From: Micrococcales bacterium | GTDB taxonomy: Bacteria; Actinomycetota; Actinomycetes; Actinomycetales; Microbacteriaceae | Length of the DNA: 64,000 nt | Reading direction: 5' to 3' | Assembly (NCBI GenBank): GCA_016212425.1 | Contig: JACRGJ010000031.1 | Span: forward strand, 1-64,000 | Shown here: piece after piece, positions 1 through 64,000 of the stretch | Layout: each line of letters opens with the position of its first letter | Position numbering within the stretch: the stretch's first letter is position 1 | The notes under the pieces: model-generated | Seen by the model: only the letters and a program-made list of their open reading frames with translations | Database searches by the model: none | Told to the model about the DNA's origin: nothing | Translations under genes and position numbers: made by a program

Positions 1-2
1 AC

Positions 3-131
3 CGGGAGGACTACAACCACGTCCGACCGCACGAGGCGATCGCCTGGAACCGACCCGCCGAGGTCCACACCGGCCTCGCCGATCCCACCATCCCCAACTT
101 CGAACAAGAAGAAATCCTGCCAACTACTTGA
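3..131 (+). mobile_element. IS481/IS3-family transposase, C-terminal fragment cut by window edge
   Basis: The first 43 codons of this frame read like the end of a DDE integrase-core transposase. The segment DYNHVRPHEAIAWNRP matches the conserved YN..RPH.AL block that lies just after the catalytic glutamate in IS3/IS481 enzymes, and the protein ends in LPTT followed by TGA at 129-131. The enzyme would cut and join IS ends. The N-terminal part, including all three catalytic acidic residues, lies outside the window, so intactness cannot be judged. No IS terminal inverted repeat was recognised downstream. Confidence 0.75.
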
Positions 132-257
132 CGCGGGACAACCGCACTCGACACCGGCGAGATCCTCTCCGAGCACCTCATCGACCCCACCCGCAGCTAC
201 TGGCGCAACCAACAACAAAAGCCCGGCCAACGGCCGAGCTCCCGCACAAATCAGTAA
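132..257 (+). pseudogene. Possible second transposase C-terminal remnant
   Basis: Beyond the TGA at 129-131 the same frame stays open to TAA at 255-257. It contains DTGEILSEHLIDPTRSYWRN, a tail that I recall at the end of other actinobacterial IS transposases. There is no start codon or ribosome binding site, so this is most simply a leftover from an older insertion or a deletion between two elements. The alternative is spurious coding in IS flanking DNA. Low certainty, because it rests on one short remembered motif. Confidence 0.35.
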
Positions 258-304
258 CACATGACGCGACTCAGCTGTCACGCATGTCCCGACTCATCAC
301 ACGG

Positions 305-377
305 CGCGCCCGGAGGGATTCGAACCCCCAACCTTCTGATCCGTAGTCAGATGCTCTATCCGTTGAGCTACGGGCGC
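305..377 (-). tRNA. tRNA-Arg (anticodon ACG)
   Basis: The reverse complement folds as a standard 73-nt tRNA. The acceptor stem pairs GCGCCCG (377-371) with CGGGCGC (312-306), the discriminator base is G at 305, the T loop is TTCGAAT, and the anticodon loop is CTACGGA with ACG at 344-342. ACG (read as ICG) serves CGN arginine codons. No CCA is encoded. It lies about 50 bp from the transposase remnants. tRNA genes are common integration neighbours, but no integrase is seen here. Confidence 0.95.
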
Positions 378-470
378 GTGCTGCCGAGGCAACCGGACGA
401 GTGTACCAGCCGCGTGTCGAGCCGATCGCGAGCGCCGTGGCTCCGGAACGCCCGCGTGGGATGATCGAGC

Positions 471-869
471 GTGTCGATCGCGAACCTCGAGGTGCTGATC
501 CGCTCCATGCGGCCGGCGTTCCGTGCCGGGGAGTACGTGTTCGTCGATGCCACCGATCTGCCCCCCGACGTGCAGGTCGAGGCGACCGTGCGGGAGGCGG
601 AGGGCCCGTCAGCCGTGATCGCCCGACGGGACGCGGATGCGCTCGGGTTGCGCTACGACTTCGTGGGGGCGTGGATCACGCTCACGGTGCGCTCGTCGCT
701 CGAGTCGATCGGGCTGACGGCCGCGGTGTCGAGCGAGCTGGCGAAGCTCGGCATCGGCTGCAACGTCATCGCCGGGCTTCATCACGATCACCTGCTCGTC
801 AGCGCCGGTCGTGCCGACGATGCCCTCACGGCGCTCCGGCGACTGTCCGGCCGTCCGAGCCCGCGCTGA
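471..869 (+). CDS. ACT domain-containing protein (ACT_7 / DUF2241-like, COG3602)
   Basis: A 132-residue protein from a GTG start. The C-terminal half carries the family hallmark around residues 65-115: an AWITL stretch, then SSLESIGLTAAVSSELAK and GIGCNVIAGLHHDHLLV, typical of tandem-ACT proteins in COG3602. ACT domains usually bind amino acids or other small ligands, but no substrate is established for this family. The next gene starts 2 bp after its stop, so the two are probably co-transcribed. No other start gives a better fit to the family N-terminus, LEVLIRSMRP. Confidence 0.85.
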   Translation: MSIANLEVLIRSMRPAFRAGEYVFVDATDLPPDVQVEATVREAEGPSAVIARRDADALGLRYDFVGAWITLTVRSSLESIGLTAAVSSELAKLGIGCNVIAGLHHDHLLVSAGRADDALTALRRLSGRPSPR

Positions 870-871
870 CC

Positions 872-1555
872 GTGGGCACCCCCGAGCCGCCCGGTGATCC
901 GGCGCGCACCCGACGCGCCGAGAAGCGCTTCATCGTGATGGCGATCGCCGCGCTCGCCGCCGGAGTCCCGGCCGGGGCTGCGGCGGGCATCCGCGGCGGA
1001 CCGCTCTCCGCGATCGCGTTCGGCATCCCGGTCGGATGGACGGCCGCCTGCCTCGCCTTCCTCCTCGCGGTCTTCCTCGCGATCCGCGGCTATGACGCCC
1101 AGCAGACGCGGGAGCACGCGACGATCGAGGACCCGGGGCGGCGCACGGTCGAGCTGCTCTGCCTCACCGCGAGCGTCGTCAGCGTGTTGGCGATCGTCGG
1201 GCTGGTGGTCGCCACGCGCGGCGCCGACGGGCTGCCCGAGGTGGTCGTCGCCGTGACCGCGGTGGTGAGCGTCGCCGCATCCTGGACGCTGATCCACGTG
1301 ATCTACATGCTCAGTTATGCCCGCATCTACTACCGAGGGCCGGTCGGCGGCATCGACTTCAACACGGATGAGCCGCCCCGCTATGTCGACTTCGCCTACC
1401 TCGCCTTCGACCTCGGCATGACCTACCAGGTGTCGGACACGTCGTTGCGCACCAGCGAGCTGCGCGGCGTGGTGCTGGGACACACGCTGCTCTCCTACCT
1501 CTTCGGCGTGGTGGTGCTCGCCAGCGTCATCAACCTCGTCGTCGGCCTGGGCTGA
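872..1555 (+). CDS. DUF1345 family membrane protein
   Basis: A 227-residue integral membrane protein from a GTG start two bases after the upstream stop. About five hydrophobic segments are visible: residues 20-40, 50-70, 95-120, 125-145 and the C-terminus. The loop YYRGPVGGIDF followed by PRYVDFAYLAFDLGMTYQVSDT is the DUF1345 signature. The function of the family is unknown. The start is placed by spacing to the ACT gene; a frame continuing upstream overlaps that gene and is an antisense-style artefact of GC composition. Confidence 0.85.
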   Translation: MGTPEPPGDPARTRRAEKRFIVMAIAALAAGVPAGAAAGIRGGPLSAIAFGIPVGWTAACLAFLLAVFLAIRGYDAQQTREHATIEDPGRRTVELLCLTASVVSVLAIVGLVVATRGADGLPEVVVAVTAVVSVAASWTLIHVIYMLSYARIYYRGPVGGIDFNTDEPPRYVDFAYLAFDLGMTYQVSDTSLRTSELRGVVLGHTLLSYLFGVVVLASVINLVVGLG

Positions 1556-1631
1556 CCCGCGACGCGCGTCGAGGGGACGGGCGCGCGCCATCGACGATGC
1601 GCACCGGTCCGGACCCGGGGTTCAATGGGGC

Positions 1632-2600
1632 ATGGCATCCGCGAGCCCCGCCTTCGAGTTGGAGGTGGGGGATCGCGTCGTGCGGATCTCGAACCCCGAC
1701 CGGGTGTACTTCCCCAAGATCGGTGCGACGAAGCGCGACCTCGCGGAGTACTACCTCACGGTGGGCGACGGGATCGTGCGCGCGCTCCGGGAGCGGCCGT
1801 GCATGCTGCACCGCTACCCCACGGGCGTCGGGGGCGCGAAGGTGCATCAGAAGCGCCTGCCCAACGGCGCTCCGCCGTGGATCGAGACGGTGCGGGTGCA
1901 CTTCCCGCGCTTCAACCGCACCGCCGACGAGCTGTGCGTCACCGAGCTCGCCCACGTCATCTGGGCGGTGCAGATGTCGACGGTCGAGTTCCACCCGTGG
2001 AACAGCCGTCGCGCCGACACCGAGAAGCCGGACGAGTGGCGGATCGACCTCGACCCGATGCCCGAGTGCCCGTTCGAGCGCGTGCAGCGCGTCGCCGGGG
2101 TGGCGCACGAGGTGCTCGACGAGCTCGGCGCCGTCGGCTGGCCGAAGACCTCCGGCGGCGACGGGCTGCACGTCTACGTGCGCATCCGCCCCGACCACGG
2201 ATTCGGCGAGGTGCGCCGTGCCGCCCTCGCCTTCGCCCGGGAGGTGGAGCGCCGCGCCCCCGCCGACGTGACGACCACCTGGTGGCGGCGGGACCGCGAT
2301 CCCTCGAAGGTCTTCGTCGACTTCAACCAGAACGCCCGCGACCACACGATCGCCTCGGCCTACTCGGTTCGCGGGACCCCGGATGCCCGGGTCTCGACCC
2401 CGATCCGCTGGGACGAGGTCACCGACGTCGATCCGCGCGCGTTCACCATTCGCACCGTCCCGGCACGATTCGCGGACCTCGGCGACCTCCACGCGGGCAT
2501 CGACGACGCGGTCTTCGACCTCGCCCCGCTGCTGGAGTGGGCCGACCGCGACGAGCGCGAGGGGGCGGAGACCCCGCCGGAGCCCGACCTGGGCGGGTAG
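1632..2600 (+). CDS. Stand-alone LigD-type polymerase/primase domain (PolDom, AEP superfamily)
   Basis: A 322-residue protein matching the polymerase module of bacterial NHEJ ligase D, without ligase or phosphoesterase modules. The metal-binding DxD is D139-L-D141, the SGGDGLHVY strand-turn with H180 follows, and the third acidic motif is VFVDFNQN with D230. Such domains extend or gap-fill DNA with a preference for ribonucleotides. Mycobacteria carry comparable stand-alone paralogues (PolD1/PolD2). No Ku or ligase gene lies in this window, so a dedicated NHEJ role is not shown. ATG start; it follows the DUF1345 gene by 76 bp. Confidence 0.88.
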   Translation: MASASPAFELEVGDRVVRISNPDRVYFPKIGATKRDLAEYYLTVGDGIVRALRERPCMLHRYPTGVGGAKVHQKRLPNGAPPWIETVRVHFPRFNRTADELCVTELAHVIWAVQMSTVEFHPWNSRRADTEKPDEWRIDLDPMPECPFERVQRVAGVAHEVLDELGAVGWPKTSGGDGLHVYVRIRPDHGFGEVRRAALAFAREVERRAPADVTTTWWRRDRDPSKVFVDFNQNARDHTIASAYSVRGTPDARVSTPIRWDEVTDVDPRAFTIRTVPARFADLGDLHAGIDDAVFDLAPLLEWADRDEREGAETPPEPDLGG

Positions 2601-2642
2601 GGAACCCGTCCCCGCCTTGCGGTCCTCCGGCATCCGTGCGAC

Positions 2643-2659
2643 TCTAATACAACGTTGTA
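2643..2659 (+). promoter_or_regulatory. LacI-type operator with overlapping -10 element
   Basis: The perfect 12-bp palindrome TACAACGTTGTA occupies 2648-2659, 38 bp before the start codon of the secreted enzyme gene. The hexamer TCTAAT at 2643-2648 is a good -10 element and overlaps it, so a bound repressor would block initiation. The identical palindrome recurs at 11563-11574 in front of the transporter operon that ends in the LacI gene at 4451-5494. No convincing -35 at normal spacing was found. Confidence 0.75.
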
Positions 2660-2696
2660 CCAGCGGCGGGCCCAGTCGTGACGAAGGAGTCTGAAC

Positions 2697-4355
2697 ATGA
2701 CCACCATCCATACTCGCGCACGTCGCCGACTGCGTCCCGCCCTGGCCGTCGCGGCCGTCATCGGGCTCGCCGTCGTCGGCGCCGCAGCGCCAGCCCAGGC
2801 CGTGACGATCGGCAACGGCGCCCTCGTCTACTCCCCTGCGGCGGGCACCTCGTTCAACCCCGAGGGCGGTCGGGCCGCGGGTACGACCTACGCGAAGATG
2901 ATCCTCCTGAAGAACAGCGGAACGTTGAACGGGACGCAGATCGTCACCTTCGACCAGCTCGTGCTGGAGAACGGCGTGCAGGTGTACCCGATTTACCGGA
3001 GTACCGACAACGGCACGTCATGGACCCGGATCGCCGCCGTGAAGCCGAGCACGCAGTTCCCCACGCTCACCCGAACGGCCCAGCCGGCCCTCTACGAGAC
3101 CCCGATCCAGCTCGGCTCGATGCCGGCCGGCACCCTGCTGCTCACCGGCATGATCATGCCCCAGGATCGCTCCAGCAGCCGACTGGTCATGTACAAGAGC
3201 CTCGATCACGGGGTCACCTGGTCGTTCGTCAGCACGATCGACACCGGGGGCCCCGCGACCTACGACCCGTCACCGACCTCGACCACGTCGACCGTGTGGG
3301 AGCCGTCGGTGAACGTTGACGCGAACGGGGGACTTCAGGTCTATTTCTCCGACGAACGACAGAAGGCCTCGAACGTGCTCCAGGCCGTCGCTTACCGCCG
3401 ATCGACCGACGGCGGGCTCACGTGGGGCTCGGAGGTCAACGTGTCGGCGCCCACGAACAAGAGCGATCGGCCCGGCATGATCACCGTCACCCGGATGGGC
3501 AACGGGAGCTACATCGCCACTTACGAGGTCGTGAACCGGCCCAGCCAGTCAAACAACACCGCACCGGTGTACTTCAAGATCTCGACGGACGGCATCACCT
3601 GGCCCTCCACCACGAGCATCGGCACCGCCATCACGCTGCCGGACGGGCGCGGCATCGGATCGTCCCCCGAAGTGCGCTGGGTGCCGACGGGAGGCGCCAA
3701 TGGCACGGTGATCGTGTCATCGAAGTGGGCGCTCACTCCGTCCGGGGCGATCGACGGTGGACAGAACTTCTACGTCAACACGAATTACGCATCCGGATCC
3801 TGGCAGCGTCTGCCCTACCCGGTCACCTACGACGCGAGCGACACCCGGGGCGGTACTTTCAGCGGCTTCGCCCAGGGCTTCGACACGAGCGTCGACGGCA
3901 AGACCATCTACCAGTCGACCAACGTCGAGAACCTCACGACCACGTACAACGACGTGCGCGTCGGCTCGCTCCCGCTCGGGGCGCCCCAGTACGAGGCCGA
4001 GAGCGCAGCGCGGTCCTCCGACACCCAGCTCGTCACGCAGGGTGACGCGCAAGGCGGCCAAAAGGTGGGCTACATCAACACCGCCTCGAGCTACGTCACC
4101 TTCACGGTGAACGCACCCGCTGCGGGCACGTACACGGTGAATGTGCGCTACGACAACGGATCCGGCGGCACCAGCACACACAACGTCTCGATTGACGGGG
4201 GCAGCGCCTTCGCGGTGACCTACCCGAAAACGGTCGACTACGGCCGATTCCAGTGGGCCCAGTTCACCGCGACCCTGTCGGCGGGCGCTCACACCCTGAA
4301 GTTCACGAAGGGCAGCGGCTTCGCCGAACTCGACCAGATCCAAGTGTTCAAGTAG
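2697..4355 (+). CDS. Secreted BNR beta-propeller glycosidase with C-terminal CBM6/35; probable GH93 exo-arabinanase
   Basis: 552 residues with an RBS (AAGGAG) before the ATG. The signal peptide ends at AQA (33-35). Residues 40-425 form a propeller with four Asp-boxes (S/T-x-D-x-G-x-x-W) near 102-109, 168-175, 236-243 and 296-302. Residues about 432-552 are a CBM6/CBM35-like beta-sandwich (YEAESA to the C-terminus). Annotation pipelines would call it a sialidase, but the Arg-rich FRIP start of GH33 is absent. The regulon around it is arabinan-specific, and GH93 exo-1,5-arabinanases share this fold. E202 (WEPSV) and E277 (TYEVV) are candidate catalytic residues, with spacing like that reported for a fungal GH93. 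It would release arabinobiose outside the cell. The family assignment is inference. Confidence 0.7.
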   Translation: MTTIHTRARRRLRPALAVAAVIGLAVVGAAAPAQAVTIGNGALVYSPAAGTSFNPEGGRAAGTTYAKMILLKNSGTLNGTQIVTFDQLVLENGVQVYPIYRSTDNGTSWTRIAAVKPSTQFPTLTRTAQPALYETPIQLGSMPAGTLLLTGMIMPQDRSSSRLVMYKSLDHGVTWSFVSTIDTGGPATYDPSPTSTTSTVWEPSVNVDANGGLQVYFSDERQKASNVLQAVAYRRSTDGGLTWGSEVNVSAPTNKSDRPGMITVTRMGNGSYIATYEVVNRPSQSNNTAPVYFKISTDGITWPSTTSIGTAITLPDGRGIGSSPEVRWVPTGGANGTVIVSSKWALTPSGAIDGGQNFYVNTNYASGSWQRLPYPVTYDASDTRGGTFSGFAQGFDTSVDGKTIYQSTNVENLTTTYNDVRVGSLPLGAPQYEAESAARSSDTQLVTQGDAQGGQKVGYINTASSYVTFTVNAPAAGTYTVNVRYDNGSGGTSTHNVSIDGGSAFAVTYPKTVDYGRFQWAQFTATLSAGAHTLKFTKGSGFAELDQIQVFK

Positions 4356-4450
4356 CGGAAGCGCCCCGCATCAGTCGCGAGAAGTGGTCAGAGAATCCCT
4401 GTAATCGCCGGAAGCGACCGATGCGCCGGCTGAGCGGATGTTGGAGCGGC

Positions 4451-5494
4451 TCAGGCGGCCGACGAACCACGGACGAGAAGCGCACACGCGGCCCGGTGCC
4501 CGCGCACCCGTACCCCCGCGCCGCCGCCCGCACCACCTGCACCCGCGCCCGCCCTCTCCTCGATGCGTCGCTGGAGGTAGCCCACCGCGGTCGCCGCAAG
4601 GTCGGCGATCTCGGGACGCACCGTCGAGAGGGTCGGACGGGTGTAGCGGGTCTCGTCGATGTCGTCGAAGCCGATCACCCCGACGTCCTCGGGCACCCGG
4701 AGGCCGCGGTCCTCGAGGGCGCGAAGAGCGCCGAGCGCGAGCGCGTCGTTGAAGGCCACCAGACCGTCAAAGGAGCGCCCCGCGTCGAGGAGTCGGCGCA
4801 CCGCATCCGCCCCCTGCGAACGCCCCCAGATCGGCTCCCGCTCGATCAACGCCTCATCGACCGGAAGGCCGGCCTCCGCGAGCGCCCGCCGGTACCCCTC
4901 GAGGCGCAGACTCGCCGACCCCACGCGCTCCTCCTGCCGCGCGCCGATCGCCGCAATACGCCGCCGTCCGCTCGCGACGAGGTGGGCTGTCGCCGCCGCA
5001 GCGCCCTCGAGGTGCCGCATCGAGACCCAGTCGGTGTGCCAGCCCGGGATCGGCTCGCCGAGCACCACCACCGGGGTCGTCACGTCGGCGCCGAGGCGCT
5101 CATCCCCCGCGCCGAGTCCCAGCACGCTGAACAGGATGCCGTCGACGATCCGCGTGCGCGTGCCCTGCAGCAGCTCGAGCTCGGTGTCGGGGTCGCCGTC
5201 GGACTGCTCCAGCACCACGAGCAGGTCGTGCTGCGCCGCCGCCCGCATCACCGCATCCGCGAGCTCGGCGAAGTACGGGTTCCGGATGTCGGGCACGATC
5301 AGCCCGATGACGCCGAGACGTCCCGAGCGGAGCCCTCGCGCGGCGAGATTCGGGCGATAGCCGAGCTTCTCGATCGCCGCCTCGACGCGCCGACGGGTCT
5401 CGTCGCCGAAGTTGCCCTGCCCCCGCACGACGTTCGACACGGTCTTGATCGACACGTTCGCCTCGCGGGCGACGTCGTGGAGGGTTACCGGCAT
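4451..5494 (-). CDS. LacI-family transcriptional repressor of the arabinan regulon
   Basis: 347 residues. The start is fixed by MPVTLHDVAREANVSIKTVS (HTH and hinge, residues 1-50) and a GAGGAGG ribosome site; an open frame upstream is not coding. The sugar-binding core runs from GVIGLIVPDIRNPYF to GFDDIDETRYTRPTLSTVRP. The C-terminus is unusually Ala/Gly/Arg-rich. It is the last gene of the minus-strand operon, 22 bp after the GH51 gene, so it would repress its own synthesis. The shared TACAACGTTGTA sites at 2648 and 11563 are the likely targets, and arabinose or an arabino-oligosaccharide the likely inducer. Confidence 0.9.
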   Translation of the reverse strand: MPVTLHDVAREANVSIKTVSNVVRGQGNFGDETRRRVEAAIEKLGYRPNLAARGLRSGRLGVIGLIVPDIRNPYFAELADAVMRAAAQHDLLVVLEQSDGDPDTELELLQGTRTRIVDGILFSVLGLGAGDERLGADVTTPVVVLGEPIPGWHTDWVSMRHLEGAAAATAHLVASGRRRIAAIGARQEERVGSASLRLEGYRRALAEAGLPVDEALIEREPIWGRSQGADAVRRLLDAGRSFDGLVAFNDALALGALRALEDRGLRVPEDVGVIGFDDIDETRYTRPTLSTVRPEIADLAATAVGYLQRRIEERAGAGAGGAGGGAGVRVRGHRAACALLVRGSSAA

Positions 5495-5516
5495 CACGAC
5501 CCTCCTCGTCGTGACT

Positions 5517-7052
5517 CTATCGAACGGCCTCCCGAGCATCGCGGAGCTCCAGCGCGGTCCACGACACCGGCGGCAGCGTGGCTCGCAGCACGGACCCGCG
5601 CAGAGCTGCGCCGGTATCCGCCGAGGGCACCACCCGGTCCGGTTCGGCGAGCGAGTTGACCGCGTACGGGTCGGCGTCGTGCAGCGCCGTGCTGCCCACA
5701 AGCCGCTGCGGGGGGAGGGAGCGGAGGTCGAGCTCCAGCTCGATCGCCTCGGTCGGATGCCGATTCACCAGGAACACGGCGGTCGCGTCGCCGTCGCGGG
5801 TCGCCGCCGCCACGACGGAGTCGACCTCGCCCCAGCGCGGGGTCGCGTGTCGCGGCGCGTCGACGACCGCGCGCAGCGCGGTGCCGCGGGCGAGGCGCGA
5901 GGTGGCAGCGAAGGGGAAGAACGTGGTCTGGCGCCACGCGGGACCGCCTGGCTCGGTCATGATCGGGGCGATCACGTTGACCAGCTGCGCGAGGCTGGCC
6001 GCGGCCACCCGATCGGCGTGATTGACGAGGGAGATGAGCAGTGCACCGACGACCACGGCATCCGCCACGGTGTACACGTCCTCGAGCAGTCGTGGCGCCA
6101 CCGGCCAGTCGTCGAGAGCGGTGATCTTGTCGGTGTTCTCGAAACGGTCGTTGTACCAGACGTTCCACTCGTCGAACGAGATGTCGATCCGCTTGTCGCT
6201 CTGCAACTCGGCGCCCACAGCATCCGCGGTGGCCACGACCCGCTCGATGAAGCGGTCCATGTCCTGGCCCGAGGCGAGGAAGCTCGCGAGGTCGCCGTCG
6301 TGCTCCTGCCAATAGGCGTGGCAGGAGATGTAGTCGACGAGCTCGTAGGTGTGCGTCAGCACCGTGCGTTCCCACGCGCCGAAGGTCGGCATCGACGAGC
6401 TCGAGCTGCCGCACGCCACAAGGCGGATGCCGGGGTCGAGCTGGCGCATCGCCCGCGCGGTCTCGGCGGCGAGCTTGCCGTAGTCGTCGGCGCTGCGGTG
6501 CCCGAGCTGCCACGGCCCGTCCATCTCGTTGCCGAGGCACCACATCCGCACCGCGAAGGGGTCAGGATGCCCGTTCTCGGCCCGGCGGGCGGTGAGGGTC
6601 GTCGACACCGGCGCGTTGGCGTACTCGAGCAGGTCGAGCGCCTCTTCCACTCCGCGGGTGCCGAGGTTCACCGCGAGCATGAGCTCGCCGCCGACCTCGC
6701 TGAGCCAGGATGCGAACTCGTGCAGCCCCACCTCGTTCGTCTCGGTGGAGTGCCAGGCGAGGTCGAGGCGGTGCGGCCGCTCAGCGACCGGGCCGACCCC
6801 GTCCTCCCAGCGGTAGCCGGAGACGAAGTTGCCACCGGGGTAGCGCACCGTCGACACCCCGAGCTCGCGCACGAGGTCGATGACGTCGCGGCGGAACCCG
6901 CGGGCATCCGCCGTAGGGTGACCCGGCTCGTAGACGCCGGTGTAGACCGCCCGGCCCAGGTGCTCGACGAAGGATCCGAACAGTTCGCGCCGCACCTCCC
7001 CCACCACGAACGCGGGGTCGATCCGGATGCGCGCGGTCGCGGGCACGCTCAC
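5517..7052 (-). CDS. abfA: Intracellular alpha-L-arabinofuranosidase, GH51
   Basis: 511 residues, no signal peptide, so cytoplasmic. The (beta/alpha)8 barrel carries the acid/base E176 in WCLGNEMDGPWQ and the nucleophile E295 in ISFDEWNVWY, at the positions usual for GH51; a C-terminal beta domain follows. It removes terminal arabinofuranose from imported arabino-oligosaccharides. The GTG start at 7052 overlaps the preceding stop by 4 bp (GTGA), implying translational coupling to the GH1-like gene. Confidence 0.93.
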   Translation of the reverse strand: MSVPATARIRIDPAFVVGEVRRELFGSFVEHLGRAVYTGVYEPGHPTADARGFRRDVIDLVRELGVSTVRYPGGNFVSGYRWEDGVGPVAERPHRLDLAWHSTETNEVGLHEFASWLSEVGGELMLAVNLGTRGVEEALDLLEYANAPVSTTLTARRAENGHPDPFAVRMWCLGNEMDGPWQLGHRSADDYGKLAAETARAMRQLDPGIRLVACGSSSSSMPTFGAWERTVLTHTYELVDYISCHAYWQEHDGDLASFLASGQDMDRFIERVVATADAVGAELQSDKRIDISFDEWNVWYNDRFENTDKITALDDWPVAPRLLEDVYTVADAVVVGALLISLVNHADRVAAASLAQLVNVIAPIMTEPGGPAWRQTTFFPFAATSRLARGTALRAVVDAPRHATPRWGEVDSVVAAATRDGDATAVFLVNRHPTEAIELELDLRSLPPQRLVGSTALHDADPYAVNSLAEPDRVVPSADTGAALRGSVLRATLPPVSWTALELRDAREAVR

Positions 7053-8377
7053 TCCTCTCCGTACCCGGAGACGCGGGCGGCGGGGCCCTGCGCGGCGGAG
7101 AGCGGGACCGCGGCGAGCGCGTCCGACCCCTCCGCGAGCGCCCGGAACTGCGCCGCGAGCAGGTTCGCCACCCGCTCCAGACCGGTGGCGCCCTCGACGA
7201 GGTCGTACAGGCCCATCGTCAGCCGGTGGTCCTCCCGCGGTGCGCGGCTGTGCCGCCAGGTCCATTCGTACATGTCGAAAAGCGGCCACCAGGTGTAGCC
7301 GATCACGCGATGCCCTTCGGCGCGCAGCTCGCCGATCTCGTCGACCGAGGCCCGCATCCAGTCGGCGCGCTGGGCGACCGTTCCGGTCACCGCCGTCTCG
7401 GTGAGCATCACGGGCGCGCCGTAGCGCTCCTCGTAGGCGACCAGCACCTCCCGGAGGCCCGCAGTGCCGTCGTCGCGGGTGGGACGCGGGTCGGCGAAGC
7501 CGCCGCCGTGGTGCACACCCGGCTCGAACACCTCGGTGGAGTGCAGCGGATAGTAGTTGACGCCCATCACGTCGGGCGGGGCCGGATGCGCGGTCAGCTC
7601 CGCCAGCTCTGCGTCGGTCATCCCGGACCGCCGCAGGTCACCGAGCAGCGGATGCCCCTCCCGCACGCGCCCGGTGACCAGGTCCTCGACGAGGTACCGC
7701 TGCTCGCGCATCCGCTCGACCGCCTCGCGGTGCTCCGGTGCGTCGACCGCCCCGGCGTAGCGGAAGCCGGCGTCGACATGCACGAAGACCACCTCCTCGC
7801 CGAGCACCTCGCGGATGCCGCGCTGCGCCCGCGAGAACCCCAGCGCGAGCGCGCGCACCATGCGGTTGAGACCTCGCTGCCCGGAGAGGCGCGGCGGCCA
7901 GTAGGCGTACTCGCCGCAGAACTGGGCGTGGATCATCGGTTCGTTGACCGGCGTGTAGGCGCTCACCGAGCCCGCGTAGCGCTCGCCCGCGGCCACCGCG
8001 TAGGCGGCGAAGCGGTCGGGGAAGTCGGGATTCGCGAACTCCGAGCGCAGCCAGAGCGGCGTGCCGTAGTGCAGGAGGTCGACGATCGGCTCGATGCCGA
8101 GCTCCGTCATCCGCCCCAGCACCCGATCCGGGAATGACCAGTCGTACACGCCCGGCTCGGGGTTGACGCGGTGCCAGGGAATGCCCCAGCGCAGCAGCCG
8201 CGCGCCGCTATCAGCGACCAGCTCGAGGTCGTCGCGCCAGCGCTCGTAGTGCTCAGTGAGCTCGTACTCGTCGATCGGCCGCTCCCGCCGCGAGCCCTGC
8301 GGCACGAAGGTGTCTTCGATGCCGAGCGCGAAGTGCAGACGTCCGTCGCGGTGCCAGCCCCGCATCCTCGTGCTCAC
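7049..8377 (-). CDS. GH1-like (clan GH-A) intracellular glycoside hydrolase
   Basis: 442 residues with no signal peptide. Clan GH-A motifs are clear: acid/base E146 in YTPVNEP and nucleophile E327 in MLTETAVTG, with a barrel tryptophan motif YTWWPLFDMYEW near the end. The departures from the GH1 consensus (TFNEP, ITENG) place it in a divergent group often annotated family 1 glycosylhydrolase. The substrate is uncertain: a beta-galactoside or beta-glucoside freed from pectic side chains (arabinogalactan) would fit the operon. The GTG start overlaps the permease stop by 4 bp; an internal ATG at 8365 is the alternative. Confidence 0.8.
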   Translation of the reverse strand: MSTRMRGWHRDGRLHFALGIEDTFVPQGSRRERPIDEYELTEHYERWRDDLELVADSGARLLRWGIPWHRVNPEPGVYDWSFPDRVLGRMTELGIEPIVDLLHYGTPLWLRSEFANPDFPDRFAAYAVAAGERYAGSVSAYTPVNEPMIHAQFCGEYAYWPPRLSGQRGLNRMVRALALGFSRAQRGIREVLGEEVVFVHVDAGFRYAGAVDAPEHREAVERMREQRYLVEDLVTGRVREGHPLLGDLRRSGMTDAELAELTAHPAPPDVMGVNYYPLHSTEVFEPGVHHGGGFADPRPTRDDGTAGLREVLVAYEERYGAPVMLTETAVTGTVAQRADWMRASVDEIGELRAEGHRVIGYTWWPLFDMYEWTWRHSRAPREDHRLTMGLYDLVEGATGLERVANLLAAQFRALAEGSDALAAVPLSAAQGPAARVSGYGEE

Positions 8378-9234
8378 TTGAGGCCCGAGGTCGCGATACT
8401 CGCGACGAACCGGCGCTGCACGATCACGAACAGGATCGCGAGGGGAGTGAGGGCGATGAGCGCACCGGCCATGAGCGGGCCGTAGGGCACGATCCCGCTC
8501 GGTCCGGTGAGCAGGGTGAGTCCGGAGGTGATGGTCGCCATCTCCTGGTCGTTGGTGAACACGAGCGGCCAGAGCAGGTCGTTCCAGTTGTTGACGAAGG
8601 TGAAGACGCCGAGCGTCAGAAGTGCCGGAAGCGCGTTCGGCAGGATCACGCTCCGGAAGATCCGGAACTCGGAGGCGCCGTCGATGCGCGCCGCGTTGTC
8701 GAGGTCCCGGGGCAGGGCGAGGAAGAACTGGCGCAGGAAGAAGATGCCGAACGCATCCGCCGCCCTCGGGATGATCAACGCCGCGAAGGAGTTGACCCAG
8801 CCGAACCCCGCGACCAGCTGGTAGAGCGGCACGAGGGTGGCCTGGAACGGGATCATCAGGCTCGCGATGATGAGGACCAGCAGCAGCCGGCTGCCGGTGA
8901 AGTCGATCCGGGCGAGAGCGTAGGCGGCGAGCGAGTCGAACAGCAACGCCAGGAGCGTGACACCGCCGGCGAAGACGAAACTGTTGAGGATCAGCCGAGC
9001 GAACGGCAGCTGCTGGAAGATCACGGCGAAGTTGTCGAGCGTCCACGCTTTCGGCAGGAGCGACGGCGGGAACGCGTTCACCTCGGCGGTCGGCTTGAAC
9101 GCGGTCAGCACGATGATGAGGATCGGGAGCACCACCACGGCCACGCCGATCAGGGCGAGCACGAAGAGGATCCAGCTCGAGGGCCGCGCCCACGGGTGGC
9201 GCGGCCGGAGCGTGCGGGCAAGCGCGGCGGTCAC
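8374..9234 (-). CDS. Carbohydrate ABC transporter permease (MalG-type)
   Basis: 286 residues with six predicted membrane helices. The EAA loop reads NAARIDGASEFRIFRSVILPNALP (about residues 165-190), the site that contacts the ATPase. It forms the channel with the adjacent permease. The GTG start lies in a GTGA overlap with the upstream permease stop, and its own stop overlaps the GH1-like start. No ATPase gene is in the operon, so a shared MsmK/MalK-type ATPase encoded elsewhere is presumed. Confidence 0.92.
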   Translation of the reverse strand: MTAALARTLRPRHPWARPSSWILFVLALIGVAVVVLPILIIVLTAFKPTAEVNAFPPSLLPKAWTLDNFAVIFQQLPFARLILNSFVFAGGVTLLALLFDSLAAYALARIDFTGSRLLLVLIIASLMIPFQATLVPLYQLVAGFGWVNSFAALIIPRAADAFGIFFLRQFFLALPRDLDNAARIDGASEFRIFRSVILPNALPALLTLGVFTFVNNWNDLLWPLVFTNDQEMATITSGLTLLTGPSGIVPYGPLMAGALIALTPLAILFVIVQRRFVASIATSGLK

Positions 9235-10184
9235 GAGGCGAGGTCCTTCTCCCGGCGGCTGCCGAGCGCGAACTGGATGAGGCTGAGTAGGAGGGTCGCC
9301 CCGAGCAGCACGTAGGAGAGGGCGGAGGCGATGCCCAGGTCGAGTTCCTTGAACCCGGACTGGTAGATCTCGGTCACCACGGTGTCGGTCGCGTGCAGCG
9401 GTCCCCCCTGCGTAAGCACGTAGATCTGGTCGAAGGCCTGCAGCGCGGCGATGAGGGCGAAGATCACGACGAAGGTGAGCGTGTTGTTGAGGAGGGGGAG
9501 CGTGACGCTGCGGAAGCGCCGGAGCGCCCCTGCGCCATCCACCCGCGCCGCCTCGTAGAGGCTGCGCGGGATGTCTTGCAGCCCGGCGACGAAGACCACC
9601 ATGTAGAAGCCGAAGCTCTTCCACACCGCCACCAGCACGACGGTCGGCATCGCGAGTACCGGGTCCTGCAGCACGTTGCCCAGGCGGATGCCGAGCCCAC
9701 GCAGCCAGTAGTTCAGTAGTCCGAGCTGCGGGTCGAGCAGGAACCCCCACGCGAACGCCGCGACGGCCAGCGAGACGATGAAGGGGAGGAACAGCGCCGA
9801 CCGCAGGAGTCCGCGGAAGGGGAGCCGCTCGTCCGCCACCACGAGCGCGACCAGGAGCGCGACCACCACCGCGACCGGGGTGAACAGAGCCGCGTAGATC
9901 GCGGTGTTGCCCATCGCCTTCACGAGCAGCGGGTCCTGGAAGATGCGCGCGTAGTTGGCGCCGCCGACGAAGGTCTCCGGCCCGAATCCGCTGGAGGAGA
10001 AGAACGAGGTGCGCAGCGCCGCGAGCATCGGGGAGGCGACGAACAGGATGAGGATCGTGAGCGCCGGGGCGAGGAAGCACAGCGCCGTGAGCGTGCGCAG
10101 AAGACCCCGGCCGAGCGGCCTCGGATCGCTGAGCGAGCGCGGCGCGCGGTAGTCGCGTCGAACCGCTCCGACCTGGGTGGTCAT
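9231..10184 (-). CDS. Carbohydrate ABC transporter permease (MalF-type)
   Basis: 317 residues and about six transmembrane helices. The EAA motif is EAARVDGAGALRRFRSVTLP, around residues 206-225. The ATG at 10184 follows the 59-bp gap after the binding-protein gene; that gap holds a strong hairpin. It pairs with the MalG-type permease to import the ligand of the binding protein, predicted to be arabino-oligosaccharides. Confidence 0.92.
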   Translation of the reverse strand: MTTQVGAVRRDYRAPRSLSDPRPLGRGLLRTLTALCFLAPALTILILFVASPMLAALRTSFFSSSGFGPETFVGGANYARIFQDPLLVKAMGNTAIYAALFTPVAVVVALLVALVVADERLPFRGLLRSALFLPFIVSLAVAAFAWGFLLDPQLGLLNYWLRGLGIRLGNVLQDPVLAMPTVVLVAVWKSFGFYMVVFVAGLQDIPRSLYEAARVDGAGALRRFRSVTLPLLNNTLTFVVIFALIAALQAFDQIYVLTQGGPLHATDTVVTEIYQSGFKELDLGIASALSYVLLGATLLLSLIQFALGSRREKDLAS

Positions 10185-10200
10185 GGTGTCTCCCTGCACA

Positions 10201-10234
10201 CGCGAGGGCCGGCGCGTCGGCGCCGACCCTCGCG
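10201..10234 (-). terminator. Intercistronic hairpin (attenuator / mRNA stabiliser)
   Basis: An 8-bp outer stem (CGCGAGGG, 10201-10208, with CCCTCGCG, 10227-10234) continues after one mismatch into a 6-bp inner stem (CGGCGC with GCGCCG) and a 4-nt loop. It sits between the binding-protein gene and the first permease gene and has no U-tract. Such hairpins commonly give partial termination or protect the upstream mRNA, raising binding-protein levels over the permeases. The structure is seen; the role is inferred. Confidence 0.7.
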
Positions 10235-10243
10235 GAGCTCTCA

Positions 10244-11509
10244 CTACTTCGCGGACAGTGCGGACTGCACGAGCAGCTGCGAGGCCTTCAGCGCGGCCGC
10301 CGGGTCCTCCCCGCCCAGCGCCCGTTGCGTGGCGTCGTCGACCGCGGACAGCACGTCCGAACTCTTGATGACCCCGGGCAGCAGCGGCCGAGCCCTGTCG
10401 GCGAGCGCGGTGAGCGTGGCGACGGTCGGGTTGGAGGAGACCGCCGACTCGGCGACGTTGGTGGTGAGCGGCGGCCAGCCGGAGCCGAGCGACCACTCCG
10501 CGGCGACCTTCTTCGAGTAGAAGTAGTCGAAGAAGGTCTCGGCCGCCTTCTTCTCGGCTGCGGTCGCGGTGGAGGTGATGCCCATCGACACCCCGATCGC
10601 CGAGGCGGCCTGGGCCTTCGGGCCCGCGGGGATGGCGGCCATGCCGGCGTCGATCTTGTTCCCGGCGGCGACCGCGACCATCCACGGTCCACCCACCTCC
10701 ATCGCGGCCTTGCCGGAGGCGAACAGGTTGTCGGACTTGATGCCATCCAGCCCAGTGGGCGAGATCTTGTCCTTGGTCACCGCATTCGCCCAGTAGGTGA
10801 GCGTCTCGACGTTCGCCGCGGAGTCGAGGACCGCCTTGCCGTTCTTCTCGATCGCCCCGCCGTTGCCGTAGAAGAGGCTGGCCCACACGCCGTTCCCGAC
10901 GGTCTGACGGTCCGGCAGTGCAAGCCCGTACTGCTCCGGGGTGCCGTCGCCGTTCTCGTCGACGGTGAGCTTCTTCGCCGCAGCGAGCCATTCGTCCCAG
11001 GTCTTCGGGAAGCTGGTGATGCCCGCGGCGTCGAACATCTTCTTGTTGTAGACCACCGAGAGCGGAACGAATCCGGTGGGCACGCCGTACTTCTTGCCGC
11101 CGACCTCCTCCATCGTCACCGCTTCGGGCTTGATCGACTTCGCCGCGCTGCTCGAGGAGTAGTAGTCACCGAGGTCGGCGAAGGCGTTCTTCCCGGCGTA
11201 CACCGGGAGCTGCTCGGCGGGGAGGGCGACGATCTGGGGTGCCTTCTTGGCGGCGAGCGCGGGGAGGAGGGAGTCGCCGATGACTTGCCAGGTCTTCACG
11301 GAGTACTTGACGGTGACCTTCGACTGCGAGGCGTTGAACTCGTCGATGATCTTGTTGAGCTTCTTGCCGTCGTCGGCCGTGTAGCCGTGCCAGAAGGTGA
11401 GTGTGGTCTTACCGGAGCCGGATCCGCCTGCGTCGGATGCCGCACATCCGGTGAGGGCGGCGGCGAGGCCGACGCCGAGCGCGAGTGCTGCTGCGACTGT
11501 TCGCTTCAT
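10244..11509 (-). CDS. Extracellular sugar-binding lipoprotein (ABC importer, cluster 1)
   Basis: 421 residues. A lipoprotein signal peptide ends in the lipobox LTGC (C22), followed by a Ser/Gly linker and the family-1 solute-binding fold (TLTFWHGYTADDGKKLN onward). It captures the oligosaccharide outside the membrane and delivers it to the two downstream permeases. It is the first gene of the operon; its promoter (11578-11606) and operator (11562-11575) lie upstream. By regulon membership the ligand is probably arabino-oligosaccharide, though sequence alone does not show this. Confidence 0.92.
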   Translation of the reverse strand: MKRTVAAALALGVGLAAALTGCAASDAGGSGSGKTTLTFWHGYTADDGKKLNKIIDEFNASQSKVTVKYSVKTWQVIGDSLLPALAAKKAPQIVALPAEQLPVYAGKNAFADLGDYYSSSSAAKSIKPEAVTMEEVGGKKYGVPTGFVPLSVVYNKKMFDAAGITSFPKTWDEWLAAAKKLTVDENGDGTPEQYGLALPDRQTVGNGVWASLFYGNGGAIEKNGKAVLDSAANVETLTYWANAVTKDKISPTGLDGIKSDNLFASGKAAMEVGGPWMVAVAAGNKIDAGMAAIPAGPKAQAASAIGVSMGITSTATAAEKKAAETFFDYFYSKKVAAEWSLGSGWPPLTTNVAESAVSSNPTVATLTALADRARPLLPGVIKSSDVLSAVDDATQRALGGEDPAAALKASQLLVQSALSAK

Positions 11510-11561
11510 CGAGATCAGTGCCTTTCGGGTGCCGCCGAGGCGGTGCTGCGTCGTCCAGGTG

Positions 11562-11575
11562 GTACAACGTTGTAC
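11562..11575 (-). promoter_or_regulatory. LacI-type operator of the arabinan transporter operon
   Basis: A perfect 14-bp palindrome, GTACAACGTTGTAC. It has the same 12-bp core as at 2648-2659 and lies 52 bp upstream of the binding-protein start. It begins 2 bp after the -10 element, so it covers the predicted transcription start, a classic position for repression. Confidence 0.82.
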
Positions 11576-11577
11576 TG

Positions 11578-11606
11578 ATGATGCGGGTGGCGGGGAGGAA
11601 TGTCAA
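11578..11606 (-). promoter_or_regulatory. SigA-type promoter of the arabinan operon
   Basis: On the minus strand a consensus -35 TTGACA (11606-11601) is followed by a 17-bp spacer and CATCAT (11583-11578), which matches four of six -10 positions including the key A and final T. The LacI-type operator starts immediately downstream. Confidence 0.65.
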
Positions 11607-11704
11607 GAAGTCCAGGCGCCCAGCGGCAACGGGAATCGCAACCCCCTTCCCCCGCGCCACGTCCGCGCTCACACTGACGGGATGCACCTGCTCCCGAGCG
11701 CGAC

Positions 11705-12061
11705 GTGAAGCGCATCCTGTACGCCAGCGGCAGCTTCCTCACCGAGACCGGGATCGCCGAGGCCCTGCTGGAGTACGCGGCGACGCTCGCGATCGTCGGA
11801 TCGTCGGACGTGGTCGTCTGCCAGGGGATCGACGACGCCGGTGTGAGCCGCCGGATCCAAATGCTCATCGGGCCCTCGAGTCAGATCCTCGCGATCGAGA
11901 CGGACGAGGGCAGTGGCGCTCTGGCCGATGTGGAGGAGACCATTGCGGAACTGAAGCGCCGCACGCGCCAGCGGCTGCCGGACTCGACGGACATCGGCGA
12001 CACCGGCCCGGATGCCCCCGCCGAGAGCGACGCGCAAAGCGCCTCGCACGAGTCGTACTGA
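11705..12061 (+). CDS. Hypothetical protein, small actinobacterial family
   Basis: 118 residues from GTG. The first ~90 residues look like a compact alpha/beta domain (RILYASGSFLTETGIAEALL, then ILAIETDEGSGALADVEETI). The last ~25 are acidic and low in complexity. The opening YASGSxLT followed by ADALL-type helix recurs in small Microbacteriaceae proteins that I have seen annotated only as hypothetical. No catalytic motif is visible. It starts about 100 bp from the divergent arabinan promoter and is 22 bp upstream of the next small gene, so the two probably form an operon. Function unknown. Confidence 0.75.
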   Translation: MKRILYASGSFLTETGIAEALLEYAATLAIVGSSDVVVCQGIDDAGVSRRIQMLIGPSSQILAIETDEGSGALADVEETIAELKRRTRQRLPDSTDIGDTGPDAPAESDAQSASHESY

Positions 12062-12083
12062 GCAGGGACGGAGAACCACGCGC

Positions 12084-12413
12084 ATGGGAACCATGGTTCA
12101 CGGCAACGTCTCCATCGACTTCGAGGATCGGCTGCTCTCGCACCTCCAGATCGTGATCGTGCAGCGCTTCCGCCGCAACGAGCCGCTGATTATGTCGTGG
12201 CTGGACGCCGTCTCCGTCGGCGACGGCCGCAGCTCGATGTGGATGACGCCGCACCTGCCGATGTACTTCAAGTTCGCGGGCTCGCGCGTACCCGCGATCG
12301 ATGAGCAGTGGCTGAAGCAGTTGACGGCGTCGGCCGACAGCTCGAGGGGGCTCATCCTGACCAGTCCCTCGGGCGAGTTGGCGCGCGCGATCGGATCGGT
12401 GCGCCTCGCCTGA
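12084..12413 (+). CDS. DUF7882-like small protein
   Basis: 109 residues starting MGTMVHGNVSIDF. The pattern LLSHLQIVIVQRFRRNE then SWLDAVSVGDGRSSMWMTPH and YFKFAGSRVPAID matches a small family widespread in Microbacteriaceae (sometimes misannotated as ATP-dependent DNA ligase, now DUF7882). These genes are often present in several copies per genome. No function is established. ATG at 12084; a longer upstream frame overlaps the preceding gene and is not supported. Confidence 0.78.
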   Translation: MGTMVHGNVSIDFEDRLLSHLQIVIVQRFRRNEPLIMSWLDAVSVGDGRSSMWMTPHLPMYFKFAGSRVPAIDEQWLKQLTASADSSRGLILTSPSGELARAIGSVRLA

Positions 12414-12461
12414 ACCCGCGAATCGAGGGAGCGTTCGCGGATCGAGCTTCACAATTCGGGC

Positions 12462-12776
12462 TCAGCGGCGCAACGCCGCGAGGTAGCCGACCCCGATGAC
12501 CGCTCCGCCGATTCCGACGTAGAGCCCCCATGCGCGAGAGCGACGGTGCCGCATGGACGCCGCGACCGCTCCGGCCGTGTTCGGCACGAGGGCCGCGACG
12601 CACAGCGCCCGCGCCAGCGGCCGGCGCCGCGCGTCCGCGTGCACCAGCGCGGTGCCCACCAGGGCGGGGGCGTAGCCCGCCAGGGCCGCCGCGCCGTGCG
12701 GCGGCGAGAGCAGCCACAGCGCCACGACATTCGCCGCGTCGAGGGCCGCGACGAACCGGAGCGCCCGCAGATCCAC
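12462..12776 (-). CDS. Small four-helix membrane protein, hypothetical
   Basis: 104 residues from a GTG at 12776, with hydrophobic segments near residues 8-22, 28-45, 55-72 and 82-100 and basic loops. No family was recognised. The reading frame stays open upstream, but that part is Arg/Pro-rich and overlaps the intergenic region before the alcohol dehydrogenase, so the shorter start is preferred. It is transcribed divergently from the dehydrogenase gene. Confidence 0.6.
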   Translation of the reverse strand: MDLRALRFVAALDAANVVALWLLSPPHGAAALAGYAPALVGTALVHADARRRPLARALCVAALVPNTAGAVAASMRHRRSRAWGLYVGIGGAVIGVGYLAALRR

Positions 12777-12933
12777 CGCTTCACCCTGCCCGACCAGCGG
12801 CGCGGCGCTGCACGCGCACAGCGGCCTCGCATCCCCGGGGGACGGTCCTCTCGAATCCCGGGCCCGGGAGGCACGTGTCCGCCGGCGACGCAACCCCCTC
12901 CCCTCTCGCGTGACGGAGGGAGAGCGTGGAGAC

Positions 12934-14097
12934 ATGAGGGCGATGACCTACCGCGGGCCGTACAAGGTGCGGGTCGAGGAGAAGGACCGGCCGCGGATCG
13001 AGCATCCGAACGACGCGATCGTCCGGGTCACCCTCGCCGCGATCTGCGGGTCGGACCTGCACCTCTACCACGGGCTGATGCCCGACACCCGGATCGGGCA
13101 CACCTTCGGGCACGAGTTCATCGGGGTGGTCGACGAGGTCGGCTCGTCGGTCGAGAGTCTGCAGGTGGGCGACCGGGTGATGGTGCCGTTCAACATCGCC
13201 TGCGGCACCTGCTTCTTCTGCGCCAGGGGGCTGATCTCCAACTGCCACAACGTCAACCCGAACGCCACCGCGGTGGGCGGGATCTACGGCTACTCGCACA
13301 CCACCGGCGGCTACGACGGCGGCCAGGCGGAGTACGTGCGCGTGCCGTTCGCCGATGTCGGGCCGAGCGTCATCCCCGAGGGCATCTCCGACGAGAACGC
13401 GCTGATGATGACGGATGCGCTCTCGACCGGGTACTTCGGCGCGCAGCTCGGCGGCACCCGCGAGGGCGACACGGTGGTGGTGTTCGGCGCCGGACCGGTC
13501 GGTCTCTACGCGGCACGCTCCAGCTGGCTCATGGGCGCGGGCCGGGTGATCGTGGTCGACTACCTCGACTACCGCCTGCAGAAGGCCCGCGAGTTCGCGT
13601 ACGCCGAGACGGTCGACTTCGGCGCGGTCGACGACATCGTGCTGCACCTGAAGCGGATGACGGATCACCTGGGCGCCGACGTCGTCATCGATGCGGTGGG
13701 TGCCGAGGCGGACGGCAACCTCGCCCAGCACATCACCTCGGCCAAGTTCAAGCTCCAGGGCGGCTCGCCCGTCGCGCTCAACTGGGCGATCGACTCGGTG
13801 CGCAAGGGCGGCACCGTCTCGGTGATGGGCGCCTACGGTCCGCTGTTCAGCGCCGTGAAGTTCGGCGACGCCCTCAACAAGGGCCTGACCCTGCGGATGA
13901 ACCAGGCACCGGTGAAGCGCCAGTGGCCCCGGCTGTTCGAGCACATCCGCTCCGGCGCCCTCGACCCCAGCGCGATCATCACCCACCGCATCCCGCTCGA
14001 GCACATCGCGGAGGCGTACCACGTGTTCTCGTCGAAGCTCGACGACTGCATCAAGACCGTGATCGTCCCGGAGTCGGCGGCGTGGACCGCCGCCTAG
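12934..14097 (+). CDS. Zinc-dependent alcohol dehydrogenase (glutathione-independent formaldehyde dehydrogenase-like)
   Basis: 387 residues of the medium-chain dehydrogenase family. Catalytic-zinc ligands are in CGSDLHLYHG and GHEFIG. The structural-zinc cysteine cluster is CGTCFFCARGLISNC (about residues 89-103). The Rossmann motif is VFGAGPVGL. The NAD(P)-linked oxidation substrate is unproven; relatives are annotated as formaldehyde or alcohol dehydrogenases. ATG 12934 was chosen over a start 24 bp upstream because GGAG lies just before it and the protein then begins MRAMTYRGPYKV as in relatives. It is followed 8 bp later by its usual partner gene. Confidence 0.9.
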   Translation: MRAMTYRGPYKVRVEEKDRPRIEHPNDAIVRVTLAAICGSDLHLYHGLMPDTRIGHTFGHEFIGVVDEVGSSVESLQVGDRVMVPFNIACGTCFFCARGLISNCHNVNPNATAVGGIYGYSHTTGGYDGGQAEYVRVPFADVGPSVIPEGISDENALMMTDALSTGYFGAQLGGTREGDTVVVFGAGPVGLYAARSSWLMGAGRVIVVDYLDYRLQKAREFAYAETVDFGAVDDIVLHLKRMTDHLGADVVIDAVGAEADGNLAQHITSAKFKLQGGSPVALNWAIDSVRKGGTVSVMGAYGPLFSAVKFGDALNKGLTLRMNQAPVKRQWPRLFEHIRSGALDPSAIITHRIPLEHIAEAYHVFSSKLDDCIKTVIVPESAAWTAA

Positions 14098-14105
14098 GAG
14101 GCACC

Positions 14106-14678
14106 ATGCCGTACTCGGCAGAGAACCGTTCCCGCGTCACCGACACCGCGGAGCTGCGACGCCGCATCCCGGGCTGGGGCGCCGACCTCGACCCGGCGGA
14201 CCGGCCCGCGGTGCCGAGGGAGCAGGCCGACCCCGAGCGCTGGGGAGCGCACTGGGATGCGCCGGAGCAGCAGCCGTGGAACCACGAGGAGCCCCGCGAG
14301 CGCTCTATCGAACACGGGCAGCTGACCCCGGTGTTCGGCACCGCCCAGCCGCTGCACGGCGTCTCGGGCGCCATCCGCCGCTACGCCTACGACCGGTTCA
14401 GCGAGGCGCGCGCGGCGCACTGGCTGCTGCTGGTGCTGGGCGACCGGGCGGATGCCCTCGGCGCCCATCTGCGCTCGTTGCTCACGCTGCGACCCGACAA
14501 CCCGGTGACCGAGACGGGAGTGCTGGCGGAGTTCGGCTACGGCGGCGTGCGGTCGCGGCGGGGTCGCGGGCGCGTCGATCTCGCGCACGTGTGGCTCGAC
14601 CCGATCCTCGTCGCGGGGCCCTTCGTGCTCGGCGGGGTGCTCGTCTTCCGCGCCGTGCGGCGCGGGCGGCGAACCTAG
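14106..14678 (+). CDS. Conserved partner of the zinc alcohol dehydrogenase, unknown function
   Basis: 190 residues beginning MPYSAENRSRVTDTAELRRR, then IPGWGADLDPADRPAVPRE and FGTAQPLHGVSGAIRRYAYDRFSE. This arrangement is typical of a family found next to formaldehyde-dehydrogenase-like genes in many actinobacteria and proteobacteria. Residues near 95-130 (HWLLLVLGDRADALGAHL) and a C-terminal hydrophobic stretch, PFVLGGVLVF, suggest membrane association. The 8-bp spacing argues for a functional link, but the role is not known. Confidence 0.8.
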   Translation: MPYSAENRSRVTDTAELRRRIPGWGADLDPADRPAVPREQADPERWGAHWDAPEQQPWNHEEPRERSIEHGQLTPVFGTAQPLHGVSGAIRRYAYDRFSEARAAHWLLLVLGDRADALGAHLRSLLTLRPDNPVTETGVLAEFGYGGVRSRRGRGRVDLAHVWLDPILVAGPFVLGGVLVFRAVRRGRRT

Positions 14679-14750
14679 GTTGCCGAGCCTCTGACCGGCG
14701 GGTTACAGTCGGCGCGGGTCGCGTGCCCGATCGGACGAGGAGGAGGGGCC

Positions 14751-14819
14751 ATGTCGGAACCTCCGCATTCGGTGATCATCCTCCCGAATCGCCCTCAGCT
14801 CCTCGTCCCTCGACTCTGA
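14751..14819 (+). CDS. Putative 22-residue proline-rich leader peptide
   Basis: A short frame with an outstanding ribosome site (GAGGAGGAGG) encodes 22 residues, five of them proline (positions 4, 5, 12, 15 and 20), with an acidic-Pro-Pro start (MSEPP). It ends 43 bp before the MgtE-type sensor gene. Short Pro- or acid-rich leaders act as Mg2+-responsive translation sensors upstream of Mg2+ transport genes in enterobacteria and have been proposed in actinobacteria. Nothing else shows that it is a gene; it could be chance. Confidence 0.4.
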   Translation: MSEPPHSVIILPNRPQLLVPRL

Positions 14820-14862
14820 CAGATCAGGTCGCCGCGGACGAGATCGATGATCGGAATCCGCG

Positions 14863-16242
14863 ATGCCTCGGTCTTCACCCGGGAAAGTCTCCTCGGCACT
14901 CTCCCCAGCCTCCCTCGCCCGTCGCAGCCAGGCGCGCAGCCAGCGGTTGACGACGACCCGCGAGGTGCGGCGCGCCATCGTCAGCGTTGCGGGCCTGGTG
15001 GGCGCCCCCGTCCGGAATCAGGTCGGTCAGCAGATCGGCCGCGTGATCGACGTGGTCGCCCGCATGCACGCCGGCGACCGCTACCCGCCGATCACCGGGG
15101 TGCTGATCCGGGTCGGCTGGCGCACCAGTTTCCTCTCCGTCACCAGCGTGGGCGCGATCGCCCACCGCTCGGTGTCCCTCAAGAGCTCGCGCCTGGATCT
15201 GCGGGACTTCCTGCGCCGGCCCGGCGAGGTCATCCTGGCCAAGGACGTGCTCGACCATCAGCTCATCGACATCGACGGCCGCCAGGTGATCCGGGCCGCG
15301 GACCTCTACCTCGCCCCGGTCGGCGCAGACTTCCGTCTGGTCGGCGTGGACGTCAGCCTCGCGACCCTGCTGCGCCGGCTCGGTCCGCGGCTGCTTCGCG
15401 GCCGTCCGACCCCGGATCGGGTGATCGACTGGGACGCCATCTCCCCGTTCGGCGACACCCTGACCAGCGGCCCGTCGTCGGTGCGGCTGCGGACCTCGGA
15501 CGACAGTCTGCGCCGCCTCCTGCCCGGGGACCTCGCCGTCCTCCTCGAGGACCTCGGCCGGTCCGAGCGGCACGCCCTGCTGGCCCGACTGGATCGGGAG
15601 ACCGCCGCGGACGCGCTGGAGGAGATGGATCCGGACGAGCTCGAGGCGCTGCTGCGGGAGGTCGAGCCGAGGCGGGCGGCGGAGCTGGTCTCGGCGATGG
15701 AACCCGACGAGGCCGTCGACGCGTTGCGGGATCTCTCCCCCATCGAGAGGGAGGACATCCTGGCCCTCATCCCCGAGCCCACCCGGCAGGGTCTCGCCGA
15801 ACTGCTGGCCTACCCCGAGCGCACCGCGGGGGGTTTCATGACCACCGTCCTCGCCCGCGCGCACACCGACGACACCATCGGCGACGTGCAGCGACTCGTC
15901 GCCGAGCTCGGGGAGCACCGCCAGGAGATCGACGCCATCCTCATCCTCGACCGCGAGGAGCGGCTGGTCGCCGATCTGTCGCTCTTCGATCTCATCGTCC
16001 ATCCGGTATCGGAGCGGATCGACTCCGTGCTGCAGGACGAACACGATCACCCGCCCCCCTTGACCGTGCTTCCCGGCGCGCCCGTCGCCGAGGTCGCCGA
16101 ACAGCTGCTGCGCACCCGCCGCCCGTCCGTGCTCGTCGTGGACGAGACCGGCCAGCCGGTGGGGCGCATCCTGGCCGACGACGTGCTCGATGCACTCCTG
16201 CCCGAACGCGGACGGCGTCACTTCCCGAGGCTGCTGCAGTGA
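14863..16242 (+). CDS. MgtE-type Mg2+-sensor protein (PRC-like, MgtE_N and CBS domains) lacking the channel domain
   Basis: 459 residues. A PRC-barrel-like region spans about 45-190 (GAPVRNQVGQQIGRVIDVVA). Residues about 215-325 are the MgtE N superhelix with its repeated LLxDLxxxERxxLLxxLD and MDPDELEALL helices. About 325-450 is a CBS pair (AGGFMTTVLARAHTDD and VLVVDETGQPVGRILADD). In true MgtE these cytosolic domains bind Mg2+ and close the fused channel. Here the transmembrane domain is missing, and an Nramp-family transporter starts in the stop codon (4-bp overlap). It is therefore likely a Mg2+-sensing subunit of that transporter (inference). A later start, such as the TTG near codon 29, is possible. 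Confidence 0.85.
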   Translation: MPRSSPGKVSSALSPASLARRSQARSQRLTTTREVRRAIVSVAGLVGAPVRNQVGQQIGRVIDVVARMHAGDRYPPITGVLIRVGWRTSFLSVTSVGAIAHRSVSLKSSRLDLRDFLRRPGEVILAKDVLDHQLIDIDGRQVIRAADLYLAPVGADFRLVGVDVSLATLLRRLGPRLLRGRPTPDRVIDWDAISPFGDTLTSGPSSVRLRTSDDSLRRLLPGDLAVLLEDLGRSERHALLARLDRETAADALEEMDPDELEALLREVEPRRAAELVSAMEPDEAVDALRDLSPIEREDILALIPEPTRQGLAELLAYPERTAGGFMTTVLARAHTDDTIGDVQRLVAELGEHRQEIDAILILDREERLVADLSLFDLIVHPVSERIDSVLQDEHDHPPPLTVLPGAPVAEVAEQLLRTRRPSVLVVDETGQPVGRILADDVLDALLPERGRRHFPRLLQ

Positions 16243-17618
16243 CGCGGGTCGAGGGGGAGCCCGGACCCACGGAGTCGTCCGGAGCCGCGGCGTCGTCCGG
16301 AGCCGCAGCGTCGCCCGGATCCGCGGCGTCGCCCGGATCCGCAGGGACGTCGGATGCCGGCTCCGGCGCGCGGCGTCGGCGGATCCCGGGCGGCCGACGC
16401 CTGCTGCTCGCCCTCGCCGGGCTCGGGCCGGGGCTGATCGCCGCGAACGCGGGGAACGACGCCGCCGGCATCTCGACCTACGCCAGCGCCGGCAGCCAGT
16501 ACGTCTACCGGACCCTGTTCTTCATGGTGCTGGTCACCATCGCCCTGGTCTTGGTGCAGGAGATGGCGGTGCGGCTGGGCACCTTCACCGGGAAGGGCAT
16601 CGCGGCCCTCATCCGCGAGCAGTTCAGCCTCCGCCTCACCGGGCTCGCGCTGTTCTGCCTCCTCCTGGCGAACACCGGTCTGGTGGTGGCCGAGTTCGCC
16701 GGCATCGGCGCGGCGTTCCAGCTGATCGGGGTCGACCGCTTCTGGGTGATCCCCCCGGCCGCGATCCTGATCTGGGCCCTCGTGCTGTTCGGCTCCTACC
16801 GCTACGCGGAGCGGATCCTCCTCGTGCTGTCGCTGGCGTTCTTCGCCTACCCGGTCGCCGCGATCCTCGCCCAGCCGGATTGGAGCGTCGTCGCCACCAA
16901 CCTCGTCGTGCCCAACTTCCTGTTCACCAAGGAGTTCCTGCTTCTGGGTGTCGCCCTCATCGGCACCACCGTCAGTCCGTACATGCAGCTCTACATCGCC
17001 GCCGGCGTCGTCGACCGCGGCGCCGGTCCGAGCGGCTACCGGGCGGCCCGGTTCGACGCCGTCGCGGGGGCCCTCTTCGCCTGCCTGATCAGCATCAGCA
17101 TCATCATCGCGACCGGGGCCACCATCGGCGGCCGCGGTCCGCTCAGCAGCGCCGCGGAGGCCGCGGAGGCGTTGCGTCCGGTGGCCGGCAGCGGGGCGGA
17201 GATCCTCTTCGCCGTGGGTCTGCTCGGGGCCAGCGCTCTGGCCGGGGCGGTCGTGCCGCTCTCCAGCAGCTATGCGATCAGCGAGGCGATCGGCGTGGAG
17301 CGCTCGGTGTCTCGGCGGTTCAGGGAGGCCCCGCTCTTCCTGGGCCTTTTCACGTTCCAGATCGCCCTCGGGGCGGCGATCGCGCTCACCCCGGTGAACC
17401 TGATCGGTCTGCTGATCGGCACGCAGGTGCTGCAGGGCGTGCTGACGCCGATCATCCTCACGTACATCCTGATCCTCGCCAACCGCAAGGAGGTGCTCGG
17501 CGACGCGGCCAACAAGCCGCTGTTCCGGATCGCGGCCACCGCCGTGGTGGTGGGCATCAGCCTCATGTCGCTGTTCCTGCTCGGCACGACGATCCTCGGC
17601 TTCTTCGGGATCGGGTAG
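16239..17618 (+). CDS. Nramp-family divalent cation transporter with non-canonical metal site (NRMT-like)
   Basis: 459 residues with about 11 helices after a 45-residue Ser/Ala/Gly-rich N-terminus. The canonical TM1 motif DPGN reads DAAG (GLIAANAGNDAAGISTY): Asp is kept, Asn lost. The TM6 motif MPH reads SPY (GTTVSPYMQLYIAAGVVDRG), so the Met ligand that favours Mn2+/Fe2+ is absent. Loss of that Met is described in Nramp-related Mg2+ transporters. With the MgtE-type sensor encoded immediately upstream (4-bp overlap), Mg2+ is the predicted substrate. The motif comparison was made by eye. Confidence 0.85.
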   Translation: MTRVEGEPGPTESSGAAASSGAAASPGSAASPGSAGTSDAGSGARRRRIPGGRRLLLALAGLGPGLIAANAGNDAAGISTYASAGSQYVYRTLFFMVLVTIALVLVQEMAVRLGTFTGKGIAALIREQFSLRLTGLALFCLLLANTGLVVAEFAGIGAAFQLIGVDRFWVIPPAAILIWALVLFGSYRYAERILLVLSLAFFAYPVAAILAQPDWSVVATNLVVPNFLFTKEFLLLGVALIGTTVSPYMQLYIAAGVVDRGAGPSGYRAARFDAVAGALFACLISISIIIATGATIGGRGPLSSAAEAAEALRPVAGSGAEILFAVGLLGASALAGAVVPLSSSYAISEAIGVERSVSRRFREAPLFLGLFTFQIALGAAIALTPVNLIGLLIGTQVLQGVLTPIILTYILILANRKEVLGDAANKPLFRIAATAVVVGISLMSLFLLGTTILGFFGIG

Positions 17619-17656
17619 GGCCCGCCGGTCGGGCTCGGTACGGCATCCTTGAAGAG

Positions 17657-18844
17657 ATGCCCGAGTCCGCCGCGCCCGCCCGACGGCGGCTCGCCCTCCT
17701 GCTCGTCGGGATCGTGCTCCTCGCGATCCAGCTGCGCAGTCCGCTCGTCGCGGTCGCGCCGGTCGCCGCGGAGGCGCAGGCGGGGTGGGGGGTCACCCCT
17801 GCTGCGTTCGGGCTGCTGACCACCCTCCCTCTGCTCTGCTTCGGGCTCGCTACCCCCCTGGCGCCGCTCGCGGCGCGTCGCCTCGGGCTGGAGGGCGCGA
17901 TCGAGCTGTGCCTGGGAGGCATCGTCGTGGCGACGGTGCTGCGCTCGATCGACGGCTTCGGCGTCGCCCTCGTCGCCGCGGTGCTCCTCGGCGTCTCCAT
18001 CACCCTCGGCAACGTGCTGGTCCCGGCGATCATCCGCCGCGACGTGGGTCCGCGCGGGCGGGCCGCCGCGACCGGGGCGTACACGGTGGCGATCAACGTC
18101 GGGACGATGCTCACCACCATCGGTACGGTGCCGCTGGCGAGCCTGCTCGGCTGGCGCGCGGCGATCGCCGCCTGGAGCGTCCTCGGCGTCGGCAGTGCGG
18201 TGTTCTGGGTCGCGGTGCTGCGCCGGGGCGCCCCGGTGGCGGTGGTCGATCCGCTCGCGTCCGGCCGCTTCCGCCCGAGGCTTCTGGCGTGGATGCTGGG
18301 CGGGGCCTTCGCGGCGCAGTCGTTCAGCTACTACGCGATGACCACGTGGCTGCCGTCGCTGCTGCGGGACGAGCGCGGCTTCGACGCCTCGGTCGCCGGG
18401 GTCGCGTCCTCGGTGTTCCAGCTCGCGGGCATCGCGGGCGGAATCGGCGTGCCGCTTCTTGCGCTGCGGCTGCGTCCGCGCACCATCCTCGGCATCGTCG
18501 GGGCGCTGTGGATCGCCTTGCCGCTCGGGCTGCTGGTCGTGCCCGAGCAGTTCGTGCTGCTCGGCGTGCTCGGCGGCGCCGCCCAGGGGGCGGGATTCGC
18601 CTCGATCTTCACGATCATCGCGGATGCGGCGGGGGACGCCCGCCAGACGACCGCGCTCTCCGCCTTCGTGCAGACCGTCGGCTACCTCGTCGCCGCGACG
18701 GCTCCCCCGCTGATCGGCGGCGCCCGGCAGCTGAGCGGCGGGTGGACCCTCCCCCTCGGCATCGTGCTCGCCGCGACACTCGTGTTCCTCCTTGCCGGCG
18801 TCACCGGCGCCACCCTCGCCGCCCGCCACCACCACGCACGCTGA
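17657..18844 (+). CDS. CynX/NimT-family MFS transporter
   Basis: 395 residues, twelve predicted helices. The opening LLLVGIVLLAIQLRSPLVAVAPV is typical of the CynX (cyanate/2-nitroimidazole) group, as is ALSAFVQTVGYLVAATAPPLIGG in the C-terminal half. It probably exports or imports a small anion or xenobiotic. It lies 38 bp after the Nramp gene, so read-through is possible, but there is no functional link. The start ATG has only a weak ribosome site (GAAGAG). Confidence 0.88.
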   Translation: MPESAAPARRRLALLLVGIVLLAIQLRSPLVAVAPVAAEAQAGWGVTPAAFGLLTTLPLLCFGLATPLAPLAARRLGLEGAIELCLGGIVVATVLRSIDGFGVALVAAVLLGVSITLGNVLVPAIIRRDVGPRGRAAATGAYTVAINVGTMLTTIGTVPLASLLGWRAAIAAWSVLGVGSAVFWVAVLRRGAPVAVVDPLASGRFRPRLLAWMLGGAFAAQSFSYYAMTTWLPSLLRDERGFDASVAGVASSVFQLAGIAGGIGVPLLALRLRPRTILGIVGALWIALPLGLLVVPEQFVLLGVLGGAAQGAGFASIFTIIADAAGDARQTTALSAFVQTVGYLVAATAPPLIGGARQLSGGWTLPLGIVLAATLVFLLAGVTGATLAARHHHAR

Positions 18845-18862
18845 CCGATTGACGGCCGAGGC

Positions 18863-18890
18863 CGGCGGCCGGCGATCGGCGGCCGGCGAT
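18863..18890. repeat. Exact 14-bp tandem repeat, two copies
   Basis: CGGCGGCCGGCGAT occurs twice head to tail (18863-18876 and 18877-18890) in the gap between the MFS gene and the agmatine deiminase gene. Each unit is partly self-complementary (GGCCGGC), so the transcript could form a hairpin. No other copy was noticed in the window. Confidence 0.75.
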
Positions 18891-18961
18891 CACAGAGAAC
18901 CCTCCGGCCGCGCTCAACGCCGTGGCGGGCCCGGGTCCGCGACGCCCGGGCGACCCCTACG

Positions 18962-20038
18962 ATGAGCCGCGTGAACTGGCGGATGCCCGCGGAGACCGCT
19001 CCGCACGAGCGCACCTGGATGGCGTTCCCCGTCGCCGGCGCCACGCTCGGCGCCACGGACATCGAGCGCGAGGAGTGCTACGCCGCCTGGACCGCGGTGG
19101 CGCACGCGGTCGCGGAGTTCGAGCAACTCACGATGATCGCCGACCCGAGCGAGGCGTCCCGGGCGCGTCGGATGCTCGGGGCCGGCATCGAGGTGGTCGA
19201 GGCGCCGGTGGACGAGTACTGGATGCGCGACATGGGGCCGACGTTCGTGGTCGACGACGCGCGCCCGGGCATCCTGGGCGCCGTCGACTGGACCTTCAAC
19301 GGCTGGGGCGCGCCGGCCTGGGCCGAGTGGCGGAAGTCGGCGGAGATCGCCAGGGTCGTCAGCGATCTCGTCGGCAGCGAGCTGGTCAGCTCGACCCTCG
19401 TGAACGAGGGCGGCGGCATCCACGTCGACGGCGAGGGCACGGTGCTGGTCACCGAGACGGTGCAGCTCGACCCGCGCCGCAACCCGTTCCTCGACCGGGC
19501 TCGGGTCGAGGCGGAACTCGCCCGCACGATCGGCGCGACGCACGCCGTCTGGCTGCCCCGCGGCCTCACTCGCGACTACGACGACATGGGCACTAACGGC
19601 CACGTCGACATCGTGGCGACGATCCCCTCGCCCGGGCACCTGCTGCTGCACGCCCAACCCGACCCTTCTCACCCGGACCACGCCGTGATGGCCGAGCTGC
19701 GGGCGATGCTCGCGGCGCAGGCCGACGCCGCCGGCCACCCGTTCGAGATCGTCGACGTTCCGGCGCCGGCGACATTGCGCGATGCGCACGGCTTCGTGGA
19801 CTGGAGCTACATCAACCACCTCGTGGTCGACGGCGGCGTCATCGCCTGCGGCTTCGGCGAGGAGCGAGCGGATGCGGTGGCGCGCGGCATCCTCGAGGCC
19901 GCGTACCCCGGCCGCCGGGTGCTGACGGTGGACGCGCGGCCGATCTTCGTGCGCGGCGGCGGCATCCACTGCATCACGCAGCAGCAGCCGCGGATCGCGG
20001 TGCCCGCCGCGGGTGCCGCCGCGGGCGCCGCCGCGTGA
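18962..20038 (+). CDS. aguA: Agmatine deiminase (guanidine-group-modifying family)
   Basis: 358 residues. Catalytic features of the family are visible: EYWMRDMGPTFVVD (about 81-94), NEGGGIHVDGEG (about 145-156), the His motif TNGHVDIVATI, and the nucleophilic Cys in GGGIHCITQQQP near residue 337. It hydrolyses agmatine to N-carbamoylputrescine and ammonia in the cytoplasm. The Ala/Gly tail after residue 345 is low-complexity. The amidase gene starts 42 bp later, probably in the same operon. The alternative is a peptidylarginine-deiminase-like enzyme with another guanidine substrate. Confidence 0.9.
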   Translation: MSRVNWRMPAETAPHERTWMAFPVAGATLGATDIEREECYAAWTAVAHAVAEFEQLTMIADPSEASRARRMLGAGIEVVEAPVDEYWMRDMGPTFVVDDARPGILGAVDWTFNGWGAPAWAEWRKSAEIARVVSDLVGSELVSSTLVNEGGGIHVDGEGTVLVTETVQLDPRRNPFLDRARVEAELARTIGATHAVWLPRGLTRDYDDMGTNGHVDIVATIPSPGHLLLHAQPDPSHPDHAVMAELRAMLAAQADAAGHPFEIVDVPAPATLRDAHGFVDWSYINHLVVDGGVIACGFGEERADAVARGILEAAYPGRRVLTVDARPIFVRGGGIHCITQQQPRIAVPAAGAAAGAAA

Positions 20039-20080
20039 GGGCCGCTGCGGGGATCCGCGGGTGAGGGTCCCGGTGCGCGG

Positions 20081-21790
20081 GTGATCGACGTGGTGGAGGC
20101 TTCGATCGCTCGGCTCGCCGCCGCTCTCGAGGGCGGAGAGACTACCGCGGTCGAGCTCGTGACCGCATTCCTCGCCCGCATCGACGCGTACGACGGCCCC
20201 GACACCGCGACCCGGCTGAACGCGGTGGTGGTGCGCAACCCGGACGCGCTGGAGGAGGCTCGCGGGTCGGACGCACGCCGCGCATCCGGGAGCGCCCTCG
20301 GCCACCTGGACGGCATCCCGTACACCGCGAAGGACAGCTACCTGGTGCGCGGACTCACCGCCGCCGCGGGCAGCCCCGCCTTCTCCGGGCGCGTGGCGCA
20401 GCGCGACGCGTTCAGCATCCAGCGGCTCCGCGAGGCCGGGGCGATCTGCCTGGGCCTCACGAACATGCCGCCGATGGCGAACGGCGGAATGCAGCGCGGG
20501 CTCTACGGCCGCGCCGAGAGCCCCTACAACGCGGACTACCTCACGGCACCGTTCGCATCCGGGTCCTCGAACGGGTCGGGCACCGCGACCGCCGCGAGCT
20601 TCGCCGCGTTCGGGCTCGGCGAGGAGACCTGGTCGAGCGGACGCGGCCCCGCGTCGAACAACGCGCTCTGCGCCTACACCCCCTCGCGCGGGGTCATCTC
20701 GGTGCGCGGCAACTGGCCGCTGGTGCCGACGATGGACGTGGTCGTGCCGCACACCCGCACGATGGCCGACCTGCTCGCCGTGCTCGACGTGCTGGTCGCC
20801 GACGACCCCGAGACCCGCGGCGACCTCTGGCGGGCGCAGTCCTGGGTGCCGATCCCCGCCGCCTCGGCGGTGCGGCCGGCGTCGTATCGCGCGCTCGCCG
20901 CCGCCGGCCCGGAGGCGCTGGCCGGGCTCCGCCTCGGCGTCCCGCGGATGTACCTCGGCACGGATGCGGCGGCGGGCACCGGCGCCGCGGTCGGCATCGG
21001 CGGTCCCACCGGTCAGGCGATCCGCCCCCGGCCCTCGGTGCTCGCGCTCTGGCGCGCCGCCCGTGCCGCCCTCGAGGCGGCCGGCGCCGAGGTGGTCGAG
21101 GTGGACTTCCCGGTGGTCTCCAACTACGAGGGCGACCGGCCCGGCGCGCCGACCCTGCGCACGCGCGGGCTGGTGCCGCCGGAGTTCCTGGCGCGGGAGA
21201 TCCTCGACCTCTCCGCCTGGGCGATGGACGACTTCCTCCGCGCCAACGGCGACCCCGCGCTGCCGTCCCTGGCGCAAGTGGACGGCGCGCGCATCTTCCC
21301 GCCGCCGCCCGGCGCGCTGTCCGACCGGTACCACGACTTCGGCGACGACCTGGCCGACTACCCCGCGCAGGTGCGGGCGCATCCGCTCGATGAGCCCTGG
21401 ACGTTCCCGCACCTGGAGGCGGGACTGCGGGGGCTCGAGGAGACCCGCCGCCGCGACCTCGAGGAGTGGCTGGGCGAGCGGGGCCTGGATGCGGTGCTCT
21501 TCCCCGCCGTCGCGGACGTCGCTCCGGCGGATGCGGACGTGAACCCGGCATCGGCCGACCTCGCCTGGCGCAACGGGGTGTGGGTCGCCAACGGCAACCT
21601 CGCCATCCGGCACCTCGGCATCCCCACGGTCACGGTGCCGATGGGCACCATGCCCGACCTCGGGATGCCGGTCGGCCTCACATTCGCGGGCCGCGCGTAC
21701 GACGACACCCGCCTGCTGCGGATCGCCGCCGCGTTCGAAGCCCTCGGCCGCCGCCGCACCGAGCCCCGGCGCACCCCGCGCCTCGGGTAG
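20081..21790 (+). CDS. Amidase-signature family hydrolase
   Basis: 569 residues from GTG. The Ser-cisSer-Lys triad can be placed: K84 in YTAKDS, S163 in GSSNGSGTA, and nucleophile S186 in EETWSSGRGPAS. The usual GGSIRIPAS is altered to SSGRGPAS here, so the substrate pocket may differ. It hydrolyses a C-N amide bond in the cytoplasm. Its position after agmatine deiminase suggests it acts on a downstream product, perhaps N-carbamoylputrescine, normally the job of a nitrilase-fold enzyme; this is speculation from context. Confidence 0.88.
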   Translation: MIDVVEASIARLAAALEGGETTAVELVTAFLARIDAYDGPDTATRLNAVVVRNPDALEEARGSDARRASGSALGHLDGIPYTAKDSYLVRGLTAAAGSPAFSGRVAQRDAFSIQRLREAGAICLGLTNMPPMANGGMQRGLYGRAESPYNADYLTAPFASGSSNGSGTATAASFAAFGLGEETWSSGRGPASNNALCAYTPSRGVISVRGNWPLVPTMDVVVPHTRTMADLLAVLDVLVADDPETRGDLWRAQSWVPIPAASAVRPASYRALAAAGPEALAGLRLGVPRMYLGTDAAAGTGAAVGIGGPTGQAIRPRPSVLALWRAARAALEAAGAEVVEVDFPVVSNYEGDRPGAPTLRTRGLVPPEFLAREILDLSAWAMDDFLRANGDPALPSLAQVDGARIFPPPPGALSDRYHDFGDDLADYPAQVRAHPLDEPWTFPHLEAGLRGLEETRRRDLEEWLGERGLDAVLFPAVADVAPADADVNPASADLAWRNGVWVANGNLAIRHLGIPTVTVPMGTMPDLGMPVGLTFAGRAYDDTRLLRIAAAFEALGRRRTEPRRTPRLG

Positions 21791-21898
21791 GCGCCAGGCC
21801 GGCGGCCGGCACCCCGGCGGCGGTGCTGGCCGACGCGCGTGGCGGCGGCGCCCGGACCCGGCGCCGCTGTACGGTGGCGCCGCGAGACGGGAGTGAGC

Positions 21899-22273
21899 AT
21901 GGCGAATGCTGTTGCCGGGTGGTACGACGACGGGTCGGGCAGTCAGCGCTGGTGGGACGGGCAGAAGTGGACGGACGTTCGGCAGGAGACGACGGCCGTG
22001 GCGGTGTCGGGAGGTTCGGCCCAGCAGCCTGCCTCGACCCCTCCGTCGAGCTCCCGCCCGCAGGGGATGAGCTACGTGGTTCTCCAGGTCGTCCTCAAGG
22101 AGAAGCTGTGGGGCACCGGCTCGGGGAACCTGACGGAGCTGGAGAGGGCGATCAACGCCCAGGCCGCGCAGGGCTTCCGGCTGCACACCATCACCACCGC
22201 GGCCTCGGGCAGCAAGGGCATCGGGGGCGGGGATCGCATCCAGGCCACGCTGGTCTTCGAACGCCTGACCTGA
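21899..22273 (+). CDS. DUF2510 and DUF4177 domain protein
   Basis: 124 residues. An N-terminal DUF2510 module (AGWYDDGSGSQRWWDGQKWT, residues 6-25) is joined by a Ser/Pro/Gln linker to a DUF4177-like domain from MSYVVLQVVLKEKLW to TLVFERL. DUF2510 is an actinobacterial Trp-rich module common in envelope-associated proteins. The function is unknown. ATG 21899 follows GGGAG and puts the domain at the N-terminus; an upstream in-frame extension is not supported. Confidence 0.85.
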   Translation: MANAVAGWYDDGSGSQRWWDGQKWTDVRQETTAVAVSGGSAQQPASTPPSSSRPQGMSYVVLQVVLKEKLWGTGSGNLTELERAINAQAAQGFRLHTITTAASGSKGIGGGDRIQATLVFERLT

Positions 22274-22386
22274 CCGAGGCTGATCAGGACCGCCCTCCGG
22301 TAGCGGGCGTCTCGCGGATGCGCGGCCGAGACGCGTAGCCGGAGTCCGTGACTCCGCGCGGCTGCCGGAGTTGCGTGACAGCACGG

Positions 22387-22671
22387 ATGACCGAGCCGGC
22401 GAGCGTCGTCGGTGTGTTGCTCGTGACCGCCCCGCATCCTGAACCGGCTGTTTCCGCTTCCTCCCGCGACGACGTGGGGACACCTTCGCGCGACCTCGCG
22501 CCGGACCTCGCACGGGGTCTGGGTCTGCTCGGTATCGCGGTCGTCAACGCGGCTCTCCTCGCCCCGCAGGCGCCAGTCGATGCCGTCGATCGCGTGAGCT
22601 CGGTGGTGGTGACCGGGCTGCTGGAGAACCGGAGCTGGCCGATGTTCGCCGTGATGTTCGGGTTCGGCATC
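22387..22671 (+). pseudogene. DUF418/YeiB-family membrane protein, N-terminal remnant
   Basis: About 95 codons match the start of YeiB-like membrane proteins: PDLARGLGLLGIAVVNAALL, then VVTGLLENRSWPMFAVMFGFGIG. That covers the first two helices of a protein normally around 350-420 residues long. Similarity stops abruptly near 22671, and the frame runs on into unrelated low-complexity sequence. The following DNA is a different gene in another frame. It is a truncation by deletion or recombination rather than a functional gene. Confidence 0.7.
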
Positions 22672-22672
22672 G

Positions 22673-23116
22673 GCGGCGATCGCGCTGCTCGCCGGGGTGT
22701 ACGCCGCGACCATCAGGCCCGTCGCGGCGGGCGTCGCGGTCACGGTCGCGGTCACTCTCGTCACCGCGGCGGGGGCCGTGGGCGCCGTCGTCTGGCTCGA
22801 GCGCCACCTGGCGATCGCGAGACCGACATCGATCACCCACATCTCCCGCCTGTCGCCCCGCGAGAACGAGGTGCTCGCCGCCATCGCCGCCGGTGCCACC
22901 AACGCGGGCGTCGCGGCCGACCTGTTCCTGTCCGAACGCACCGTCGAACAGCATGTGCGGTCGATCTTCAGCAAGCTCGGTCTCGTCGACCGCGACTCCT
23001 CCAACCACCGGGTCCGTGCCGCGGTGATCTGGTGGCAGCACCAGGAGCACGAGGACGCGGTGGGCGCCGAGGGGTGGGAGCGGAGACGGAGGGATTTGAA
23101 CCCTCGGAACCCGTGA
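22673..23116 (+). pseudogene. Membrane-anchored LuxR-type regulator, C-terminal remnant
   Basis: From about 22673 a new frame encodes two hydrophobic stretches (AAIALLAGVYAATIRP and GVAVTVAVTLVTAAGAV) and then a complete LuxR HTH (LSPRENEVLAAIAAGATNAG through TVEQHVRSIFSKLGLVDRDS). No ribosome site or start precedes the first helix; the earliest start codon is GTG at 22697. The frame ends by reading into the tRNA-Ser gene on the other strand. It is best seen as the 3' half of a regulator left by the event that truncated the YeiB gene. A short functional membrane-bound HTH protein from 22697 is the alternative. Confidence 0.6.
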
Positions 23117-23169
23117 GGGTTCTCCACCTTAGCAGGGTGGTGCACTCGACCGGACTATGCGACGTCTCC
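23081..23169 (-). tRNA. tRNA-Ser (anticodon GCT)
   Basis: An 89-nt class II tRNA on the minus strand. The acceptor stem pairs GGAGACG (23169-23163) with CGTCTCC (23088-23082), the discriminator is G, the anticodon loop CTGCTAA gives GCT, and there is a long variable arm. The T loop is TTCAAAT. It decodes AGC/AGU. Its 3' end overlaps the remnant LuxR frame, consistent with a recombination scar at this tRNA. Confidence 0.95.
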
Positions 23170-23214
23170 TGGCTTGCGCTTGGCCATCCTAGCCGCACCG
23201 TGCCGTGCCGCGGC

Positions 23215-24477
23215 TCAGCCGCCGGAGTAGGCCTTCGAGCAGGTCTGCTGCGCCGCCGTCTGGCCCTTCAGCCCGCTGATGGCGGTGGCGGTCCCGGATC
23301 CTGTGCCGTCGCTCGGGGCCGGGGACGCGGACGCCGATCCGGTGGGCGCGGGCGTCTGGGACGCGGTGGGATCCAGCTCCGAGCCGCCGGCGGCTCCGAC
23401 CGACTGCGCGTCGAGTGCGATCGGCTGATCGGCTTTGAGCGCCGACCACATCTTCGTCGCGACGGAGACATTGGGCTGCACCTTGCCGGTGAAGATACCC
23501 GAACCGCCCGTGGAGCCGGGGTACTGCACGAACACCACCGTCTCGAGGGGGATGTTCCGCAGCGCCTGCGCGATCGAGACCATCCGGATGGGACTCGCGA
23601 GCGAGGTCGAGAGCTTCATGCTCGTGGTCGCGACCTCCGCGATCTGGAGCAGCTTCGACGGATCGCCGAGCGTGCCCTCCGACTTCAGCTTGCGCACCAG
23701 CGACGACATGAACACCTGCTGCGAGCTGATCCGCCCGAGGTCGCTGCCGTCCCCGACGCCGTGCCGGCTGCGCACGAACGCCGCGGCCTGCGCGCCCTGG
23801 ATGCTCGAATGGCCGGCGGGCAGATCCAGACCGGTGTACGGATCCTTGATCGCCTGGTTGACGCAGACATCCACCCCGCCGACCACGGTGGAGAGCTGCA
23901 CCACCCCGTCGAAGGTGACCACCCCGGCGAAGGGGATGTCGAGCCCGGACAGCTTCTCGGCCACCGCGACCACGCACTTGAGCCCGCCGTACGCGTAGGC
24001 GTTGTTGAAGGCCAGACCGGAGGCCGGACTCGTCGTCCGCTTGCCGTCCTCGCTCGTGCACGACGGGAAGGGCACCACCAGATCGCGCGGGATGCTCACC
24101 GCCGTCGCGCTCTTCCGGTCGGCCGAGACGTGCAGCAGGATGTTGACGTCGTTCAGGATCGCGCCGCCGCGCTTGCCGTAGGCCGCGGTGCTCTGCGAGG
24201 GGTCGTTGTCGACGCCGACCAGCATCACATTGAACGCGCCGGGGTACTCGCCGATGGTGGGAGCCTTGAGCGTCTTCCCCCCGCCGATGTCGACCGAGTT
24301 CTTCGCCACGTTCGAGCCGAGGTGGTAGGTGTAGATCGCGGCGAGGGAGACGCCGGCCACGAGCACGCAGCACAGCGCGATGCCGACGAAGGCCAGCAGG
24401 TTACGGGCGACGGTCGACCGCGTCTGGCGTCCGTGGCGGATGCGGGCCGCGCTCGACGGGCGGCGTGCGTCGGTCAT
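23215..24477 (-). CDS. LytR-CpsA-Psr (LCP) family cell-wall ligase
   Basis: 420 residues. A short cytoplasmic N-terminus and one helix (about 26-50) are followed by the LCP domain: FNVMLVGVDNDP, LNDVNILLHVSADRKSATAVSIPRDL, the Arg motif AAAFVRSRHGVGDGSDLGRISSQQVFM, and a Ser/Pro/Thr-rich C-terminal extension. LCP enzymes attach polymers from lipid carriers to peptidoglycan on the outer membrane face. The start MTDARRPSS was chosen over an upstream ATG because the upstream part (PALLSRPRTPG) lacks family character. It is transcribed alone. Confidence 0.92.
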   Translation of the reverse strand: MTDARRPSSAARIRHGRQTRSTVARNLLAFVGIALCCVLVAGVSLAAIYTYHLGSNVAKNSVDIGGGKTLKAPTIGEYPGAFNVMLVGVDNDPSQSTAAYGKRGGAILNDVNILLHVSADRKSATAVSIPRDLVVPFPSCTSEDGKRTTSPASGLAFNNAYAYGGLKCVVAVAEKLSGLDIPFAGVVTFDGVVQLSTVVGGVDVCVNQAIKDPYTGLDLPAGHSSIQGAQAAAFVRSRHGVGDGSDLGRISSQQVFMSSLVRKLKSEGTLGDPSKLLQIAEVATTSMKLSTSLASPIRMVSIAQALRNIPLETVVFVQYPGSTGGSGIFTGKVQPNVSVATKMWSALKADQPIALDAQSVGAAGGSELDPTASQTPAPTGSASASPAPSDGTGSGTATAISGLKGQTAAQQTCSKAYSGG

Positions 24478-24597
24478 GGTGGAGTGGGCGCTTCCTGGAG
24501 TCCGTGGTCGCGAGAGCAGCGCCGGCATCCCGGCACAAGAAACAGAGTGTACTCAGCGCGTTTGCGGGCTCCTGAGAAGGGCCCCCGCGGGCGGCGG

Positions 24598-25503
24598 TCA
24601 GCGCACGACGCCCTCGGGCTCGAGCGTCGGATCCTGGGCGCGAGCGGCCCGGTGCCGGGTGACGAGGAACGACCCGGCGATGACGAGCACGAATCCGACG
24701 AGGGTCCACACCGTCACCCGCTCCCCGAGCAGAAGCGCCCCAGCGCCGATCGCCACCGCGGGATTGACATAGGTGATGGTCGTCATCCGTACCGGGCCGA
24801 TCTCGGCGATGAGCGCGAACATGAGAAGGAACGCGAGGGCGCTGCAGACCACGGCGAGGATCGCGACGGCGGCGATCACCGGCGCGGAGGGCACCGCGGT
24901 GGGCCACGCCCCGGTCAGCGGGATCACCGGGACGTACACGAGCGCGGCGAGGCCGAGCGAGACGCCCACCACTCCGAGACCAGGCAGATCCGACATCCAG
25001 CGCGACAGGATCGCCGGACCGAGCGCGTAGCCCACCACCACGATCGAGAGTTCGGCGACGGCGCCGAGGTCCGATCCCGCGACATCGAGCCCCACGAGCG
25101 CGGCGACCCCGAGCATCCCGAGCAGCACACCGACCCAGTTGCCCGCGGTGAATCCCGAGGGGCGTCCGAACAGGAAGGCGATGCCGACCCCGGCGATCGG
25201 CACCGCGGCGAGGAGCAGGCCCGCGGTGGAGCTCGGCAGTCGCTGCTCGGCCGAGCTCAGGAAGAACCACGGCAGCACGATCTCGACGACGGTGTAGCCG
25301 GCGAGCGGACGCCAGCGCCGCAGCACCGGCAGCACCTGCCGCCGCGCCAGCGCGAGCGGCAGGAGCAGCAGCGCGCCCAGCCCACTGCGCAGGAACACCA
25401 CCATCGCGGGGTCGAGCTCGCCGACCGCGACCTTGATGAGCAGATATGGGATGCCCCACGCGACGCCCAGCGCGGCGAACAGCAGCACCCCGCGACGACT
25501 CAC
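24598..25503 (-). CDS. EamA/DMT-family transporter
   Basis: 301 residues with ten hydrophobic helices in two EamA repeats: the first begins GVLLFAALGVAWGIPYLLIKVAV, and the second ends YVNPAVAIGAGALLLGERVTVWTLVGFVLVIAGS. Members export amino acids, metabolites or drugs; the substrate is unknown. GTG start. It is 30 bp downstream of the oxidoreductase gene on the same strand and may be co-transcribed with it. Confidence 0.92.
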   Translation of the reverse strand: MSRRGVLLFAALGVAWGIPYLLIKVAVGELDPAMVVFLRSGLGALLLLPLALARRQVLPVLRRWRPLAGYTVVEIVLPWFFLSSAEQRLPSSTAGLLLAAVPIAGVGIAFLFGRPSGFTAGNWVGVLLGMLGVAALVGLDVAGSDLGAVAELSIVVVGYALGPAILSRWMSDLPGLGVVGVSLGLAALVYVPVIPLTGAWPTAVPSAPVIAAVAILAVVCSALAFLLMFALIAEIGPVRMTTITYVNPAVAIGAGALLLGERVTVWTLVGFVLVIAGSFLVTRHRAARAQDPTLEPEGVVR

Positions 25504-25533
25504 CCGCCCATGCTGGCAGAGGGCGGGCGCGGA

Positions 25534-26529
25534 TCAGCGACCGCGCTCCTCGTACAGGCTGCGCAGCTTCGGACCTCGGGCGTTCGCGCCGCCGTCCGAG
25601 GGATGCATTCCCACCACGACGATTCCGCGGCTGTGCAGCGCGTGCAGGTCCGCCACGGCTCGGGGCAGGTCGTCGAAGGCGTAGAACCCCGAGACGAGCA
25701 CCCGGATGCCCCAGGTCTGGAGCAGCTCGGCGATGTCCGCCAGCGCCTGGGTCGCGCGGGGATCGGTGCCGGGGTCGGTGTACAGGTCGATCTCGATCCG
25801 CCGGCGGCGGGAGCTCGGGGCGAATCGCGCCGGGGCGACACCGAGCTCGGCCGCCAGGTCGTCGTAGCCGCCGTAGTTGTCGATGAAGGCGGTCACCGGA
25901 CGGCCGTGCGCCGCCTCGTCGATGGCCGCCGCGAGCTCATCGCCGTAGCGCACCGGCTTCACGCCGAGCGACCGGAGGTAGTCCGCGTTCTCGGCTCCGG
26001 CGATCCCGATCACCTCCGCCCCCGCGAGGCGGGCGAGCTTGCACTCGATGTGGCCGACCCCGCCGGCCGCCGCGGAGACGACGACGGTGTCGCGTTCCGC
26101 CAGTCCCAGCGGAGTGACCACCTGCAACGCCGTGCAGCCCACCAGGTAGAGCCCGCCCGCGATCTCGAAGTCGAGCCGCTCGGGCTTGCGGGTGAGGGCC
26201 GTTGCCGGCACAGTGACGTGATTCGCCCAGGACCCGTGGGCCGGGTCGAAGCCGATCACCTCCGACCGCGGGTGCAGGTTCTTCACATTCCGCCCGACCT
26301 TGCGGACGATGCCCGCGAAACTCGAGCCCTGCGCCGCAGGGAAGCTCAGCGGGATCTCGTCCTGGAACTCCCCCGCCCGCACGAACGCATCCATGTGGCT
26401 CACGCCTGCCGCGACCACCTCGACGAGCACCTCATCGTCATCCGGATCCCGCGGCACCTGGCCGTGGAAGGCCAGGCCCTCGACTCCGCCGTACTGCCCG
26501 AGTGTCACCGCTACGCCGCGCTTCGCCAC
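25534..26529 (-). CDS. NADP-dependent quinone-oxidoreductase-like MDR protein
   Basis: 331 residues of the zinc-free medium-chain reductase group. The N-terminal GroES-like domain runs from VAVTLGQYGGVEGLAF, the nucleotide site is VVVSAAAGGVGHIECKLARLAG, and no zinc-ligand Cys cluster is present. It reduces quinone- or enone-type substrates with NADPH. The C-terminus carries the catalytic-domain strand GIVVVGMHPSDGG. It lies between the DUF6766-like and EamA genes with short gaps, suggesting a three-gene transcript. Confidence 0.88.
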   Translation of the reverse strand: MAKRGVAVTLGQYGGVEGLAFHGQVPRDPDDDEVLVEVVAAGVSHMDAFVRAGEFQDEIPLSFPAAQGSSFAGIVRKVGRNVKNLHPRSEVIGFDPAHGSWANHVTVPATALTRKPERLDFEIAGGLYLVGCTALQVVTPLGLAERDTVVVSAAAGGVGHIECKLARLAGAEVIGIAGAENADYLRSLGVKPVRYGDELAAAIDEAAHGRPVTAFIDNYGGYDDLAAELGVAPARFAPSSRRRRIEIDLYTDPGTDPRATQALADIAELLQTWGIRVLVSGFYAFDDLPRAVADLHALHSRGIVVVGMHPSDGGANARGPKLRSLYEERGR

Positions 26530-26571
26530 GTTCGGAGTCTCGCACGCGGGCAGCGGAAGCGATACGGAGTC

Positions 26572-27234
26572 TCAGCCGCCCGTGTCGGTGTGCGGGGCTG
26601 CGACCGCCTTCGACTGGGTCGACCCGCGCTGGCGCAGGTAGACCGATGCGACGGCGAGAACCGCCACCACCATGAACTCGCTCTGCCAGTTCTGGAACGA
26701 CTCGAACCACAGCTGCGACGTGCCGAGGTACTGCCAGGGCGTCACCGGGGGCATCCCGTGCAGACTCTGCTGCTCGCTGTAGGCCGCCGCTCCGCCGATG
26801 ACGTGCGAGACGAATGCACCGAGGAACAGGATCGCGAACAGGATCAGCAGCGAGTTCTCGTAGAGCCGTAGCACCCATCCGCCCCTCCGCACCGGCCACG
26901 GCGCCCGCGGGTCGTCGGCGTGCCGACGCGGGTCCGCATCCAGTTCCGGGTCGCCGCCGAGGGGCTTCGACTCGGGCGATCCCCTCTGGAACAGGAAGAC
27001 CGTCAGCACGACGTACGAGCCCATCTGGAGGAACTCGCTCTCCCAGTTCTCGAAGAGCGACTCGACGAAGTCGCCGCTTGCGAGATACGCGCCGAGCGAC
27101 TCCGGCGGCATCCCGTGTTGCATGAGGTCGCTGTTCGAGACCTGCCACCCGCTCGCCGCCATGCCCAGGAGGAACACGAGGAACAGGGTCGCGTTGACGA
27201 GGACCAGTCCGTGCTCGCGCGTCCATCGCTTCAT
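26572..27234 (-). CDS. DUF6766 family membrane protein
   Basis: 220 residues with an internal duplication. Each half has a hydrophobic helix (LFLVFLLGMAASGW; LLILFAILFLGAFVSH), a loop with HGMPP, an aromatic motif (ESLFENWESEFLQ; WFESFQNWQSEFM) and a second helix ending VYLRQRGS or VFLFQRGS. A polar Asp/Arg/Pro linker joins the halves. The repeat pattern is characteristic of DUF6766, whose function is unknown. It is the first gene of the minus-strand group. Confidence 0.85.
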   Translation of the reverse strand: MKRWTREHGLVLVNATLFLVFLLGMAASGWQVSNSDLMQHGMPPESLGAYLASGDFVESLFENWESEFLQMGSYVVLTVFLFQRGSPESKPLGGDPELDADPRRHADDPRAPWPVRRGGWVLRLYENSLLILFAILFLGAFVSHVIGGAAAYSEQQSLHGMPPVTPWQYLGTSQLWFESFQNWQSEFMVVAVLAVASVYLRQRGSTQSKAVAAPHTDTGG

Positions 27235-27420
27235 GCCCTCGACCGTAGAAGGGCCGGACGCCCGGCGGCGAGAAGGAGGGCTGTCGATCAGCGTTCCGGT
27301 GCGGGAGACCCGACCAGGGGCCCGGGAACCCGGGAGTTGGGTGTGCGAGCACCACCGTCACCGCCCGGTGCTGCCTACCGTCGTCAGGTCGCGGCGGTCG
27401 AGTCGCACGGAGAGGCCACC

Positions 27421-28770
27421 GTGTCGAGCTCTTCCCCCCGTTCGTCCTCCACCCTCGATCCGCAGGTCCGCGCCTTCCTCCGCCGCGTCACGCTCGCCTG
27501 CGCCTGGGGTCACGGTCTCGACGGCTTCGACCTCGGCGTCCTCAGCGTGACGCTCCCGCTCATCACGACCGGACTCGGGATGTCGCCGGTGGAGACGGGG
27601 CTGGTCGCCGCCTCCTCGCTGATCGGCATCTTCGTCGGCGCGCCTCTCGCGGGCCGGATCGCGGACCGCTTCGGTCGCCGCATCGTCTTCCTCGCCGACC
27701 TCGTCGCGTTCGTGGTGCTCGGGCTGCTGCAGGCGGTGGTGGCGGATGGCTGGCAGCTGTTCGTCGTGCGCCTCCTGCTGGGCATCGCGATCGGCGCCGA
27801 GTACACCGTCGCGGCCGCCGTGGTGGCGGAGTTCACCCCGGCGCGCGGGCGGGGACGCCGGATCTCCGGTCTGCTCGTCAGCTGGTTCGTCGGCTACCTC
27901 GCGGCCGTCGTCGTGTCCTACGCGATGACCGATCTGGCCGGGCTGTCGTGGCGGTGGGTGCTCGCCACGAGCGCCCTGCCCGCAGTGATCACGCTGCTCG
28001 TACGGCTCGGGATGCCCGAGTCGCCGCGGTGGCTGCTCAACCACGGGCGTCCGGATGAGGCGCGCACCATCGTGGGCGAGCGCCTCGGCGGCGACGCCTA
28101 CTTCCGCGACGAGGCCTACGACGCCGAGCCGAGCCGTCCTGGCGGCTACCGGGTGCTGTTCGCGCCCGGCAACCGGCGGCGGATCGTCTTCATCTGCCTG
28201 TTCTGGGCGGCGAACGTGACGCCCTACTTCGCCATCTTCACCTTCGCCCCGACGGTGCTGAAATCCCTCGACCTGCCGAACGAGGCAGCGGGCACCATCG
28301 TGCTGAACGCCATGGCCGCCGCGGGAGCGCTGGTGGGCATGCTCAGCATCGAGCGGCTCGGGCGGCGCCGGCAGTTGATCCCCCCGTTCTGGATCACCGC
28401 GGTGGTGCTCGCCATCGTCGGGTTGTGGGCCGGAGCGCCGGCCGCGGTCGTGGTGACCTGCTTCGTCGTGTTCTCGTTCTTCAACGCGCTGCAGTCGAAC
28501 CTGACCGCGGTGTACCCGATCGAGATCCTGCCGACGGAAGTGCGCTCGACGGGCGTGGGCTTCGCCGCCGCGTGCAGCCGCGTCGGGGCGGCGATCGGCA
28601 CGTTCCTCCTGCCCATCGGCATCGACACCATCGGCACCGGAGCGTGTCTGCTGATCGGCGCGGCGATCAGCGTCGGCGGCGGCGTCCTGTCCCAGCGGAT
28701 GGCGCCGGAGACGACCGGGCGCTCGCTCGTGGAGACGAGCTCCGTGCCCCTGGAGCCCGTCGGGCGCTGA
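27421..28770 (+). CDS. MFS transporter, sugar/aromatic-acid:H+ symporter-like
   Basis: 449 residues, twelve helices, GTG start after GGAGAGG. The MFS signature GRIADRFGRRIVFLADL is in loop 2-3, LLLGIAIGAEYTVAAAVVAEF in TM4, PESPRWLLNHGRPDEA before the central loop, and a repeat of the signature in SIERLGRRRQLI. YPIEILPTEVRSTGVGFA is typical of the metabolite:H+ symporter group. The substrate is not predictable. It stands alone between the DUF6766-like and HNH genes. Confidence 0.9.
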   Translation: MSSSSPRSSSTLDPQVRAFLRRVTLACAWGHGLDGFDLGVLSVTLPLITTGLGMSPVETGLVAASSLIGIFVGAPLAGRIADRFGRRIVFLADLVAFVVLGLLQAVVADGWQLFVVRLLLGIAIGAEYTVAAAVVAEFTPARGRGRRISGLLVSWFVGYLAAVVVSYAMTDLAGLSWRWVLATSALPAVITLLVRLGMPESPRWLLNHGRPDEARTIVGERLGGDAYFRDEAYDAEPSRPGGYRVLFAPGNRRRIVFICLFWAANVTPYFAIFTFAPTVLKSLDLPNEAAGTIVLNAMAAAGALVGMLSIERLGRRRQLIPPFWITAVVLAIVGLWAGAPAAVVVTCFVVFSFFNALQSNLTAVYPIEILPTEVRSTGVGFAAACSRVGAAIGTFLLPIGIDTIGTGACLLIGAAISVGGGVLSQRMAPETTGRSLVETSSVPLEPVGR

Positions 28771-28807
28771 CCGATCCCGCCACCCGCGGGCACGCCCGTC
28801 GCGCCTG

Positions 28808-30037
28808 CTAGAACGGCGGATCGGTGGTGTGATGCGCGCCGGTGGGGCTGGTCCAGGTGAGCCGGCCGTCGGCGCCGGTGACCCTCCAGCGGGTCGGGTG
28901 CTTCAGGCGATGATCGGCGCGGCAGAGCGCGACGAGGTTGCGACCAGCGGTGGCGCCCCGCGCTCCGAGTTCGGAGAAGGGGACGACGTGGTCGAGGTCG
29001 CAGTCCCGGGAGCGGCGGGTACAGCCCGGTCGGGCGCAGACCCGGTCCCGCATCCGCACCCATCGCGTGAGGTCGGACGGCGGGCGGTACGACCGGCGTC
29101 CGAGGTCGAGCGCCGCGGAGTCGATCGGGTCGGTGAGGAGGCGATGGAACGACGGCGCGTCGGCCGCGAGTTCGCGAGCCGTCGCGGCGTCGATGGGCAC
29201 GATCCCGTCGAGCGAAGCGGGCAACTCGTCGCGGCCGAGCAGGGCCAGCACCGGGACGGTCACGACCACCTCGGTCCGCACGGCCGACGGGGTGCCGTCG
29301 CCGGTGAGCAGGTCCGCCGCGACGTCGGCCCGCAGCTGGTCGCGAGTGCGAGGCTCGGCAACGCTCATCCGCTGCTGGTCGGCCGCCAGCGCCGCTGCCT
29401 CCGCGTCGAGGCGGACCTTCACCCGATGGGCGGATGCAGCAGGCAGGTGCGCGTGCAGCCATGCCATGCCGTCGATCCCGTCCTCGAACCACACCCCTCG
29501 GCGCTGCGCGGCCGTCGCGTGTCGATCGGTCGGCGTGGAGCCGCTCAGCCGCTCGACGAGAGCATGTGCGCGTCTGCGCAGCACCGACGGCGTTCCCGTC
29601 AGCGCGGGGCCGAGAATCTGCTCGTCGAAGCGGTGCACGGCGTCGGGATCGAGGACGTCGCTGAGCTCCAGCGCCGTCCGAGCCGCCTGAGGAGTGACCG
29701 AGCCGAGCCGCAACGCCGCCCACATCCGCGGGAGCCGGTCGCGCAGCCGCACGGCGAGCGCACCGTAGGCCCGAACGGTCTGATCGGAGAGACGGAGTCG
29801 CATCGCGATATCGGCCGCGGCGGAGCGCTCGGCCAGCTCCCGCACCCGCGGTCCCGTGTCGCCGGGCGCGACCGGCACCCACTCCTCTGGTTCACGGCGA
29901 GCCTCCTCGAGCGCATCCGCGATGCGCCCCCAGAGCAGCGCCGTCGCCCCCGCTACCTCCTGGAAGGCGTCCTCGATCCCCGACATCGAGCGACCAAGGC
30001 GCGTCTCGAAAAGGCCGCTGGACAGGACTTCTTCCAT
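28808..30037 (-). CDS. DUF222 domain HNH endonuclease (13E12-repeat type)
   Basis: 409 residues. The helical DUF222 region covers about 20-280, and a C-terminal HNH nuclease follows: CARPGCTRRSRDCDLDHVVPF, then NLVALCRADHRLKH. The Cys pair and the D-H, N and H metal-site residues are all present. The family is abundant in actinobacteria in many copies; its biological role is unsettled. ATG 30037 follows GAGGG; an upstream in-frame ATG at 30082 would add 15 residues. It is divergent from the AraC gene. Confidence 0.88.
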   Translation of the reverse strand: MEEVLSSGLFETRLGRSMSGIEDAFQEVAGATALLWGRIADALEEARREPEEWVPVAPGDTGPRVRELAERSAAADIAMRLRLSDQTVRAYGALAVRLRDRLPRMWAALRLGSVTPQAARTALELSDVLDPDAVHRFDEQILGPALTGTPSVLRRRAHALVERLSGSTPTDRHATAAQRRGVWFEDGIDGMAWLHAHLPAASAHRVKVRLDAEAAALAADQQRMSVAEPRTRDQLRADVAADLLTGDGTPSAVRTEVVVTVPVLALLGRDELPASLDGIVPIDAATARELAADAPSFHRLLTDPIDSAALDLGRRSYRPPSDLTRWVRMRDRVCARPGCTRRSRDCDLDHVVPFSELGARGATAGRNLVALCRADHRLKHPTRWRVTGADGRLTWTSPTGAHHTTDPPF

Positions 30038-30153
30038 GCCCTCAGACTTGCACCAGCCACCGACATCGCACCCGGTTTCCACCTGCTCTCTGCCCAGGAG
30101 TCGCCCTGTGGGAGCATCGGAACCGAGACGCGGACGAGAAGACCGGGGACGGC

Positions 30154-31068
30154 GTGAGCGACGAACGGCGCAGCACCCGCATCCGGGTTCCGACGATCGA
30201 CGGGACGCCGGCCGAGCGGGAGCTGATCCCGCCCGACCCGCTGCACTCCGTCTACTGGAGCGAGCATGGCTACCCCACGGCTCGCGCGCGCTGGAACTAC
30301 CACCCCGAAGTGGAGATCCACCTCATCCGGCGCGGCACGGGGCGCTTCATCGTCGGCTCCGGTATCGGCAACTTCTCAGCGGGTCACGTGGCGATCGTCG
30401 GGTCAGGGGTGCCGCACGACTGGATGAGCGATCTCGCCGAGGGCGAGGTGATCGAGGATCGCGACGCCCTCATCCAGTTCCTTCCGGAGTGGCTCGAGGC
30501 GGCCGGCGAGCTCCTCCCCGAGCTGCACGAGATGCAGACCCTGCTGCACCAGGCGAGCAGGGGCATCGAGTTCCTCGGCGACACGGCGCGCGCCGCGGGC
30601 GCGGAGATCCTGGCGGTGGGCGCGGCGGAGGGGCTCAGCCGGCTGCGCCACCTGCTGACGCTGTTCGAGGTGCTGGTCAACGCGCCTCCCAGTGAGCGGC
30701 GGGCCATGTCACCCGAGGGTTTCGTCGCCGCGGTCGACCCGGTCACCGAGGCCGCGGTCGAATCCGGCCTCGCCTACATCGTGCAGAACCTGTCCGGGCA
30801 GGTGAGCCTGGCCGAGGCGGCACGAAGGGCGAGCGTGTCGCCGTCCACGTACTCCAAGCACTTCAAGCTCGCCAGCGGACTAACCTTCACCGACATGGTG
30901 CGGAAGCTGCGGGTGTCCCACGCGGTTCGGCTCTTGACCGAGACGAGCACCCCCGTGAGTGAGATCAGTCAGCGCGTGGGGTTCGGGAACCTGTCGAACT
31001 TCAACCGGCAGTTCAAGACGGTCACCGGTCAGACGCCGCGCGCCGTGCGCTCGTCGGGAGGACGCTGA
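30154..31068 (+). CDS. AraC-family regulator, probable activator of the polyol operon
   Basis: 304 residues from GTG. An N-terminal cupin sensor (HPEVEIHLIRRGTGRFIVG, HVAIVGSGVPHDW) is followed at about 210-302 by two AraC HTH motifs: SLAEAARRASVSPSTYSKHF and VSEISQRVGFGNLSNFNRQFK. It ends 9 bp from the convergent end of the mannitol dehydrogenase gene, the last gene of the polyol operon. Regulators next to such operons usually control them. A direct repeat suited to AraC binding lies upstream of that operon at 37721-37759. The link is inferred. Confidence 0.9.
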   Translation: MSDERRSTRIRVPTIDGTPAERELIPPDPLHSVYWSEHGYPTARARWNYHPEVEIHLIRRGTGRFIVGSGIGNFSAGHVAIVGSGVPHDWMSDLAEGEVIEDRDALIQFLPEWLEAAGELLPELHEMQTLLHQASRGIEFLGDTARAAGAEILAVGAAEGLSRLRHLLTLFEVLVNAPPSERRAMSPEGFVAAVDPVTEAAVESGLAYIVQNLSGQVSLAEAARRASVSPSTYSKHFKLASGLTFTDMVRKLRVSHAVRLLTETSTPVSEISQRVGFGNLSNFNRQFKTVTGQTPRAVRSSGGR

Positions 31069-31077
31069 CCGCCGCGG

Positions 31078-32562
31078 TCAGTCCCGCAGCACGGCGTCCA
31101 GCGTCGCGCGCGCTCCGACGGAGTGCAGGCGGTCGAGAGCCGACGAGTACGGCGTGAGGAAGCGCGGGTCATCGGCCAGCCGACCGAAGAACACCGCATT
31201 GCGGACAAACGCGCCCGGATGCTCGTGCTCCTCGCGCGCAAGGGCGGTGAGCTGCGCGGCGGCGTAGTCGACGACCTCGATCGGCTCCCCCTCCTCGTCC
31301 ACGGCCTCGGCGTACCGGGCCCAACTCGCCACGATCGCCGCGGACAGTGCCACAGGACGCCCGTGCTCCAGGTTCGCCCGCACCACCGGCAGCAGGAAGA
31401 CCGGGATGCGATCGGAGGTGTAGGCGGCGAGGCGGGCCAGCGAATCCCCGATCGCCGGGTTCTGGAACCGCTCGATCAGCGTCTCCCGGTACCGGGCGAG
31501 GTCCACCCCCGGCACCGGTTCGAGGGTGGGCGTGGCCTCCTCCGCCATGTAGCGCCGGAGCAGGGCGACGATCGACTCGTCGGCGGTCGCCTCGTGAGCG
31601 AACCGGTAGCCCATCAGGTAGCCGAAGTACGCCAGCGCCTGATGGCTCGCGTTGAGCAGGCGCAGCTTCATCAGCTCGTAGGGCTCGACGTCCTCGACCA
31701 GCTGGGCGTCGGCGTACTCGTAGGGCGGGCGACCCGCGGGGAACCCGTCTTCGATCACCCACTGGAAGAAGGGCTCGGCGACCACCGGCCAGGCGTCGGC
31801 GATGCCGAAGCGCTCGGCGACCTCGGCGCGGTCCGCGTCGGTGGTCACCGGGGTGATCCGGTCGACCATGGAGTTGGGGAAGGCGACCTGCTCCCGCACC
31901 CAGGCGCCCAGCTCCGGGTCCCGCAGCGCAGCGAAGGCGGAGAACATCCGCTTCGCCACGTCCCCGTTGCCCTGGATGTTGTCGCAGGACTGCACGGTGA
32001 ACGGCGCGATCCCGCGCTCCCGTCGACGGCGCAGCGCCTCCGTCACCAGCCCGAACACGGTCGTCGGCACCGCATCCGGGGCCAGGTCCGCCTGCACGGC
32101 AGGAGTGGTCTCGACGAACTCGCCGGTGACCCTGTCGACGTTGTAGCCGCCCTCGGTGATGGTGAGGGACACGATCCGGATGGCCGGGTCGGTCATCCGC
32201 TCGACCACCGCCTCCGGGGAATCGGGGGCGAAGAGGTACTCGACGATGCTGCCGATGACCCGCGCCTCCCGCGCCCCGTCGGGGTGCTTGAGCATCAGCG
32301 TGTACAGGCAGTCCTGATCGGTCATGACGTCGCGCATGCCCACGTCGGCCGGCAGCAGCCCGACCCCGCAGATGCCCCACTCCCGGGCCTCGCCGCGCCG
32401 CAACAGCGTGTCGATCGCCATCGCCATGTGCGCGCGGTGGAAGCCGCCGACGCCGATGTGCACGATCCCGGCGGTGACCGTGGCGCGGTCGTACTGCGGC
32501 ACCGGCACGCGGTCGATTCGCGGCAGCGCGGTCGTCTCGAGGTGGATCGGTGCGGTGGTCAT
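31078..32562 (-). CDS. mtlK: Mannitol 2-dehydrogenase / polyol long-chain dehydrogenase
   Basis: 494 residues. The N-terminal Rossmann entry is VHIGVGGFHRAHMAMAID, and the family motif with catalytic Lys is ELMKLRLLNASHQALAYFGYLMG, both diagnostic of the mannitol dehydrogenase family. It oxidises mannitol (or arabitol/sorbitol) to the ketose with NAD. The ATG start overlaps the kinase stop by 4 bp. It is the last gene of the polyol operon. Confidence 0.93.
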   Translation of the reverse strand: MTTAPIHLETTALPRIDRVPVPQYDRATVTAGIVHIGVGGFHRAHMAMAIDTLLRRGEAREWGICGVGLLPADVGMRDVMTDQDCLYTLMLKHPDGAREARVIGSIVEYLFAPDSPEAVVERMTDPAIRIVSLTITEGGYNVDRVTGEFVETTPAVQADLAPDAVPTTVFGLVTEALRRRRERGIAPFTVQSCDNIQGNGDVAKRMFSAFAALRDPELGAWVREQVAFPNSMVDRITPVTTDADRAEVAERFGIADAWPVVAEPFFQWVIEDGFPAGRPPYEYADAQLVEDVEPYELMKLRLLNASHQALAYFGYLMGYRFAHEATADESIVALLRRYMAEEATPTLEPVPGVDLARYRETLIERFQNPAIGDSLARLAAYTSDRIPVFLLPVVRANLEHGRPVALSAAIVASWARYAEAVDEEGEPIEVVDYAAAQLTALAREEHEHPGAFVRNAVFFGRLADDPRFLTPYSSALDRLHSVGARATLDAVLRD

Positions 32563-33218
32563 GAGCGCTCCTGAGCGGATGAGAGGGGGATGGGTGGATT
32601 GGTGGGCGGCGCGGCCGGGTCGAGGACGGCGTCGGCTCGGTGCCGGGTCTGCGCGATGCGGCGGGCGTTCGGATCGTCGACGCGCTCGATCCAGGCGATC
32701 GCCTCGGCCTCCGACTTCCCGTAGAGCACGTGCCGGGCGCGCAGGCGACGGCGCCGCAGCTCTTCCGGCGCCTCCAGGAAGACGACCCGGTCGAGAAGCT
32801 CCCGCACGGGGGTCCACCCGCCCGTCTCGAAGAGGAGGTAGTTGCCTTCGACGAGCACCACCCGCGTCGAGGCGGGAACGAGTCCGGCATCCGGAACGGG
32901 CTCCTCCACCTCGCGGTCGAACAGCGGGATCGCGACGTCGCGATCGCGGCGGAGGGCGCGGAGCGTCTGAACGAAGTCCGCGGTGTCGAAGGTGTCGGGG
33001 GCGCCCATCCGCTCCCGCCGGCCGAGCTCGCGGAGCCGCGCCTGGCTCAGGTGGTAGCCGTCCATGGGCAGCACCTGCGCGGGGGTGCCCTTGGCGCTCA
33101 GGCGCCGAGCCGCCTCCTCGGCGAGGGTCGACTTGCCGGAGCCGGGGGCGCCGACGATCCCGATCAGCAACCGCCGACGGGGGTCGAGGTCGCCGAGGAG
33201 GGTCATGACAGCGGTCAT
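32559..33218 (-). CDS. P-loop sugar kinase of the nucleoside/nucleotide kinase group (FrcK-like)
   Basis: 219 residues. Walker A is GIVGAPGSGKSTL (about 20-32), MDGYHLSQARL is the substrate loop, and VVLVEGNYLL is a Walker B-like strand. Related small kinases in rhizobial fructose operons (FrcK) phosphorylate fructose, which would be the product of both dehydrogenases here. It may therefore feed fructose phosphate to glycolysis (inference). The GTG at 33245 overlaps the upstream stop by 4 bp and is an alternative start; ATG 33218 is preceded by GAGG. Confidence 0.83.
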   Translation of the reverse strand: MTAVMTLLGDLDPRRRLLIGIVGAPGSGKSTLAEEAARRLSAKGTPAQVLPMDGYHLSQARLRELGRRERMGAPDTFDTADFVQTLRALRRDRDVAIPLFDREVEEPVPDAGLVPASTRVVLVEGNYLLFETGGWTPVRELLDRVVFLEAPEELRRRRLRARHVLYGKSEAEAIAWIERVDDPNARRIAQTRHRADAVLDPAAPPTNPPIPLSSAQERS

Positions 33219-33241
33219 CGGTTGAGCCTCGCAGGTCGGCC

Positions 33242-34303
33242 TCACAGCTGCGGCTGCACGACGGCCTTCATCTGCCCCGGCTGGGAGCCGATCGTCAACG
33301 CCGCCTCGACCTCCTCCAGCGGATGCCGGGACGTCACCAGCGCGTCGAGGTCGACGCGGCCCTCGGCGACGAGCTGGATCGCCGCCGGCCAGGTGTGGGC
33401 ATACCGGAACACCCCGGTGACGAGGATCTCAAAGTTCTGGATGTGGCTGACCGGCAGCGCCATCTCCTCCGCTCCGAGGCCCACGAGCACCGCCCGGCCG
33501 GCCCTGTCGACGGCGCGGATGCCGGCGCGCACCGCCGGCTCCGCGCCCGACGCGTCGATGAATGCGTCGACGCGCAGCTCATCCGGGAGCGGCTCCCGCG
33601 CGTCGAGGACGCGGGTCGCACCCAGCTCGGCGGCGAGCGCGAGCCGCTCGGGCGAGACGTCGCTCACCGTCACCTCGCGGGCGCCGAGCGCCCGCGCGGT
33701 CTGGGCGACGAGCACGCCGACGGGTCCCGCACCCGCCACGAGCACCCGCGAGCCGAGCCCGATCCCGGCCTTGCGGCAGGCCCAGATCGCGACCGAGAGT
33801 GGCTCGAGCAGGGCGCCGGCCTCCCACGAGACGCCGTCCGGCAGATCGTGGGCGAAATCGGCGTGGATGAGCACGTACTCCGCGAACGCGCCGTCGATCG
33901 GCGGGGTGGCGTAGAATTCCATCCGCTCGCAGAGGTTGTACCGGGCCTCCCGGCACTGCCGGCACCGTCCGCACGGCCGCTGGGGCTCGATCGAGACGCG
34001 GGAGCCGATGCGGCCGGGGTCGACATCCGAGCCGACCGCGACGATCCGACCGGAGGCTTCGTGGCCGAGCACGAGCGGCTCGTCGACGATGTAGGGGCCG
34101 ATGCGGCCGTGCCGGTAGTAGTGCACGTCGCTGCCGCACACCCCGACCGCCTCGACCTGCACGAGAACCTCGCCGGCATCCGGGACGGGAACCGCCCGGG
34201 ACTCGAGCCGGATCTCGCCCTCCCTGACGAGCACCGACGCGCGCATCGTCGTGGCCGACCCGGTATCGGGCGCGGAGAGATCCGCGGGACTCGTGACGCT
34301 CAC
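33242..34303 (-). CDS. Zinc-dependent sorbitol/xylitol-type dehydrogenase
   Basis: 353 residues of the MDR family. It shows GVCGSDVHYYRHGRIG (catalytic zinc; HYY.HG is a polyol dehydrogenase hallmark), LGHEASGRIV, the structural-zinc set CGRCRQCREARYNLC, and the Rossmann motif VLVAGAGPVGVLVAQ. It oxidises a polyol such as sorbitol to the ketose with NAD. The GTG start lies in a GTGA overlap with the permease stop. Two polyol dehydrogenases in one operon suggest a broad substrate range. Confidence 0.92.
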   Translation of the reverse strand: MSVTSPADLSAPDTGSATTMRASVLVREGEIRLESRAVPVPDAGEVLVQVEAVGVCGSDVHYYRHGRIGPYIVDEPLVLGHEASGRIVAVGSDVDPGRIGSRVSIEPQRPCGRCRQCREARYNLCERMEFYATPPIDGAFAEYVLIHADFAHDLPDGVSWEAGALLEPLSVAIWACRKAGIGLGSRVLVAGAGPVGVLVAQTARALGAREVTVSDVSPERLALAAELGATRVLDAREPLPDELRVDAFIDASGAEPAVRAGIRAVDRAGRAVLVGLGAEEMALPVSHIQNFEILVTGVFRYAHTWPAAIQLVAEGRVDLDALVTSRHPLEEVEAALTIGSQPGQMKAVVQPQL

Positions 34304-35190
34304 TTGATCGCTCCCATCGCCAGTCCGCGGACCAGCTGCTTCTGCGCGACCCACCCGGCGATGACGACCGGGAGCACCGCGATGGTGGAGGCCGCCGACA
34401 GCACGGCCAGGAAGAAGCCGCGCCCGTCGACGAAGCTGGCTAGGAACGGCGGCGTCGTGCGCGCCGCCGTCGAGGTCAGGATGCTGGCGAGGAAGTACTC
34501 GTTCCAGGCGAAGATGAAGCAGATCAGCCCCGCCGCGGCGATGCCGGGGAGGACGATCGGGATCACGACCCGGAAGAGCTCGGTGCGCAGCTTCGCCCCG
34601 TCGATCTGGGCCGCCTCGACGATCTCGACCGGCACCTCGGAGAGGAACGATCGCATCATCCAGATGGCGATCGGCAGGTTGACGCCGACGTACAGGATCA
34701 TCAGGGCGTTGATGTTGTCGAGCAGTCCGAGCGTCTGCAGGATCAGGTACACGGGGATGATCGAGGCCGCGACCGGCATGAACCGGGTCGAGATGAAGAA
34801 GAACAGCGCGTCGCGCACCTTCACGATCGGGCGGATGCTGAGGGCGTAGGCCGCGGGGATCGCCAGCAGCAGCACGATGATCGTCGATCCGACGCTTGCG
34901 GTGAGCGAGTTGATGAGGTACGGCGCCATGTCGCGGGCGAACACCTTGCCGAACGAGTCGAGCGTCCAATCGGCCAGGAACGTCGGCGGATCGGTGGCCG
35001 CCTGACGCTCGGGCTTGAACGCCGTGAGCACCATCCACAGCACGGGGAAGAAGAACACGACCACCACGCCCCAGGTGAGGAGGGTGATCGCGCCGCCCCG
35101 GATCCTCCGACGTGTCCCTGCGGCGGTCAGTCGCCGGCCGAGCGGACGAGCGGAGGCGGTCGCCCTGGGGGCGAGGGCATCGGTGGTCAT
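34300..35190 (-). CDS. Polyol ABC transporter permease (MalG/SmoG-type)
   Basis: 296 residues, six helices after an Arg/Ala-rich N-terminus. The EAA loop is EAAQIDGAKLRTELFRVVIP, followed by FIFAWNEYFLASIL, a pairing typical of sorbitol/mannitol (Smo) importers. The ATG start overlaps the upstream permease stop by 4 bp, and its stop overlaps the dehydrogenase start. Confidence 0.92.
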   Translation of the reverse strand: MTTDALAPRATASARPLGRRLTAAGTRRRIRGGAITLLTWGVVVVFFFPVLWMVLTAFKPERQAATDPPTFLADWTLDSFGKVFARDMAPYLINSLTASVGSTIIVLLLAIPAAYALSIRPIVKVRDALFFFISTRFMPVAASIIPVYLILQTLGLLDNINALMILYVGVNLPIAIWMMRSFLSEVPVEIVEAAQIDGAKLRTELFRVVIPIVLPGIAAAGLICFIFAWNEYFLASILTSTAARTTPPFLASFVDGRGFFLAVLSAASTIAVLPVVIAGWVAQKQLVRGLAMGAIK

Positions 35191-36149
35191 CGGGTTCCCT
35201 CCGTGAAGACCTTGAACAGCGTGCGGAGCGCGACCGTCGCGATGACGATCGTCACGAGGACGGTGATGACCCCGTAGGCGGCCGCCTCGCCCACCTCGAG
35301 CCCCACGAACGCCCGCTCGTAGAGGAGGTAGGCGAGGGTCTTGGTGCCGCCGGATCCGCGGGTCATGATGGCGACCGGATCGAAGACCTGCACCAGCTGG
35401 ATCGACCCGAGCAGCACCGCGATCTCCACGTACTGGCGCATGTGCGGCAGCGTGATCGACGTGAACGTGCGCCACGCGCCGGCGCCGTCCACGGACGACG
35501 CCTCGAGGATGTCGCGGGACTGCGACTGCAGACCCGCGAGCAGGATGAGGGTGAAGAACGGGGTGTACTGCCAGGTCAGAACGAGGATCACGGTCGCGAC
35601 GGGGACATCCGTGTTCCAGGCGACGGACGGGAGCCCGAGGAGCCCGAGCCCCCAGTTGACCATGCCCGTCGAGGCCTCGAACATCGACCACTTCCAGATG
35701 AGCGCTGCGGCGGCGGGCATGATCAGGAACGGGGTGATGATCATGGTCCGCGCCAGCGCGCGGCCCCGGAACGGCCGGTCCAGCAGAACCGCGAACAGAA
35801 GACCGAGGACCGTCGAGAGGACCACCGTGGACCCGGTGATCACCACCGTCGCGAGCAGCGACGAGAGGAAGGATCCGTTGGAGAAGACCCTGGCGTAGTT
35901 CTCGAACCAGGCGAACCGCTGATCCGCGGGTCGGAGGAGGTTCCAGGACTGCAGCGAGTAGTAGATGGTGATGACGAAGGGCACCTGCGTCAGCACGATC
36001 GAGACGATCAGGGCGGGCCAGAGCAGTGCTCGGGAGACCCCGAGCCGGCGCAGCCCTCGGCGTGGCGGAGCGGCGGGACCGGGAAGAGGCTGCGGGGGCG
36101 GGCCGTCGGCGATCCGGGTCGCCGCGGTGGAGGGTGTTGTCGTCGACAT
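35187..36149 (-). CDS. Polyol ABC transporter permease (MalF/SmoF-type)
   Basis: 320 residues, about six helices after a Pro-rich cytoplasmic start. The EAA loop is EASSVDGAGAWRTFTSITLP. ATG 36149 is preceded by AGGAG; an in-frame upstream extension is Pro-rich and not supported. A 144-bp gap with two strong hairpins separates it from the binding-protein gene. Confidence 0.9.
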   Translation of the reverse strand: MSTTTPSTAATRIADGPPPQPLPGPAAPPRRGLRRLGVSRALLWPALIVSIVLTQVPFVITIYYSLQSWNLLRPADQRFAWFENYARVFSNGSFLSSLLATVVITGSTVVLSTVLGLLFAVLLDRPFRGRALARTMIITPFLIMPAAAALIWKWSMFEASTGMVNWGLGLLGLPSVAWNTDVPVATVILVLTWQYTPFFTLILLAGLQSQSRDILEASSVDGAGAWRTFTSITLPHMRQYVEIAVLLGSIQLVQVFDPVAIMTRGSGGTKTLAYLLYERAFVGLEVGEAAAYGVITVLVTIVIATVALRTLFKVFTEGTR

Positions 36150-36208
36150 CGTCGTCGCTCCTGGGTTGGTCAGAGCTGGGCTGATTCGGGGGGGGCTGCT
36201 GGTCGGAG

Positions 36209-36258
36209 CGTCGGGCGGGAAGCCCGACGGTGCCGATCGGACGACTCCGACCGGCACC
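36209..36258 (-). terminator. Two consecutive intercistronic hairpins
   Basis: Hairpin 1 has perfect 8-bp arms CGTCGGGC (36209-36216) and GCCCGACG (36222-36229) with a 5-nt loop. Hairpin 2 has 12-nt arms 36229-36240 and 36247-36258 with one mismatch and a 6-nt loop. They share base 36229, so they compete or stack. The position between binding-protein and permease genes mirrors the hairpin at 10201-10234, suggesting partial termination or 3'-end protection. Confidence 0.72.
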
Positions 36259-36293
36259 GCGGGCTCCCGTCACCAACTACGGGAGCGGGCTGT

Positions 36294-37637
36294 TCACTTC
36301 TGCTTGTCGCCCGCGGCCTGCGCGAGCTTCTGCCCCTTGGCCAGCACGGGCGCCAGTTGCGAGCGCCCGGCGAAGACCTCGGCCATGTCCTGCGACACCT
36401 GGTTGCCGATGTCCTGGAACTCCGGGATCGACACGAACTGGATGCCGGTGTAGGGCTGCGGCTCCACGCCGGGGTTCTTCGGGTCGACGGATTCCATGAT
36501 CTGCTTGGTGATAGGGGCGAACGCGGACGCGGCCTTCTGGTACTGCGGGATCGAGTAGGTCGACGTGCGGGCCCCCGGGGGAACGCGGCTCCAGCCGAGC
36601 TTCTGGCCGACCAGCTTCTGGTAGTCCTTCGACGTGGCCCACTTCACGAAGGTCTCGGCGGCATCTTTCTTCTTCGAGGTCGCCGGGATCGCGAGGTTCC
36701 ACGACCAGAGCCAGCCCGACTCCTTCGTCTCCTTGACGGGAGAGCGGGCGTAGCCCACCTTGCCGGCCACGGGGGACGCTTTCGGGTCCTCGACGGAGCC
36801 GGCGGCACTCGTGGCGTCGACCCACATGGCGCTCTTGCCCTGGCTGAAGTTGTTCAGGCACTCCGTGAAGCCGAAGGACACCGGATCGGCCTCCCCGGCG
36901 TCGCGCACCAGGTTGACGTAGAACTGGCTCGCCGCGGAGAATTTCGCGTCGTCGACGGTGGCGTTCCACTTGCTGTCGTACCAGTTGCCGCCGAAGGTCT
37001 TGACCACGGTGGTGAGCGGAGCGAACAGCTCTCCCCAGCCCGGCTTGCCGCGCAGGCAGATGCCGTCCTGCGTCGGCGTCTTCAGCTGACGCGCCATGGT
37101 GGCGACCTGATCCCAGGTCGGGCGTTCCGGCATGGTGAGGCCGGCCTTGGCGAAGATGTCCTTGTTGTACATCAGGAACGAGGACTCGCCGTAGAACGGC
37201 ACCGCGTAGAGCTTGCCGCCGGAGGTGAGTCCGGCCCGAACCGGCGGGAACAGGTCGTTCACGTCGTAGGACTTGCTGCTGGTCGCCTGGGTCAGGTCGG
37301 AGAGCCAGCCGTTCTTCGCCCAGATCGGCACCTCGTAGGCACCGACGGTGACGATGTCGTACTGACCGCCCTTGGTGGCCACATCCTTCGTGACCGCGTC
37401 GCGGAGGTCGTTCTCCTCCATCTGGATGAACTTGACGCTGATGTCGGGGTACTTCTTCTCGAACTCCCCCTTCAGCTCCTCCATGTCCTTCATCTGCGGG
37501 TTGTTGACGGTGGCGAGGGTGAGGGTGGTCTTGCCGCCCGAGGTGTTGCCCGCCCCGGCGCCGGCACAGCCGCTGAGAACGAGGGCACCGGCGACGAGCG
37601 TGACGCCCACCCCGAGAATGCTGCGTTTGACGTGCAT
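36294..37637 (-). CDS. Polyol-binding lipoprotein (ABC importer)
   Basis: 447 residues. The start is fixed by an AAGGAG site before MHVKRS, and the lipobox is LSGC (C24). The family-1 solute-binding fold follows (TTLTLATVNNPQMKDME onward), resembling SmoE-type sorbitol/mannitol-binding proteins. It is the first gene of the operon binding protein, permease, permease, dehydrogenase, kinase, mannitol dehydrogenase. No ATPase gene is included, so a shared one is presumed. Confidence 0.9.
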   Translation of the reverse strand: MHVKRSILGVGVTLVAGALVLSGCAGAGAGNTSGGKTTLTLATVNNPQMKDMEELKGEFEKKYPDISVKFIQMEENDLRDAVTKDVATKGGQYDIVTVGAYEVPIWAKNGWLSDLTQATSSKSYDVNDLFPPVRAGLTSGGKLYAVPFYGESSFLMYNKDIFAKAGLTMPERPTWDQVATMARQLKTPTQDGICLRGKPGWGELFAPLTTVVKTFGGNWYDSKWNATVDDAKFSAASQFYVNLVRDAGEADPVSFGFTECLNNFSQGKSAMWVDATSAAGSVEDPKASPVAGKVGYARSPVKETKESGWLWSWNLAIPATSKKKDAAETFVKWATSKDYQKLVGQKLGWSRVPPGARTSTYSIPQYQKAASAFAPITKQIMESVDPKNPGVEPQPYTGIQFVSIPEFQDIGNQVSQDMAEVFAGRSQLAPVLAKGQKLAQAAGDKQK

Positions 37638-37973
37638 GGATACTCCTTTGTGTGACATGCAAGCGCCGCCGATTCGATGCTGCGGGCGACGGATTAGGAG
37701 TGACGGTATTGCGGCGCGGGCTGCCGGTACTAGCGGCTCCCCTCCACGCTTCTGGTACTTTCATTCCCGGCTGGGCGGGCGGGCACTTGCGCTGTCCGTC
37801 GACGTCCCGCGCGACCGGACCGGCTCCGCGGACGCTCGCTCAGGGCGGCGCGTGGGTTCGATCGCCATGGTGTTTCGAGGCACCCGCCGCCGGGGCGCAG
37901 GTGCCCCGCAGCGTCAGCGACGAGACGAACGAGAGCTCGGTCGCCCGGAGCCGCTGGAGCGTGCGCCCGTGCC
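37638..37973. other. 336-bp intergenic region, promoter side of the polyol operon
   Basis: No gene is supported in this stretch. The half next to the binding-protein gene holds an 11-bp direct repeat (37721-37731 and 37749-37759), probably regulatory. The half next to the ABC permease gene, which ends at 37974, is plain GC-rich sequence in which I see no clear hairpin terminator. Confidence 0.6.
37721..37759 (-). promoter_or_regulatory. Direct repeat, candidate AraC-type activator site
   Basis: CTGCCGGTACT (37721-37731) and CTTCTGGTACT (37749-37759) agree at 9 of 11 positions and are 28 bp apart start to start, close to three helical turns. They lie about 85-120 bp upstream of the polyol-binding protein gene. 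Direct repeats at such spacing are usual for AraC-family activators, and an AraC gene sits at the other end of this operon. Confidence 0.5.
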
Positions 37974-39209
37974 CTACGCGCGCCCGTGCGAGCTGCGGCT
38001 GCGCCGCGCCAGCGCGTCGAGGGCCACGGCGATCAGCACGACCGCCCCGGTGACCATGTAGCGGATGGACGAGTCGAGATTCAGCAGCGTGAGGCCGGAC
38101 GAGATCGAGGAGATCACCAGGATGCCGAGCAGCGCCGAGAACGCCGATCCGCGGCCGCCGAACAGGCTCGTGCCGCCGATCACCGCGGCTGCGATCGCAT
38201 TGAGATTCACGTCCCCCGCGCCGCTGGACTGCGCGGCCGAGCTGAGCCGGCCGGCGGCGAGCAGGCCGCCGACGGCGGCGAGGGTCGCGCTGGCGATGAA
38301 CGCGGAGGTGTAGATCGCGCGGACCCGGATGCCGCTGCGGCGCGCCGCCTCCCGGTTGCCGCCGACAGCGAAGAAGGCCCGGCCCCACGAGGTGCGGGTC
38401 AGCGCGTAGTTCGCGACGAGCACCAGCGCGACGAAGAACACGAACATCCAGCCGACCCCGCTGGCCTGGTAGAGGTACAGCGCCGCGGCTACGAGCACCG
38501 CCGCGAGGATCGCCGCCTGCACGACGATGACCCCGATGGTGGGAGCCGAGAGCCCGGCGGCGCGGCGGCGGCGCGCACCCGCGACCCGCTGCACCACGAA
38601 CACCGCCACGGTCACGGCCGCGAGCGCGTACGCCAGCCAGTCGGGAACGTAGAGCAGCTGACCGAGCAGCACGAGCGGCGAGTCGAACGGGATGTTGATG
38701 GTGCCGTCCGGGCCGAGCACGTAGAGCTGGAGACCGAGGAAGCCCAGCAGTCCTGCGAGGGAGATGACGAACGAGGGCACGCCGACCCGGTTGTAGATCT
38801 GCCCGTAGACCCATCCGATGACCGCGCCCGTGAGCACGGCGAGCAGGATGGCCAGCGGAAGCGCCAGCCCGTTGTTTACGTACTGCACGGCGAAGATCGC
38901 CGCGGACAGACCCGAGATCGAGCCGACGGAGAGGTCGATCTCGCCCACCAGCAGCACGAAGACGATGCCCAGCGCGATCACGCCGACCGGCGCCGACTGC
39001 ATGAGCAGGTCGGAGAGGTTGCGGGGGGAGAGGAACACGGGGTTCAGGATCTGGAAGATCGTCCAGATGATGATGAGGCCCGCGATGACCGGCAGCAGTC
39101 CGAGGTCGCCGTCGCGGATGCGCCCGAGGGACGCGCGCGCGGCACCGGCGAGCCCGGTGTCGGCGCGCAGCCGCTCGTCCTGCAGGTCGGTGGGGATGGC
39201 GGTGGTCAT
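37974..39209 (-). CDS. Sugar ABC transporter permease, XylH/RbsC-type
   Basis: 411 residues with more than ten hydrophobic segments, typical of the longer XylH group. It shows GIVFVLLVGEIDLSVGSI (the EIDLS motif), NREAARRSGI, and FIASATLAAVGGLLAAGRL near the end. It forms the membrane channel for the binding protein at 39961-41043. The ATG start overlaps the ATPase stop by 4 bp. Confidence 0.92.
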   Translation of the reverse strand: MTTAIPTDLQDERLRADTGLAGAARASLGRIRDGDLGLLPVIAGLIIIWTIFQILNPVFLSPRNLSDLLMQSAPVGVIALGIVFVLLVGEIDLSVGSISGLSAAIFAVQYVNNGLALPLAILLAVLTGAVIGWVYGQIYNRVGVPSFVISLAGLLGFLGLQLYVLGPDGTINIPFDSPLVLLGQLLYVPDWLAYALAAVTVAVFVVQRVAGARRRRAAGLSAPTIGVIVVQAAILAAVLVAAALYLYQASGVGWMFVFFVALVLVANYALTRTSWGRAFFAVGGNREAARRSGIRVRAIYTSAFIASATLAAVGGLLAAGRLSSAAQSSGAGDVNLNAIAAAVIGGTSLFGGRGSAFSALLGILVISSISSGLTLLNLDSSIRYMVTGAVVLIAVALDALARRSRSSHGRA

Positions 39210-39964
39210 GATGCTGCGCCCTCCTCGGCGCCGGCGCGTCCCGAGGCGCGTCGGGACACGGCGTTGTCGGTTGCTCCGGTGATCGCCGAGATGATCTCCT
39301 CGGTGGTCACCTCGCCAACCCGGAACTCGCCGTTGTTGCGTCCCAGACGCAGCACGACCACCCGGTCCGCGACCGCCTTCACGTCCTCCATGTTGTGGCT
39401 GACCAGGATGACGCCGAGCCCGCGATCCCGGAGTCGCTCGACCAGGTTCAGCACCTCGGCGGTCTGGGCGACGCCGAGCGCCGCTGTCGGCTCGTCGAGG
39501 ATGATCAGCTTGGGCTCCCCGAGGAGGCTCCGCGCGATCGCGACGGTCTGGCGCTGACCTCCGGAGAGGCTCGCGATGGGGATCCGGACCGAGGGGATCT
39601 TCGCCGAGAGCTGCCGCAGCAGCTCCCAGCTGCGCACCTCCATCCCGATCTCGTCGAGGTTCAGCTTGCGCTTCTCCTGACCCAGGAACAGGTTCGCCAC
39701 CACATCGAGGTTGTCGCAGAGCGCCAGATCCTGGAAGACGGTGGCGATGCCGCGGTCGAGGGAGGCCTGGGGGGTCGGCAGCGTCACCGGGTCGCCGCCG
39801 AAGCGGATCGTGCCCGAGGTGGGCGCGTGCACCCCCGAGAGGATCTTCACCAGAGTCGACGTCCCTGCGCCGTTGTCGCCCACGATCGCAACCACCTCAC
39901 CCGACGAGACCGTCAGGTGGATGTCGACCGGGCGGTCGACCCCGGTGACGCTGCCGACGGTCAC
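39206..39964 (-). CDS. Sugar ABC transporter ATPase with substituted Walker A lysine and shortened N-terminus
   Basis: 252 residues, a single ABC domain. Walker A reads GDNGAGTST, with Thr where the invariant Lys should be. The Q-loop (VFQDLAL), signature LSGGQRQTVAIAR, Walker B LIILDEP and H-loop LVSHN are all intact. The protein starts VTVGSVTGVDRPVDIHLTVSSGE, lacking the usual first strand and A-loop aromatic (LxxVSKxFG). The GTG start lies in a GTGA overlap with the binding-protein stop, so the shortening is real unless the base calls are wrong. Loss of the Walker A Lys normally abolishes ATP hydrolysis. Confidence 0.85.
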   Translation of the reverse strand: MTVGSVTGVDRPVDIHLTVSSGEVVAIVGDNGAGTSTLVKILSGVHAPTSGTIRFGGDPVTLPTPQASLDRGIATVFQDLALCDNLDVVANLFLGQEKRKLNLDEIGMEVRSWELLRQLSAKIPSVRIPIASLSGGQRQTVAIARSLLGEPKLIILDEPTAALGVAQTAEVLNLVERLRDRGLGVILVSHNMEDVKAVADRVVVLRLGRNNGEFRVGEVTTEEIISAITGATDNAVSRRASGRAGAEEGAAS

Positions 39965-41043
39965 TGGACGCCGAGCGCGGCGCAGCCCGCCGCGTACTCG
40001 CCGGTGCAGACCTTCGCCGCGGTGTAGATGCCGCCGTCGAAGATGATCTCCTTGACGTTGTCCTTGGTGACCACCTTCGGGGTGAACAGCTGCGACGGGG
40101 TGTTGAACAGGGTGTCGGTCTGCTTCGGCTTCTTGCCCTGCAGCAGCGCCCACGTCACCTCCGCGGCGGCGCCCGCGACGATCTTGATCGGCTTGGAGAT
40201 CGTGTTGTACTGCGACCCGGAGACGATCCTCTGAATCGCCGCGACCTCCGCGTCGTTGCCGGTCACCGGCGGCACGGGGTCGACGTTGCCGGCCTTGAAG
40301 GCGGCGATGGCGCCGGATGCGGTGCCATCGTTCGCGGCGACGACGCCGGCGATCTGCGGACCGAACTGGGTGACCTGTCCGGAGGCCCAGTCCTGCGCCT
40401 TCTGCGGATCCCAGGCGGGCGTGTCGTACTCGGCGAGCACCTTGAACTCCGACGGATCGACCACCGAGCTCACCCCCTTCTTGATCAGCTGAGCGGCGTC
40501 GTCGGTCGGGGATCCGTTGATCTGCAGGACGCCTCCCGAGGCCCCGTCCGCCTGGAGCTTGTCCACCAGGGACTGGGCGATCAGCTTGCCGATGCCCTCG
40601 TTGTCGAAGGAGACGTAGAAGTCGGCGGCGGTCTTCACGATCGGGCGGTCGTAGGTGACGACCTTGATCTTCTGGGACTGCGCCTTCCGGACGATCGCGG
40701 CCGCGGCCGTGGTGTCGACCGCGGAGATCACGATGACCTTCGCGCCCTGCGTGATCACCGAGTCGGCCTGCTGCTGCTGCTTGGCCGGGTCGCCGGCGGC
40801 GTTCTGGTAGATCACCTTGCAATCGGAGCAGAGCTGCTTCATGCGGGCCTTGAACAGCGGGCTGTCCTGCTGCTCGTAGCGGGTGGAGGCGAGATCGGGC
40901 ATCAGGAAGGCGACCGTGCTGCCGGCCGCACCTCCCCCCGAACCCGAGGTGGTGCCGCTGTTCCCGCCGGCGCAGCCGGCCAGGACCAGGAGGGCGGAGA
41001 CGGTCGCGGCCGCGATCGCCCAGCGCCGAGGGGCCTTCGTCAT
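39961..41043 (-). CDS. Periplasmic-type sugar-binding lipoprotein (XylF/RbsB fold)
   Basis: 360 residues. Lipobox LAGC (C24) after a short signal, a Ser/Gly linker, then a type-I periplasmic-binding fold (TVAFLMPDLASTRYEQQD, GAKVIVISAVDTTAAAAIV, GVVAANDGTASGAIAAFKAG). This is the XylF-like group. It is first in the order binding protein, ATPase, permease, unlike the two cluster-1 importers elsewhere in the window. It is divergent from the DeoR regulator, with a shared 168-bp control region. Confidence 0.92.
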   Translation of the reverse strand: MTKAPRRWAIAAATVSALLVLAGCAGGNSGTTSGSGGGAAGSTVAFLMPDLASTRYEQQDSPLFKARMKQLCSDCKVIYQNAAGDPAKQQQQADSVITQGAKVIVISAVDTTAAAAIVRKAQSQKIKVVTYDRPIVKTAADFYVSFDNEGIGKLIAQSLVDKLQADGASGGVLQINGSPTDDAAQLIKKGVSSVVDPSEFKVLAEYDTPAWDPQKAQDWASGQVTQFGPQIAGVVAANDGTASGAIAAFKAGNVDPVPPVTGNDAEVAAIQRIVSGSQYNTISKPIKIVAGAAAEVTWALLQGKKPKQTDTLFNTPSQLFTPKVVTKDNVKEIIFDGGIYTAAKVCTGEYAAGCAALGVQ

Positions 41044-41106
41044 CGGATCTCCTCATCGAGAATGGTGGTGCAGGGGAACGGGCGCAGAACCGCGCGCCGT
41101 GGACGC

Positions 41107-41137
41107 ACCCTACCAACCTCGACGTTAGATCTGTCAA
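41107..41137 (-). promoter_or_regulatory. Promoter of the XylF-like operon
   Basis: On the minus strand a consensus TTGACA (41137-41132) is followed, after 19 bp, by TAGGGT (41112-41107), an actinobacterial TAnnnT -10. The -35 overlaps sequence containing TAACACCCGGGTTGAC (minus strand), which shares the TAACA/TGTTA half-site with 42018-42034, so the DeoR protein may bind here. Confidence 0.5.
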
Positions 41138-41211
41138 CCCGGGTGTTAAATTCGTTGCTCGATTGGCTGATCGGCCCCCTCGATACACTCTCGAGTGGTG
41201 AAGGAGCGCGA

Positions 41212-41997
41212 ATGACGACCCCCCATCCGGCCGGATCGCGGATCGCACGCCAGCGGCAGATCCTCGACCACGTGCTCGCGCGGGGACAGGCGGGCGAGGC
41301 CGAACTGGCGGAGCTGACCGGGCGCAGCGTCATGACGGTGCACCGCGACCTGGACGATCTGGCGCAGCGGCAGCTGCTCCGCCGCTTCCACGGCGGCGTC
41401 TCCGCCCTGCCGACCAGCGTGTTCGAATCGAGCTCGGACTTCCGGCGCCAGCGGCACACCGAGTCCAAAGCGGCGCTCGCCGCCGCGGCGGCACGGATGA
41501 TCGAGCCGGGGATGAGCGTGATGCTCGACGATTCCACGACCGTCCTCGCGATGGCCGAACTCCTTCGCGACATCGCTCCCCTGACCGTGATCACCAACTA
41601 CCGACAGGTGCTCGAGCGCCTGTCGGACGCCGCCGACATCCGTCTCATCGTGATCGGCGGCCAGTACTCCCGCACGCACGACTCCTTCATCGGTCCCCCC
41701 GACCAGACCAACGTCGAGTCCTACGCGGTCGACATCGCCTTCCAGTCCACCTCCACCATGGACGAGTCGATGACCTACCACCAGGAGCAGGAGGTGGTGA
41801 GCATGAAGCGCACCATGCTGCGCTGCGGCACGCGCCGGGTGCTGCTCATGGACGGCACCAAGGTGGGCCACACCTCCCTGCACCGCTTCGTGCCGGTGTC
41901 GGCGTTCACCGACGTGCTGCTCACCGACGACGTCGATCCGGAGATCGCCGCGCGGGTGGCCGAGCGGGCGGCGCTGCAGCTCGTCCCGACACACTGA
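41212..41997 (+). CDS. DeoR/GlpR-family repressor of the carbohydrate locus
   Basis: 261 residues. AAGGAG precedes ATG 41212. The N-terminal HTH is GEAELAELTGRSVMTVHRDLDDL followed by the LLRRFHGGV wing. The C-terminal sugar-phosphate isomerase-like sensor includes MLDDSTTVLAMAELL, VITNYRQVL and VLLMDGTKVGHTSLHRF. Such repressors respond to phosphorylated sugars, consistent with the two kinases downstream. It lies between the divergent importer and catabolic operons and probably controls both. Confidence 0.92.
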   Translation: MTTPHPAGSRIARQRQILDHVLARGQAGEAELAELTGRSVMTVHRDLDDLAQRQLLRRFHGGVSALPTSVFESSSDFRRQRHTESKAALAAAAARMIEPGMSVMLDDSTTVLAMAELLRDIAPLTVITNYRQVLERLSDAADIRLIVIGGQYSRTHDSFIGPPDQTNVESYAVDIAFQSTSTMDESMTYHQEQEVVSMKRTMLRCGTRRVLLMDGTKVGHTSLHRFVPVSAFTDVLLTDDVDPEIAARVAERAALQLVPTH

Positions 41998-42017
41998 TCC
42001 AGCGACGGTGGTAGACC

Positions 42018-42034
42018 TAACATCCGCCGTGTTA
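42018..42034 (+). promoter_or_regulatory. Inverted repeat, candidate DeoR operator
   Basis: TAACA (42018-42022) and TGTTA (42030-42034) form a 17-bp inverted repeat with 5-bp arms between the DeoR gene and the dehydrogenase gene. A related GTGTTA half-site occurs at 41143-41148 in the other control region. The arms are short, so confidence is limited. Confidence 0.42.
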
Positions 42035-42087
42035 CAGTCCGGATGCCGGAGGCGACCCTTGCCGCCGCTCGGCGGAGGAGGACCGCG

Positions 42088-43134
42088 ATGACGCACATCC
42101 TGATCGCCGGCGACCGCTTCGTGACGCCCGCGCTCTTCCGCGCGGCGCTCGAGCGTCGGCTCGGCGGCGAGGCGCGCTACACGGACTGGGAGCTCCCGTG
42201 GCCGGACGAGCCGTTCGGGAGCGTCGCCGGGGTCGAGGAGGCGAGCGGGACGCCGGAGGAGACCATCGAGCACCTCGGCGACGCCGAGATCGCGGTCACC
42301 CAGATGGCGCCGTTCACCGCCGAGGTCTTCGGCGCCCGGCCCGGGCTGCGCCTCGTCGGCGTCTGCCGCGGCGGTCCCGTCAACGTCGACCTCGCGGCGG
42401 CGACCGAGGCCGGCGTGGTCGTGACCTTCGCACCGGGCCGCAACGCCCAGGCGGCGGCGGAGTACGCCGTCGCTCTCATGCTCACGGCGTCGCGGCGGAT
42501 CGCCGACGCCGATCACGAACTGCGCAACGGGGTGTGGCGGGGCGACTACTACGCTCTCGACGCGGTCGGCACCGAGTTGGGCGCCGCGACCGTCGGGCTG
42601 GTGGGCTACGGCGCCATCGGACGGATCGTCGCGCGCATCCTGATCGCCTTCGGTGCGGAGGTGGTCGCCTCGGATCCCTACGCCGATCCGGACGCCCTTG
42701 CGGCCGACGGGGTGCGGGCGGTGCCCCTCGACGAGCTGCTCGCGAGCTCGGACATCGTCAGCCTCCACGCGCGCCTCACCCCCGAGACCCGGCACCTGCT
42801 GGATGCCGCGGCGCTCGAGCGGATGAAGCCCGGCGCGGTGCTGGTCAACAGCGCCCGCGGCGGACTGCTCGACTACGCGCCCCTGCCCGGCCTGCTGCGC
42901 AGCGGGCGGCTCGGCGCGCTGGCCCTCGACGTCTACGACCTGGAGCCCCCGCCGCCGGACTGGCCGCTGCTCACGGCGCCCAACGTCGTGCTGTCCCCGC
43001 ATCTGGCCGGGGCGACGCGGCAGACGGCGGAGCGGGCGGCGGCGATCGTCGCCGACGACGTCGCGCTCTTCGCCGCGGGGCAGCGGCCGGCGCACGTCGC
43101 CAATCCGGAGGTGCTGGAGCGGGTGGGGGCATGA
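42088..43134 (+). CDS. D-isomer-specific 2-hydroxyacid dehydrogenase
   Basis: 348 residues, ATG after GGAGGAGG. The NAD-binding domain has VGLVGYGAIGRIVARIL (about 170-186). The catalytic Arg is in NSARGGLLD, the Glu in DVYDLEPPP and the His in SPHLAGATRQTAE, so the active site is complete. It interconverts a 2-keto acid and a D-2-hydroxy acid, or oxidises a phosphorylated sugar acid like SerA. It is the first of four tightly overlapping genes. The substrate is unknown. Confidence 0.9.
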   Translation: MTHILIAGDRFVTPALFRAALERRLGGEARYTDWELPWPDEPFGSVAGVEEASGTPEETIEHLGDAEIAVTQMAPFTAEVFGARPGLRLVGVCRGGPVNVDLAAATEAGVVVTFAPGRNAQAAAEYAVALMLTASRRIADADHELRNGVWRGDYYALDAVGTELGAATVGLVGYGAIGRIVARILIAFGAEVVASDPYADPDALAADGVRAVPLDELLASSDIVSLHARLTPETRHLLDAAALERMKPGAVLVNSARGGLLDYAPLPGLLRSGRLGALALDVYDLEPPPPDWPLLTAPNVVLSPHLAGATRQTAERAAAIVADDVALFAAGQRPAHVANPEVLERVGA

Positions 43135-44621
43135 GCGGTCTCACCGCGGCGGTCGACGCGGGCACCAGCCTGATCAAGGCGGTGGTGCTCGACGAGGAGG
43201 GCCGCGAGCTGGCCATCGCCTCCCGCCCCACGCGGGTGCTCACCCGGGCGGGTGGGCGCAGCGAGCAGGACATGTCCGAGGTGCTGGAGGCGGTGCTGGA
43301 GTGCCTGCGCGAGGCCGCCCGCCTCGCGCCCGGTCGGATCGAGCGGATCGCCGTGACCGCGCAGGGCGACGGAGCGTGGCTGGTGGATGGGGCGGGGGAT
43401 CCCCTCGGCCGGGCCGCGCTCTGGAACGATGGACGCTCCGACGAGGTGGTGGAGGGCTGGAGTGCCGACGGCACCCTGGAGCGGGCGTTCCGCATCAACG
43501 GGTCGCTGGGCAACCTGGGCCTGCCGAACGCGATCCTGGCCTGGACCCGGCGGCACGACCCCGGCGCGCTCGAGGGCGCCACCGCGGTCCTGACCTGCGG
43601 CAGCTGGCTCTACCTCGCCCTCACCGGCGTGTGCGGGCTGCACCCGTCGGAGGCCTCGGCGCCGTGGCTCGACATGCACACGGGCGGGATCTCCGAGGAG
43701 CTCGTCGAGCTCTACGGCCTGGCCTGGGCGCGCGACCTCATCCCTCCGGTCCTGGATGCGCACGAGCTCACGGCGCCCCTGCGGGCCGAGCCCGCCGAGG
43801 TCGGCGGGCTCGACCCCGGCATCCCCGTCACCCTCGCGGCGTACGACGTGGTCGCCACCGCGACGGGCAGCGGCGCGGTCGCCGTGGGGGATGCGTTCTG
43901 CATCCTCGGCACGACGCTGTGCACCGGGGTCCGGGTGTCGACGCCGGCCACCTCGGGCGTCCCCTCCGGGCTCACCCTCCTCGGGCTGCCCGGGCAGGCG
44001 CCCGTGCGGGCCTTCCCCACCCTCGCCGGAACCGGCGTCATCGACTGGGCGGTCGCCCTGCTGGGCCTCGGCGGCGCGCGGGAGCTGACCGAGCTGGCCG
44101 CGACAGTGCCGGTGGGGGCCGGCGGCGTGCGCCTCTGGCCCTACCTCTCCCCGGCGGGCGAGCGGGCGCCGTTCCTCGACCCGGCCGCTCGGGGCGTGAT
44201 CGCGGGGCTGTCGTTCGAGACCGGAGCCGCAGAGATCGCCCGCGCGGCCATCGAGGGACTCGCCCACGTCATCCGCGACTGCCTCGACACGGCCGGTCCG
44301 CGCCCCGCGAGCCTCTCGCTCTCCGGCGGCGGTGCGGCGAGCGAGCTGTGGTGCCGCACCATCGCCGACGTGACCGGGGTGCCCGTGGTGCGCGGCGACG
44401 GCGCGCAGCTCGGCGCCCGCGGCGCCCTGGTCGCGGCACTGGTCGCCGACGGCTCCGCCCCCGACGAGGCGTCCGCGCTCGCGCGGATCGCGACCGAGCG
44501 CGTGGTGTTCGACCCCGACCCGCCCGCGGCGGCGCTGCTGGAGGCGCGGCACGCGGACTTCCTCGCCACCCGGGATGCCCTCGCCCCGCGGTGGGCGCAC
44601 TGGCGAGCGGCGACCCGGTGA
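43131..44621 (+). CDS. FGGY-family carbohydrate kinase, first of two
   Basis: 496 residues, starting within the previous stop (ATGA). The N-terminal phosphate motif is AVDAGTSLIKAVVLD, the catalytic base is probably D100 in ALWNDGRSD, and the ADP site is SLSLSGGGAASELWCRTIADV. The domain order is normal for FGGY enzymes (xylulokinase, gluconokinase, LsrK). TAQGDGAWLVD before the Asp is not the xylulokinase or glycerol kinase form, so the sugar is not predictable. It phosphorylates an imported sugar or polyol. Confidence 0.9.
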   Translation: MSGLTAAVDAGTSLIKAVVLDEEGRELAIASRPTRVLTRAGGRSEQDMSEVLEAVLECLREAARLAPGRIERIAVTAQGDGAWLVDGAGDPLGRAALWNDGRSDEVVEGWSADGTLERAFRINGSLGNLGLPNAILAWTRRHDPGALEGATAVLTCGSWLYLALTGVCGLHPSEASAPWLDMHTGGISEELVELYGLAWARDLIPPVLDAHELTAPLRAEPAEVGGLDPGIPVTLAAYDVVATATGSGAVAVGDAFCILGTTLCTGVRVSTPATSGVPSGLTLLGLPGQAPVRAFPTLAGTGVIDWAVALLGLGGARELTELAATVPVGAGGVRLWPYLSPAGERAPFLDPAARGVIAGLSFETGAAEIARAAIEGLAHVIRDCLDTAGPRPASLSLSGGGAASELWCRTIADVTGVPVVRGDGAQLGARGALVAALVADGSAPDEASALARIATERVVFDPDPPAAALLEARHADFLATRDALAPRWAHWRAATR

Positions 44622-46057
44622 GCGATGCCTGGCTGGGCATCGACCTCGGCACCCAGAGCGCCCGGGCGATCGTGCTCGGCGACGACGGGGCCACCCTCGC
44701 CTCCGCGAGCGCGCCCCTCTCCAGCCGGCGAGCCGAGGGCCGGCACGAGCAGGATCCGGGCGAGTGGCTCCGCGTCGTCCGCGAGATCATCCGCGGCGCG
44801 GTGCGGGAGCTCCCGGCGGGCGTCCGCATCCGCGCGCTTGCCGTCGACGGGACCTCGGGAACGGTCGTGCCCCTCGATCGCCGCGGGCGCCCCACTGGCG
44901 TGGCGGCGATGTACGACGACCGCCGCGGCGCTCCGTACCTCGACCGCGTGCTGGACGCCGGGGGCGAGCAGTGGCGGCGGATGGGGTATCGGATGCAGGC
45001 GACCTGGGCGCTGCCGAAGCTGCTGGCCCTCCGCGAGGAGTCGCCTGCGCAGCTCTGGGGGCATCAGGTCGACGTCGTCGTCGACGACCTGAGCGGGCAT
45101 CCACTGGCGACGGATCTCTCGAACGCCCTGAAGACCGGAGCGGATCTGGACGCCGTGGCCTGGCCGGTGGACGTGCTCGACCGGCTGGGCCTCGCCCTGG
45201 GGGAGCTGCCCGCCGTCGTGGAGTCGGGGTCGATCCTCGGCGCCGTGTCGGATGCCGTCGCCGACGACACCGGGCTGCCCCGCGGCTGCGCGATCGTGGC
45301 GGGCGCCACCGACGGGGTCGCGGCGCAGCTCGGATCCGGCGCGATCCGCGTGGGCGACGGCGCGTCGGTGCTCGGCACCACCCTCGTGCTCAAGGGCGTC
45401 GCCGCCCGCCGCGCGCTCGACCCCTCCGGCGCGGTGTACGCGCACCGCGCTCCTTTCGGCGCCGGCTGGTTCCCGGGCGGTGCGTCCAGCGTCGGTGCCG
45501 GGGCGGTGAGCGCGCTCCTGCCCGGGCGCGATCCCGCCACGCTCACCGCTGCCGCGGCGCGCCGGAGCGAGATCCCGGTCTGCTACCCGCTCCTCGGGCT
45601 CGGCGAGCGCTTCCCGTTCGTCGCCGACCGCGCGCCGGGCTTCTGGCCCCGTGATCCGAGCGACATGGCCGACGACGAGCTCCTGCGGGCGATCGCCTTC
45701 GGGGTCGCGTTCCTGGAACGGCTCGCCCTCGAGCGGATGGCGGCGCTCGGCGCTCCGATGGCGCGGATCGCCACGAGCGGCGGTGGCGTGCGCAACGCGT
45801 GGTGGACGAGCCTGCGCGCGGCGGTGTCGCGGCGGCCCTTCACCGTGCCGGCGCAGACGGAGGGCGCCGCGGGGATGGCCGTCCTCGCCGCGGCCGCGGT
45901 CGGCGACACCCCCGGCGACCTCGACGCCACGACGCGCCGGCTCATCCCGCGCGGCCGTCCGGTGCAGCCCCTTGGGCTCGATGACGACCGCGTCGAGGAG
46001 GCGTACGGCCTCTTCCGTCGCCGCATCGCGGAGCTGGTCCAGGAGGAGGCCGCATGA
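44618..46057 (+). CDS. FGGY-family carbohydrate kinase, second of two
   Basis: 479 residues from a GTG that overlaps the first kinase stop. It shows GIDLGTQSARAIVLGDDG, the base Asp in AAMYDDRRG (D100/D101), GCAIVAGATDGVAAQLGSG, and the ADP motif IATSGGGVRNAWWTSLRA. It is only distantly like its neighbour, so the two are not a recent tandem duplication. Two kinases in one operon suggest two substrates or two steps. Confidence 0.9.
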   Translation: MSDAWLGIDLGTQSARAIVLGDDGATLASASAPLSSRRAEGRHEQDPGEWLRVVREIIRGAVRELPAGVRIRALAVDGTSGTVVPLDRRGRPTGVAAMYDDRRGAPYLDRVLDAGGEQWRRMGYRMQATWALPKLLALREESPAQLWGHQVDVVVDDLSGHPLATDLSNALKTGADLDAVAWPVDVLDRLGLALGELPAVVESGSILGAVSDAVADDTGLPRGCAIVAGATDGVAAQLGSGAIRVGDGASVLGTTLVLKGVAARRALDPSGAVYAHRAPFGAGWFPGGASSVGAGAVSALLPGRDPATLTAAAARRSEIPVCYPLLGLGERFPFVADRAPGFWPRDPSDMADDELLRAIAFGVAFLERLALERMAALGAPMARIATSGGGVRNAWWTSLRAAVSRRPFTVPAQTEGAAGMAVLAAAAVGDTPGDLDATTRRLIPRGRPVQPLGLDDDRVEEAYGLFRRRIAELVQEEAA

Positions 46058-46683
46058 CCGACGTGCACCTGGTGCGGCACGGCGAGACGGTATGGCACGC
46101 CGAGAACCGGTACGCGGGCAGCACCGACGTGCCGCTCACCGAGCGGGGGCGGATGCAGGCGCAGGAGCTGGCCCGGTGGGCCGCCGGCGCCGGATTGACG
46201 CGGGTGCTCTCGTCCGACCTCGGCCGCGCGCGAGACACGGCGACCCTCGCCGCGGATGCCGCCGGACTCCCCCTCGAGATCGACAGCCGGCTGCGCGAGA
46301 TCGACTTCGGGCGCGCCGAGGGCCTGACCGCCGCAGAGATGGACGCCGCTTTCCCGGAGGCGCGCGCCGCGTTCCTCGCCGCCCCGGCGACCTCGCCCCT
46401 TCCCGGCGGTGAACCCGGCGCCGTAGTGGCCGACCGGATGCTCGCGGCGCTCGCGGATGCCATCCGCGGCACCGACGGACCGGTCCTCATCGTGGGCCAC
46501 ACCACCGCGATCCGACTCGCCCTCTGCGCGCTGCTCGGCCTCCCCCTCGACGGCTACCGCGACCGGTTCCCGAGCCTGCACAATGCCGCCCTCACCACCG
46601 TGCGCCTTCCGCAGCACGGCGACCTCCGTGGCGCCGGCGCCCTGCTCGCGCTCAACGCGCCCGCGGTGCCGCGCGGGGGTTAG
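46054..46683 (+). CDS. Histidine phosphatase family protein (phosphoglycerate-mutase-like)
   Basis: 209 residues, ATGA overlap with the second kinase. It has the catalytic LVRHGET (His7-8 region), the proton donor Glu in REIDFGRAEG, and a second His in VGHTTAIRLALCALL. It removes phosphate from a small molecule, probably a sugar phosphate made by the kinases. It is the last gene of the operon; tRNA-Ser lies 145 bp on. Confidence 0.9.
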   Translation: MTDVHLVRHGETVWHAENRYAGSTDVPLTERGRMQAQELARWAAGAGLTRVLSSDLGRARDTATLAADAAGLPLEIDSRLREIDFGRAEGLTAAEMDAAFPEARAAFLAAPATSPLPGGEPGAVVADRMLAALADAIRGTDGPVLIVGHTTAIRLALCALLGLPLDGYRDRFPSLHNAALTTVRLPQHGDLRGAGALLALNAPAVPRGG

Positions 46684-46827
46684 GGCGTCGGGGCCGCGTC
46701 CTCGTGATCTTCGGGATCGCCGGCGCGCGATGAAGCCGCGCTCCTGTGCACCGGATCCGTCTCAGCTCGAGCGCGGCGGAGATCGGCGACCTGGTGTGCC
46801 GGCATCCGCTGCCCGGTCATCACACCG

Positions 46828-46914
46828 CGGAGGGCAAGGGATTCGAACCCTTGGTGCAGTCGCCTGCACGCCAGTTTTCAAGACTGGATCCTTCGGCCGC
46901 TCGGACAGCCCTCC
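46828..46914 (-). tRNA. tRNA-Ser (anticodon TGA)
   Basis: An 87-nt class II tRNA on the minus strand. The acceptor pairs GGAGGGC (46914-46908) with GCCCTCC (46835-46829), the discriminator is G, the anticodon loop CTTGAAA gives TGA, the long variable arm is present and the T loop is TTCGAAT. It reads UCN codons, chiefly UCA. Confidence 0.95.
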
Positions 46915-46975
46915 GTCGGCGAGCCTAGCCGCGGTGAGCGTCGCGGTGAGCGTCGCGGCGAGCGCCGCGGAACGG

Positions 46976-47365
46976 TCAGGCGTGGGCGTGCAGGCGCACC
47001 TCGGCGACCGAGCGCTCGCGGGGCACCGAGGGTCCGCGCAGCAGTGCTGCGGCCTGCAGCCGCTCGCGCCAGGCGCGGTCGTGGGTCTCGTGCACCACGC
47101 GCCAGAGGGCGCCGGCGCGGATGGGGACGTGCACCGCGCCGGCGACGAGCAGCACCAGGAGGAAGAACTCGGCGGGACCGTTCGAGCTGGGCACGGCGAC
47201 CGCGGTGACGCCCATCACCAGAGCGGCGGATGCGGCGACCAGCGCCGCGATCCGATTCGCGAGCGCGAGCCGCAGATCCGAGGACGAGAGCTGAGTCAGC
47301 TCGACGAGCACCGACGGGTCTCGGAAGTCGCCCCCGACGTCCGTCGAGCCCTGGGTGAAGAGCAT
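46976..47365 (-). CDS. Small membrane protein, hypothetical
   Basis: 129 residues. A polar N-terminus (MLFTQGSTDVGGDFRDPSV) precedes two hydrophobic helices (IAALVAASAALVMGVTAVAV and FFLLVLLVAGAVHVPIRAGAL) and a basic C-terminus. No family was recognised. ATG 47365 was chosen because the frame upstream loses protein-like composition and crosses a perfect palindrome. It stands between tRNA-Ser and the HAD gene. Confidence 0.65.
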   Translation of the reverse strand: MLFTQGSTDVGGDFRDPSVLVELTQLSSSDLRLALANRIAALVAASAALVMGVTAVAVPSSNGPAEFFLLVLLVAGAVHVPIRAGALWRVVHETHDRAWRERLQAAALLRGPSVPRERSVAEVRLHAHA

Positions 47366-47473
47366 GTGCGCAGGGTACGCCTCTTCGACACCCGGGGGAA
47401 CGGCCGCCGGAGGGCGAAGGTGGATCGCGCGACAGCCCCGGTCTCCCGCCACAGCGGAGATCCCCGCTGCAGG

Positions 47474-47497
47474 CGCCGACAACAGCTGTTGTCGGCG
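47474..47497. promoter_or_regulatory. Perfect 24-bp palindrome between the HAD and membrane-protein genes
   Basis: Two 12-bp arms with no spacer: CGCCGACAACAG (47474-47485) and its exact complement (47486-47497). It lies 109 bp upstream of the small membrane-protein gene and 54 bp past the HAD gene stop on the minus strand. It could be a strong dyad operator or, as RNA, a 10-bp hairpin with an AGCT loop ending the serS-HAD transcript. No T-run follows. Confidence 0.7.
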
Positions 47498-47550
47498 ACA
47501 TGGGGCCCTGGGGGAAGACCCCCGGGCACCGCACCGAGTGCGGGATCGGT

Positions 47551-48378
47551 TCAGGCGGGGAAGTGGCGGCCGAGGGCCCGGGCGAGGCCGTCTGCGGTGT
47601 CGGATGCCGTGGTCGCGTTCGCGGCGGCGCGCACGTCCTCCGGCGCCTGGCCCATCGCCACCGCGACGCCGCCGCCGGCGACGGCCCACTGGAACATCTC
47701 GATGTCGTTGCGGCCGTCGCCGGCCACCAGCACCCTCTCTGCCGGGATGTCGAGTTCGTCACGCACCCGCGTGAGACCGGTCGCCTTGTTCACGCCGTCC
47801 GGGGCGATGTCCAGCCACGCCGTCCAGCCCACGTTGTAGCTCACCTTCCGCAGGCCCATCTGCTCCACGACCTCGAGAAAGTCCTCCACCTCGTGCTCGG
47901 GCGAGATGACCACCACGCGGGTCGCCTCCAGGCGCAGCAGCTCCTCGAAGGGCGTGCGGATGCTCGCCGCGCCCAGCGCACCGTCCGGTAACGAGCCGGA
48001 GAAGCGATAGAGGCCCTCCTCGTCCTCGACCGCGAAGCTCGCCCGCTCGAGGGCACCGCGGATCGTGCCGAGCACCTCCGACGGGTCGAAGGTCTCCACG
48101 TGCTCCCGCACGTACCCGACCGGGGCATCCGGCTCGCGCGCCAGCACCACCGCACCGTTCGCGCAGACGAGGAACTCCGGCGCGATGCCCAGGCGCTGCA
48201 CCACCGGAAGCGTCGTCGACTCGGAGCGGCCGGTCGCGATCACCACCTGGTGGCCGGCCGCGGCGACCCGCTCGATCTCCTCGGTGACGGCATCCGCGAT
48301 CACGCCCGACTCCTGCATGATCGTGCCGTCGACATCCAGGGCGACCAGCCAGCGCTGATCCTCGGGCACCGGGCTCAC
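47551..48378 (-). CDS. Cof-type HAD-IIB hydrolase
   Basis: 275 residues. Motif I is [10 protein letters not shown] (nucleophile D12 region), motif II is in [12 protein letters not shown], the C2B cap lies between, and motif IV is [17 protein letters not shown]. It dephosphorylates a phospho-sugar or cofactor in the cytoplasm. The GTG start lies in a GTGA overlap with the serS stop, so it is co-translated with seryl-tRNA synthetase, an arrangement known in relatives. Confidence 0.92.
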
Positions 48379-49649
48379 GCGAGGGGCTCCAGCAGGTCGA
48401 GTCCGAGGAGCGGGCGCAGCACCTCGGGCACCACGACGGAGCCGTCGGCGCGCTGGTGGGTCTCGAGGATCGCGACCAGCCAGCGCGTCGTCGCGAGGGT
48501 GCCGTTGAGGGTCGCGACCGGCTGCGTCGCCCCGTCGCCGCCCTCGACCTCCGGGCGGAAGCGGATGCGCAGCCGTCGCGCCTGGTAGGTGGTGCAGTTG
48601 CTGGTCGAGGTGAGCTCGCGGTAGCGGCCCTGTGTGGGCACCCACGCCTCGAGGTCGAACTTCCGCGCGGCGCTCGAGCCGAGGTCGCCCGCCGCGGTGT
48701 CGATCACCCGATAGGCGAGGCCGAGGTCGTTCAGCATCCGCTCCTGCATGGCGAGCATCCGCTCGTGCTCGGCCACCGCGTCCGCCGGGTCCACGAAGCT
48801 GAACATCTCGAGCTTGTGGAACTGGTGCACCCGGATGATGCCGCGGGTGTCGCGGCCGCCCGAGCCCGCCTCGCGCCGGTAGCACGTGGACCACCCCGCG
48901 TAGCGGAGCGGACCGCGGGCGAGGTCGAGGATCTCGCCCTGGTGGTAGCCGGCGAGCGCGACCTCGCTCGTGCCGGTGAGGTAGAGGTCGTCGCCGTCCA
49001 GGTGGTAGATCTCGTCGGCGTGCTGGCCGAGGAAGCCGGTGCCGGCCATGATCTCCGGGCGCACCAGGGTGGGCGTGATCATGGGGGTGAGCCCGGCTTC
49101 GACGGCGCGCTGCAGGGCGAGGTTCATCAGCGCCAGCTCGAGGCGCGCGCCGACCCCGGTGAGGAAGTAGAACCGGGAGCCCGCGACCTTCGCCCCCCGC
49201 TCCATGTCGATGGCGCCGAGCCGCTCGCCGAGGGCCAGGTGGTCGAGCGGCTCGAAGGGGAAGCTCGGCAGCTCGCCCACTTCGCGGAGGGTGGTGAAGG
49301 CGTCCTCGCCGCCGGCGGGCACGCCCGGCAGCACGATGTTCTCGATCGTCCCGACGATGCGCTCGAACTCGTCCGCCGCGGCGGATGCCTCGGCCTGCGC
49401 CGCCTTGACCCGGCCCGCCAGCTCCTGCGCCCGTGCGACGAGCGCGGGCTTGTCCTCCTTCGGCGCCGTCGCCACCCTCCGGCCGAACGCGTTCTGCTCG
49501 GCCCGCAGCGTCTCGAAGGACGTGATCGCCGCGCGTCGGACGGCATCCGCACGGAGCGCCGCGTCGACGACCTCGGCGCTCTCTCCGCGGTGCCGCTGCG
49601 ACTCCCGCACCTGCTCGGGGTCGTCGCGGAGCAGCTGCGTGTCGATCAC
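48375..49649 (-). CDS. serS: Seryl-tRNA synthetase
   Basis: 424 residues, full length. The N-terminal antiparallel coiled-coil arm occupies about 30-105. The class II core has the [12 protein letters not shown] serine pocket, motif 2 [26 protein letters not shown] and motif 3 [18 protein letters not shown] with the C-terminal [11 protein letters not shown]. It charges tRNA-Ser, two species of which are encoded in this window. GTG start. Confidence 0.97.
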
Positions 49650-49792
49650 ACCCGCCAGCCTATTCGGGGCGCTCGGCCATATCCGCGGCAGCAGTGGGCG
49701 TCGAGCGGCACCCCCGGTGAGCGTTCGCCCCTTTCCCGGCCCACCGCCGCCATCCGGAACGATCGCGGGCTCCGACGCCCTAACGTGGGCTC

Positions 49793-50797
49793 ATGGCCGA
49801 GCCCACCGCATCCGGATCCCGGCTCGCCGCGATCGTGTACAACCCGATCAAGGTCGACCTGGCGCGGCTGCGGCTCGCGGTGGCCGGTGCCGAGCAGCGC
49901 CACCGCTGGGCCGACAGCCTGTGGCTGGAGACCACCGAGGAAGATCCTGGTGGGGGTCAGGCCGCCGCGGCGATCGGCGCGGGAGCGGAGGTCGTGGTGG
50001 CGGCCGGCGGCGACGGCACGGTGCGCGCCGTCGCCGAGGCCCTGCGGGACGGATCGGCGTCGCTCGCGCTCATGCCGGCCGGCACGGGCAACCTGCTGGC
50101 CCGCAACCTCGGCCTCACCCTCGATGACATCGAGGACGCGATCGAGAACGCGTTCGCCGGCGAGGACGCACCGATCGACGTGGGCGTGGCGCGGCTCGAG
50201 CGCCGCGACGGCTCGCGCGACGAGCACGCGTTCATGGTCATGGCCGGCATCGGCGTCGACGCGCAGATGGCCGCGAACACGAATCCGGAGCTGAAGAAGC
50301 GCTTCGGCTGGATCGCCTACGTGCACTCGATCAGCCGGTCACTGCTCGACCGCAACCGCATCGTGCTGCGCTACGAACTCGACGACAGCGACCCGACGAC
50401 GACGAGGGTGCACAGCCTGCTGATCGGCAATTGCGGCACCCTGCCCGGCAATCTGCTCCTGCTGCCGGAAGCGGAGGTGAACGACGGACTGTTCGACATC
50501 GTGGCGCTGCGACCCAAGGGGTTCCTCGGCTGGGTGCAGATCTGGTTCAAGATCGCCTGGGAGAACGGGGTGCTGCGCCGCAGCCTGGCCGGACGCAAGC
50601 TGCTCTCGATGACGAAGCCGGTGCGCACCCTGCGCTACCTGCGGGGACGTAGGATCACGGTGCGGATCGACCACCGGCCCACCGAGTTCGAGCTCGACGG
50701 CGATCCGTACGGGGAAGTCGTCGCGTTCCGGTGCACGGTCGACCACGACTCGCTGCGCATCCGCGTGCCCGAGGGGCATCCGCTCACCGCAGACTGA
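49793..50797 (+). CDS. Diacylglycerol kinase catalytic-domain lipid kinase
   Basis: 334 residues. The ATP-binding GGDGT motif (VVAAGGDGTVRAVAEAL, about 65-80) is followed by LMPAGTGNLLARNLGL and the acidic LPEAEVNDGLFDIVAL. It phosphorylates a lipid such as diacylglycerol at the inner membrane face. Its last 14 bp overlap the end of the convergent membrane-protein gene. The start ATG lacks a strong ribosome site. Confidence 0.92.
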   Translation: MAEPTASGSRLAAIVYNPIKVDLARLRLAVAGAEQRHRWADSLWLETTEEDPGGGQAAAAIGAGAEVVVAAGGDGTVRAVAEALRDGSASLALMPAGTGNLLARNLGLTLDDIEDAIENAFAGEDAPIDVGVARLERRDGSRDEHAFMVMAGIGVDAQMAANTNPELKKRFGWIAYVHSISRSLLDRNRIVLRYELDDSDPTTTRVHSLLIGNCGTLPGNLLLLPEAEVNDGLFDIVALRPKGFLGWVQIWFKIAWENGVLRRSLAGRKLLSMTKPVRTLRYLRGRRITVRIDHRPTEFELDGDPYGEVVAFRCTVDHDSLRIRVPEGHPLTAD

Positions 50798-51602
50798 CCG
50801 ACAGGCGCGAGCGGAAGGCCCGCGCCGCCACGGCCAGCGCCACCCCGACGGACGCCGCCGCGAACAGCGACGTGCCGACGATGCTGTACAGCAGATCGCG
50901 GGATTGCAGGGCGACGATCTCCCGCCCCGCCACCCGCGGGTCGGGTGTGGCCGCGTAGAAGCCGGCGTACAGCCCCTGCATCCGCACATACCCCCCGATC
51001 CGCAGTTGCAAGAGGACGATCCCCGCCGCCAGGAGCGCCGCCACCGCCGCCCACGGCGCGAGGCGACGGGCGCGGCCGGCGCGGCCGGCCGTCGCGAGCA
51101 GGCAGAGCCAGACCATGACGGCCACGCCGCCCGCCGTGACGAGCGCACTGGAGAGTTCCGCCGACGGGACGAGGGCGGCTTCCGCGCCGGGGTCGGTGAG
51201 CGTGCCGATCACCGTCTGGCGGCGCGCGTACTCGGCCGCGGCGACGCCGCCCAGCGCGATGAGGACGGTGCCGAGCGCCGGGAGCGCCGCGAGTATCCGC
51301 AGGTCGAGCCGGACGACGGAGGCGGCGCGCAGGCGCGGGAGGACGAGCGCGATGACCAGGGCCACCGCCGCCCCGGTGGCGAGCGGAGCGGCGATCGACT
51401 CCACGTGCTCGGCGGTCAGAGAGGTCTGGCCGATGCGGGTGAAGATCGTCGTGTCGGTGCCCGGATCGCGCATCAGGCGGCGCACCTGCTCCTCCAGGGC
51501 GAAGCCCGCCCCGAGCGCGGCGCCGGCGGCGAGGAGGAGAAGCACCGCCAACGCGACCGCGACCGGGTGCGCGGCGGGGGCGGGCGACGGGCGGTTCGTC
51601 AT
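50784..51602 (-). CDS. Conserved membrane protein in the pheA operon, function unknown
   Basis: 272 residues. A first helix near 14-33 is followed by an extracellular loop with TIFTRIGQTSLTAEHVESIA, then about five more helices. No family was recognised. The ATG overlaps the stop of the upstream gene by 4 bp, forming a three-gene run behind pheA. It ends 14 bp inside the convergent lipid-kinase gene. Confidence 0.75.
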   Translation of the reverse strand: MTNRPSPAPAAHPVAVALAVLLLLAAGAALGAGFALEEQVRRLMRDPGTDTTIFTRIGQTSLTAEHVESIAAPLATGAAVALVIALVLPRLRAASVVRLDLRILAALPALGTVLIALGGVAAAEYARRQTVIGTLTDPGAEAALVPSAELSSALVTAGGVAVMVWLCLLATAGRAGRARRLAPWAAVAALLAAGIVLLQLRIGGYVRMQGLYAGFYAATPDPRVAGREIVALQSRDLLYSIVGTSLFAAASVGVALAVAARAFRSRLSVSLR

Positions 51603-52177
51603 CCGCGGATCTCGGGGCCCGACGGGCCCGGATCGTGGCTCGCGTCGGGGGCGTCGTCACGGATGCGGAGGGCGGCGACGACGATCGTCACCGCGAGTCC
51701 GATTCCGCCGCCGAGGGCCAGCGCCGGCTGCAGGGTCGCGCGCAGCAGCGCCGGGAAGCTCAGCACGAACGACGCCTCCGCGGGCGCCGGCGTCAGCACC
51801 AGCACCGCCGAGGCGACCAGGAATCCGAGCGAGACCACGCCGACGGGAAGGGCGAGCCGCCACCCGGAGCGGGTCGGAACGAGCGCATTCGGATCGGCGG
51901 GCGGCTGCGCGGGCTCGGCGGCGGGATCGACCGACCCGGCCGGCGCGGGCGGGGGAGCCGCGGGGGGTGCGGGCGCGGCGGTGGGGTCGGGTGCTGCGGG
52001 CTCCGGCGCTGCGGGCTCCGGCGCGGCCGGCTCGGACGCGGCCGGCTCGGACGCGGCGGGCTCGGACGCCGCACGCTCCGGCTCTTCGACCGACGCGTGC
52101 TCCGCCGGGTCGTAGCCGCGCTGGAACAGGGCCGCGTAGCGCGGATCGACCTCGGTGCGACGGGGCGACTCGGTCAC
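51599..52177 (-). CDS. Membrane protein with Ala/Glu/Pro repeat region, hypothetical
   Basis: 192 residues. The N-terminus RRTEVDPRYAALFQRGYDPAEH resembles short conserved openings of actinobacterial membrane proteins. Residues about 33-95 are a low-complexity tract of repeated (A/S)EPAA units; two helices follow (ALPVGVVSLGFLVASAVLVL and ALALGGGIGLAVTIVVAAL). The repeat DNA is imperfect 15-bp tandem units and may vary in copy number. 4-bp overlaps with pheA and with the next gene imply translational coupling. Confidence 0.75.
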   Translation of the reverse strand: MTESPRRTEVDPRYAALFQRGYDPAEHASVEEPERAASEPAASEPAASEPAAPEPAAPEPAAPDPTAAPAPPAAPPPAPAGSVDPAAEPAQPPADPNALVPTRSGWRLALPVGVVSLGFLVASAVLVLTPAPAEASFVLSFPALLRATLQPALALGGGIGLAVTIVVAALRIRDDAPDASHDPGPSGPEIRG

Positions 52178-53112
52178 TTCCCGCGCTCCGGGACCCCGCT
52201 CACCAGCCCCTGCAGCCAGTCCCGGGCTTCGACGAACGCGGCGTCGGTGAAGCGCGACGACACCTCGGGGCGGTGACCGTCGGCGCGAGGGTAGGACCCG
52301 AGGAACACCACCCTCGGGCTGAATCGCTTCACGCCGAGGAGGGCATCCGCGATCCGCTCGTCCTCGATGTGGCCGTCGATATCGATCACGAAACGGTAGC
52401 GGCCGAGCGCGTCGCCGATGGGGCGGGACTGCAGCAGGCTCATGTTGATGCCGCGGGTGGCGAACTGCTCCAGCAGTCCCAGCAGCCCGCCCGCCTGCTC
52501 ATCGGGCAGGTCGACGATGAGGCTGGTCTTGTCGGCTCCGGTGCGGGCGGGGACGCGTCCGGCGCGCTCGACCAGCACGAAGCGCGTGACGGCGCCACGG
52601 TTGTCGCCGATGCCCGACGCGAGCACCTCGAGCGGGTACCGTCCCGCGATGCCGGCGGGGGCGACGGCGGCCTGCGCGAGGTCGGACTCCTGAAGCGATG
52701 CCGGCGCCGCGACGTTGCTTGTGGCCGGCAGGTGCGCGTGTCCGGGGATCTCGCGGTCGAGGAAGAGATGGCACTGCGCGTAGGCCACGGGGTGCGCGAC
52801 GACGACCCGCACCTCGGCGAGGGCGGTGCCGGGGCGGGCGACGAGATCGAAGTCGACCGGCACGAGGTACTCGCCGGAGATGCGGATGCCGGGGATGCGC
52901 GAGAGGGCGTCGTGGGTCGCGTTCACACCCCCCTCGACGCTGTTCTCCACCGCGATCACCGCGCCGCGGCTGCGCCCGGATGCGACGTCGTCGAGCGCCT
53001 CGCCGACGTTGTGGACCGAGCGCCACTCGGCGCCCCGAGCCTGCGGCACCTGCCCGAGCGCCGACCAGGTGAACGTGCCCGCCGGGCCGAGATAGCTGTA
53101 GGCGTCGGGCAT
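52174..53112 (-). CDS. pheA: Prephenate dehydratase
   Basis: 312 residues. It starts YSYLGPAGTFTWSAL; the catalytic region has AVIAVENSVEGGVNATHDAL and the TRF motif in GAVTRFVLV. The ACT regulatory domain spans about 205-285, where the phenylalanine-binding ESRP motif reads QSRP (NMSLLQSRP), a mild departure that might alter feedback inhibition. It converts prephenate to phenylpyruvate in phenylalanine synthesis. It is the first gene of a three-gene overlapping operon. Confidence 0.95.
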   Translation of the reverse strand: MPDAYSYLGPAGTFTWSALGQVPQARGAEWRSVHNVGEALDDVASGRSRGAVIAVENSVEGGVNATHDALSRIPGIRISGEYLVPVDFDLVARPGTALAEVRVVVAHPVAYAQCHLFLDREIPGHAHLPATSNVAAPASLQESDLAQAAVAPAGIAGRYPLEVLASGIGDNRGAVTRFVLVERAGRVPARTGADKTSLIVDLPDEQAGGLLGLLEQFATRGINMSLLQSRPIGDALGRYRFVIDIDGHIEDERIADALLGVKRFSPRVVFLGSYPRADGHRPEVSSRFTDAAFVEARDWLQGLVSGVPERGK

Positions 53113-53365
53113 GCGGCGAGCCTATCCGCGGGCGGGTCGCCGGGCGCTCGCAGGGGCGGGGGTTCTCCGGACGAGCGCCGCCTCAGCGCGGGTCCGGTGC
53201 AGATCCGGCCTCCCGGTCCGGATAACCCTCCGGCTGTCGTCGCCGAACGCGGCCCTCCCCCGAACTCGGGGATGTCGCCGCGTCCCCCTGGCTCGATACG
53301 CTGTCCGCACTTCGGGGGACCCGACCCCGATACGGATGCCCGATCCGGAACCCGAAAGGCCCGCC

Positions 53366-53800
53366 ATGGATGCGACCGCGCTCGTGCGCTCGCTCTCGAC
53401 CCAGTTCGCCCACGTGGGCATCGGTCAGGAGGTGCTCGTCGTACCCGCCGGCGGCGGGATCGTGGTGCGCTCGGAGTACGGCGACCCGATGACCGTGATC
53501 GCCGAGGCCGGCACCTTCCGCCTCGTCGCGCCGAGCGGTCGCGGTCTCGACACCGGCATCCGCTTCGACCAGCCCCTCGAGCTGCTCGGCCTGTACCTCG
53601 CCTTCCATGCGCTGTGGACGATCCATCGCCTCATCGAGCGGGAGGGGGCGGCGGATGCGGTGCGGCGTCACCCGCGAGTGTCGTTCCACAGCTCGCAGAT
53701 CGTCGCGCACCTCGGGATGCAGTCGGGCTCGCGCGACGCGGAGGTCGCCGGCTACGCCCGCCGCCTGCTGGGCGACGCGCGCGCGATGCTCGGCGCCTGA
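53366..53800 (+). CDS. Hypothetical protein
   Basis: 144 residues from ATG 53366 (GAAAGG upstream). It appears soluble and alpha/beta: two strands (EVLVVPAGGGIVVRSEY, MTVIAEAGTFRLVAPS) and then helices ending GYARRLLGDARAMLG. No catalytic motif or family was recognised. Codon third positions are strongly GC, as in its neighbours, which supports coding. It is followed by the 31-bp tandem repeats. Confidence 0.6.
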   Translation: MDATALVRSLSTQFAHVGIGQEVLVVPAGGGIVVRSEYGDPMTVIAEAGTFRLVAPSGRGLDTGIRFDQPLELLGLYLAFHALWTIHRLIEREGAADAVRRHPRVSFHSSQIVAHLGMQSGSRDAEVAGYARRLLGDARAMLGA

Positions 53801-53812
53801 GCCCTCGCTCGA

Positions 53813-53923
53813 ATGACCCCGTCGGGGTGACCGGCCGCGTCAGATGACCCCGTCGGGGTGACCGGCCGCGCCAGATGACCCGATCGGGGTGACCAGCCGC
53901 CTGAGATGACCCAATTGGGCCAG
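53813..53923. repeat. 31-bp tandem repeats with internal hairpins
   Basis: The unit beginning ATGACCCCGTCGGGGTGACC starts at 53813, 53844 and 53875 (period 31 bp), with a degenerate fourth copy at 53906. The first two copies contain ACCCC-GTC-GGGGT and the third a variant, each able to form a short hairpin. They fill the space between two convergent genes. There are no unique spacers, so this is not a CRISPR; repeated terminator-like hairpins or an intergenic repeat family are more likely. Confidence 0.8.
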
Positions 53924-53996
53924 ATGAGTGGAACCGGGCCAGGTGAGCGTCCGCGTGCGGCGTCCCCGCCCGCGTCCGAGGGCGCAGAGGGTGCGG

Positions 53997-54728
53997 CTAC
54001 GCCGATTGGAGAGCGCGCATCAACGCCTCCCCGATCGTCTCCCCCGTGCCCACGCCGATGGGGCTGGTGGCGGATGCGGCGAAGAGCGCCTCCGCCGGAT
54101 CGGGTACCCCCGGGGTGGCGTAGCCGAAGGTCTGGTCGAAGGCCTCCACGAGGCTCGGCTCGGGCGCCGATGCCGGCTCCGGGGCGGGCTCGGTGAACAT
54201 GGCGTCGAACGCCGAGCGGAGATCGGGCGCCGTCGACGGATCGACCCGCGGACCGGCGTCGTACCGCGTCGCGGGCTCGGCGATGATCGGCTCCGGCCGC
54301 ACGGGCTGCGCGGCGGGCTCAGGACGCACGGGCTCGGAATGGATGGGGTGAGCGGCGGGCTCAGAATGCACCGCGTACGCCGCGGGCTCGGAACCCGCGG
54401 GCTGGGCACCCGCGGGCTCGGGACGCACGGCGTGCGCCGCAGGCTCGGAGCGCGCGGCCTGTGCGGCGATGTGCGCCGCCGCCGCATGCTCGGCCGCGTA
54501 CCCGGATGCGGTGTGCCGCTCGGCGCTCGCGGTCGCGGAGTGCGACGCAGCGTGCGCACCGGTCGACGCCGGGATCGAGTCGACGGGCTGGGCCTCGGCG
54601 TCGGCGGTGCCGTCCTCGAGCTGCGAGTCGGAGACGAATTCCGTCCACTTGTGGTTGTCCCACCACCGCAGCTGCGGCAGACCGCTCGGGTCCGGATACC
54701 AGCCGGCCGGCGTGCGCTCTTCGGCCAC
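53997..54728 (-). CDS. DUF2510 protein with long repeated Glu-Pro-Ala linker
   Basis: 243 residues. The N-terminal DUF2510 module is [19 protein letters not shown] (residues 8-26). A disordered middle of about 130 residues has repeated [14 protein letters not shown] units. A C-terminal helical segment ([34 protein letters not shown]) follows. No membrane helix is seen. The function is unknown. It is divergent from pgm. Confidence 0.8.
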
Positions 54729-54883
54729 CCGATCCCCCGTCGATGTCTCGATGCCCGCGCTGCGCGAGCAGGACGGCCCCCACCGTCACCGCGATGATAC
54801 GAGCCGCCGCATCCGCTCCGCGCGTCCCCTCTCGGGGTACACCGGGGGTTCAGGACGGCGGGGACGGATGTCAGACTGACGCC

Positions 54884-56506
54884 GTGAATGATCGAGCGGG
54901 GATGCCGGCGCAGCCATCCGACCTGATCGACGTGCGCGAGCTCGTCGCGGCGTACTACGCGAGGGTGCCCGATCCGTCGGATCCGGCGCAGCGCGTGATC
55001 TTCGGCACGAGCGGCCACCGCGGCTCGAGCCTGGACTCCGCGTTCACCGAGACGCACATCGCGGCGATCACCCAGGCGATCGTCGAGTACCGCGCGGCGC
55101 AGGGCACCACGGGGCCGCTGTTCATCGGCAGCGACACGCACGGCCTGTCGCGCCCCGCCGAGACGACCGCACTGGAGGTGCTCGAGGCGAACGGGGTGCA
55201 CGCCCTCACCGACCAGTACCAGGACTACGTGCCCACCCCCGCGCTCAGCCGCGCGATCATCCGCTACAACCGCGCGCACCCGGGCCAGCCGCAGGCGGAC
55301 GGCATCGTCATCACGCCCTCGCACAACCCGCCGCGCGACGGCGGCTTCAAGTACAACCCGCCGCACGGCGGACCGGCCGACTCGGATGCCACCGGCTGGA
55401 TCGCGGACCGCGCCAACGCGCTGATGGCGGGCGGACTCCGCGGCGTCACGCGCGGCGAGCCGAGCGCCGTCGACAGCTACGACTTCCGCGGCGAGTACGT
55501 CGCCGATCTCCGCAGCGCGATCGATGTGGATGCCATCCGCGGATCCGGCCTCCACATCGGCGCGGACCCGCTCGGCGGGGCCTCCGTGCACTACTGGCAG
55601 CTCATCGCCGAGCAGTACGGCCTCGACCTCACGGTGGTGAATCCGCAGGTCGATCCGGCGTGGGGGTTCATGACCCTGGACTGGGACGGCAAGATCCGGA
55701 TGGATCCGTCCTCGCCCTCGGCCATGGCCTCCGTCCTCACCCATCGGGCCGACTACGCGATCCTGACCGGCAACGACGCCGACGCCGACCGGCACGGCAT
55801 CGTCACCCCGGACGGCGGGCTGATGAACCCGAACCACTACCTCGCGGTCGCGATCCAGTATCTCTACGCGCATCGTCCGGACTGGCGAGCGGATGCCGCG
55901 GTCGGCAAGACGCTCGTCTCCAGCTCGATGATCGACAGGGTGGCGGCGTCGCTCGGCCGACGGCTGTGGGAGGTGCCGGTCGGCTTCAAGTGGTTCGTGC
56001 CGGGGCTGATCGACGGGTCCGTTGGCTTCGGCGGGGAGGAGAGCGCGGGTGCGTCGTTCCTCGAGACGGACGGGCAGGCGTGGACGACGGACAAGGACGG
56101 CATCCTGCTCGCCCTGCTCGCCTCGGAGATCCGCGCCGTGACGGGCCGCTCGCCGAGCGAGCTCTACCGCGAGCTGACCGAGGAGTTCGGCGACCCCGCC
56201 TACGCGCGGGTGGATGCGGTCGCGACGAAGGAGCAGAAGGCGCGGCTGGCGAGGCTCTCGGGCTCGGACATCACCGCGGACACCCTCGCCGGCGACCCGA
56301 TCACCGCCCGACTCTCGGAGGCGCCGGGCAACGGCGCAGCGATCGGCGGCGTGAAGGTCGCCACCGAGCACGCCTGGTTCGCGGCACGCCCTTCGGGCAC
56401 CGAGGATGTGTACAAGATCTACGCGGAGTCCTTCCGCGGGCCGGAGCACCTCGCCGAGGTGCAGGCGGAGGCGAAGACCATCGTCGACCGGGCCCTGAGC
56501 TCGTGA
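54884..56506 (+). CDS. pgm: Phosphoglucomutase (alpha-D-glucose phosphate-specific)
   Basis: 540 residues. The start GTG gives [17 protein letters not shown], matching the family N-terminus; ATG 54902 is the alternative. Visible are [15 protein letters not shown], the phosphoserine loop [17 protein letters not shown], the metal loop [12 protein letters not shown], the sugar loop FGGEESAG and the phosphate-binding [12 protein letters not shown]. It interconverts glucose 1- and 6-phosphate, feeding glycogen and cell-wall sugar synthesis. Confidence 0.96.
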
Positions 56507-56530
56507 CGGCCCGCTCGTGATGGCGCGCCG

Positions 56531-57073
56531 GTGACGTCGCTCGCCTGGGAGCGCCGCTTCGAGACCGCTCTCACGCCCGCCGAGCTCGAGGAGATCACCG
56601 CCCTGCTGCAGCGCGCCTTCCCCGGGCATCCGGGCGGTATCCGGCGCGGCTGGTCCGGCGAGCGTCCGGAGTTGCGGCTGCTCGGCCGGGACCGCGGGCG
56701 GCTGGTCGCGCACATCGGCATCCTGCGCAGGTTCATCCGGGTGCGCGCGACCGATGCCGCGGTGCTGGCGGCGGATGTCGGCCTGGTCTGCGTCGACCCC
56801 GAGCAGCAGCGCGGCGGTCTCGGGCGCGCCCTGATGGAGCGCGCCGCCGCTGAGTTCGTCGCGCTGGGGGTCGAGTTCGGCACGCTGACCACGGGCGAGG
56901 ACCGGGTCGGCTTCTACCAGGCGGTCGGGTGGGTGCGGGCGGCGACGCCGGTGCTGCACGCGATCGACCTGGACAACGCCGTGGAGGGCTTCACCGGCCC
57001 CCTGATGTATCGCGCCGTGTCGGGTGCGCCCTGGCCGGAGGGCGAGTTGGAGCGCAACGGCCGCGAGATCTGA
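56531..57073 (+). CDS. GNAT/NodA-like acyltransferase
   Basis: 180 residues from GTG, 24 bp after pgm. The region ERPELRLLGRDRGRLVAHIG, ILRRFIRV, and ADVGLVCVDPEQQRGGLGRALM resembles the core of rhizobial NodA N-acyltransferases as well as the GNAT acetyl-CoA loop (QQRGGLGRAL). Free-living bacteria carry NodA-like relatives of unknown role. It transfers an acyl or acetyl group to an amine. The NodA resemblance was noted by eye. Confidence 0.78.
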   Translation: MTSLAWERRFETALTPAELEEITALLQRAFPGHPGGIRRGWSGERPELRLLGRDRGRLVAHIGILRRFIRVRATDAAVLAADVGLVCVDPEQQRGGLGRALMERAAAEFVALGVEFGTLTTGEDRVGFYQAVGWVRAATPVLHAIDLDNAVEGFTGPLMYRAVSGAPWPEGELERNGREI

Positions 57074-57094
57074 GCCGCCGCGAGATCCGGACGA

Positions 57095-57889
57095 CTACGG
57101 GTAGGTCGGCGCCGCGGGAAGGCGGAACCATTCCTCCAGGGTGCGGATGCCCCTCTCCCGCATCGCGGTGGCCAGCGGGACTCCGACGTAGCGGAAGTGC
57201 CACGGTTCGTACTGGAATCCGGTGATCGGCTGCAGCCCGTCGGGGTAGCGCAGGATGAAACCCCAGCGCCACGCGTTCGCCGCCAGCCATTGCCCGGTGC
57301 GCGTCGCGCCGAAGGCGGCCTGCAGAGTGCCCCCCTCCGCGGGGCTGGAGAAGTCGATCGCGAGCCCGGTCTGGTGCTCGCTGTACCCCGGCCGTGCCGT
57401 GAGGCTGTCGTTCCGCGTCTGGTTGTACACCCGCACCTGCGAGGCATACGGCCGGTAGTCGCTGACGGATCCGAGGGCGAGCCCGGTCTCGGCACGGAAC
57501 TGCGCGGCCAGCGCGGCGACCGCGACCGCCGCAGCCGGCCGCATCCGCAATGCGCCCCCCTGCCCCACCAGGGCGATGGCGGCGAGCGGCGGGGCGTAGT
57601 CGATCGGGTTCAGCGGGCGCAGCTTGTCGACGACGACCCAGTCGCTTGCCGGGTCGTCGATCGAGAGCGCCGGAAGGACCGGTGGGGGAGCGGGGGTCGG
57701 GGTCGGCGTGGAAGTGGGGGTGGGGGTCGGGCGCGAGGTCGGTCCCGGCGATGCGCGCATCCGCGGCGTCGGTGACCGGGTGGGCGCCGGGGCGAGCGCC
57801 CCGCAGGCGGCCAGCCCGGCGGCGACCGACCCGGCGAGCAGGACCGCGACCGCCTGGCGGCGGGACGGATGCGGGGCTCGGCCGGACAC
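57095..57889 (-). CDS. D-Ala-D-Ala carboxypeptidase, peptidase M15 (VanY-type) lipoprotein
   Basis: 264 residues. The signal ends in lipobox LAAC (C29 region), followed by a Thr/Pro linker of about 40 residues spanning the wall. The M15 domain has VSDYRPYASQVRVYNQ, the zinc motif SEHQTGLAIDF (His and Asp) and EPWHFRYVG (catalytic Glu and zinc His). It trims terminal D-alanine from peptidoglycan peptides outside the cell. It is convergent with the NodA-like gene. Confidence 0.93.
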   Translation of the reverse strand: MSGRAPHPSRRQAVAVLLAGSVAAGLAACGALAPAPTRSPTPRMRASPGPTSRPTPTPTSTPTPTPAPPPVLPALSIDDPASDWVVVDKLRPLNPIDYAPPLAAIALVGQGGALRMRPAAAVAVAALAAQFRAETGLALGSVSDYRPYASQVRVYNQTRNDSLTARPGYSEHQTGLAIDFSSPAEGGTLQAAFGATRTGQWLAANAWRWGFILRYPDGLQPITGFQYEPWHFRYVGVPLATAMRERGIRTLEEWFRLPAAPTYP

Positions 57890-57969
57890 GGTCGTGATCC
57901 TATGCTTCGGCTTCGATCCGAGAAGGGGCAGATCCCCCCGCGGTCGACCTCCCGGTCTACGGTCGAGGT

Positions 57970-58263
57970 ATGTCGGGAGAGGCCTACCTGGTGATCGATC
58001 GTCCCGAGGAGAGCCGCTTCGTGCTCGAGAGGAACGGCGAGGCGGTGGGCTCCAGCTCCTACGAGAGGCGCGGCGGCGTCATCGCGTTCACGCACACGGA
58101 GGTCGATCCCGCCGAGCAGGAGCACGGCCTCGGCTCACGTCTGGTGGCCGGTGCCCTCGACGCGGTGCGTGTCGCCTCCGAGGACAGGGTGGCGGCGGAA
58201 TGTCCCTTCGTCGCGCATTTCGTGCGCGCGCATCCGGAGTACGCGGACCTGCTCACGCGCTGA
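57970..58263 (+). CDS. Small GNAT-like N-acetyltransferase (PF14542/YidJ type)
   Basis: 97 residues. The single short domain reads VLERNGEAVGSSSYERRGGVIAFTHTEV (cut here for length), the CoA loop is EQEHGLGSRLVAGAL, and AAECPFVAHFVRAHPEYADLL ends it; all are typical of this minimal acetyltransferase family. Its final 55 bp, stop included, recur with three mismatches at 61595-61649. The acceptor is unknown. Confidence 0.9.
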   Translation: MSGEAYLVIDRPEESRFVLERNGEAVGSSSYERRGGVIAFTHTEVDPAEQEHGLGSRLVAGALDAVRVASEDRVAAECPFVAHFVRAHPEYADLLTR

Positions 58264-58336
58264 ACAGGGGCGCTCTCAGGCGATGGGCGACGACGCAGCC
58301 GAGAACGGTGACCCCCAGCGGCTGTGACGCGCCGGA

Positions 58337-58870
58337 TCAGGCCCGCACGGCCTTCCGGCGGGTGGCCACCCCGGCCACCACGCCACCACCGAGCACCACG
58401 GCACCGACGGCGAGCCAGACCGCGAGCATCGAGACTCCGGTTCCCGTGGAGGCGAGAGCGGCGCTCTGCACGGCGGCCTGACCCGCGGCCGGGACGACGG
58501 TGAACGACGCCGTTCCGACGTCGCCCGAGGTCGCCCCCGTAGCGGTGAGGGAATAGCTCCCACTGGCCTGCGCCGGCAGCTTCACGGCGACGGACAGCGC
58601 ACCGGTCGTCGAGGTGCTCTTCGTGCGGCTGATGGTGGCCGCGGGCAACGATCCGATGGTCACCGCCCCGGCTCCGTTCACCGAGACCCGGGCGGACTCG
58701 GAGGGCGCGAAGTAGCCGTCGGAGAAGGACACCGTGACGGTCCCCCCCGGAACGGCCGAGCCCGAGACGGAGACCGTCCCGGAGGGCACGTAGCTGGACG
58801 CCATGGCCGCAGCAGGGGCGGCGAGCAGGAGAGCCCCGGCGATGATGGCGGTGGGAAGCAGTTTCTTCAT
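58337..58870 (-). CDS. Secreted surface protein with class E sortase signal (LAXTG)
   Basis: 177 residues. A Sec signal peptide ends near AMAS, an Ig-like beta domain covers about 30-130 (VSVSGSAVPGGTVTVSFSDGYF, LTATGATSGDVG), and the C-terminus has LASTG, a hydrophobic helix and RRKAVRA. This is the layout of class E sortase substrates in high-GC actinobacteria; the sortase itself is not in the window. It is downstream of the DUF4012 gene on the same strand, with a 114-bp gap. Confidence 0.85.
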   Translation of the reverse strand: MKKLLPTAIIAGALLLAAPAAAMASSYVPSGTVSVSGSAVPGGTVTVSFSDGYFAPSESARVSVNGAGAVTIGSLPAATISRTKSTSTTGALSVAVKLPAQASGSYSLTATGATSGDVGTASFTVVPAAGQAAVQSAALASTGTGVSMLAVWLAVGAVVLGGGVVAGVATRRKAVRA

Positions 58871-58984
58871 GGGGGAATTCCGATCGGGTACGGGTATCGG
58901 AATCGACTCGGGTGTCGGGGCGATTCGGGATTCGGGGTTGATCACAGCGTGCCGTTCCCCCGACCGGATCGCGATGAAGTGGGT

Positions 58985-60802
58985 CTACGGTAGCGGACCT
59001 GCGCACGTGAGCGCTAGCCGTCGAGTGGTGAAGGACCGGATTCCGGGAGTGCCCTTCGCCGCGAGCGGAGCGGCGCCCGATTCTGTGGCTCCGACCCACG
59101 CCACACGCAGGACCGTGCTCTGCCCCGGTCCGAGGTTGGTCTCCCGTTGCACCACCTGATAGGAGCCGTCGCGTGCGACCTGGGGTTCCACCGGCTCGCC
59201 GTCGAGCGTCGCCCCGAGGAAGGCAGCAGCAGAGGGTGCGTAGACGAGGATCCTCGTCCGGATGTCGCCGGGATCGACACCGAAGGCTCCGGCACCGGTG
59301 ACGTACGGCGGGAGGCGTTCGGCGGCATCCGCCGGCGCGGTGTTGGTGAGCTGGACATCGACCACCCAGGAGGGGCGTCCATCCGCACGGCATACCCGGC
59401 TCCCCGTCGACACCCTCTCCGCGAGATAGACGCCCATCTTCCCTCCCGTCGCGTCGTTGAGGTACACCCCGGCGGTGGGCAGTCGGTCATCGCGACTCGG
59501 CTCGAGTCCGCGGAGCGACGTCGCGGCGAGCACGCGCTGCTCGGACGGTTGTGCGCTCCACAGCGCCACCCGACCCTCCGCAGCGCCGCGACCGACCGCC
59601 TGCAGCAGGTCGACCGGATCGGCCCCGCCTCCGGTCACGCCGGCGAAGACCGAGGCGGCCGCACTCGCGAAGAAGGCGTCCTGCGCCCGCGGATCCGGGT
59701 AGCGCGCGTAGAGGTCGCTCAAGAGAAGCTGCACCGCGTTCGAGGCGGTGATGGTGTCACCGGACTCGAGTCGGATCGGACCCGTGCTCTTCAGTACGTA
59801 GCCGAGAGTGACCGGGTCGATGGCGACGACGCCGTCCACCCGGCCGCCGAACCGCTCCGTCCACATCGCGCGAGCCAGCCGGGCGCTCGTGGAGAACCGC
59901 GGCGTGAGCGTCACATCCTGCATGTACTCGCCGACGATCGAGCCGTAGAGACCGCGCGTGTCATCGGACAGCGGCAGCACGGGCTCGGCCCGGTGCCCGA
60001 AGGAGACGCCGGACTCCTCCTGCACCAACGAGATCCTGCCTCGATCGGCGGTGACCAGAGCCACCGCGCCGACGATCCCCCCGCCCGCCCGCAACTCCGC
60101 ATTGTTCTCGACGAGCACGAGGTACCGCCGGGGGCCGTCCGCTCCCAGTACGGCGGGCGCGAGTTCGAGCGCCGTGTCGGCGGCGGAGGCCTGCTCACTG
60201 GCGCGACCGAGGGCCGAGCGCAGTCGTGAGACGGCGCTCCGGATGGGCGGCAGGGCTCCCGACAGCTGGATCGCGTCCGCGTCGTCACGGCTCCGCTTCA
60301 GCGCGGTCGCGAGTCGCGCGGCGTCAGGCGAGGCACGCTCGAGCGCGGCCACGTCGATTCGTCCATCGCGGAGTTCGATGGAGGTCGGCGAAACCGTGGC
60401 GAGGAGGCGCGTCGCCGGGGTGACGGCGCGACTCGAGAGATCGCCGACCACATCGGCCACCTGCCGGATGGCTCGAAGGTCATCGCCGATGAAGGGCACG
60501 AATTCGGCCGCGCGCCAGACGGGGTCGCGGTCGAGCGTGGCCGCGGATGCCCCGCTCTCAGTGAGCACGTCTGCGGTGGCCCGGGCCGCCGTGAGATCCC
60601 GCGCGGCGACCTGCGAGCGCAATCGGCCCGCCGATGTGACCCAGTTCTCGAGATCACTCTTCGTCTGAAGGGCCCGGATGGCCACCCACGCGGCCATCAC
60701 CAGCAGCACCGCGACCAGGACGATCACGACCGTCACGCCAGCGCGACGCGAGGGAAGAAGGCGCGCTCGCGGGGACCGTCCGGACTCGGGCAGGTCCGAC
60801 AT
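58985..60802 (-). CDS. DUF4012 domain membrane-anchored envelope protein
   Basis: 605 residues. One N-terminal helix (about 20-42) precedes a large extracellular part with a helical stretch (about 45-205) and the DUF4012 core, RYLVLVENNAELRAGGGIVG, YMQDVTLTPRFSTSARLA, GVVAIDPVTLGYVLKSTGPI. The family is found in envelope or polysaccharide loci of actinobacteria; its activity is unknown. Three in-frame ATGs (60814, 60811, 60802) are possible; the last was chosen. Confidence 0.88.
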   Translation of the reverse strand: MSDLPESGRSPRARLLPSRRAGVTVVIVLVAVLLVMAAWVAIRALQTKSDLENWVTSAGRLRSQVAARDLTAARATADVLTESGASAATLDRDPVWRAAEFVPFIGDDLRAIRQVADVVGDLSSRAVTPATRLLATVSPTSIELRDGRIDVAALERASPDAARLATALKRSRDDADAIQLSGALPPIRSAVSRLRSALGRASEQASAADTALELAPAVLGADGPRRYLVLVENNAELRAGGGIVGAVALVTADRGRISLVQEESGVSFGHRAEPVLPLSDDTRGLYGSIVGEYMQDVTLTPRFSTSARLARAMWTERFGGRVDGVVAIDPVTLGYVLKSTGPIRLESGDTITASNAVQLLLSDLYARYPDPRAQDAFFASAAASVFAGVTGGGADPVDLLQAVGRGAAEGRVALWSAQPSEQRVLAATSLRGLEPSRDDRLPTAGVYLNDATGGKMGVYLAERVSTGSRVCRADGRPSWVVDVQLTNTAPADAAERLPPYVTGAGAFGVDPGDIRTRILVYAPSAAAFLGATLDGEPVEPQVARDGSYQVVQRETNLGPGQSTVLRVAWVGATESGAAPLAAKGTPGIRSFTTRRLALTCAGPLP

Positions 60803-60859
60803 GACTCGCATCATAGGCTTTCGCCGTCCGCCGCATCCGCTCTCCTAGGTTGGACGGCG

Positions 60860-61585
60860 ATGAGTTGCGACGAGCCCCGACGCACCGCCCCGGCGGGCGT
60901 GCTCCTCGTCGCGCTGGGGGCGATCGCACTGGTGCTGGTCCTCGTTCCGCTCGCGGCGCGTCCGCCGCTTCTCGGTCCCGCAGCGCTGTGGCCGCTCTGG
61001 GCGGATCTGGCCGAGTGGCTGCCCCTTCTGGCCGCCGCGCTCGTCGGCGGTCGCCTCTGGGTCCGCGCCGCGGGTCCGGTCTCGGGCGGATCTCTCGCCG
61101 CCGTACTCGGCGCTCGGCTACGCCCGTCGGACCTCGGGTGGGGCCTGCTGCTCGCCGTCGGCGCCCGCGCGGTCGACGCCCTCCTCGCGTTCGCCCTCTA
61201 CGGGACGGCTGACGGCGGCGGTGCGGCGATCATCGGCACCGACGACCTCCCGTCCGTCCTGCTGCTGGTGGTCGGGACCGGGGTCGTGACCCCGATCATC
61301 GAGGAACTGTTCTTCCGCGGCCTTCTGCAGCGCTGGCTTCTCGTGCGGCTGGGAGGGGCACGGTGGGGAGGGGGTGCCGCGCTGGTCGCGACGGCGTCGG
61401 TGTTCGCGCTCCTGCATCTGGTCGTGGGCGGCGCTCAGGGCTCTCCCGCGGTGCAGGTCGTGGGAACCACCCTGGTGCTCGGGACGCTGACGGGGCTGGC
61501 TGCCGTGATCACCGGACGAATCGGTGCGGCGGTGGTCGGGCACGTCCTCTTCAATCTGGCCGGGATCGCCTTGCTGTACCGCTGA
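60860..61585 (+). CDS. CPBP-family intramembrane metalloprotease
   Basis: 241 residues, about eight helices. All CPBP (CAAX/Abi) motifs are present: EELFFRGLLQRWL (motif 1, Glu-Glu and Arg), VFALLHLVVG (motif 2 His) and GHVLFNL (motif 3, His and Asn). Members cleave within the membrane or act in peptide self-immunity and protein processing. It is divergent from the DUF4012 gene and followed 9 bp later by the duplicated acetyltransferase tail. Confidence 0.92.
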   Translation: MSCDEPRRTAPAGVLLVALGAIALVLVLVPLAARPPLLGPAALWPLWADLAEWLPLLAAALVGGRLWVRAAGPVSGGSLAAVLGARLRPSDLGWGLLLAVGARAVDALLAFALYGTADGGGAAIIGTDDLPSVLLLVVGTGVVTPIIEELFFRGLLQRWLLVRLGGARWGGGAALVATASVFALLHLVVGGAQGSPAVQVVGTTLVLGTLTGLAAVITGRIGAAVVGHVLFNLAGIALLYR

Positions 61586-61594
61586 ATGGGCTCC

Positions 61595-61649
61595 CGTCGC
61601 GCATTTGGTGCGCGCGCATCCGGAGTACGCGGACCTGCTTTCGCGCTGA
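61595..61649 (+). pseudogene. Duplicated 3' tail of a GNAT-like acetyltransferase gene
   Basis: The 55 bp ending in TGA at 61647-61649 match 58209-58263 at 52 of 55 positions, including the stop codon, and still encode the HPEYADLL end of the small acetyltransferase. No upstream part of the gene is present; the preceding DNA is the end of the CPBP gene. It is a recent partial duplication or the end of a deleted second copy. Confidence 0.8.
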
Positions 61650-61658
61650 GAGGCGCGC

Positions 61659-62708
61659 TCATGGGACGCGCTGGAGCCACTCCTCGGTGCCGAACTTCTC
61701 GCGCACGAGCGAGTCGGCGGCGGCGAGCTCGGCCTCGGTCAGCTCCGAGGGGGTGAGCCCGTGCAGGGAACGGAAGGTGTCGAGCATCCGCTGGATGACC
61801 TCCTCACGCGGGAGGCCGGTCTGGCTGCGGAGGGGGTCGACGCGCTTCGCCGCCGAGGTGGTGCCCTTGTCGCTGAGCTTCTCGCGGCCGATCCGCAGCA
61901 CCCTGGCCATCTTCTCGCCGTCCATGTCGTAGCTCATGGTCACGTGGTGAAGGACGCCGCCCGAGCCCGTGCGCTTCTGCGCGGCACCACCGATCTTCCC
62001 GAGTGGCGAGGTGATGTCGTTGAGCGGCTTGTAGCTCGCGTCGATGCCGAGGCTCTGCAGCGCCTGGACCACCCACTCGTCGAGGTAGGCGTAGCTGTCG
62101 GCGAAGCTCATCCCCTGCACCAGCGCGGCCGGCGCGTAGAGGGAGTAGGTCACTGCGGATCCGGGCTCGATGAACATCGCGCCGCCGCCTGAGATGCGCC
62201 GCACCACGCGGAACCCCTCCCGCTCCGCCTCGGCGGCATCCACCTCGTTGCGCACCGACTGGAAGCTGCCGATCACGACCGTGCGCTCGCTCCACTCCCA
62301 GATCCGCAGCGTGGGTCGCCGGCGCCCGGCACCGACCTCCTCGGTGAGCACCTGGTCGAGCGCGAGGTGCGTGTTCGCCGGCAGGGGTCCTGGATGCACC
62401 AGCTGCCAGTCGTAGTCGGCCCAGTCGGTGGCGACACTGAGAGCGCGGCGGATGGCGGTGGCCACCGACTCGGGAGCGAACCCGAGCAGCAGCGCACCCT
62501 CGGGAAGCGCACCCTGAACCCGCGCGGCGATGGTGCGCGCATCCGCCCCCACCGGCAGGCCGTTGACCGCCCGGTCGATGTCGGCGAGCGCCTCGTCCGG
62601 CTCGAGGAAGAAGTCCCCCGCGAGGCGGAAGTTGGCGATCCGCCCGTCGACCGCATCGAGGTCGACGACCACGAGCTTGCCGCCGGGGACCTTGAACTCG
62701 CCATGCAC
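61659..62708 (-). CDS. Lipoate-protein ligase, accessory domain at N-terminus
   Basis: 349 residues. The first ~90 (HGEFKVPGGKLVVVDLDAVD, ANFRLAGDFFLEPDEAL) form the lipoate-ligase accessory domain, which in E. coli LplA lies at the C-terminus. The BPL/LplA catalytic domain follows with RRISGGGAMFIEPG and the catalytic Lys in LGKIGGAAQKR. It attaches lipoate or octanoate to dehydrogenase E2 or GcvH subunits. This domain order is known in actinobacterial LplA-like enzymes. Confidence 0.9.
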   Translation of the reverse strand: MHGEFKVPGGKLVVVDLDAVDGRIANFRLAGDFFLEPDEALADIDRAVNGLPVGADARTIAARVQGALPEGALLLGFAPESVATAIRRALSVATDWADYDWQLVHPGPLPANTHLALDQVLTEEVGAGRRRPTLRIWEWSERTVVIGSFQSVRNEVDAAEAEREGFRVVRRISGGGAMFIEPGSAVTYSLYAPAALVQGMSFADSYAYLDEWVVQALQSLGIDASYKPLNDITSPLGKIGGAAQKRTGSGGVLHHVTMSYDMDGEKMARVLRIGREKLSDKGTTSAAKRVDPLRSQTGLPREEVIQRMLDTFRSLHGLTPSELTEAELAAADSLVREKFGTEEWLQRVP

Positions 62709-62757
62709 CGCTCCAGCGTAGGACCGCGTTCGCGGGCGCGCCGGGGGGTGGGGGGGG

Positions 62758-63639
62758 TCAGCGGCGGCGGCGCGGGGGGACGTACTTCAGGTGGCCGTCG
62801 AGCCAGGCGATGAGATCGGCGATCACCTCGTCGCGATTGAGCTCGTTGTAGATCTCGTGCCGCGCGTCCGGGTACACCTGCACGGTCACGTCGCTCACGC
62901 CGGCCGCTCGGTAGGCGCCGGCGAGCCGCTGCACCGACCTCGGTCCGCCGAAGGAGTCGTCCTCGCCCACCTGGAGAAGTACCGGGACGTCCCTGTCGAG
63001 CGCTCGCGGCGTGCCGAGGAGCCGAAGCCCCTCCCGGATGCCGAAGAGCTTCGTCGCCTGAGCCGCGAAGGTGAGCGGGTCGGTGGCGAACGCGGTCTGC
63101 ACCGCGACGTCGCGGCTCAGCCACTCGGTGCGCGGACCGCCGCGAACGGCGTGGCGCCGGGCGAGATCGCCGGAGTTCATGTGCCGGAAGGTGCGGAACG
63201 CGGTGCCGCTCAGCACCACCGCATCGAAGGGGGCGGCGCTCTCGGCGAGGATCAGCTGCGCGAGCAGCGAGCCCCAGCTGTGCCCCAGCAGGGCGAGCGG
63301 CGCCCCCGCGTTCTCGGAGCGGATGAGGTCGGTGAAGCGCCGCAGGCCCGCCACCGTCGCCCGGATGCCGCCGGGTCCCAGCCGCCCGAGCTTCGAGGCG
63401 TCGCCGCCGTGCTGCTCCAGTCCGGTCCGACCGTGCCCGCGGGCATCCGCCGCCCACACCGCGAAACCGGCGTTCGCCAGGTCCTGCGCGAACGGCTCGT
63501 AGCGCGCGGCGTACTCGCCGAGGCCGTGCTGCAGCTGCACGATCGCGGTGGGAGCGACCACCGGCCAGACGTGGAAGTGGATCGTGACGCCCTCGGCGTC
63601 GACGAAGGTGCGCTCCACGCGCTCGACGAACCGCGGCAT
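62758..63639 (-). CDS. Alpha/beta hydrolase (monoacylglycerol lipase-like)
   Basis: 293 residues. The nucleophile elbow is LLGHSWGSLLAQ (Ser near 120), the acid Asp is in QVGEDDSFGG and the base His in YPDARHEIYNE. The oxyanion region is VQLQHGLGEYAARYEPFA, as in lysophospholipase/monoglyceride lipases. It has a basic C-terminal tail and no signal peptide, so it acts in the cytoplasm on an ester. It is followed by the lipoate ligase gene on the same strand. Confidence 0.9.
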   Translation of the reverse strand: MPRFVERVERTFVDAEGVTIHFHVWPVVAPTAIVQLQHGLGEYAARYEPFAQDLANAGFAVWAADARGHGRTGLEQHGGDASKLGRLGPGGIRATVAGLRRFTDLIRSENAGAPLALLGHSWGSLLAQLILAESAAPFDAVVLSGTAFRTFRHMNSGDLARRHAVRGGPRTEWLSRDVAVQTAFATDPLTFAAQATKLFGIREGLRLLGTPRALDRDVPVLLQVGEDDSFGGPRSVQRLAGAYRAAGVSDVTVQVYPDARHEIYNELNRDEVIADLIAWLDGHLKYVPPRRRR

Positions 63640-63771
63640 CGGTGCCTCCCCGCCACAGCCTAGAACCGCGCAGCGTGCGGCGGGTGGGGCGTGCGCGCCC
63701 CATCCGCCCCGGCAGCCCCACCCGATGCCGAGATCGGTCCGGCTGCGGCTCCGATCTCCGACCCGGCATCA

Positions 63772-63799
63772 ATTAGGCCGGCTAATGAGCTAGGCTAAT
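63772..63799 (+). promoter_or_regulatory. Candidate MarR autoregulatory operator
   Basis: ATTAG (63772-63776) and CTAAT (63782-63786) form a short dyad, and GGCTAATGA is repeated directly at 63780-63788 and 63793-63801, ending at the MarR start. AT-rich dyads at the promoter are typical self-binding sites of MarR proteins. The sequence stands out as AT-rich in this high-GC region. Confidence 0.5.
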
Positions 63800-63803
63800 G
63801 AAC

Positions 63804-64000
63804 ATGGGCTCACGAATGGATGCGGATGAGCTGCGGCTGATCGTGCAGAAGCTGGCGCGGCGCATCCGCGCGAACCGCCCCGACCAGGGCATCGCCGACG
63901 CTCAGCTGTCGGTGCTCTTCCTGCTCGACCGGGAGGGCGAGCTGACGCCGGGGCGCATCGCCGAGAACGAGCACGTCACCCCGCCCTCGATCAACCGCAC
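63804..64000 (+). CDS. MarR-family regulator, cut by window end
   Basis: The first 65 residues are present: an N-terminal dimer helix (DADELRLIVQKLARRIRANR), then AQLSVLFLLDREGELTPGRIAE and the start of the recognition region HVTPPSINR. This is the usual beginning of a MarR winged-helix protein of about 140-150 residues. An in-frame ATG at 63798 is an alternative start. The ligand and targets cannot be inferred from the fragment. Confidence 0.85.
   Translation, partial: MGSRMDADELRLIVQKLARRIRANRPDQGIADAQLSVLFLLDREGELTPGRIAENEHVTPPSINR

Follow-up and report, generated by a model that had tools for sequence, protein, structure and literature searches.

Why would a transporter of the Nramp family be encoded together with what looks like the cytosolic half of a Mg2+ channel, and which metal would such a pair import? 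This question is raised by two overlapping genes in a 64,000-nucleotide stretch of a Micrococcales bacterium (contig JACRGJ010000031.1), the whole of which we call the window. We consider it likely that they belong to a three-part Mg2+ import operon, composed of a leader ORF, a soluble MgtE-like sensor, and an NRMT carrier (Table 1). The pairing of sensor and Nramp, together with the idea of feedback between them, is already published (Shin et al. 2014). The leader is new here, possibly a magnesium switch of a new kind in actinobacteria.

Table 1. Positions of the operon features in the window
Feature	Position	Strand	Remarks
Shine-Dalgarno of leader ORF	14739..14748	+	ggaggagggg; strong, from sequence
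Leader ORF	14751..14819	+	22 aa, MSEPPHSVIILPNRPQLLVPRL, begins MSEPPHS, 5 prolines; related leaders in relatives
Sensor gene	14863..16242	+	459 aa; PRC-barrel-like + MgtE_N + CBS pair, channel domain absent
PRC-barrel-like strand-rich N-terminal region	14977..15357	+	~residues 39-165; weak Pfam PRC at residues 45-71, model strands; borders approximate
MgtE_N domain	15523..15819	+	residues 221-319; D250, D282, D286 at Thermus MgtE E59, D91, D95
CBS pair	15826..16200	+	~residues 322-446; D440, D443 at MgtE D247, D250; R419 at D226
Basic C-terminal tail PERGRRHFPRLLQ	16201..16239	+	residues 447-459, at place of MgtE plug helix
NRMT-type Nramp transporter gene	16239..17618	+	459 aa; GTG start within sensor stop codon
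TM1 metal-site motif D74-A-A-G77	16458..16469	+	EleNRMT D55..G58
TM6 metal-site motif T243-T-V-S246	16965..16976	+	EleNRMT T224..A227

The sensor and the transporter

The upstream gene had been described as MgtE_N plus CBS domains with no channel, and Pfam bore this out: MgtE_N matched at E 7.4e-22, CBS at E 2e-10 (second CBS only, residues 397-446), and the channel domain PF01769 gave no match in that search, so the sensor is not an MgtE channel. Against TIGR00400 the protein scored 70.1 bits, below the cut-off of 232.75. The original prediction had not mentioned the PRC-barrel, which in the window sensor reached 15 bits, under the Pfam cut-off of 21.2; several relatives were above it. The AlphaFold2 model (mean pLDDT 89.6) placed a strand-rich N-terminal part before the N domain and the CBS pair, and its second half matched MgtE cytosolic structures (2zy9, E 6.4e-18). 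This is the only MgtE_N gene in the window genome (95.9% complete), which also encodes CorA and, elsewhere, a separate canonical Nramp (MntH).

At five of the six tested gating positions of MgtE the window sensor is acidic; the sixth, D226, is R, as in 56 of the 78 paired sensors. Across these 78, E59 corresponded to D/E in 76, D91 to D in 71, D95 to D/E in 76, D247 to D in 74, and D250 to D/E in 70. MgtE E258/D259 fell outside the compared fragment, and the window has its basic tail there, in which the plug-helix acids of MgtE fall. Compared with the Thermus MgtE cytosolic gate (PMC5882242), the N domain, the CBS pair, and the five gating acids are common to both. Unlike that protein, the window sensor has no channel, ends in a basic tail where MgtE has its plug-helix acids, has an extra PRC-like part, and is a separate polypeptide. 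By its N domain, CBS pair, and gating acids, it fits an MgtE-like cytosolic Mg2+ sensor, with putative Mg2+ binding.

The downstream protein is an Nramp (Pfam, 252.8 bits), and its start does lie inside the sensor stop codon, as had been noticed: the GTG at 16239-16241 overlaps the TGA at 16240-16242 as GTGA. Promoter and terminator scans over 14400-17800 found nothing. The best solved relative by sequence was EleNRMT, the NRMT of E. lenta (317.3 bits, against 75.7 bits for MntH), which was also the best fold match (7qia, TM 0.94 on target). In a quick tree, which included neither the protein of C. acetobutylicum nor that of Acidobacterium capsulatum, 110 NRMT-type rows separated from DraNramp and the window genome's MntH with support 100. 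The motifs read as DAAG for DPGN and SPY for MPH were confirmed (N-D74-A-A-G77 in TM1, G-T243-T-V-S246-P-Y in TM6) and, together with the tree placement, they rule out a canonical Mn2+/Fe2+ Nramp (MntH).

The soft Met is gone, as proposed by analogy with Nramp-related Mg2+ transporters: among 94 sequences, position 246 was S in 40, T in 45, A in 9, and never M. D74, G77, and T243 were invariant in all 94, E152 was present in 93, and Q396 in 89. The metal-site signature is of the NRMT type, DxxG-TxxA/T in the NRMT paper versus DxxG-TxxS in the window, with Ser as a variant in place of Ala/Thr. Among the proton-pathway positions looked at, Y248 stands at the MPH histidine and E152 is retained. 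EleNRMT transports Mg2+, carries Mn2+ too, and with T224A (T243 here) gave no detectable Mg2+ transport (PMC8806188). Of the single variants of DraNramp, M230A/S/T had the highest Mg2+ import scores (PMC13060092), and a 2026 preprint describes Nramp-related proteins as paraphyletic and diverse (PMC12873925).

A leader ORF upstream of the pair

The looser leader pattern matched the window at 14739-14764, with two overlapping matches against a mean of 0.15 in shuffles; the window leader reads EPPH and fails the strict EPPS pattern used genome-wide. The number of leaders before the pairs varied with the rule applied. Loose expressions retrieved them in 41/79 regions, and a list of motifs drawn up once the peptides had been seen did so in 40/79 (background 1 in 1.81 Mb), the window counted in both cases. 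The [ED]PP rule found them before 23 of 75 pairs, window counted, with a background of 5 in 1.81 Mb, and the strict [ED]PPS[ST] rule in 17 of 75 regions, window not counted, with a background of 0 in 1.81 Mb. No [ED]PP leader was present in 52/75 regions, Chloroflexota loci included. In a set of 60 sensor regions, three of the five same-clade loci had a leader (L043, L046, L047); of these, L043 alone adds to the earlier set, where the genomes of L046 and L047 already figure as L098 and L115. At L195, also among these 60, an unlike ORF fitted the leader rule as well.

MgtL is an enterobacterial Mg2+ leader peptide. Its type of features is found here: a short ORF with a ribosome-binding site, putatively translated, and acidic and proline codons before Mg2+ transporter genes. 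Like MgtL, MgtM/MgtP and MgtQ (PMC8092293) are short ORFs before Mg2+ transporter genes with early acidic and/or proline codons. Unlike those enterobacterial leaders, ours has another sequence, occurs in another phylum, and is one leader type standing before three transporter families, with a putative mechanism. We propose that the leader ORF encodes a Mg2+-responsive leader peptide.

It is quite possible that the leader instead works as an RNA element or encodes a small protein with a function of its own. The Ser codon was AGT in 21/23 [ED]PP leaders, nearly fixed, and this may reflect an RNA-level constraint; in M. tuberculosis, the uORF2 (Rv1805A) peptide has been suggested to modulate or join a transporter (PMC12810186). 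Several observations argue in the other direction. The start codon was in frame for all 20 pattern matches, the E-P-P codons differ among leaders at their third positions, and an Rfam scan of 14560-15060 matched no family even at E 10. Leader lengths range from 12 to 44 aa and conservation is limited to the residues around the motif, which is more in keeping with a nascent-chain device than with a folded protein. Against our own reading of the operon stands the folding of the leader region, which did no better than that of shuffles (z -1.21). A conserved Shine-Dalgarno/anti-Shine-Dalgarno hairpin as the cause of leader conservation was rejected by reasoning, because CCC, the first proline codon in 15/23, does not pair with GGAGG.

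A leader peptide responsive to Mg2+ is our preferred reading. The leader-derived pattern gave 12 matches in 396 genomes, against four for a reversed control. Half of the 12 precede Mg2+ transporters, of three families, and four of these six lie in genomes outside the pattern-making set: one sensor-NRMT, two MgtE (both from one genus), and one CorA. The other two (G073, G157) are the genomes L046/L098 and L047/L115. The 700 nt before the CorA match of the window genome itself contained no ORF whose Shine-Dalgarno reached four. An actinobacterial EPPS leader was not found in the literature searched, mainly its open-access part.

Two observations stand apart. At L226, a genome-wide match, a short leader-like ORF precedes the cytochrome-assembly gene CtaG, for which we know of no Mg2+ link. 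In a search of viral contigs, five stretches matched the leader pattern.

The closest parallel with an M-box (Mg2+ riboswitch) comes from M. tuberculosis, where the M-box controls uORF2 (Rv1805A), described as mycobacteria-specific (PMC12810186). The likeness lies in a short conserved ORF, a strong Shine-Dalgarno, a Mg2+-linked leader, and an N-terminus that is conserved and holds a fixed proline. The M-boxes of Streptomyces and Mycobacterium loci are followed by short ORFs such as MDSSPGHSRP, MDCSCSSPGHSRP, and MGSDSSPYPSP; they were set beside Rv1805A by description only.

Conservation of the pair and its metal

The pair is conserved as neighbours. In loci fetched with the Nramp alone, a sensor homologue lay upstream on the same strand in 78/80, in 76 of them within 250 nt, so the pairing is not due to chance. 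An M-box directly precedes the pair in seven of the 80 loci, five of them among the 20 near (DAAG) relatives. In the window, an M-box (RF00380) was ruled out: there was no match at gathering scores, nor at E 10 over 14560-15060.

This is in line with Shin et al. 2014 (PLoS Genet), who found MgtE-like genes adjoining most NrmT genes and proposed feedback (PMC4072509); within the literature searched, mainly open-access, the gene pair was described there alone. The window pair is of the same kind as NrmT/NRMT with its MgtE-like gene (PMC4072509; Ramanadane et al. 2022, eLife, PMC8806188), but differs from the known pairs in lacking an M-box, having a leader ORF, and carrying a TM6 Ser for Ala/Thr. 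L054, 95% identical to EleNRMT, has the sensor gene upstream, as in the window. In L054 the sensor carries a single hydrophobic segment at its C-terminal end, and in some Coriobacteriia the hydrophobic C-terminal region spans ~200 aa, whereas the window sensor is soluble.

We think it unlikely that the sensor is a separate Mg2+-dependent regulator, acting for example on a DUF1003 membrane protein or in assembly, whose only tie to the NRMT is a shared transcript. Such a role would agree with the absence of Nramp beside 33 of 50 sensor ORFs in a sample, with the DUF1003 and Mrp-type genes that adjoin some of them, with the lack of any fused sensor-Nramp ORF among the 80 loci, and with the A. capsulatum pair, where rescue was no better with the MgtE-like gene co-expressed (PMC4072509). 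The presence of the sensor at 78/80 NRMT loci speaks against it, and so does the same module covalently joined to transporters elsewhere, to a P-type ATPase and to MgtE. A C-terminal tail expression also separated 49/78 paired from 0/32 unpaired sensors, but it fitted only 3/12 paired ones in the survey and is descriptive, since it was written post hoc. Fusion of sensor and Nramp in one gene, which would have served to prove contact, was rejected: it occurred in none of the 80 loci, and the 923-aa open frame is out of frame with the sensor. These distributions also bear on the idea that the sensor was split off from MgtE, which is one possible direction only: the module occurs fused to other transporters and often without Nramp.

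That the pair is an NRMT-kind importer of Mn2+ (transition metal) like that of A. capsulatum, with an MgtE-like protein that senses Mn2+ or acts otherwise, seems improbable. In its favour, the A. capsulatum pair of ACP2977, which has no M-box, fully rescued a Mn2+ defect but overcame a Mg2+ defect only when Mg2+ was supplied at low millimolar levels, its partial MgtE gene being without effect (PMC4072509), and EleNRMT carries Mn2+. Against it, an M-box precedes the pair in 5/20 near relatives, the leader type is common to MgtE and CorA genes, the same genome holds a separate canonical Nramp, and the metal-site residues match EleNRMT except Ser for Ala.

The predicted Mg2+ import, with its putative gating by the sensor, is upheld in part, in that pairing, NRMT type, M-boxes of near relatives, and gating acids favour it and the A. 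capsulatum pair, Mn2+ carriage by EleNRMT, and the paraphyly and diversity of Nramp-related proteins count against it. The window Nramp is an NRMT-type protein with predicted Mg2+ transport, backed indirectly by M-boxes and leaders.

Proposed operon and its significance

In the operon that we propose, the leader carries Glu-Pro-Pro by its start codon, and at low Mg2+ ribosomes would drop off or stall there, raising downstream expression; the model for this step comes from the Mg2+ leaders of enterobacteria, among them MgtL and MgtQ. At ample cytosolic Mg2+, the N domain and the CBS pair of the soluble sensor, whose residues are observed, would close on Mg2+. The carrier, judging from EleNRMT, would take up Mg2+, and probably Mn2+ too, without proton coupling. 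The Mg2+-bound sensor would lower carrier activity from the cytosolic side, following the feedback idea of Shin et al. 2014, and the conserved basic tail, which takes the position of the MgtE plug helix, perhaps mediates this inhibition. Counting against this operon are the A. capsulatum results, the R at D226 and the basic nature of the tail, the lack of sensor-Nramp fusions, and the sensors that stand without an Nramp; for the leader, they are the EPPH of the window, the regions with no [ED]PP leader, the CtaG match, the origin of both MgtE matches in one genus, and the nearly fixed AGT codon.

A wider reading, which we judge evenly balanced, is that an undescribed actinobacterial class of Mg2+-responsive leaders, putatively defined by a strong Shine-Dalgarno followed by an ORF with acidic-Pro-Pro-Ser among its first dozen residues, controls three unrelated importer families (sensor-NRMT, MgtE, and CorA), with an M-box or without one. 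The Streptomyces and mycobacterial M-box ORFs would be further members of it. Three layers of Mg2+ handling would then meet in the window operon, namely translation of the leader, an MgtE-type sensor on a polypeptide of its own, and an NRMT carrier, and the sensor module would be a plug-in part, fused elsewhere to P-type ATPases and MgtE.

The pair has been known since 2014, with a still putative role for its MgtE-like partner. The conserved leader provides an independent, testable link of the operon to Mg2+. That the sensor module is also found fused to a P-type ATPase and to MgtE points to one Mg2+-sensing part for several unrelated transporters. At the level of regulation, the leader would place actinobacterial NRMT, MgtE, and CorA genes under a single putative device, and it may bear on why, in mycobacteria, a small conserved ORF is the target of an M-box.

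The sensor–NRMT pair and its transporter

The original prediction described a sensor gene without a channel, coupled to an Nramp protein in a Mg2+ importer. Its gene arrangement is indeed present in the window: MgtE_N (E 7.4e-22) and CBS (E 2e-10) were matched in the sensor by Pfam, a domain search of its 459 aa found no channel domain, and the GTG start of the Nramp gene falls within the sensor TGA stop. A PRC-barrel match remained below the cut-off in the window sensor and above it in several relatives. AlphaFold2 models reached a mean pLDDT of 89.6 (sensor) and 88.3 (Nramp). Among the MgtE cytosolic structures matched by the sensor's second half, 2zy9 came first (E 6.4e-18, 234 columns), and the best structural match of the Nramp model was EleNRMT, the solved Nramp-related magnesium transporter (NRMT) of E. 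lenta (7qia, TM 0.94 on target).

Features of the locus in the window
Feature	Position	Strand	Description
Leader ORF	14751-14819	+	22 codons, MSEPPHSVIILPNRPQLLVPRL; ggaggagggg before ATG
Sensor gene	14863-16242	+	459 aa; MgtE_N and CBS, channel domain absent
Nramp gene	16239-17618	+	459 aa; Nramp domain 252.8 bits

Judged by its sequence, the window transporter is of the NRMT type, scoring 317.3 bits for EleNRMT vs. 75.7 for MntH. A quick tree of 112 rows, with SH-aLRT support only and without the two proteins studied by Shin et al. (C. acetobutylicum, A. capsulatum), joined it to the proteins of relative loci L063 (support 91) and then L066 (91). Its 22-row group (99) is nested in a 64-row group (100) that is almost wholly Actinomycetota; L054 was nearest to EleNRMT (95% identical). 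Among 94 NRMT-type sequences (from the window, the 80 loci, and 13 additional loci), D74, G77, and T243 were invariant, position 246 was Thr in 45, Ser in 40, Ala in 9, and Met in none, E152 was Glu in 93, and Q396 was Gln in 89. Replacing D55 or Q379 of EleNRMT is reported to strongly impair transport, and with T224A no Mg2+ transport was detectable (PMC8806188). The DraNramp single variants with the top reported Mg2+ import scores were M230A/S/T (PMC13060092), and the window has Ser at the equivalent position. A 2026 preprint describes Nramp-related proteins as paraphyletic and diverse (PMC12873925), so resemblance to EleNRMT is no firm guide to the substrate.

The two genes are kept as neighbours, as had been expected. 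From a profile search of genome contigs with an Nramp alignment, we took the best 80 of at least 467 relatives as loci and called sensor homologues at HMM E 1e-5 or better. The sensor lay upstream on the same strand in 78 of these best 80, and within 250 nt in 76, because in L124 and L132 it lies 1.2-1.4 kb from the Nramp gene; the HMM search found no sensor homologue within L130 and L139. Sensor ORFs were short in L107, L117, and L128, and the exact 4-base overlap occurred in 24 of the best 80 under a first-start rule. This conserved pairing is already known: Shin et al. 2014 report that an MgtE-like gene adjoins most NrmT group members, speculate on cytoplasmic feedback, and describe Mg2+ transport and M-boxes (Mg2+ riboswitches) for the Clostridium acetobutylicum case. 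As a contrary case, they report for the A. capsulatum pair full Mn2+ rescue and weak Mg2+ rescue, and the MgtE-like gene was no help to rescue (PMC4072509).

In 298 further genomes of this family, the best matches to the window copy presented at most 36% identity, with E 1e-40 or better in 32. Three genomes of the genus match a nearby downstream gene (18962-20038) at 69-72% identity. DNA similarity to same-genus L206-L208 begins abruptly at 18964, with none in the segment to the left that holds the sensor-Nramp pair (14-kb stretches; window 8000-18963). Given the low family identity and this boundary, the pair was probably acquired or retained in a variable segment. The window genome (95.9% complete) has a CorA and a canonical Nramp; no second MgtE_N gene and no PF00689 P-type ATPase match were found in it.

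Sensor residues, the wider sensor family, and M-boxes

Thermus MgtE gating mutants are named in PMC5882242. At Thermus MgtE sites E59, D91, D95, D247, and D250 the window sensor has the acids D250, D282, D286, D440, and D443, and at D226 it has R419. Across 78 paired sensors, these sites were D/E in 76 (E59), D in 71 (D91), D/E in 76 (D95), D in 74 (D247), D/E in 70 (D250), and R in 56 (D226). The compared Thermus fragment stops short of the plug-helix acids E258 and D259; in that part the window sensor carries a basic tail (residues 447-459). Counting the window, 56 of 79 paired sensors have a tail of equal length (commonest letters PE-RGR-x-H-F-P-R-L-L-x), and a tail expression written after the fact fits 49/78 paired, 3/12 paired survey, and 0/32 unpaired sensors. 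We propose that the basic tail may replace the MgtE plug helix.

The sensor family is wider than the NRMT pairing, and the reverse rule does not hold. A homologue at E 1e-10 was present in 182 of 396 genomes of the phylum; in a survey of 47 loci (40 fresh, 7 from earlier sets) with 50 sensor ORFs, an Nramp gene adjoined 17 and was absent beside 33, the L168 locus being too short past the sensor for a call. Among the Nramp-less homologues, those of L056 and L063 adjoin DUF1003 genes, and those of L056 and L059 adjoin Mrp-type ATPase genes. In L048:1090-5043 and L049:278-4231, one protein of 1317 aa combines a PRC-MgtE_N-CBS module with a P-type cation ATPase, and in L050:2325-4322 the module is joined to an MgtE channel domain. 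L068 and L076 each carry two sensor-Nramp pairs of different subclades, back to back and divergent.

Some Coriobacteriia-type NRMT partners (L131, L142, L053, L062) have a hydrophobic C-terminal region of about 200 aa, which matches MgtE marginally in L062 (E 0.058) and not at all in L053, and the L054 sensor has one hydrophobic segment. These tails are consistent with stepwise channel loss as one possible direction of change.

No M-box was found in the window. Scanning 80 loci, 50 of them under stricter filters, placed one directly before the pair in seven (L069, L071, L072, L086, L121, L141, L142; weak in L121, at 44.9 bits for a cut-off of 44), which is a lower bound because some loci have little upstream sequence. 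Five of the seven are among the 20 loci with the window's DAAG motif, and 4/8 further loci also had an M-box before the pair (L051, L052, L060, L062). In L148-L155, an M-box directly precedes eight NRMT paralogues that share about 32-34% identity with the window protein; no sensor was found in the stretches fetched around them, and their genomes each have a sensor-NRMT locus as well. A Cyclic di-GMP-II riboswitch lies just downstream of the pair in L060:5109-5174.

A candidate leader ORF before the sensor

A short ORF ends 43 bases before the window sensor ATG. We searched 75 sensor regions, counting the window, that had 350 nt or more of upstream sequence for ORFs of up to 60 aa with Shine-Dalgarno of at least 5 and [ED]PP in the first 13 residues. 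Such a leader occurred in 23 regions, the window among them, against 5 in the background (what remains of these sequences on both strands, 1,807,642 nt); the stricter [ED]PPS[ST] occurred in 17, the window not among them, against 0. A broader motif list, built after the peptides were seen and with MDSSPGHS of Streptomyces among its forms, gave 40/79 vs. 1. Conservation is limited to residues round the motif, and length varies from 12 to 44 aa. Third bases of the codons varied, with GAA (17) and GAG (5) for Glu, GAC (once) for Asp, CCC (15), CCT (7), and CCA (1) for the first Pro, and CCA (8), CCG (7), CCT (4), and CCC (4) for the second, while the Ser codon was AGT in 21/23. Chloroflexota loci had no leader by these rules, and of those labelled Acidobacteria it was present only in L110, which grouped with Actinomycetota in the tree.

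The full DNA pattern, GGAGG-N3..11-RTG-N6..12-GARCCNCCNAGT, matched 20 times in the 80 loci (911,642 nt), always upstream of a sensor at a distance of no more than 600 nt, with an in-frame start in 20/20 and an out-of-frame start in 0/20. The window is not a match because it reads EPPH. Across 396 genomes, there were 12 matches, and 4 for the reversed pattern used as control. Three precede sensor-NRMT operons (G157, G437, G073); of these, only G437 is new, since the pattern set already includes loci from G073 and G157 (L098, L115). MgtE genes follow two matches from one genus (G107, G290; TIGR00400 cut-off 232.75, scores 353.8 and 352.6 bits), and a CorA gene follows another (G269; TIGR00383 cut-off 200.75, score 208.2 bits), all three outside the set behind the pattern. 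Therefore, a leader type that was initially seen with the sensor-NRMT operon also precedes genes for two unrelated kinds of Mg2+ transporter.

The other six are about as many as chance would give per the control, though L226 could be real: a 45-aa ORF before an M23 peptidase gene (L227), reading frames of at least 100 aa (L224, L225), matches out of frame by reading of the letters (G377, G102), and L226. In L226:130-1087, a 16-aa leader-like ORF, MTRRDEPPSREAPCPT, stands directly before a gene for the cytochrome oxidase assembly protein CtaG, by chance or because the leader also serves a role other than Mg2+ transport. Five viral contigs (L230-L234) match the leader DNA pattern.

MgtL is an enterobacterial Mg2+ leader peptide. 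Inspection by eye of 15 M-box stretches of Streptomyces, Mycobacterium, and their relatives showed that in 13 the aptamer is followed by a short ORF that has a strong Shine-Dalgarno. Ten of these ORFs carry Ser-Pro-Gly close to their start, and no such ORF was seen in L147 and L153. Acidic codons of Salmonella mgtQ are reported to destabilise ribosomes, giving more MgtB (PMC8092293). The M. tuberculosis M-box is described as controlling a conserved small ORF of unclear role, uORF2/Rv1805A, said to be mycobacteria-specific, whose peptides mostly have proline at position 7 (PMC12810186). We infer the leader mechanism and a possible kinship with Rv1805A. Because of mgtQ, uORF2/Rv1805A, and the short ORFs after M-boxes, we propose that the leader ORFs represent a class linked to Mg2+.
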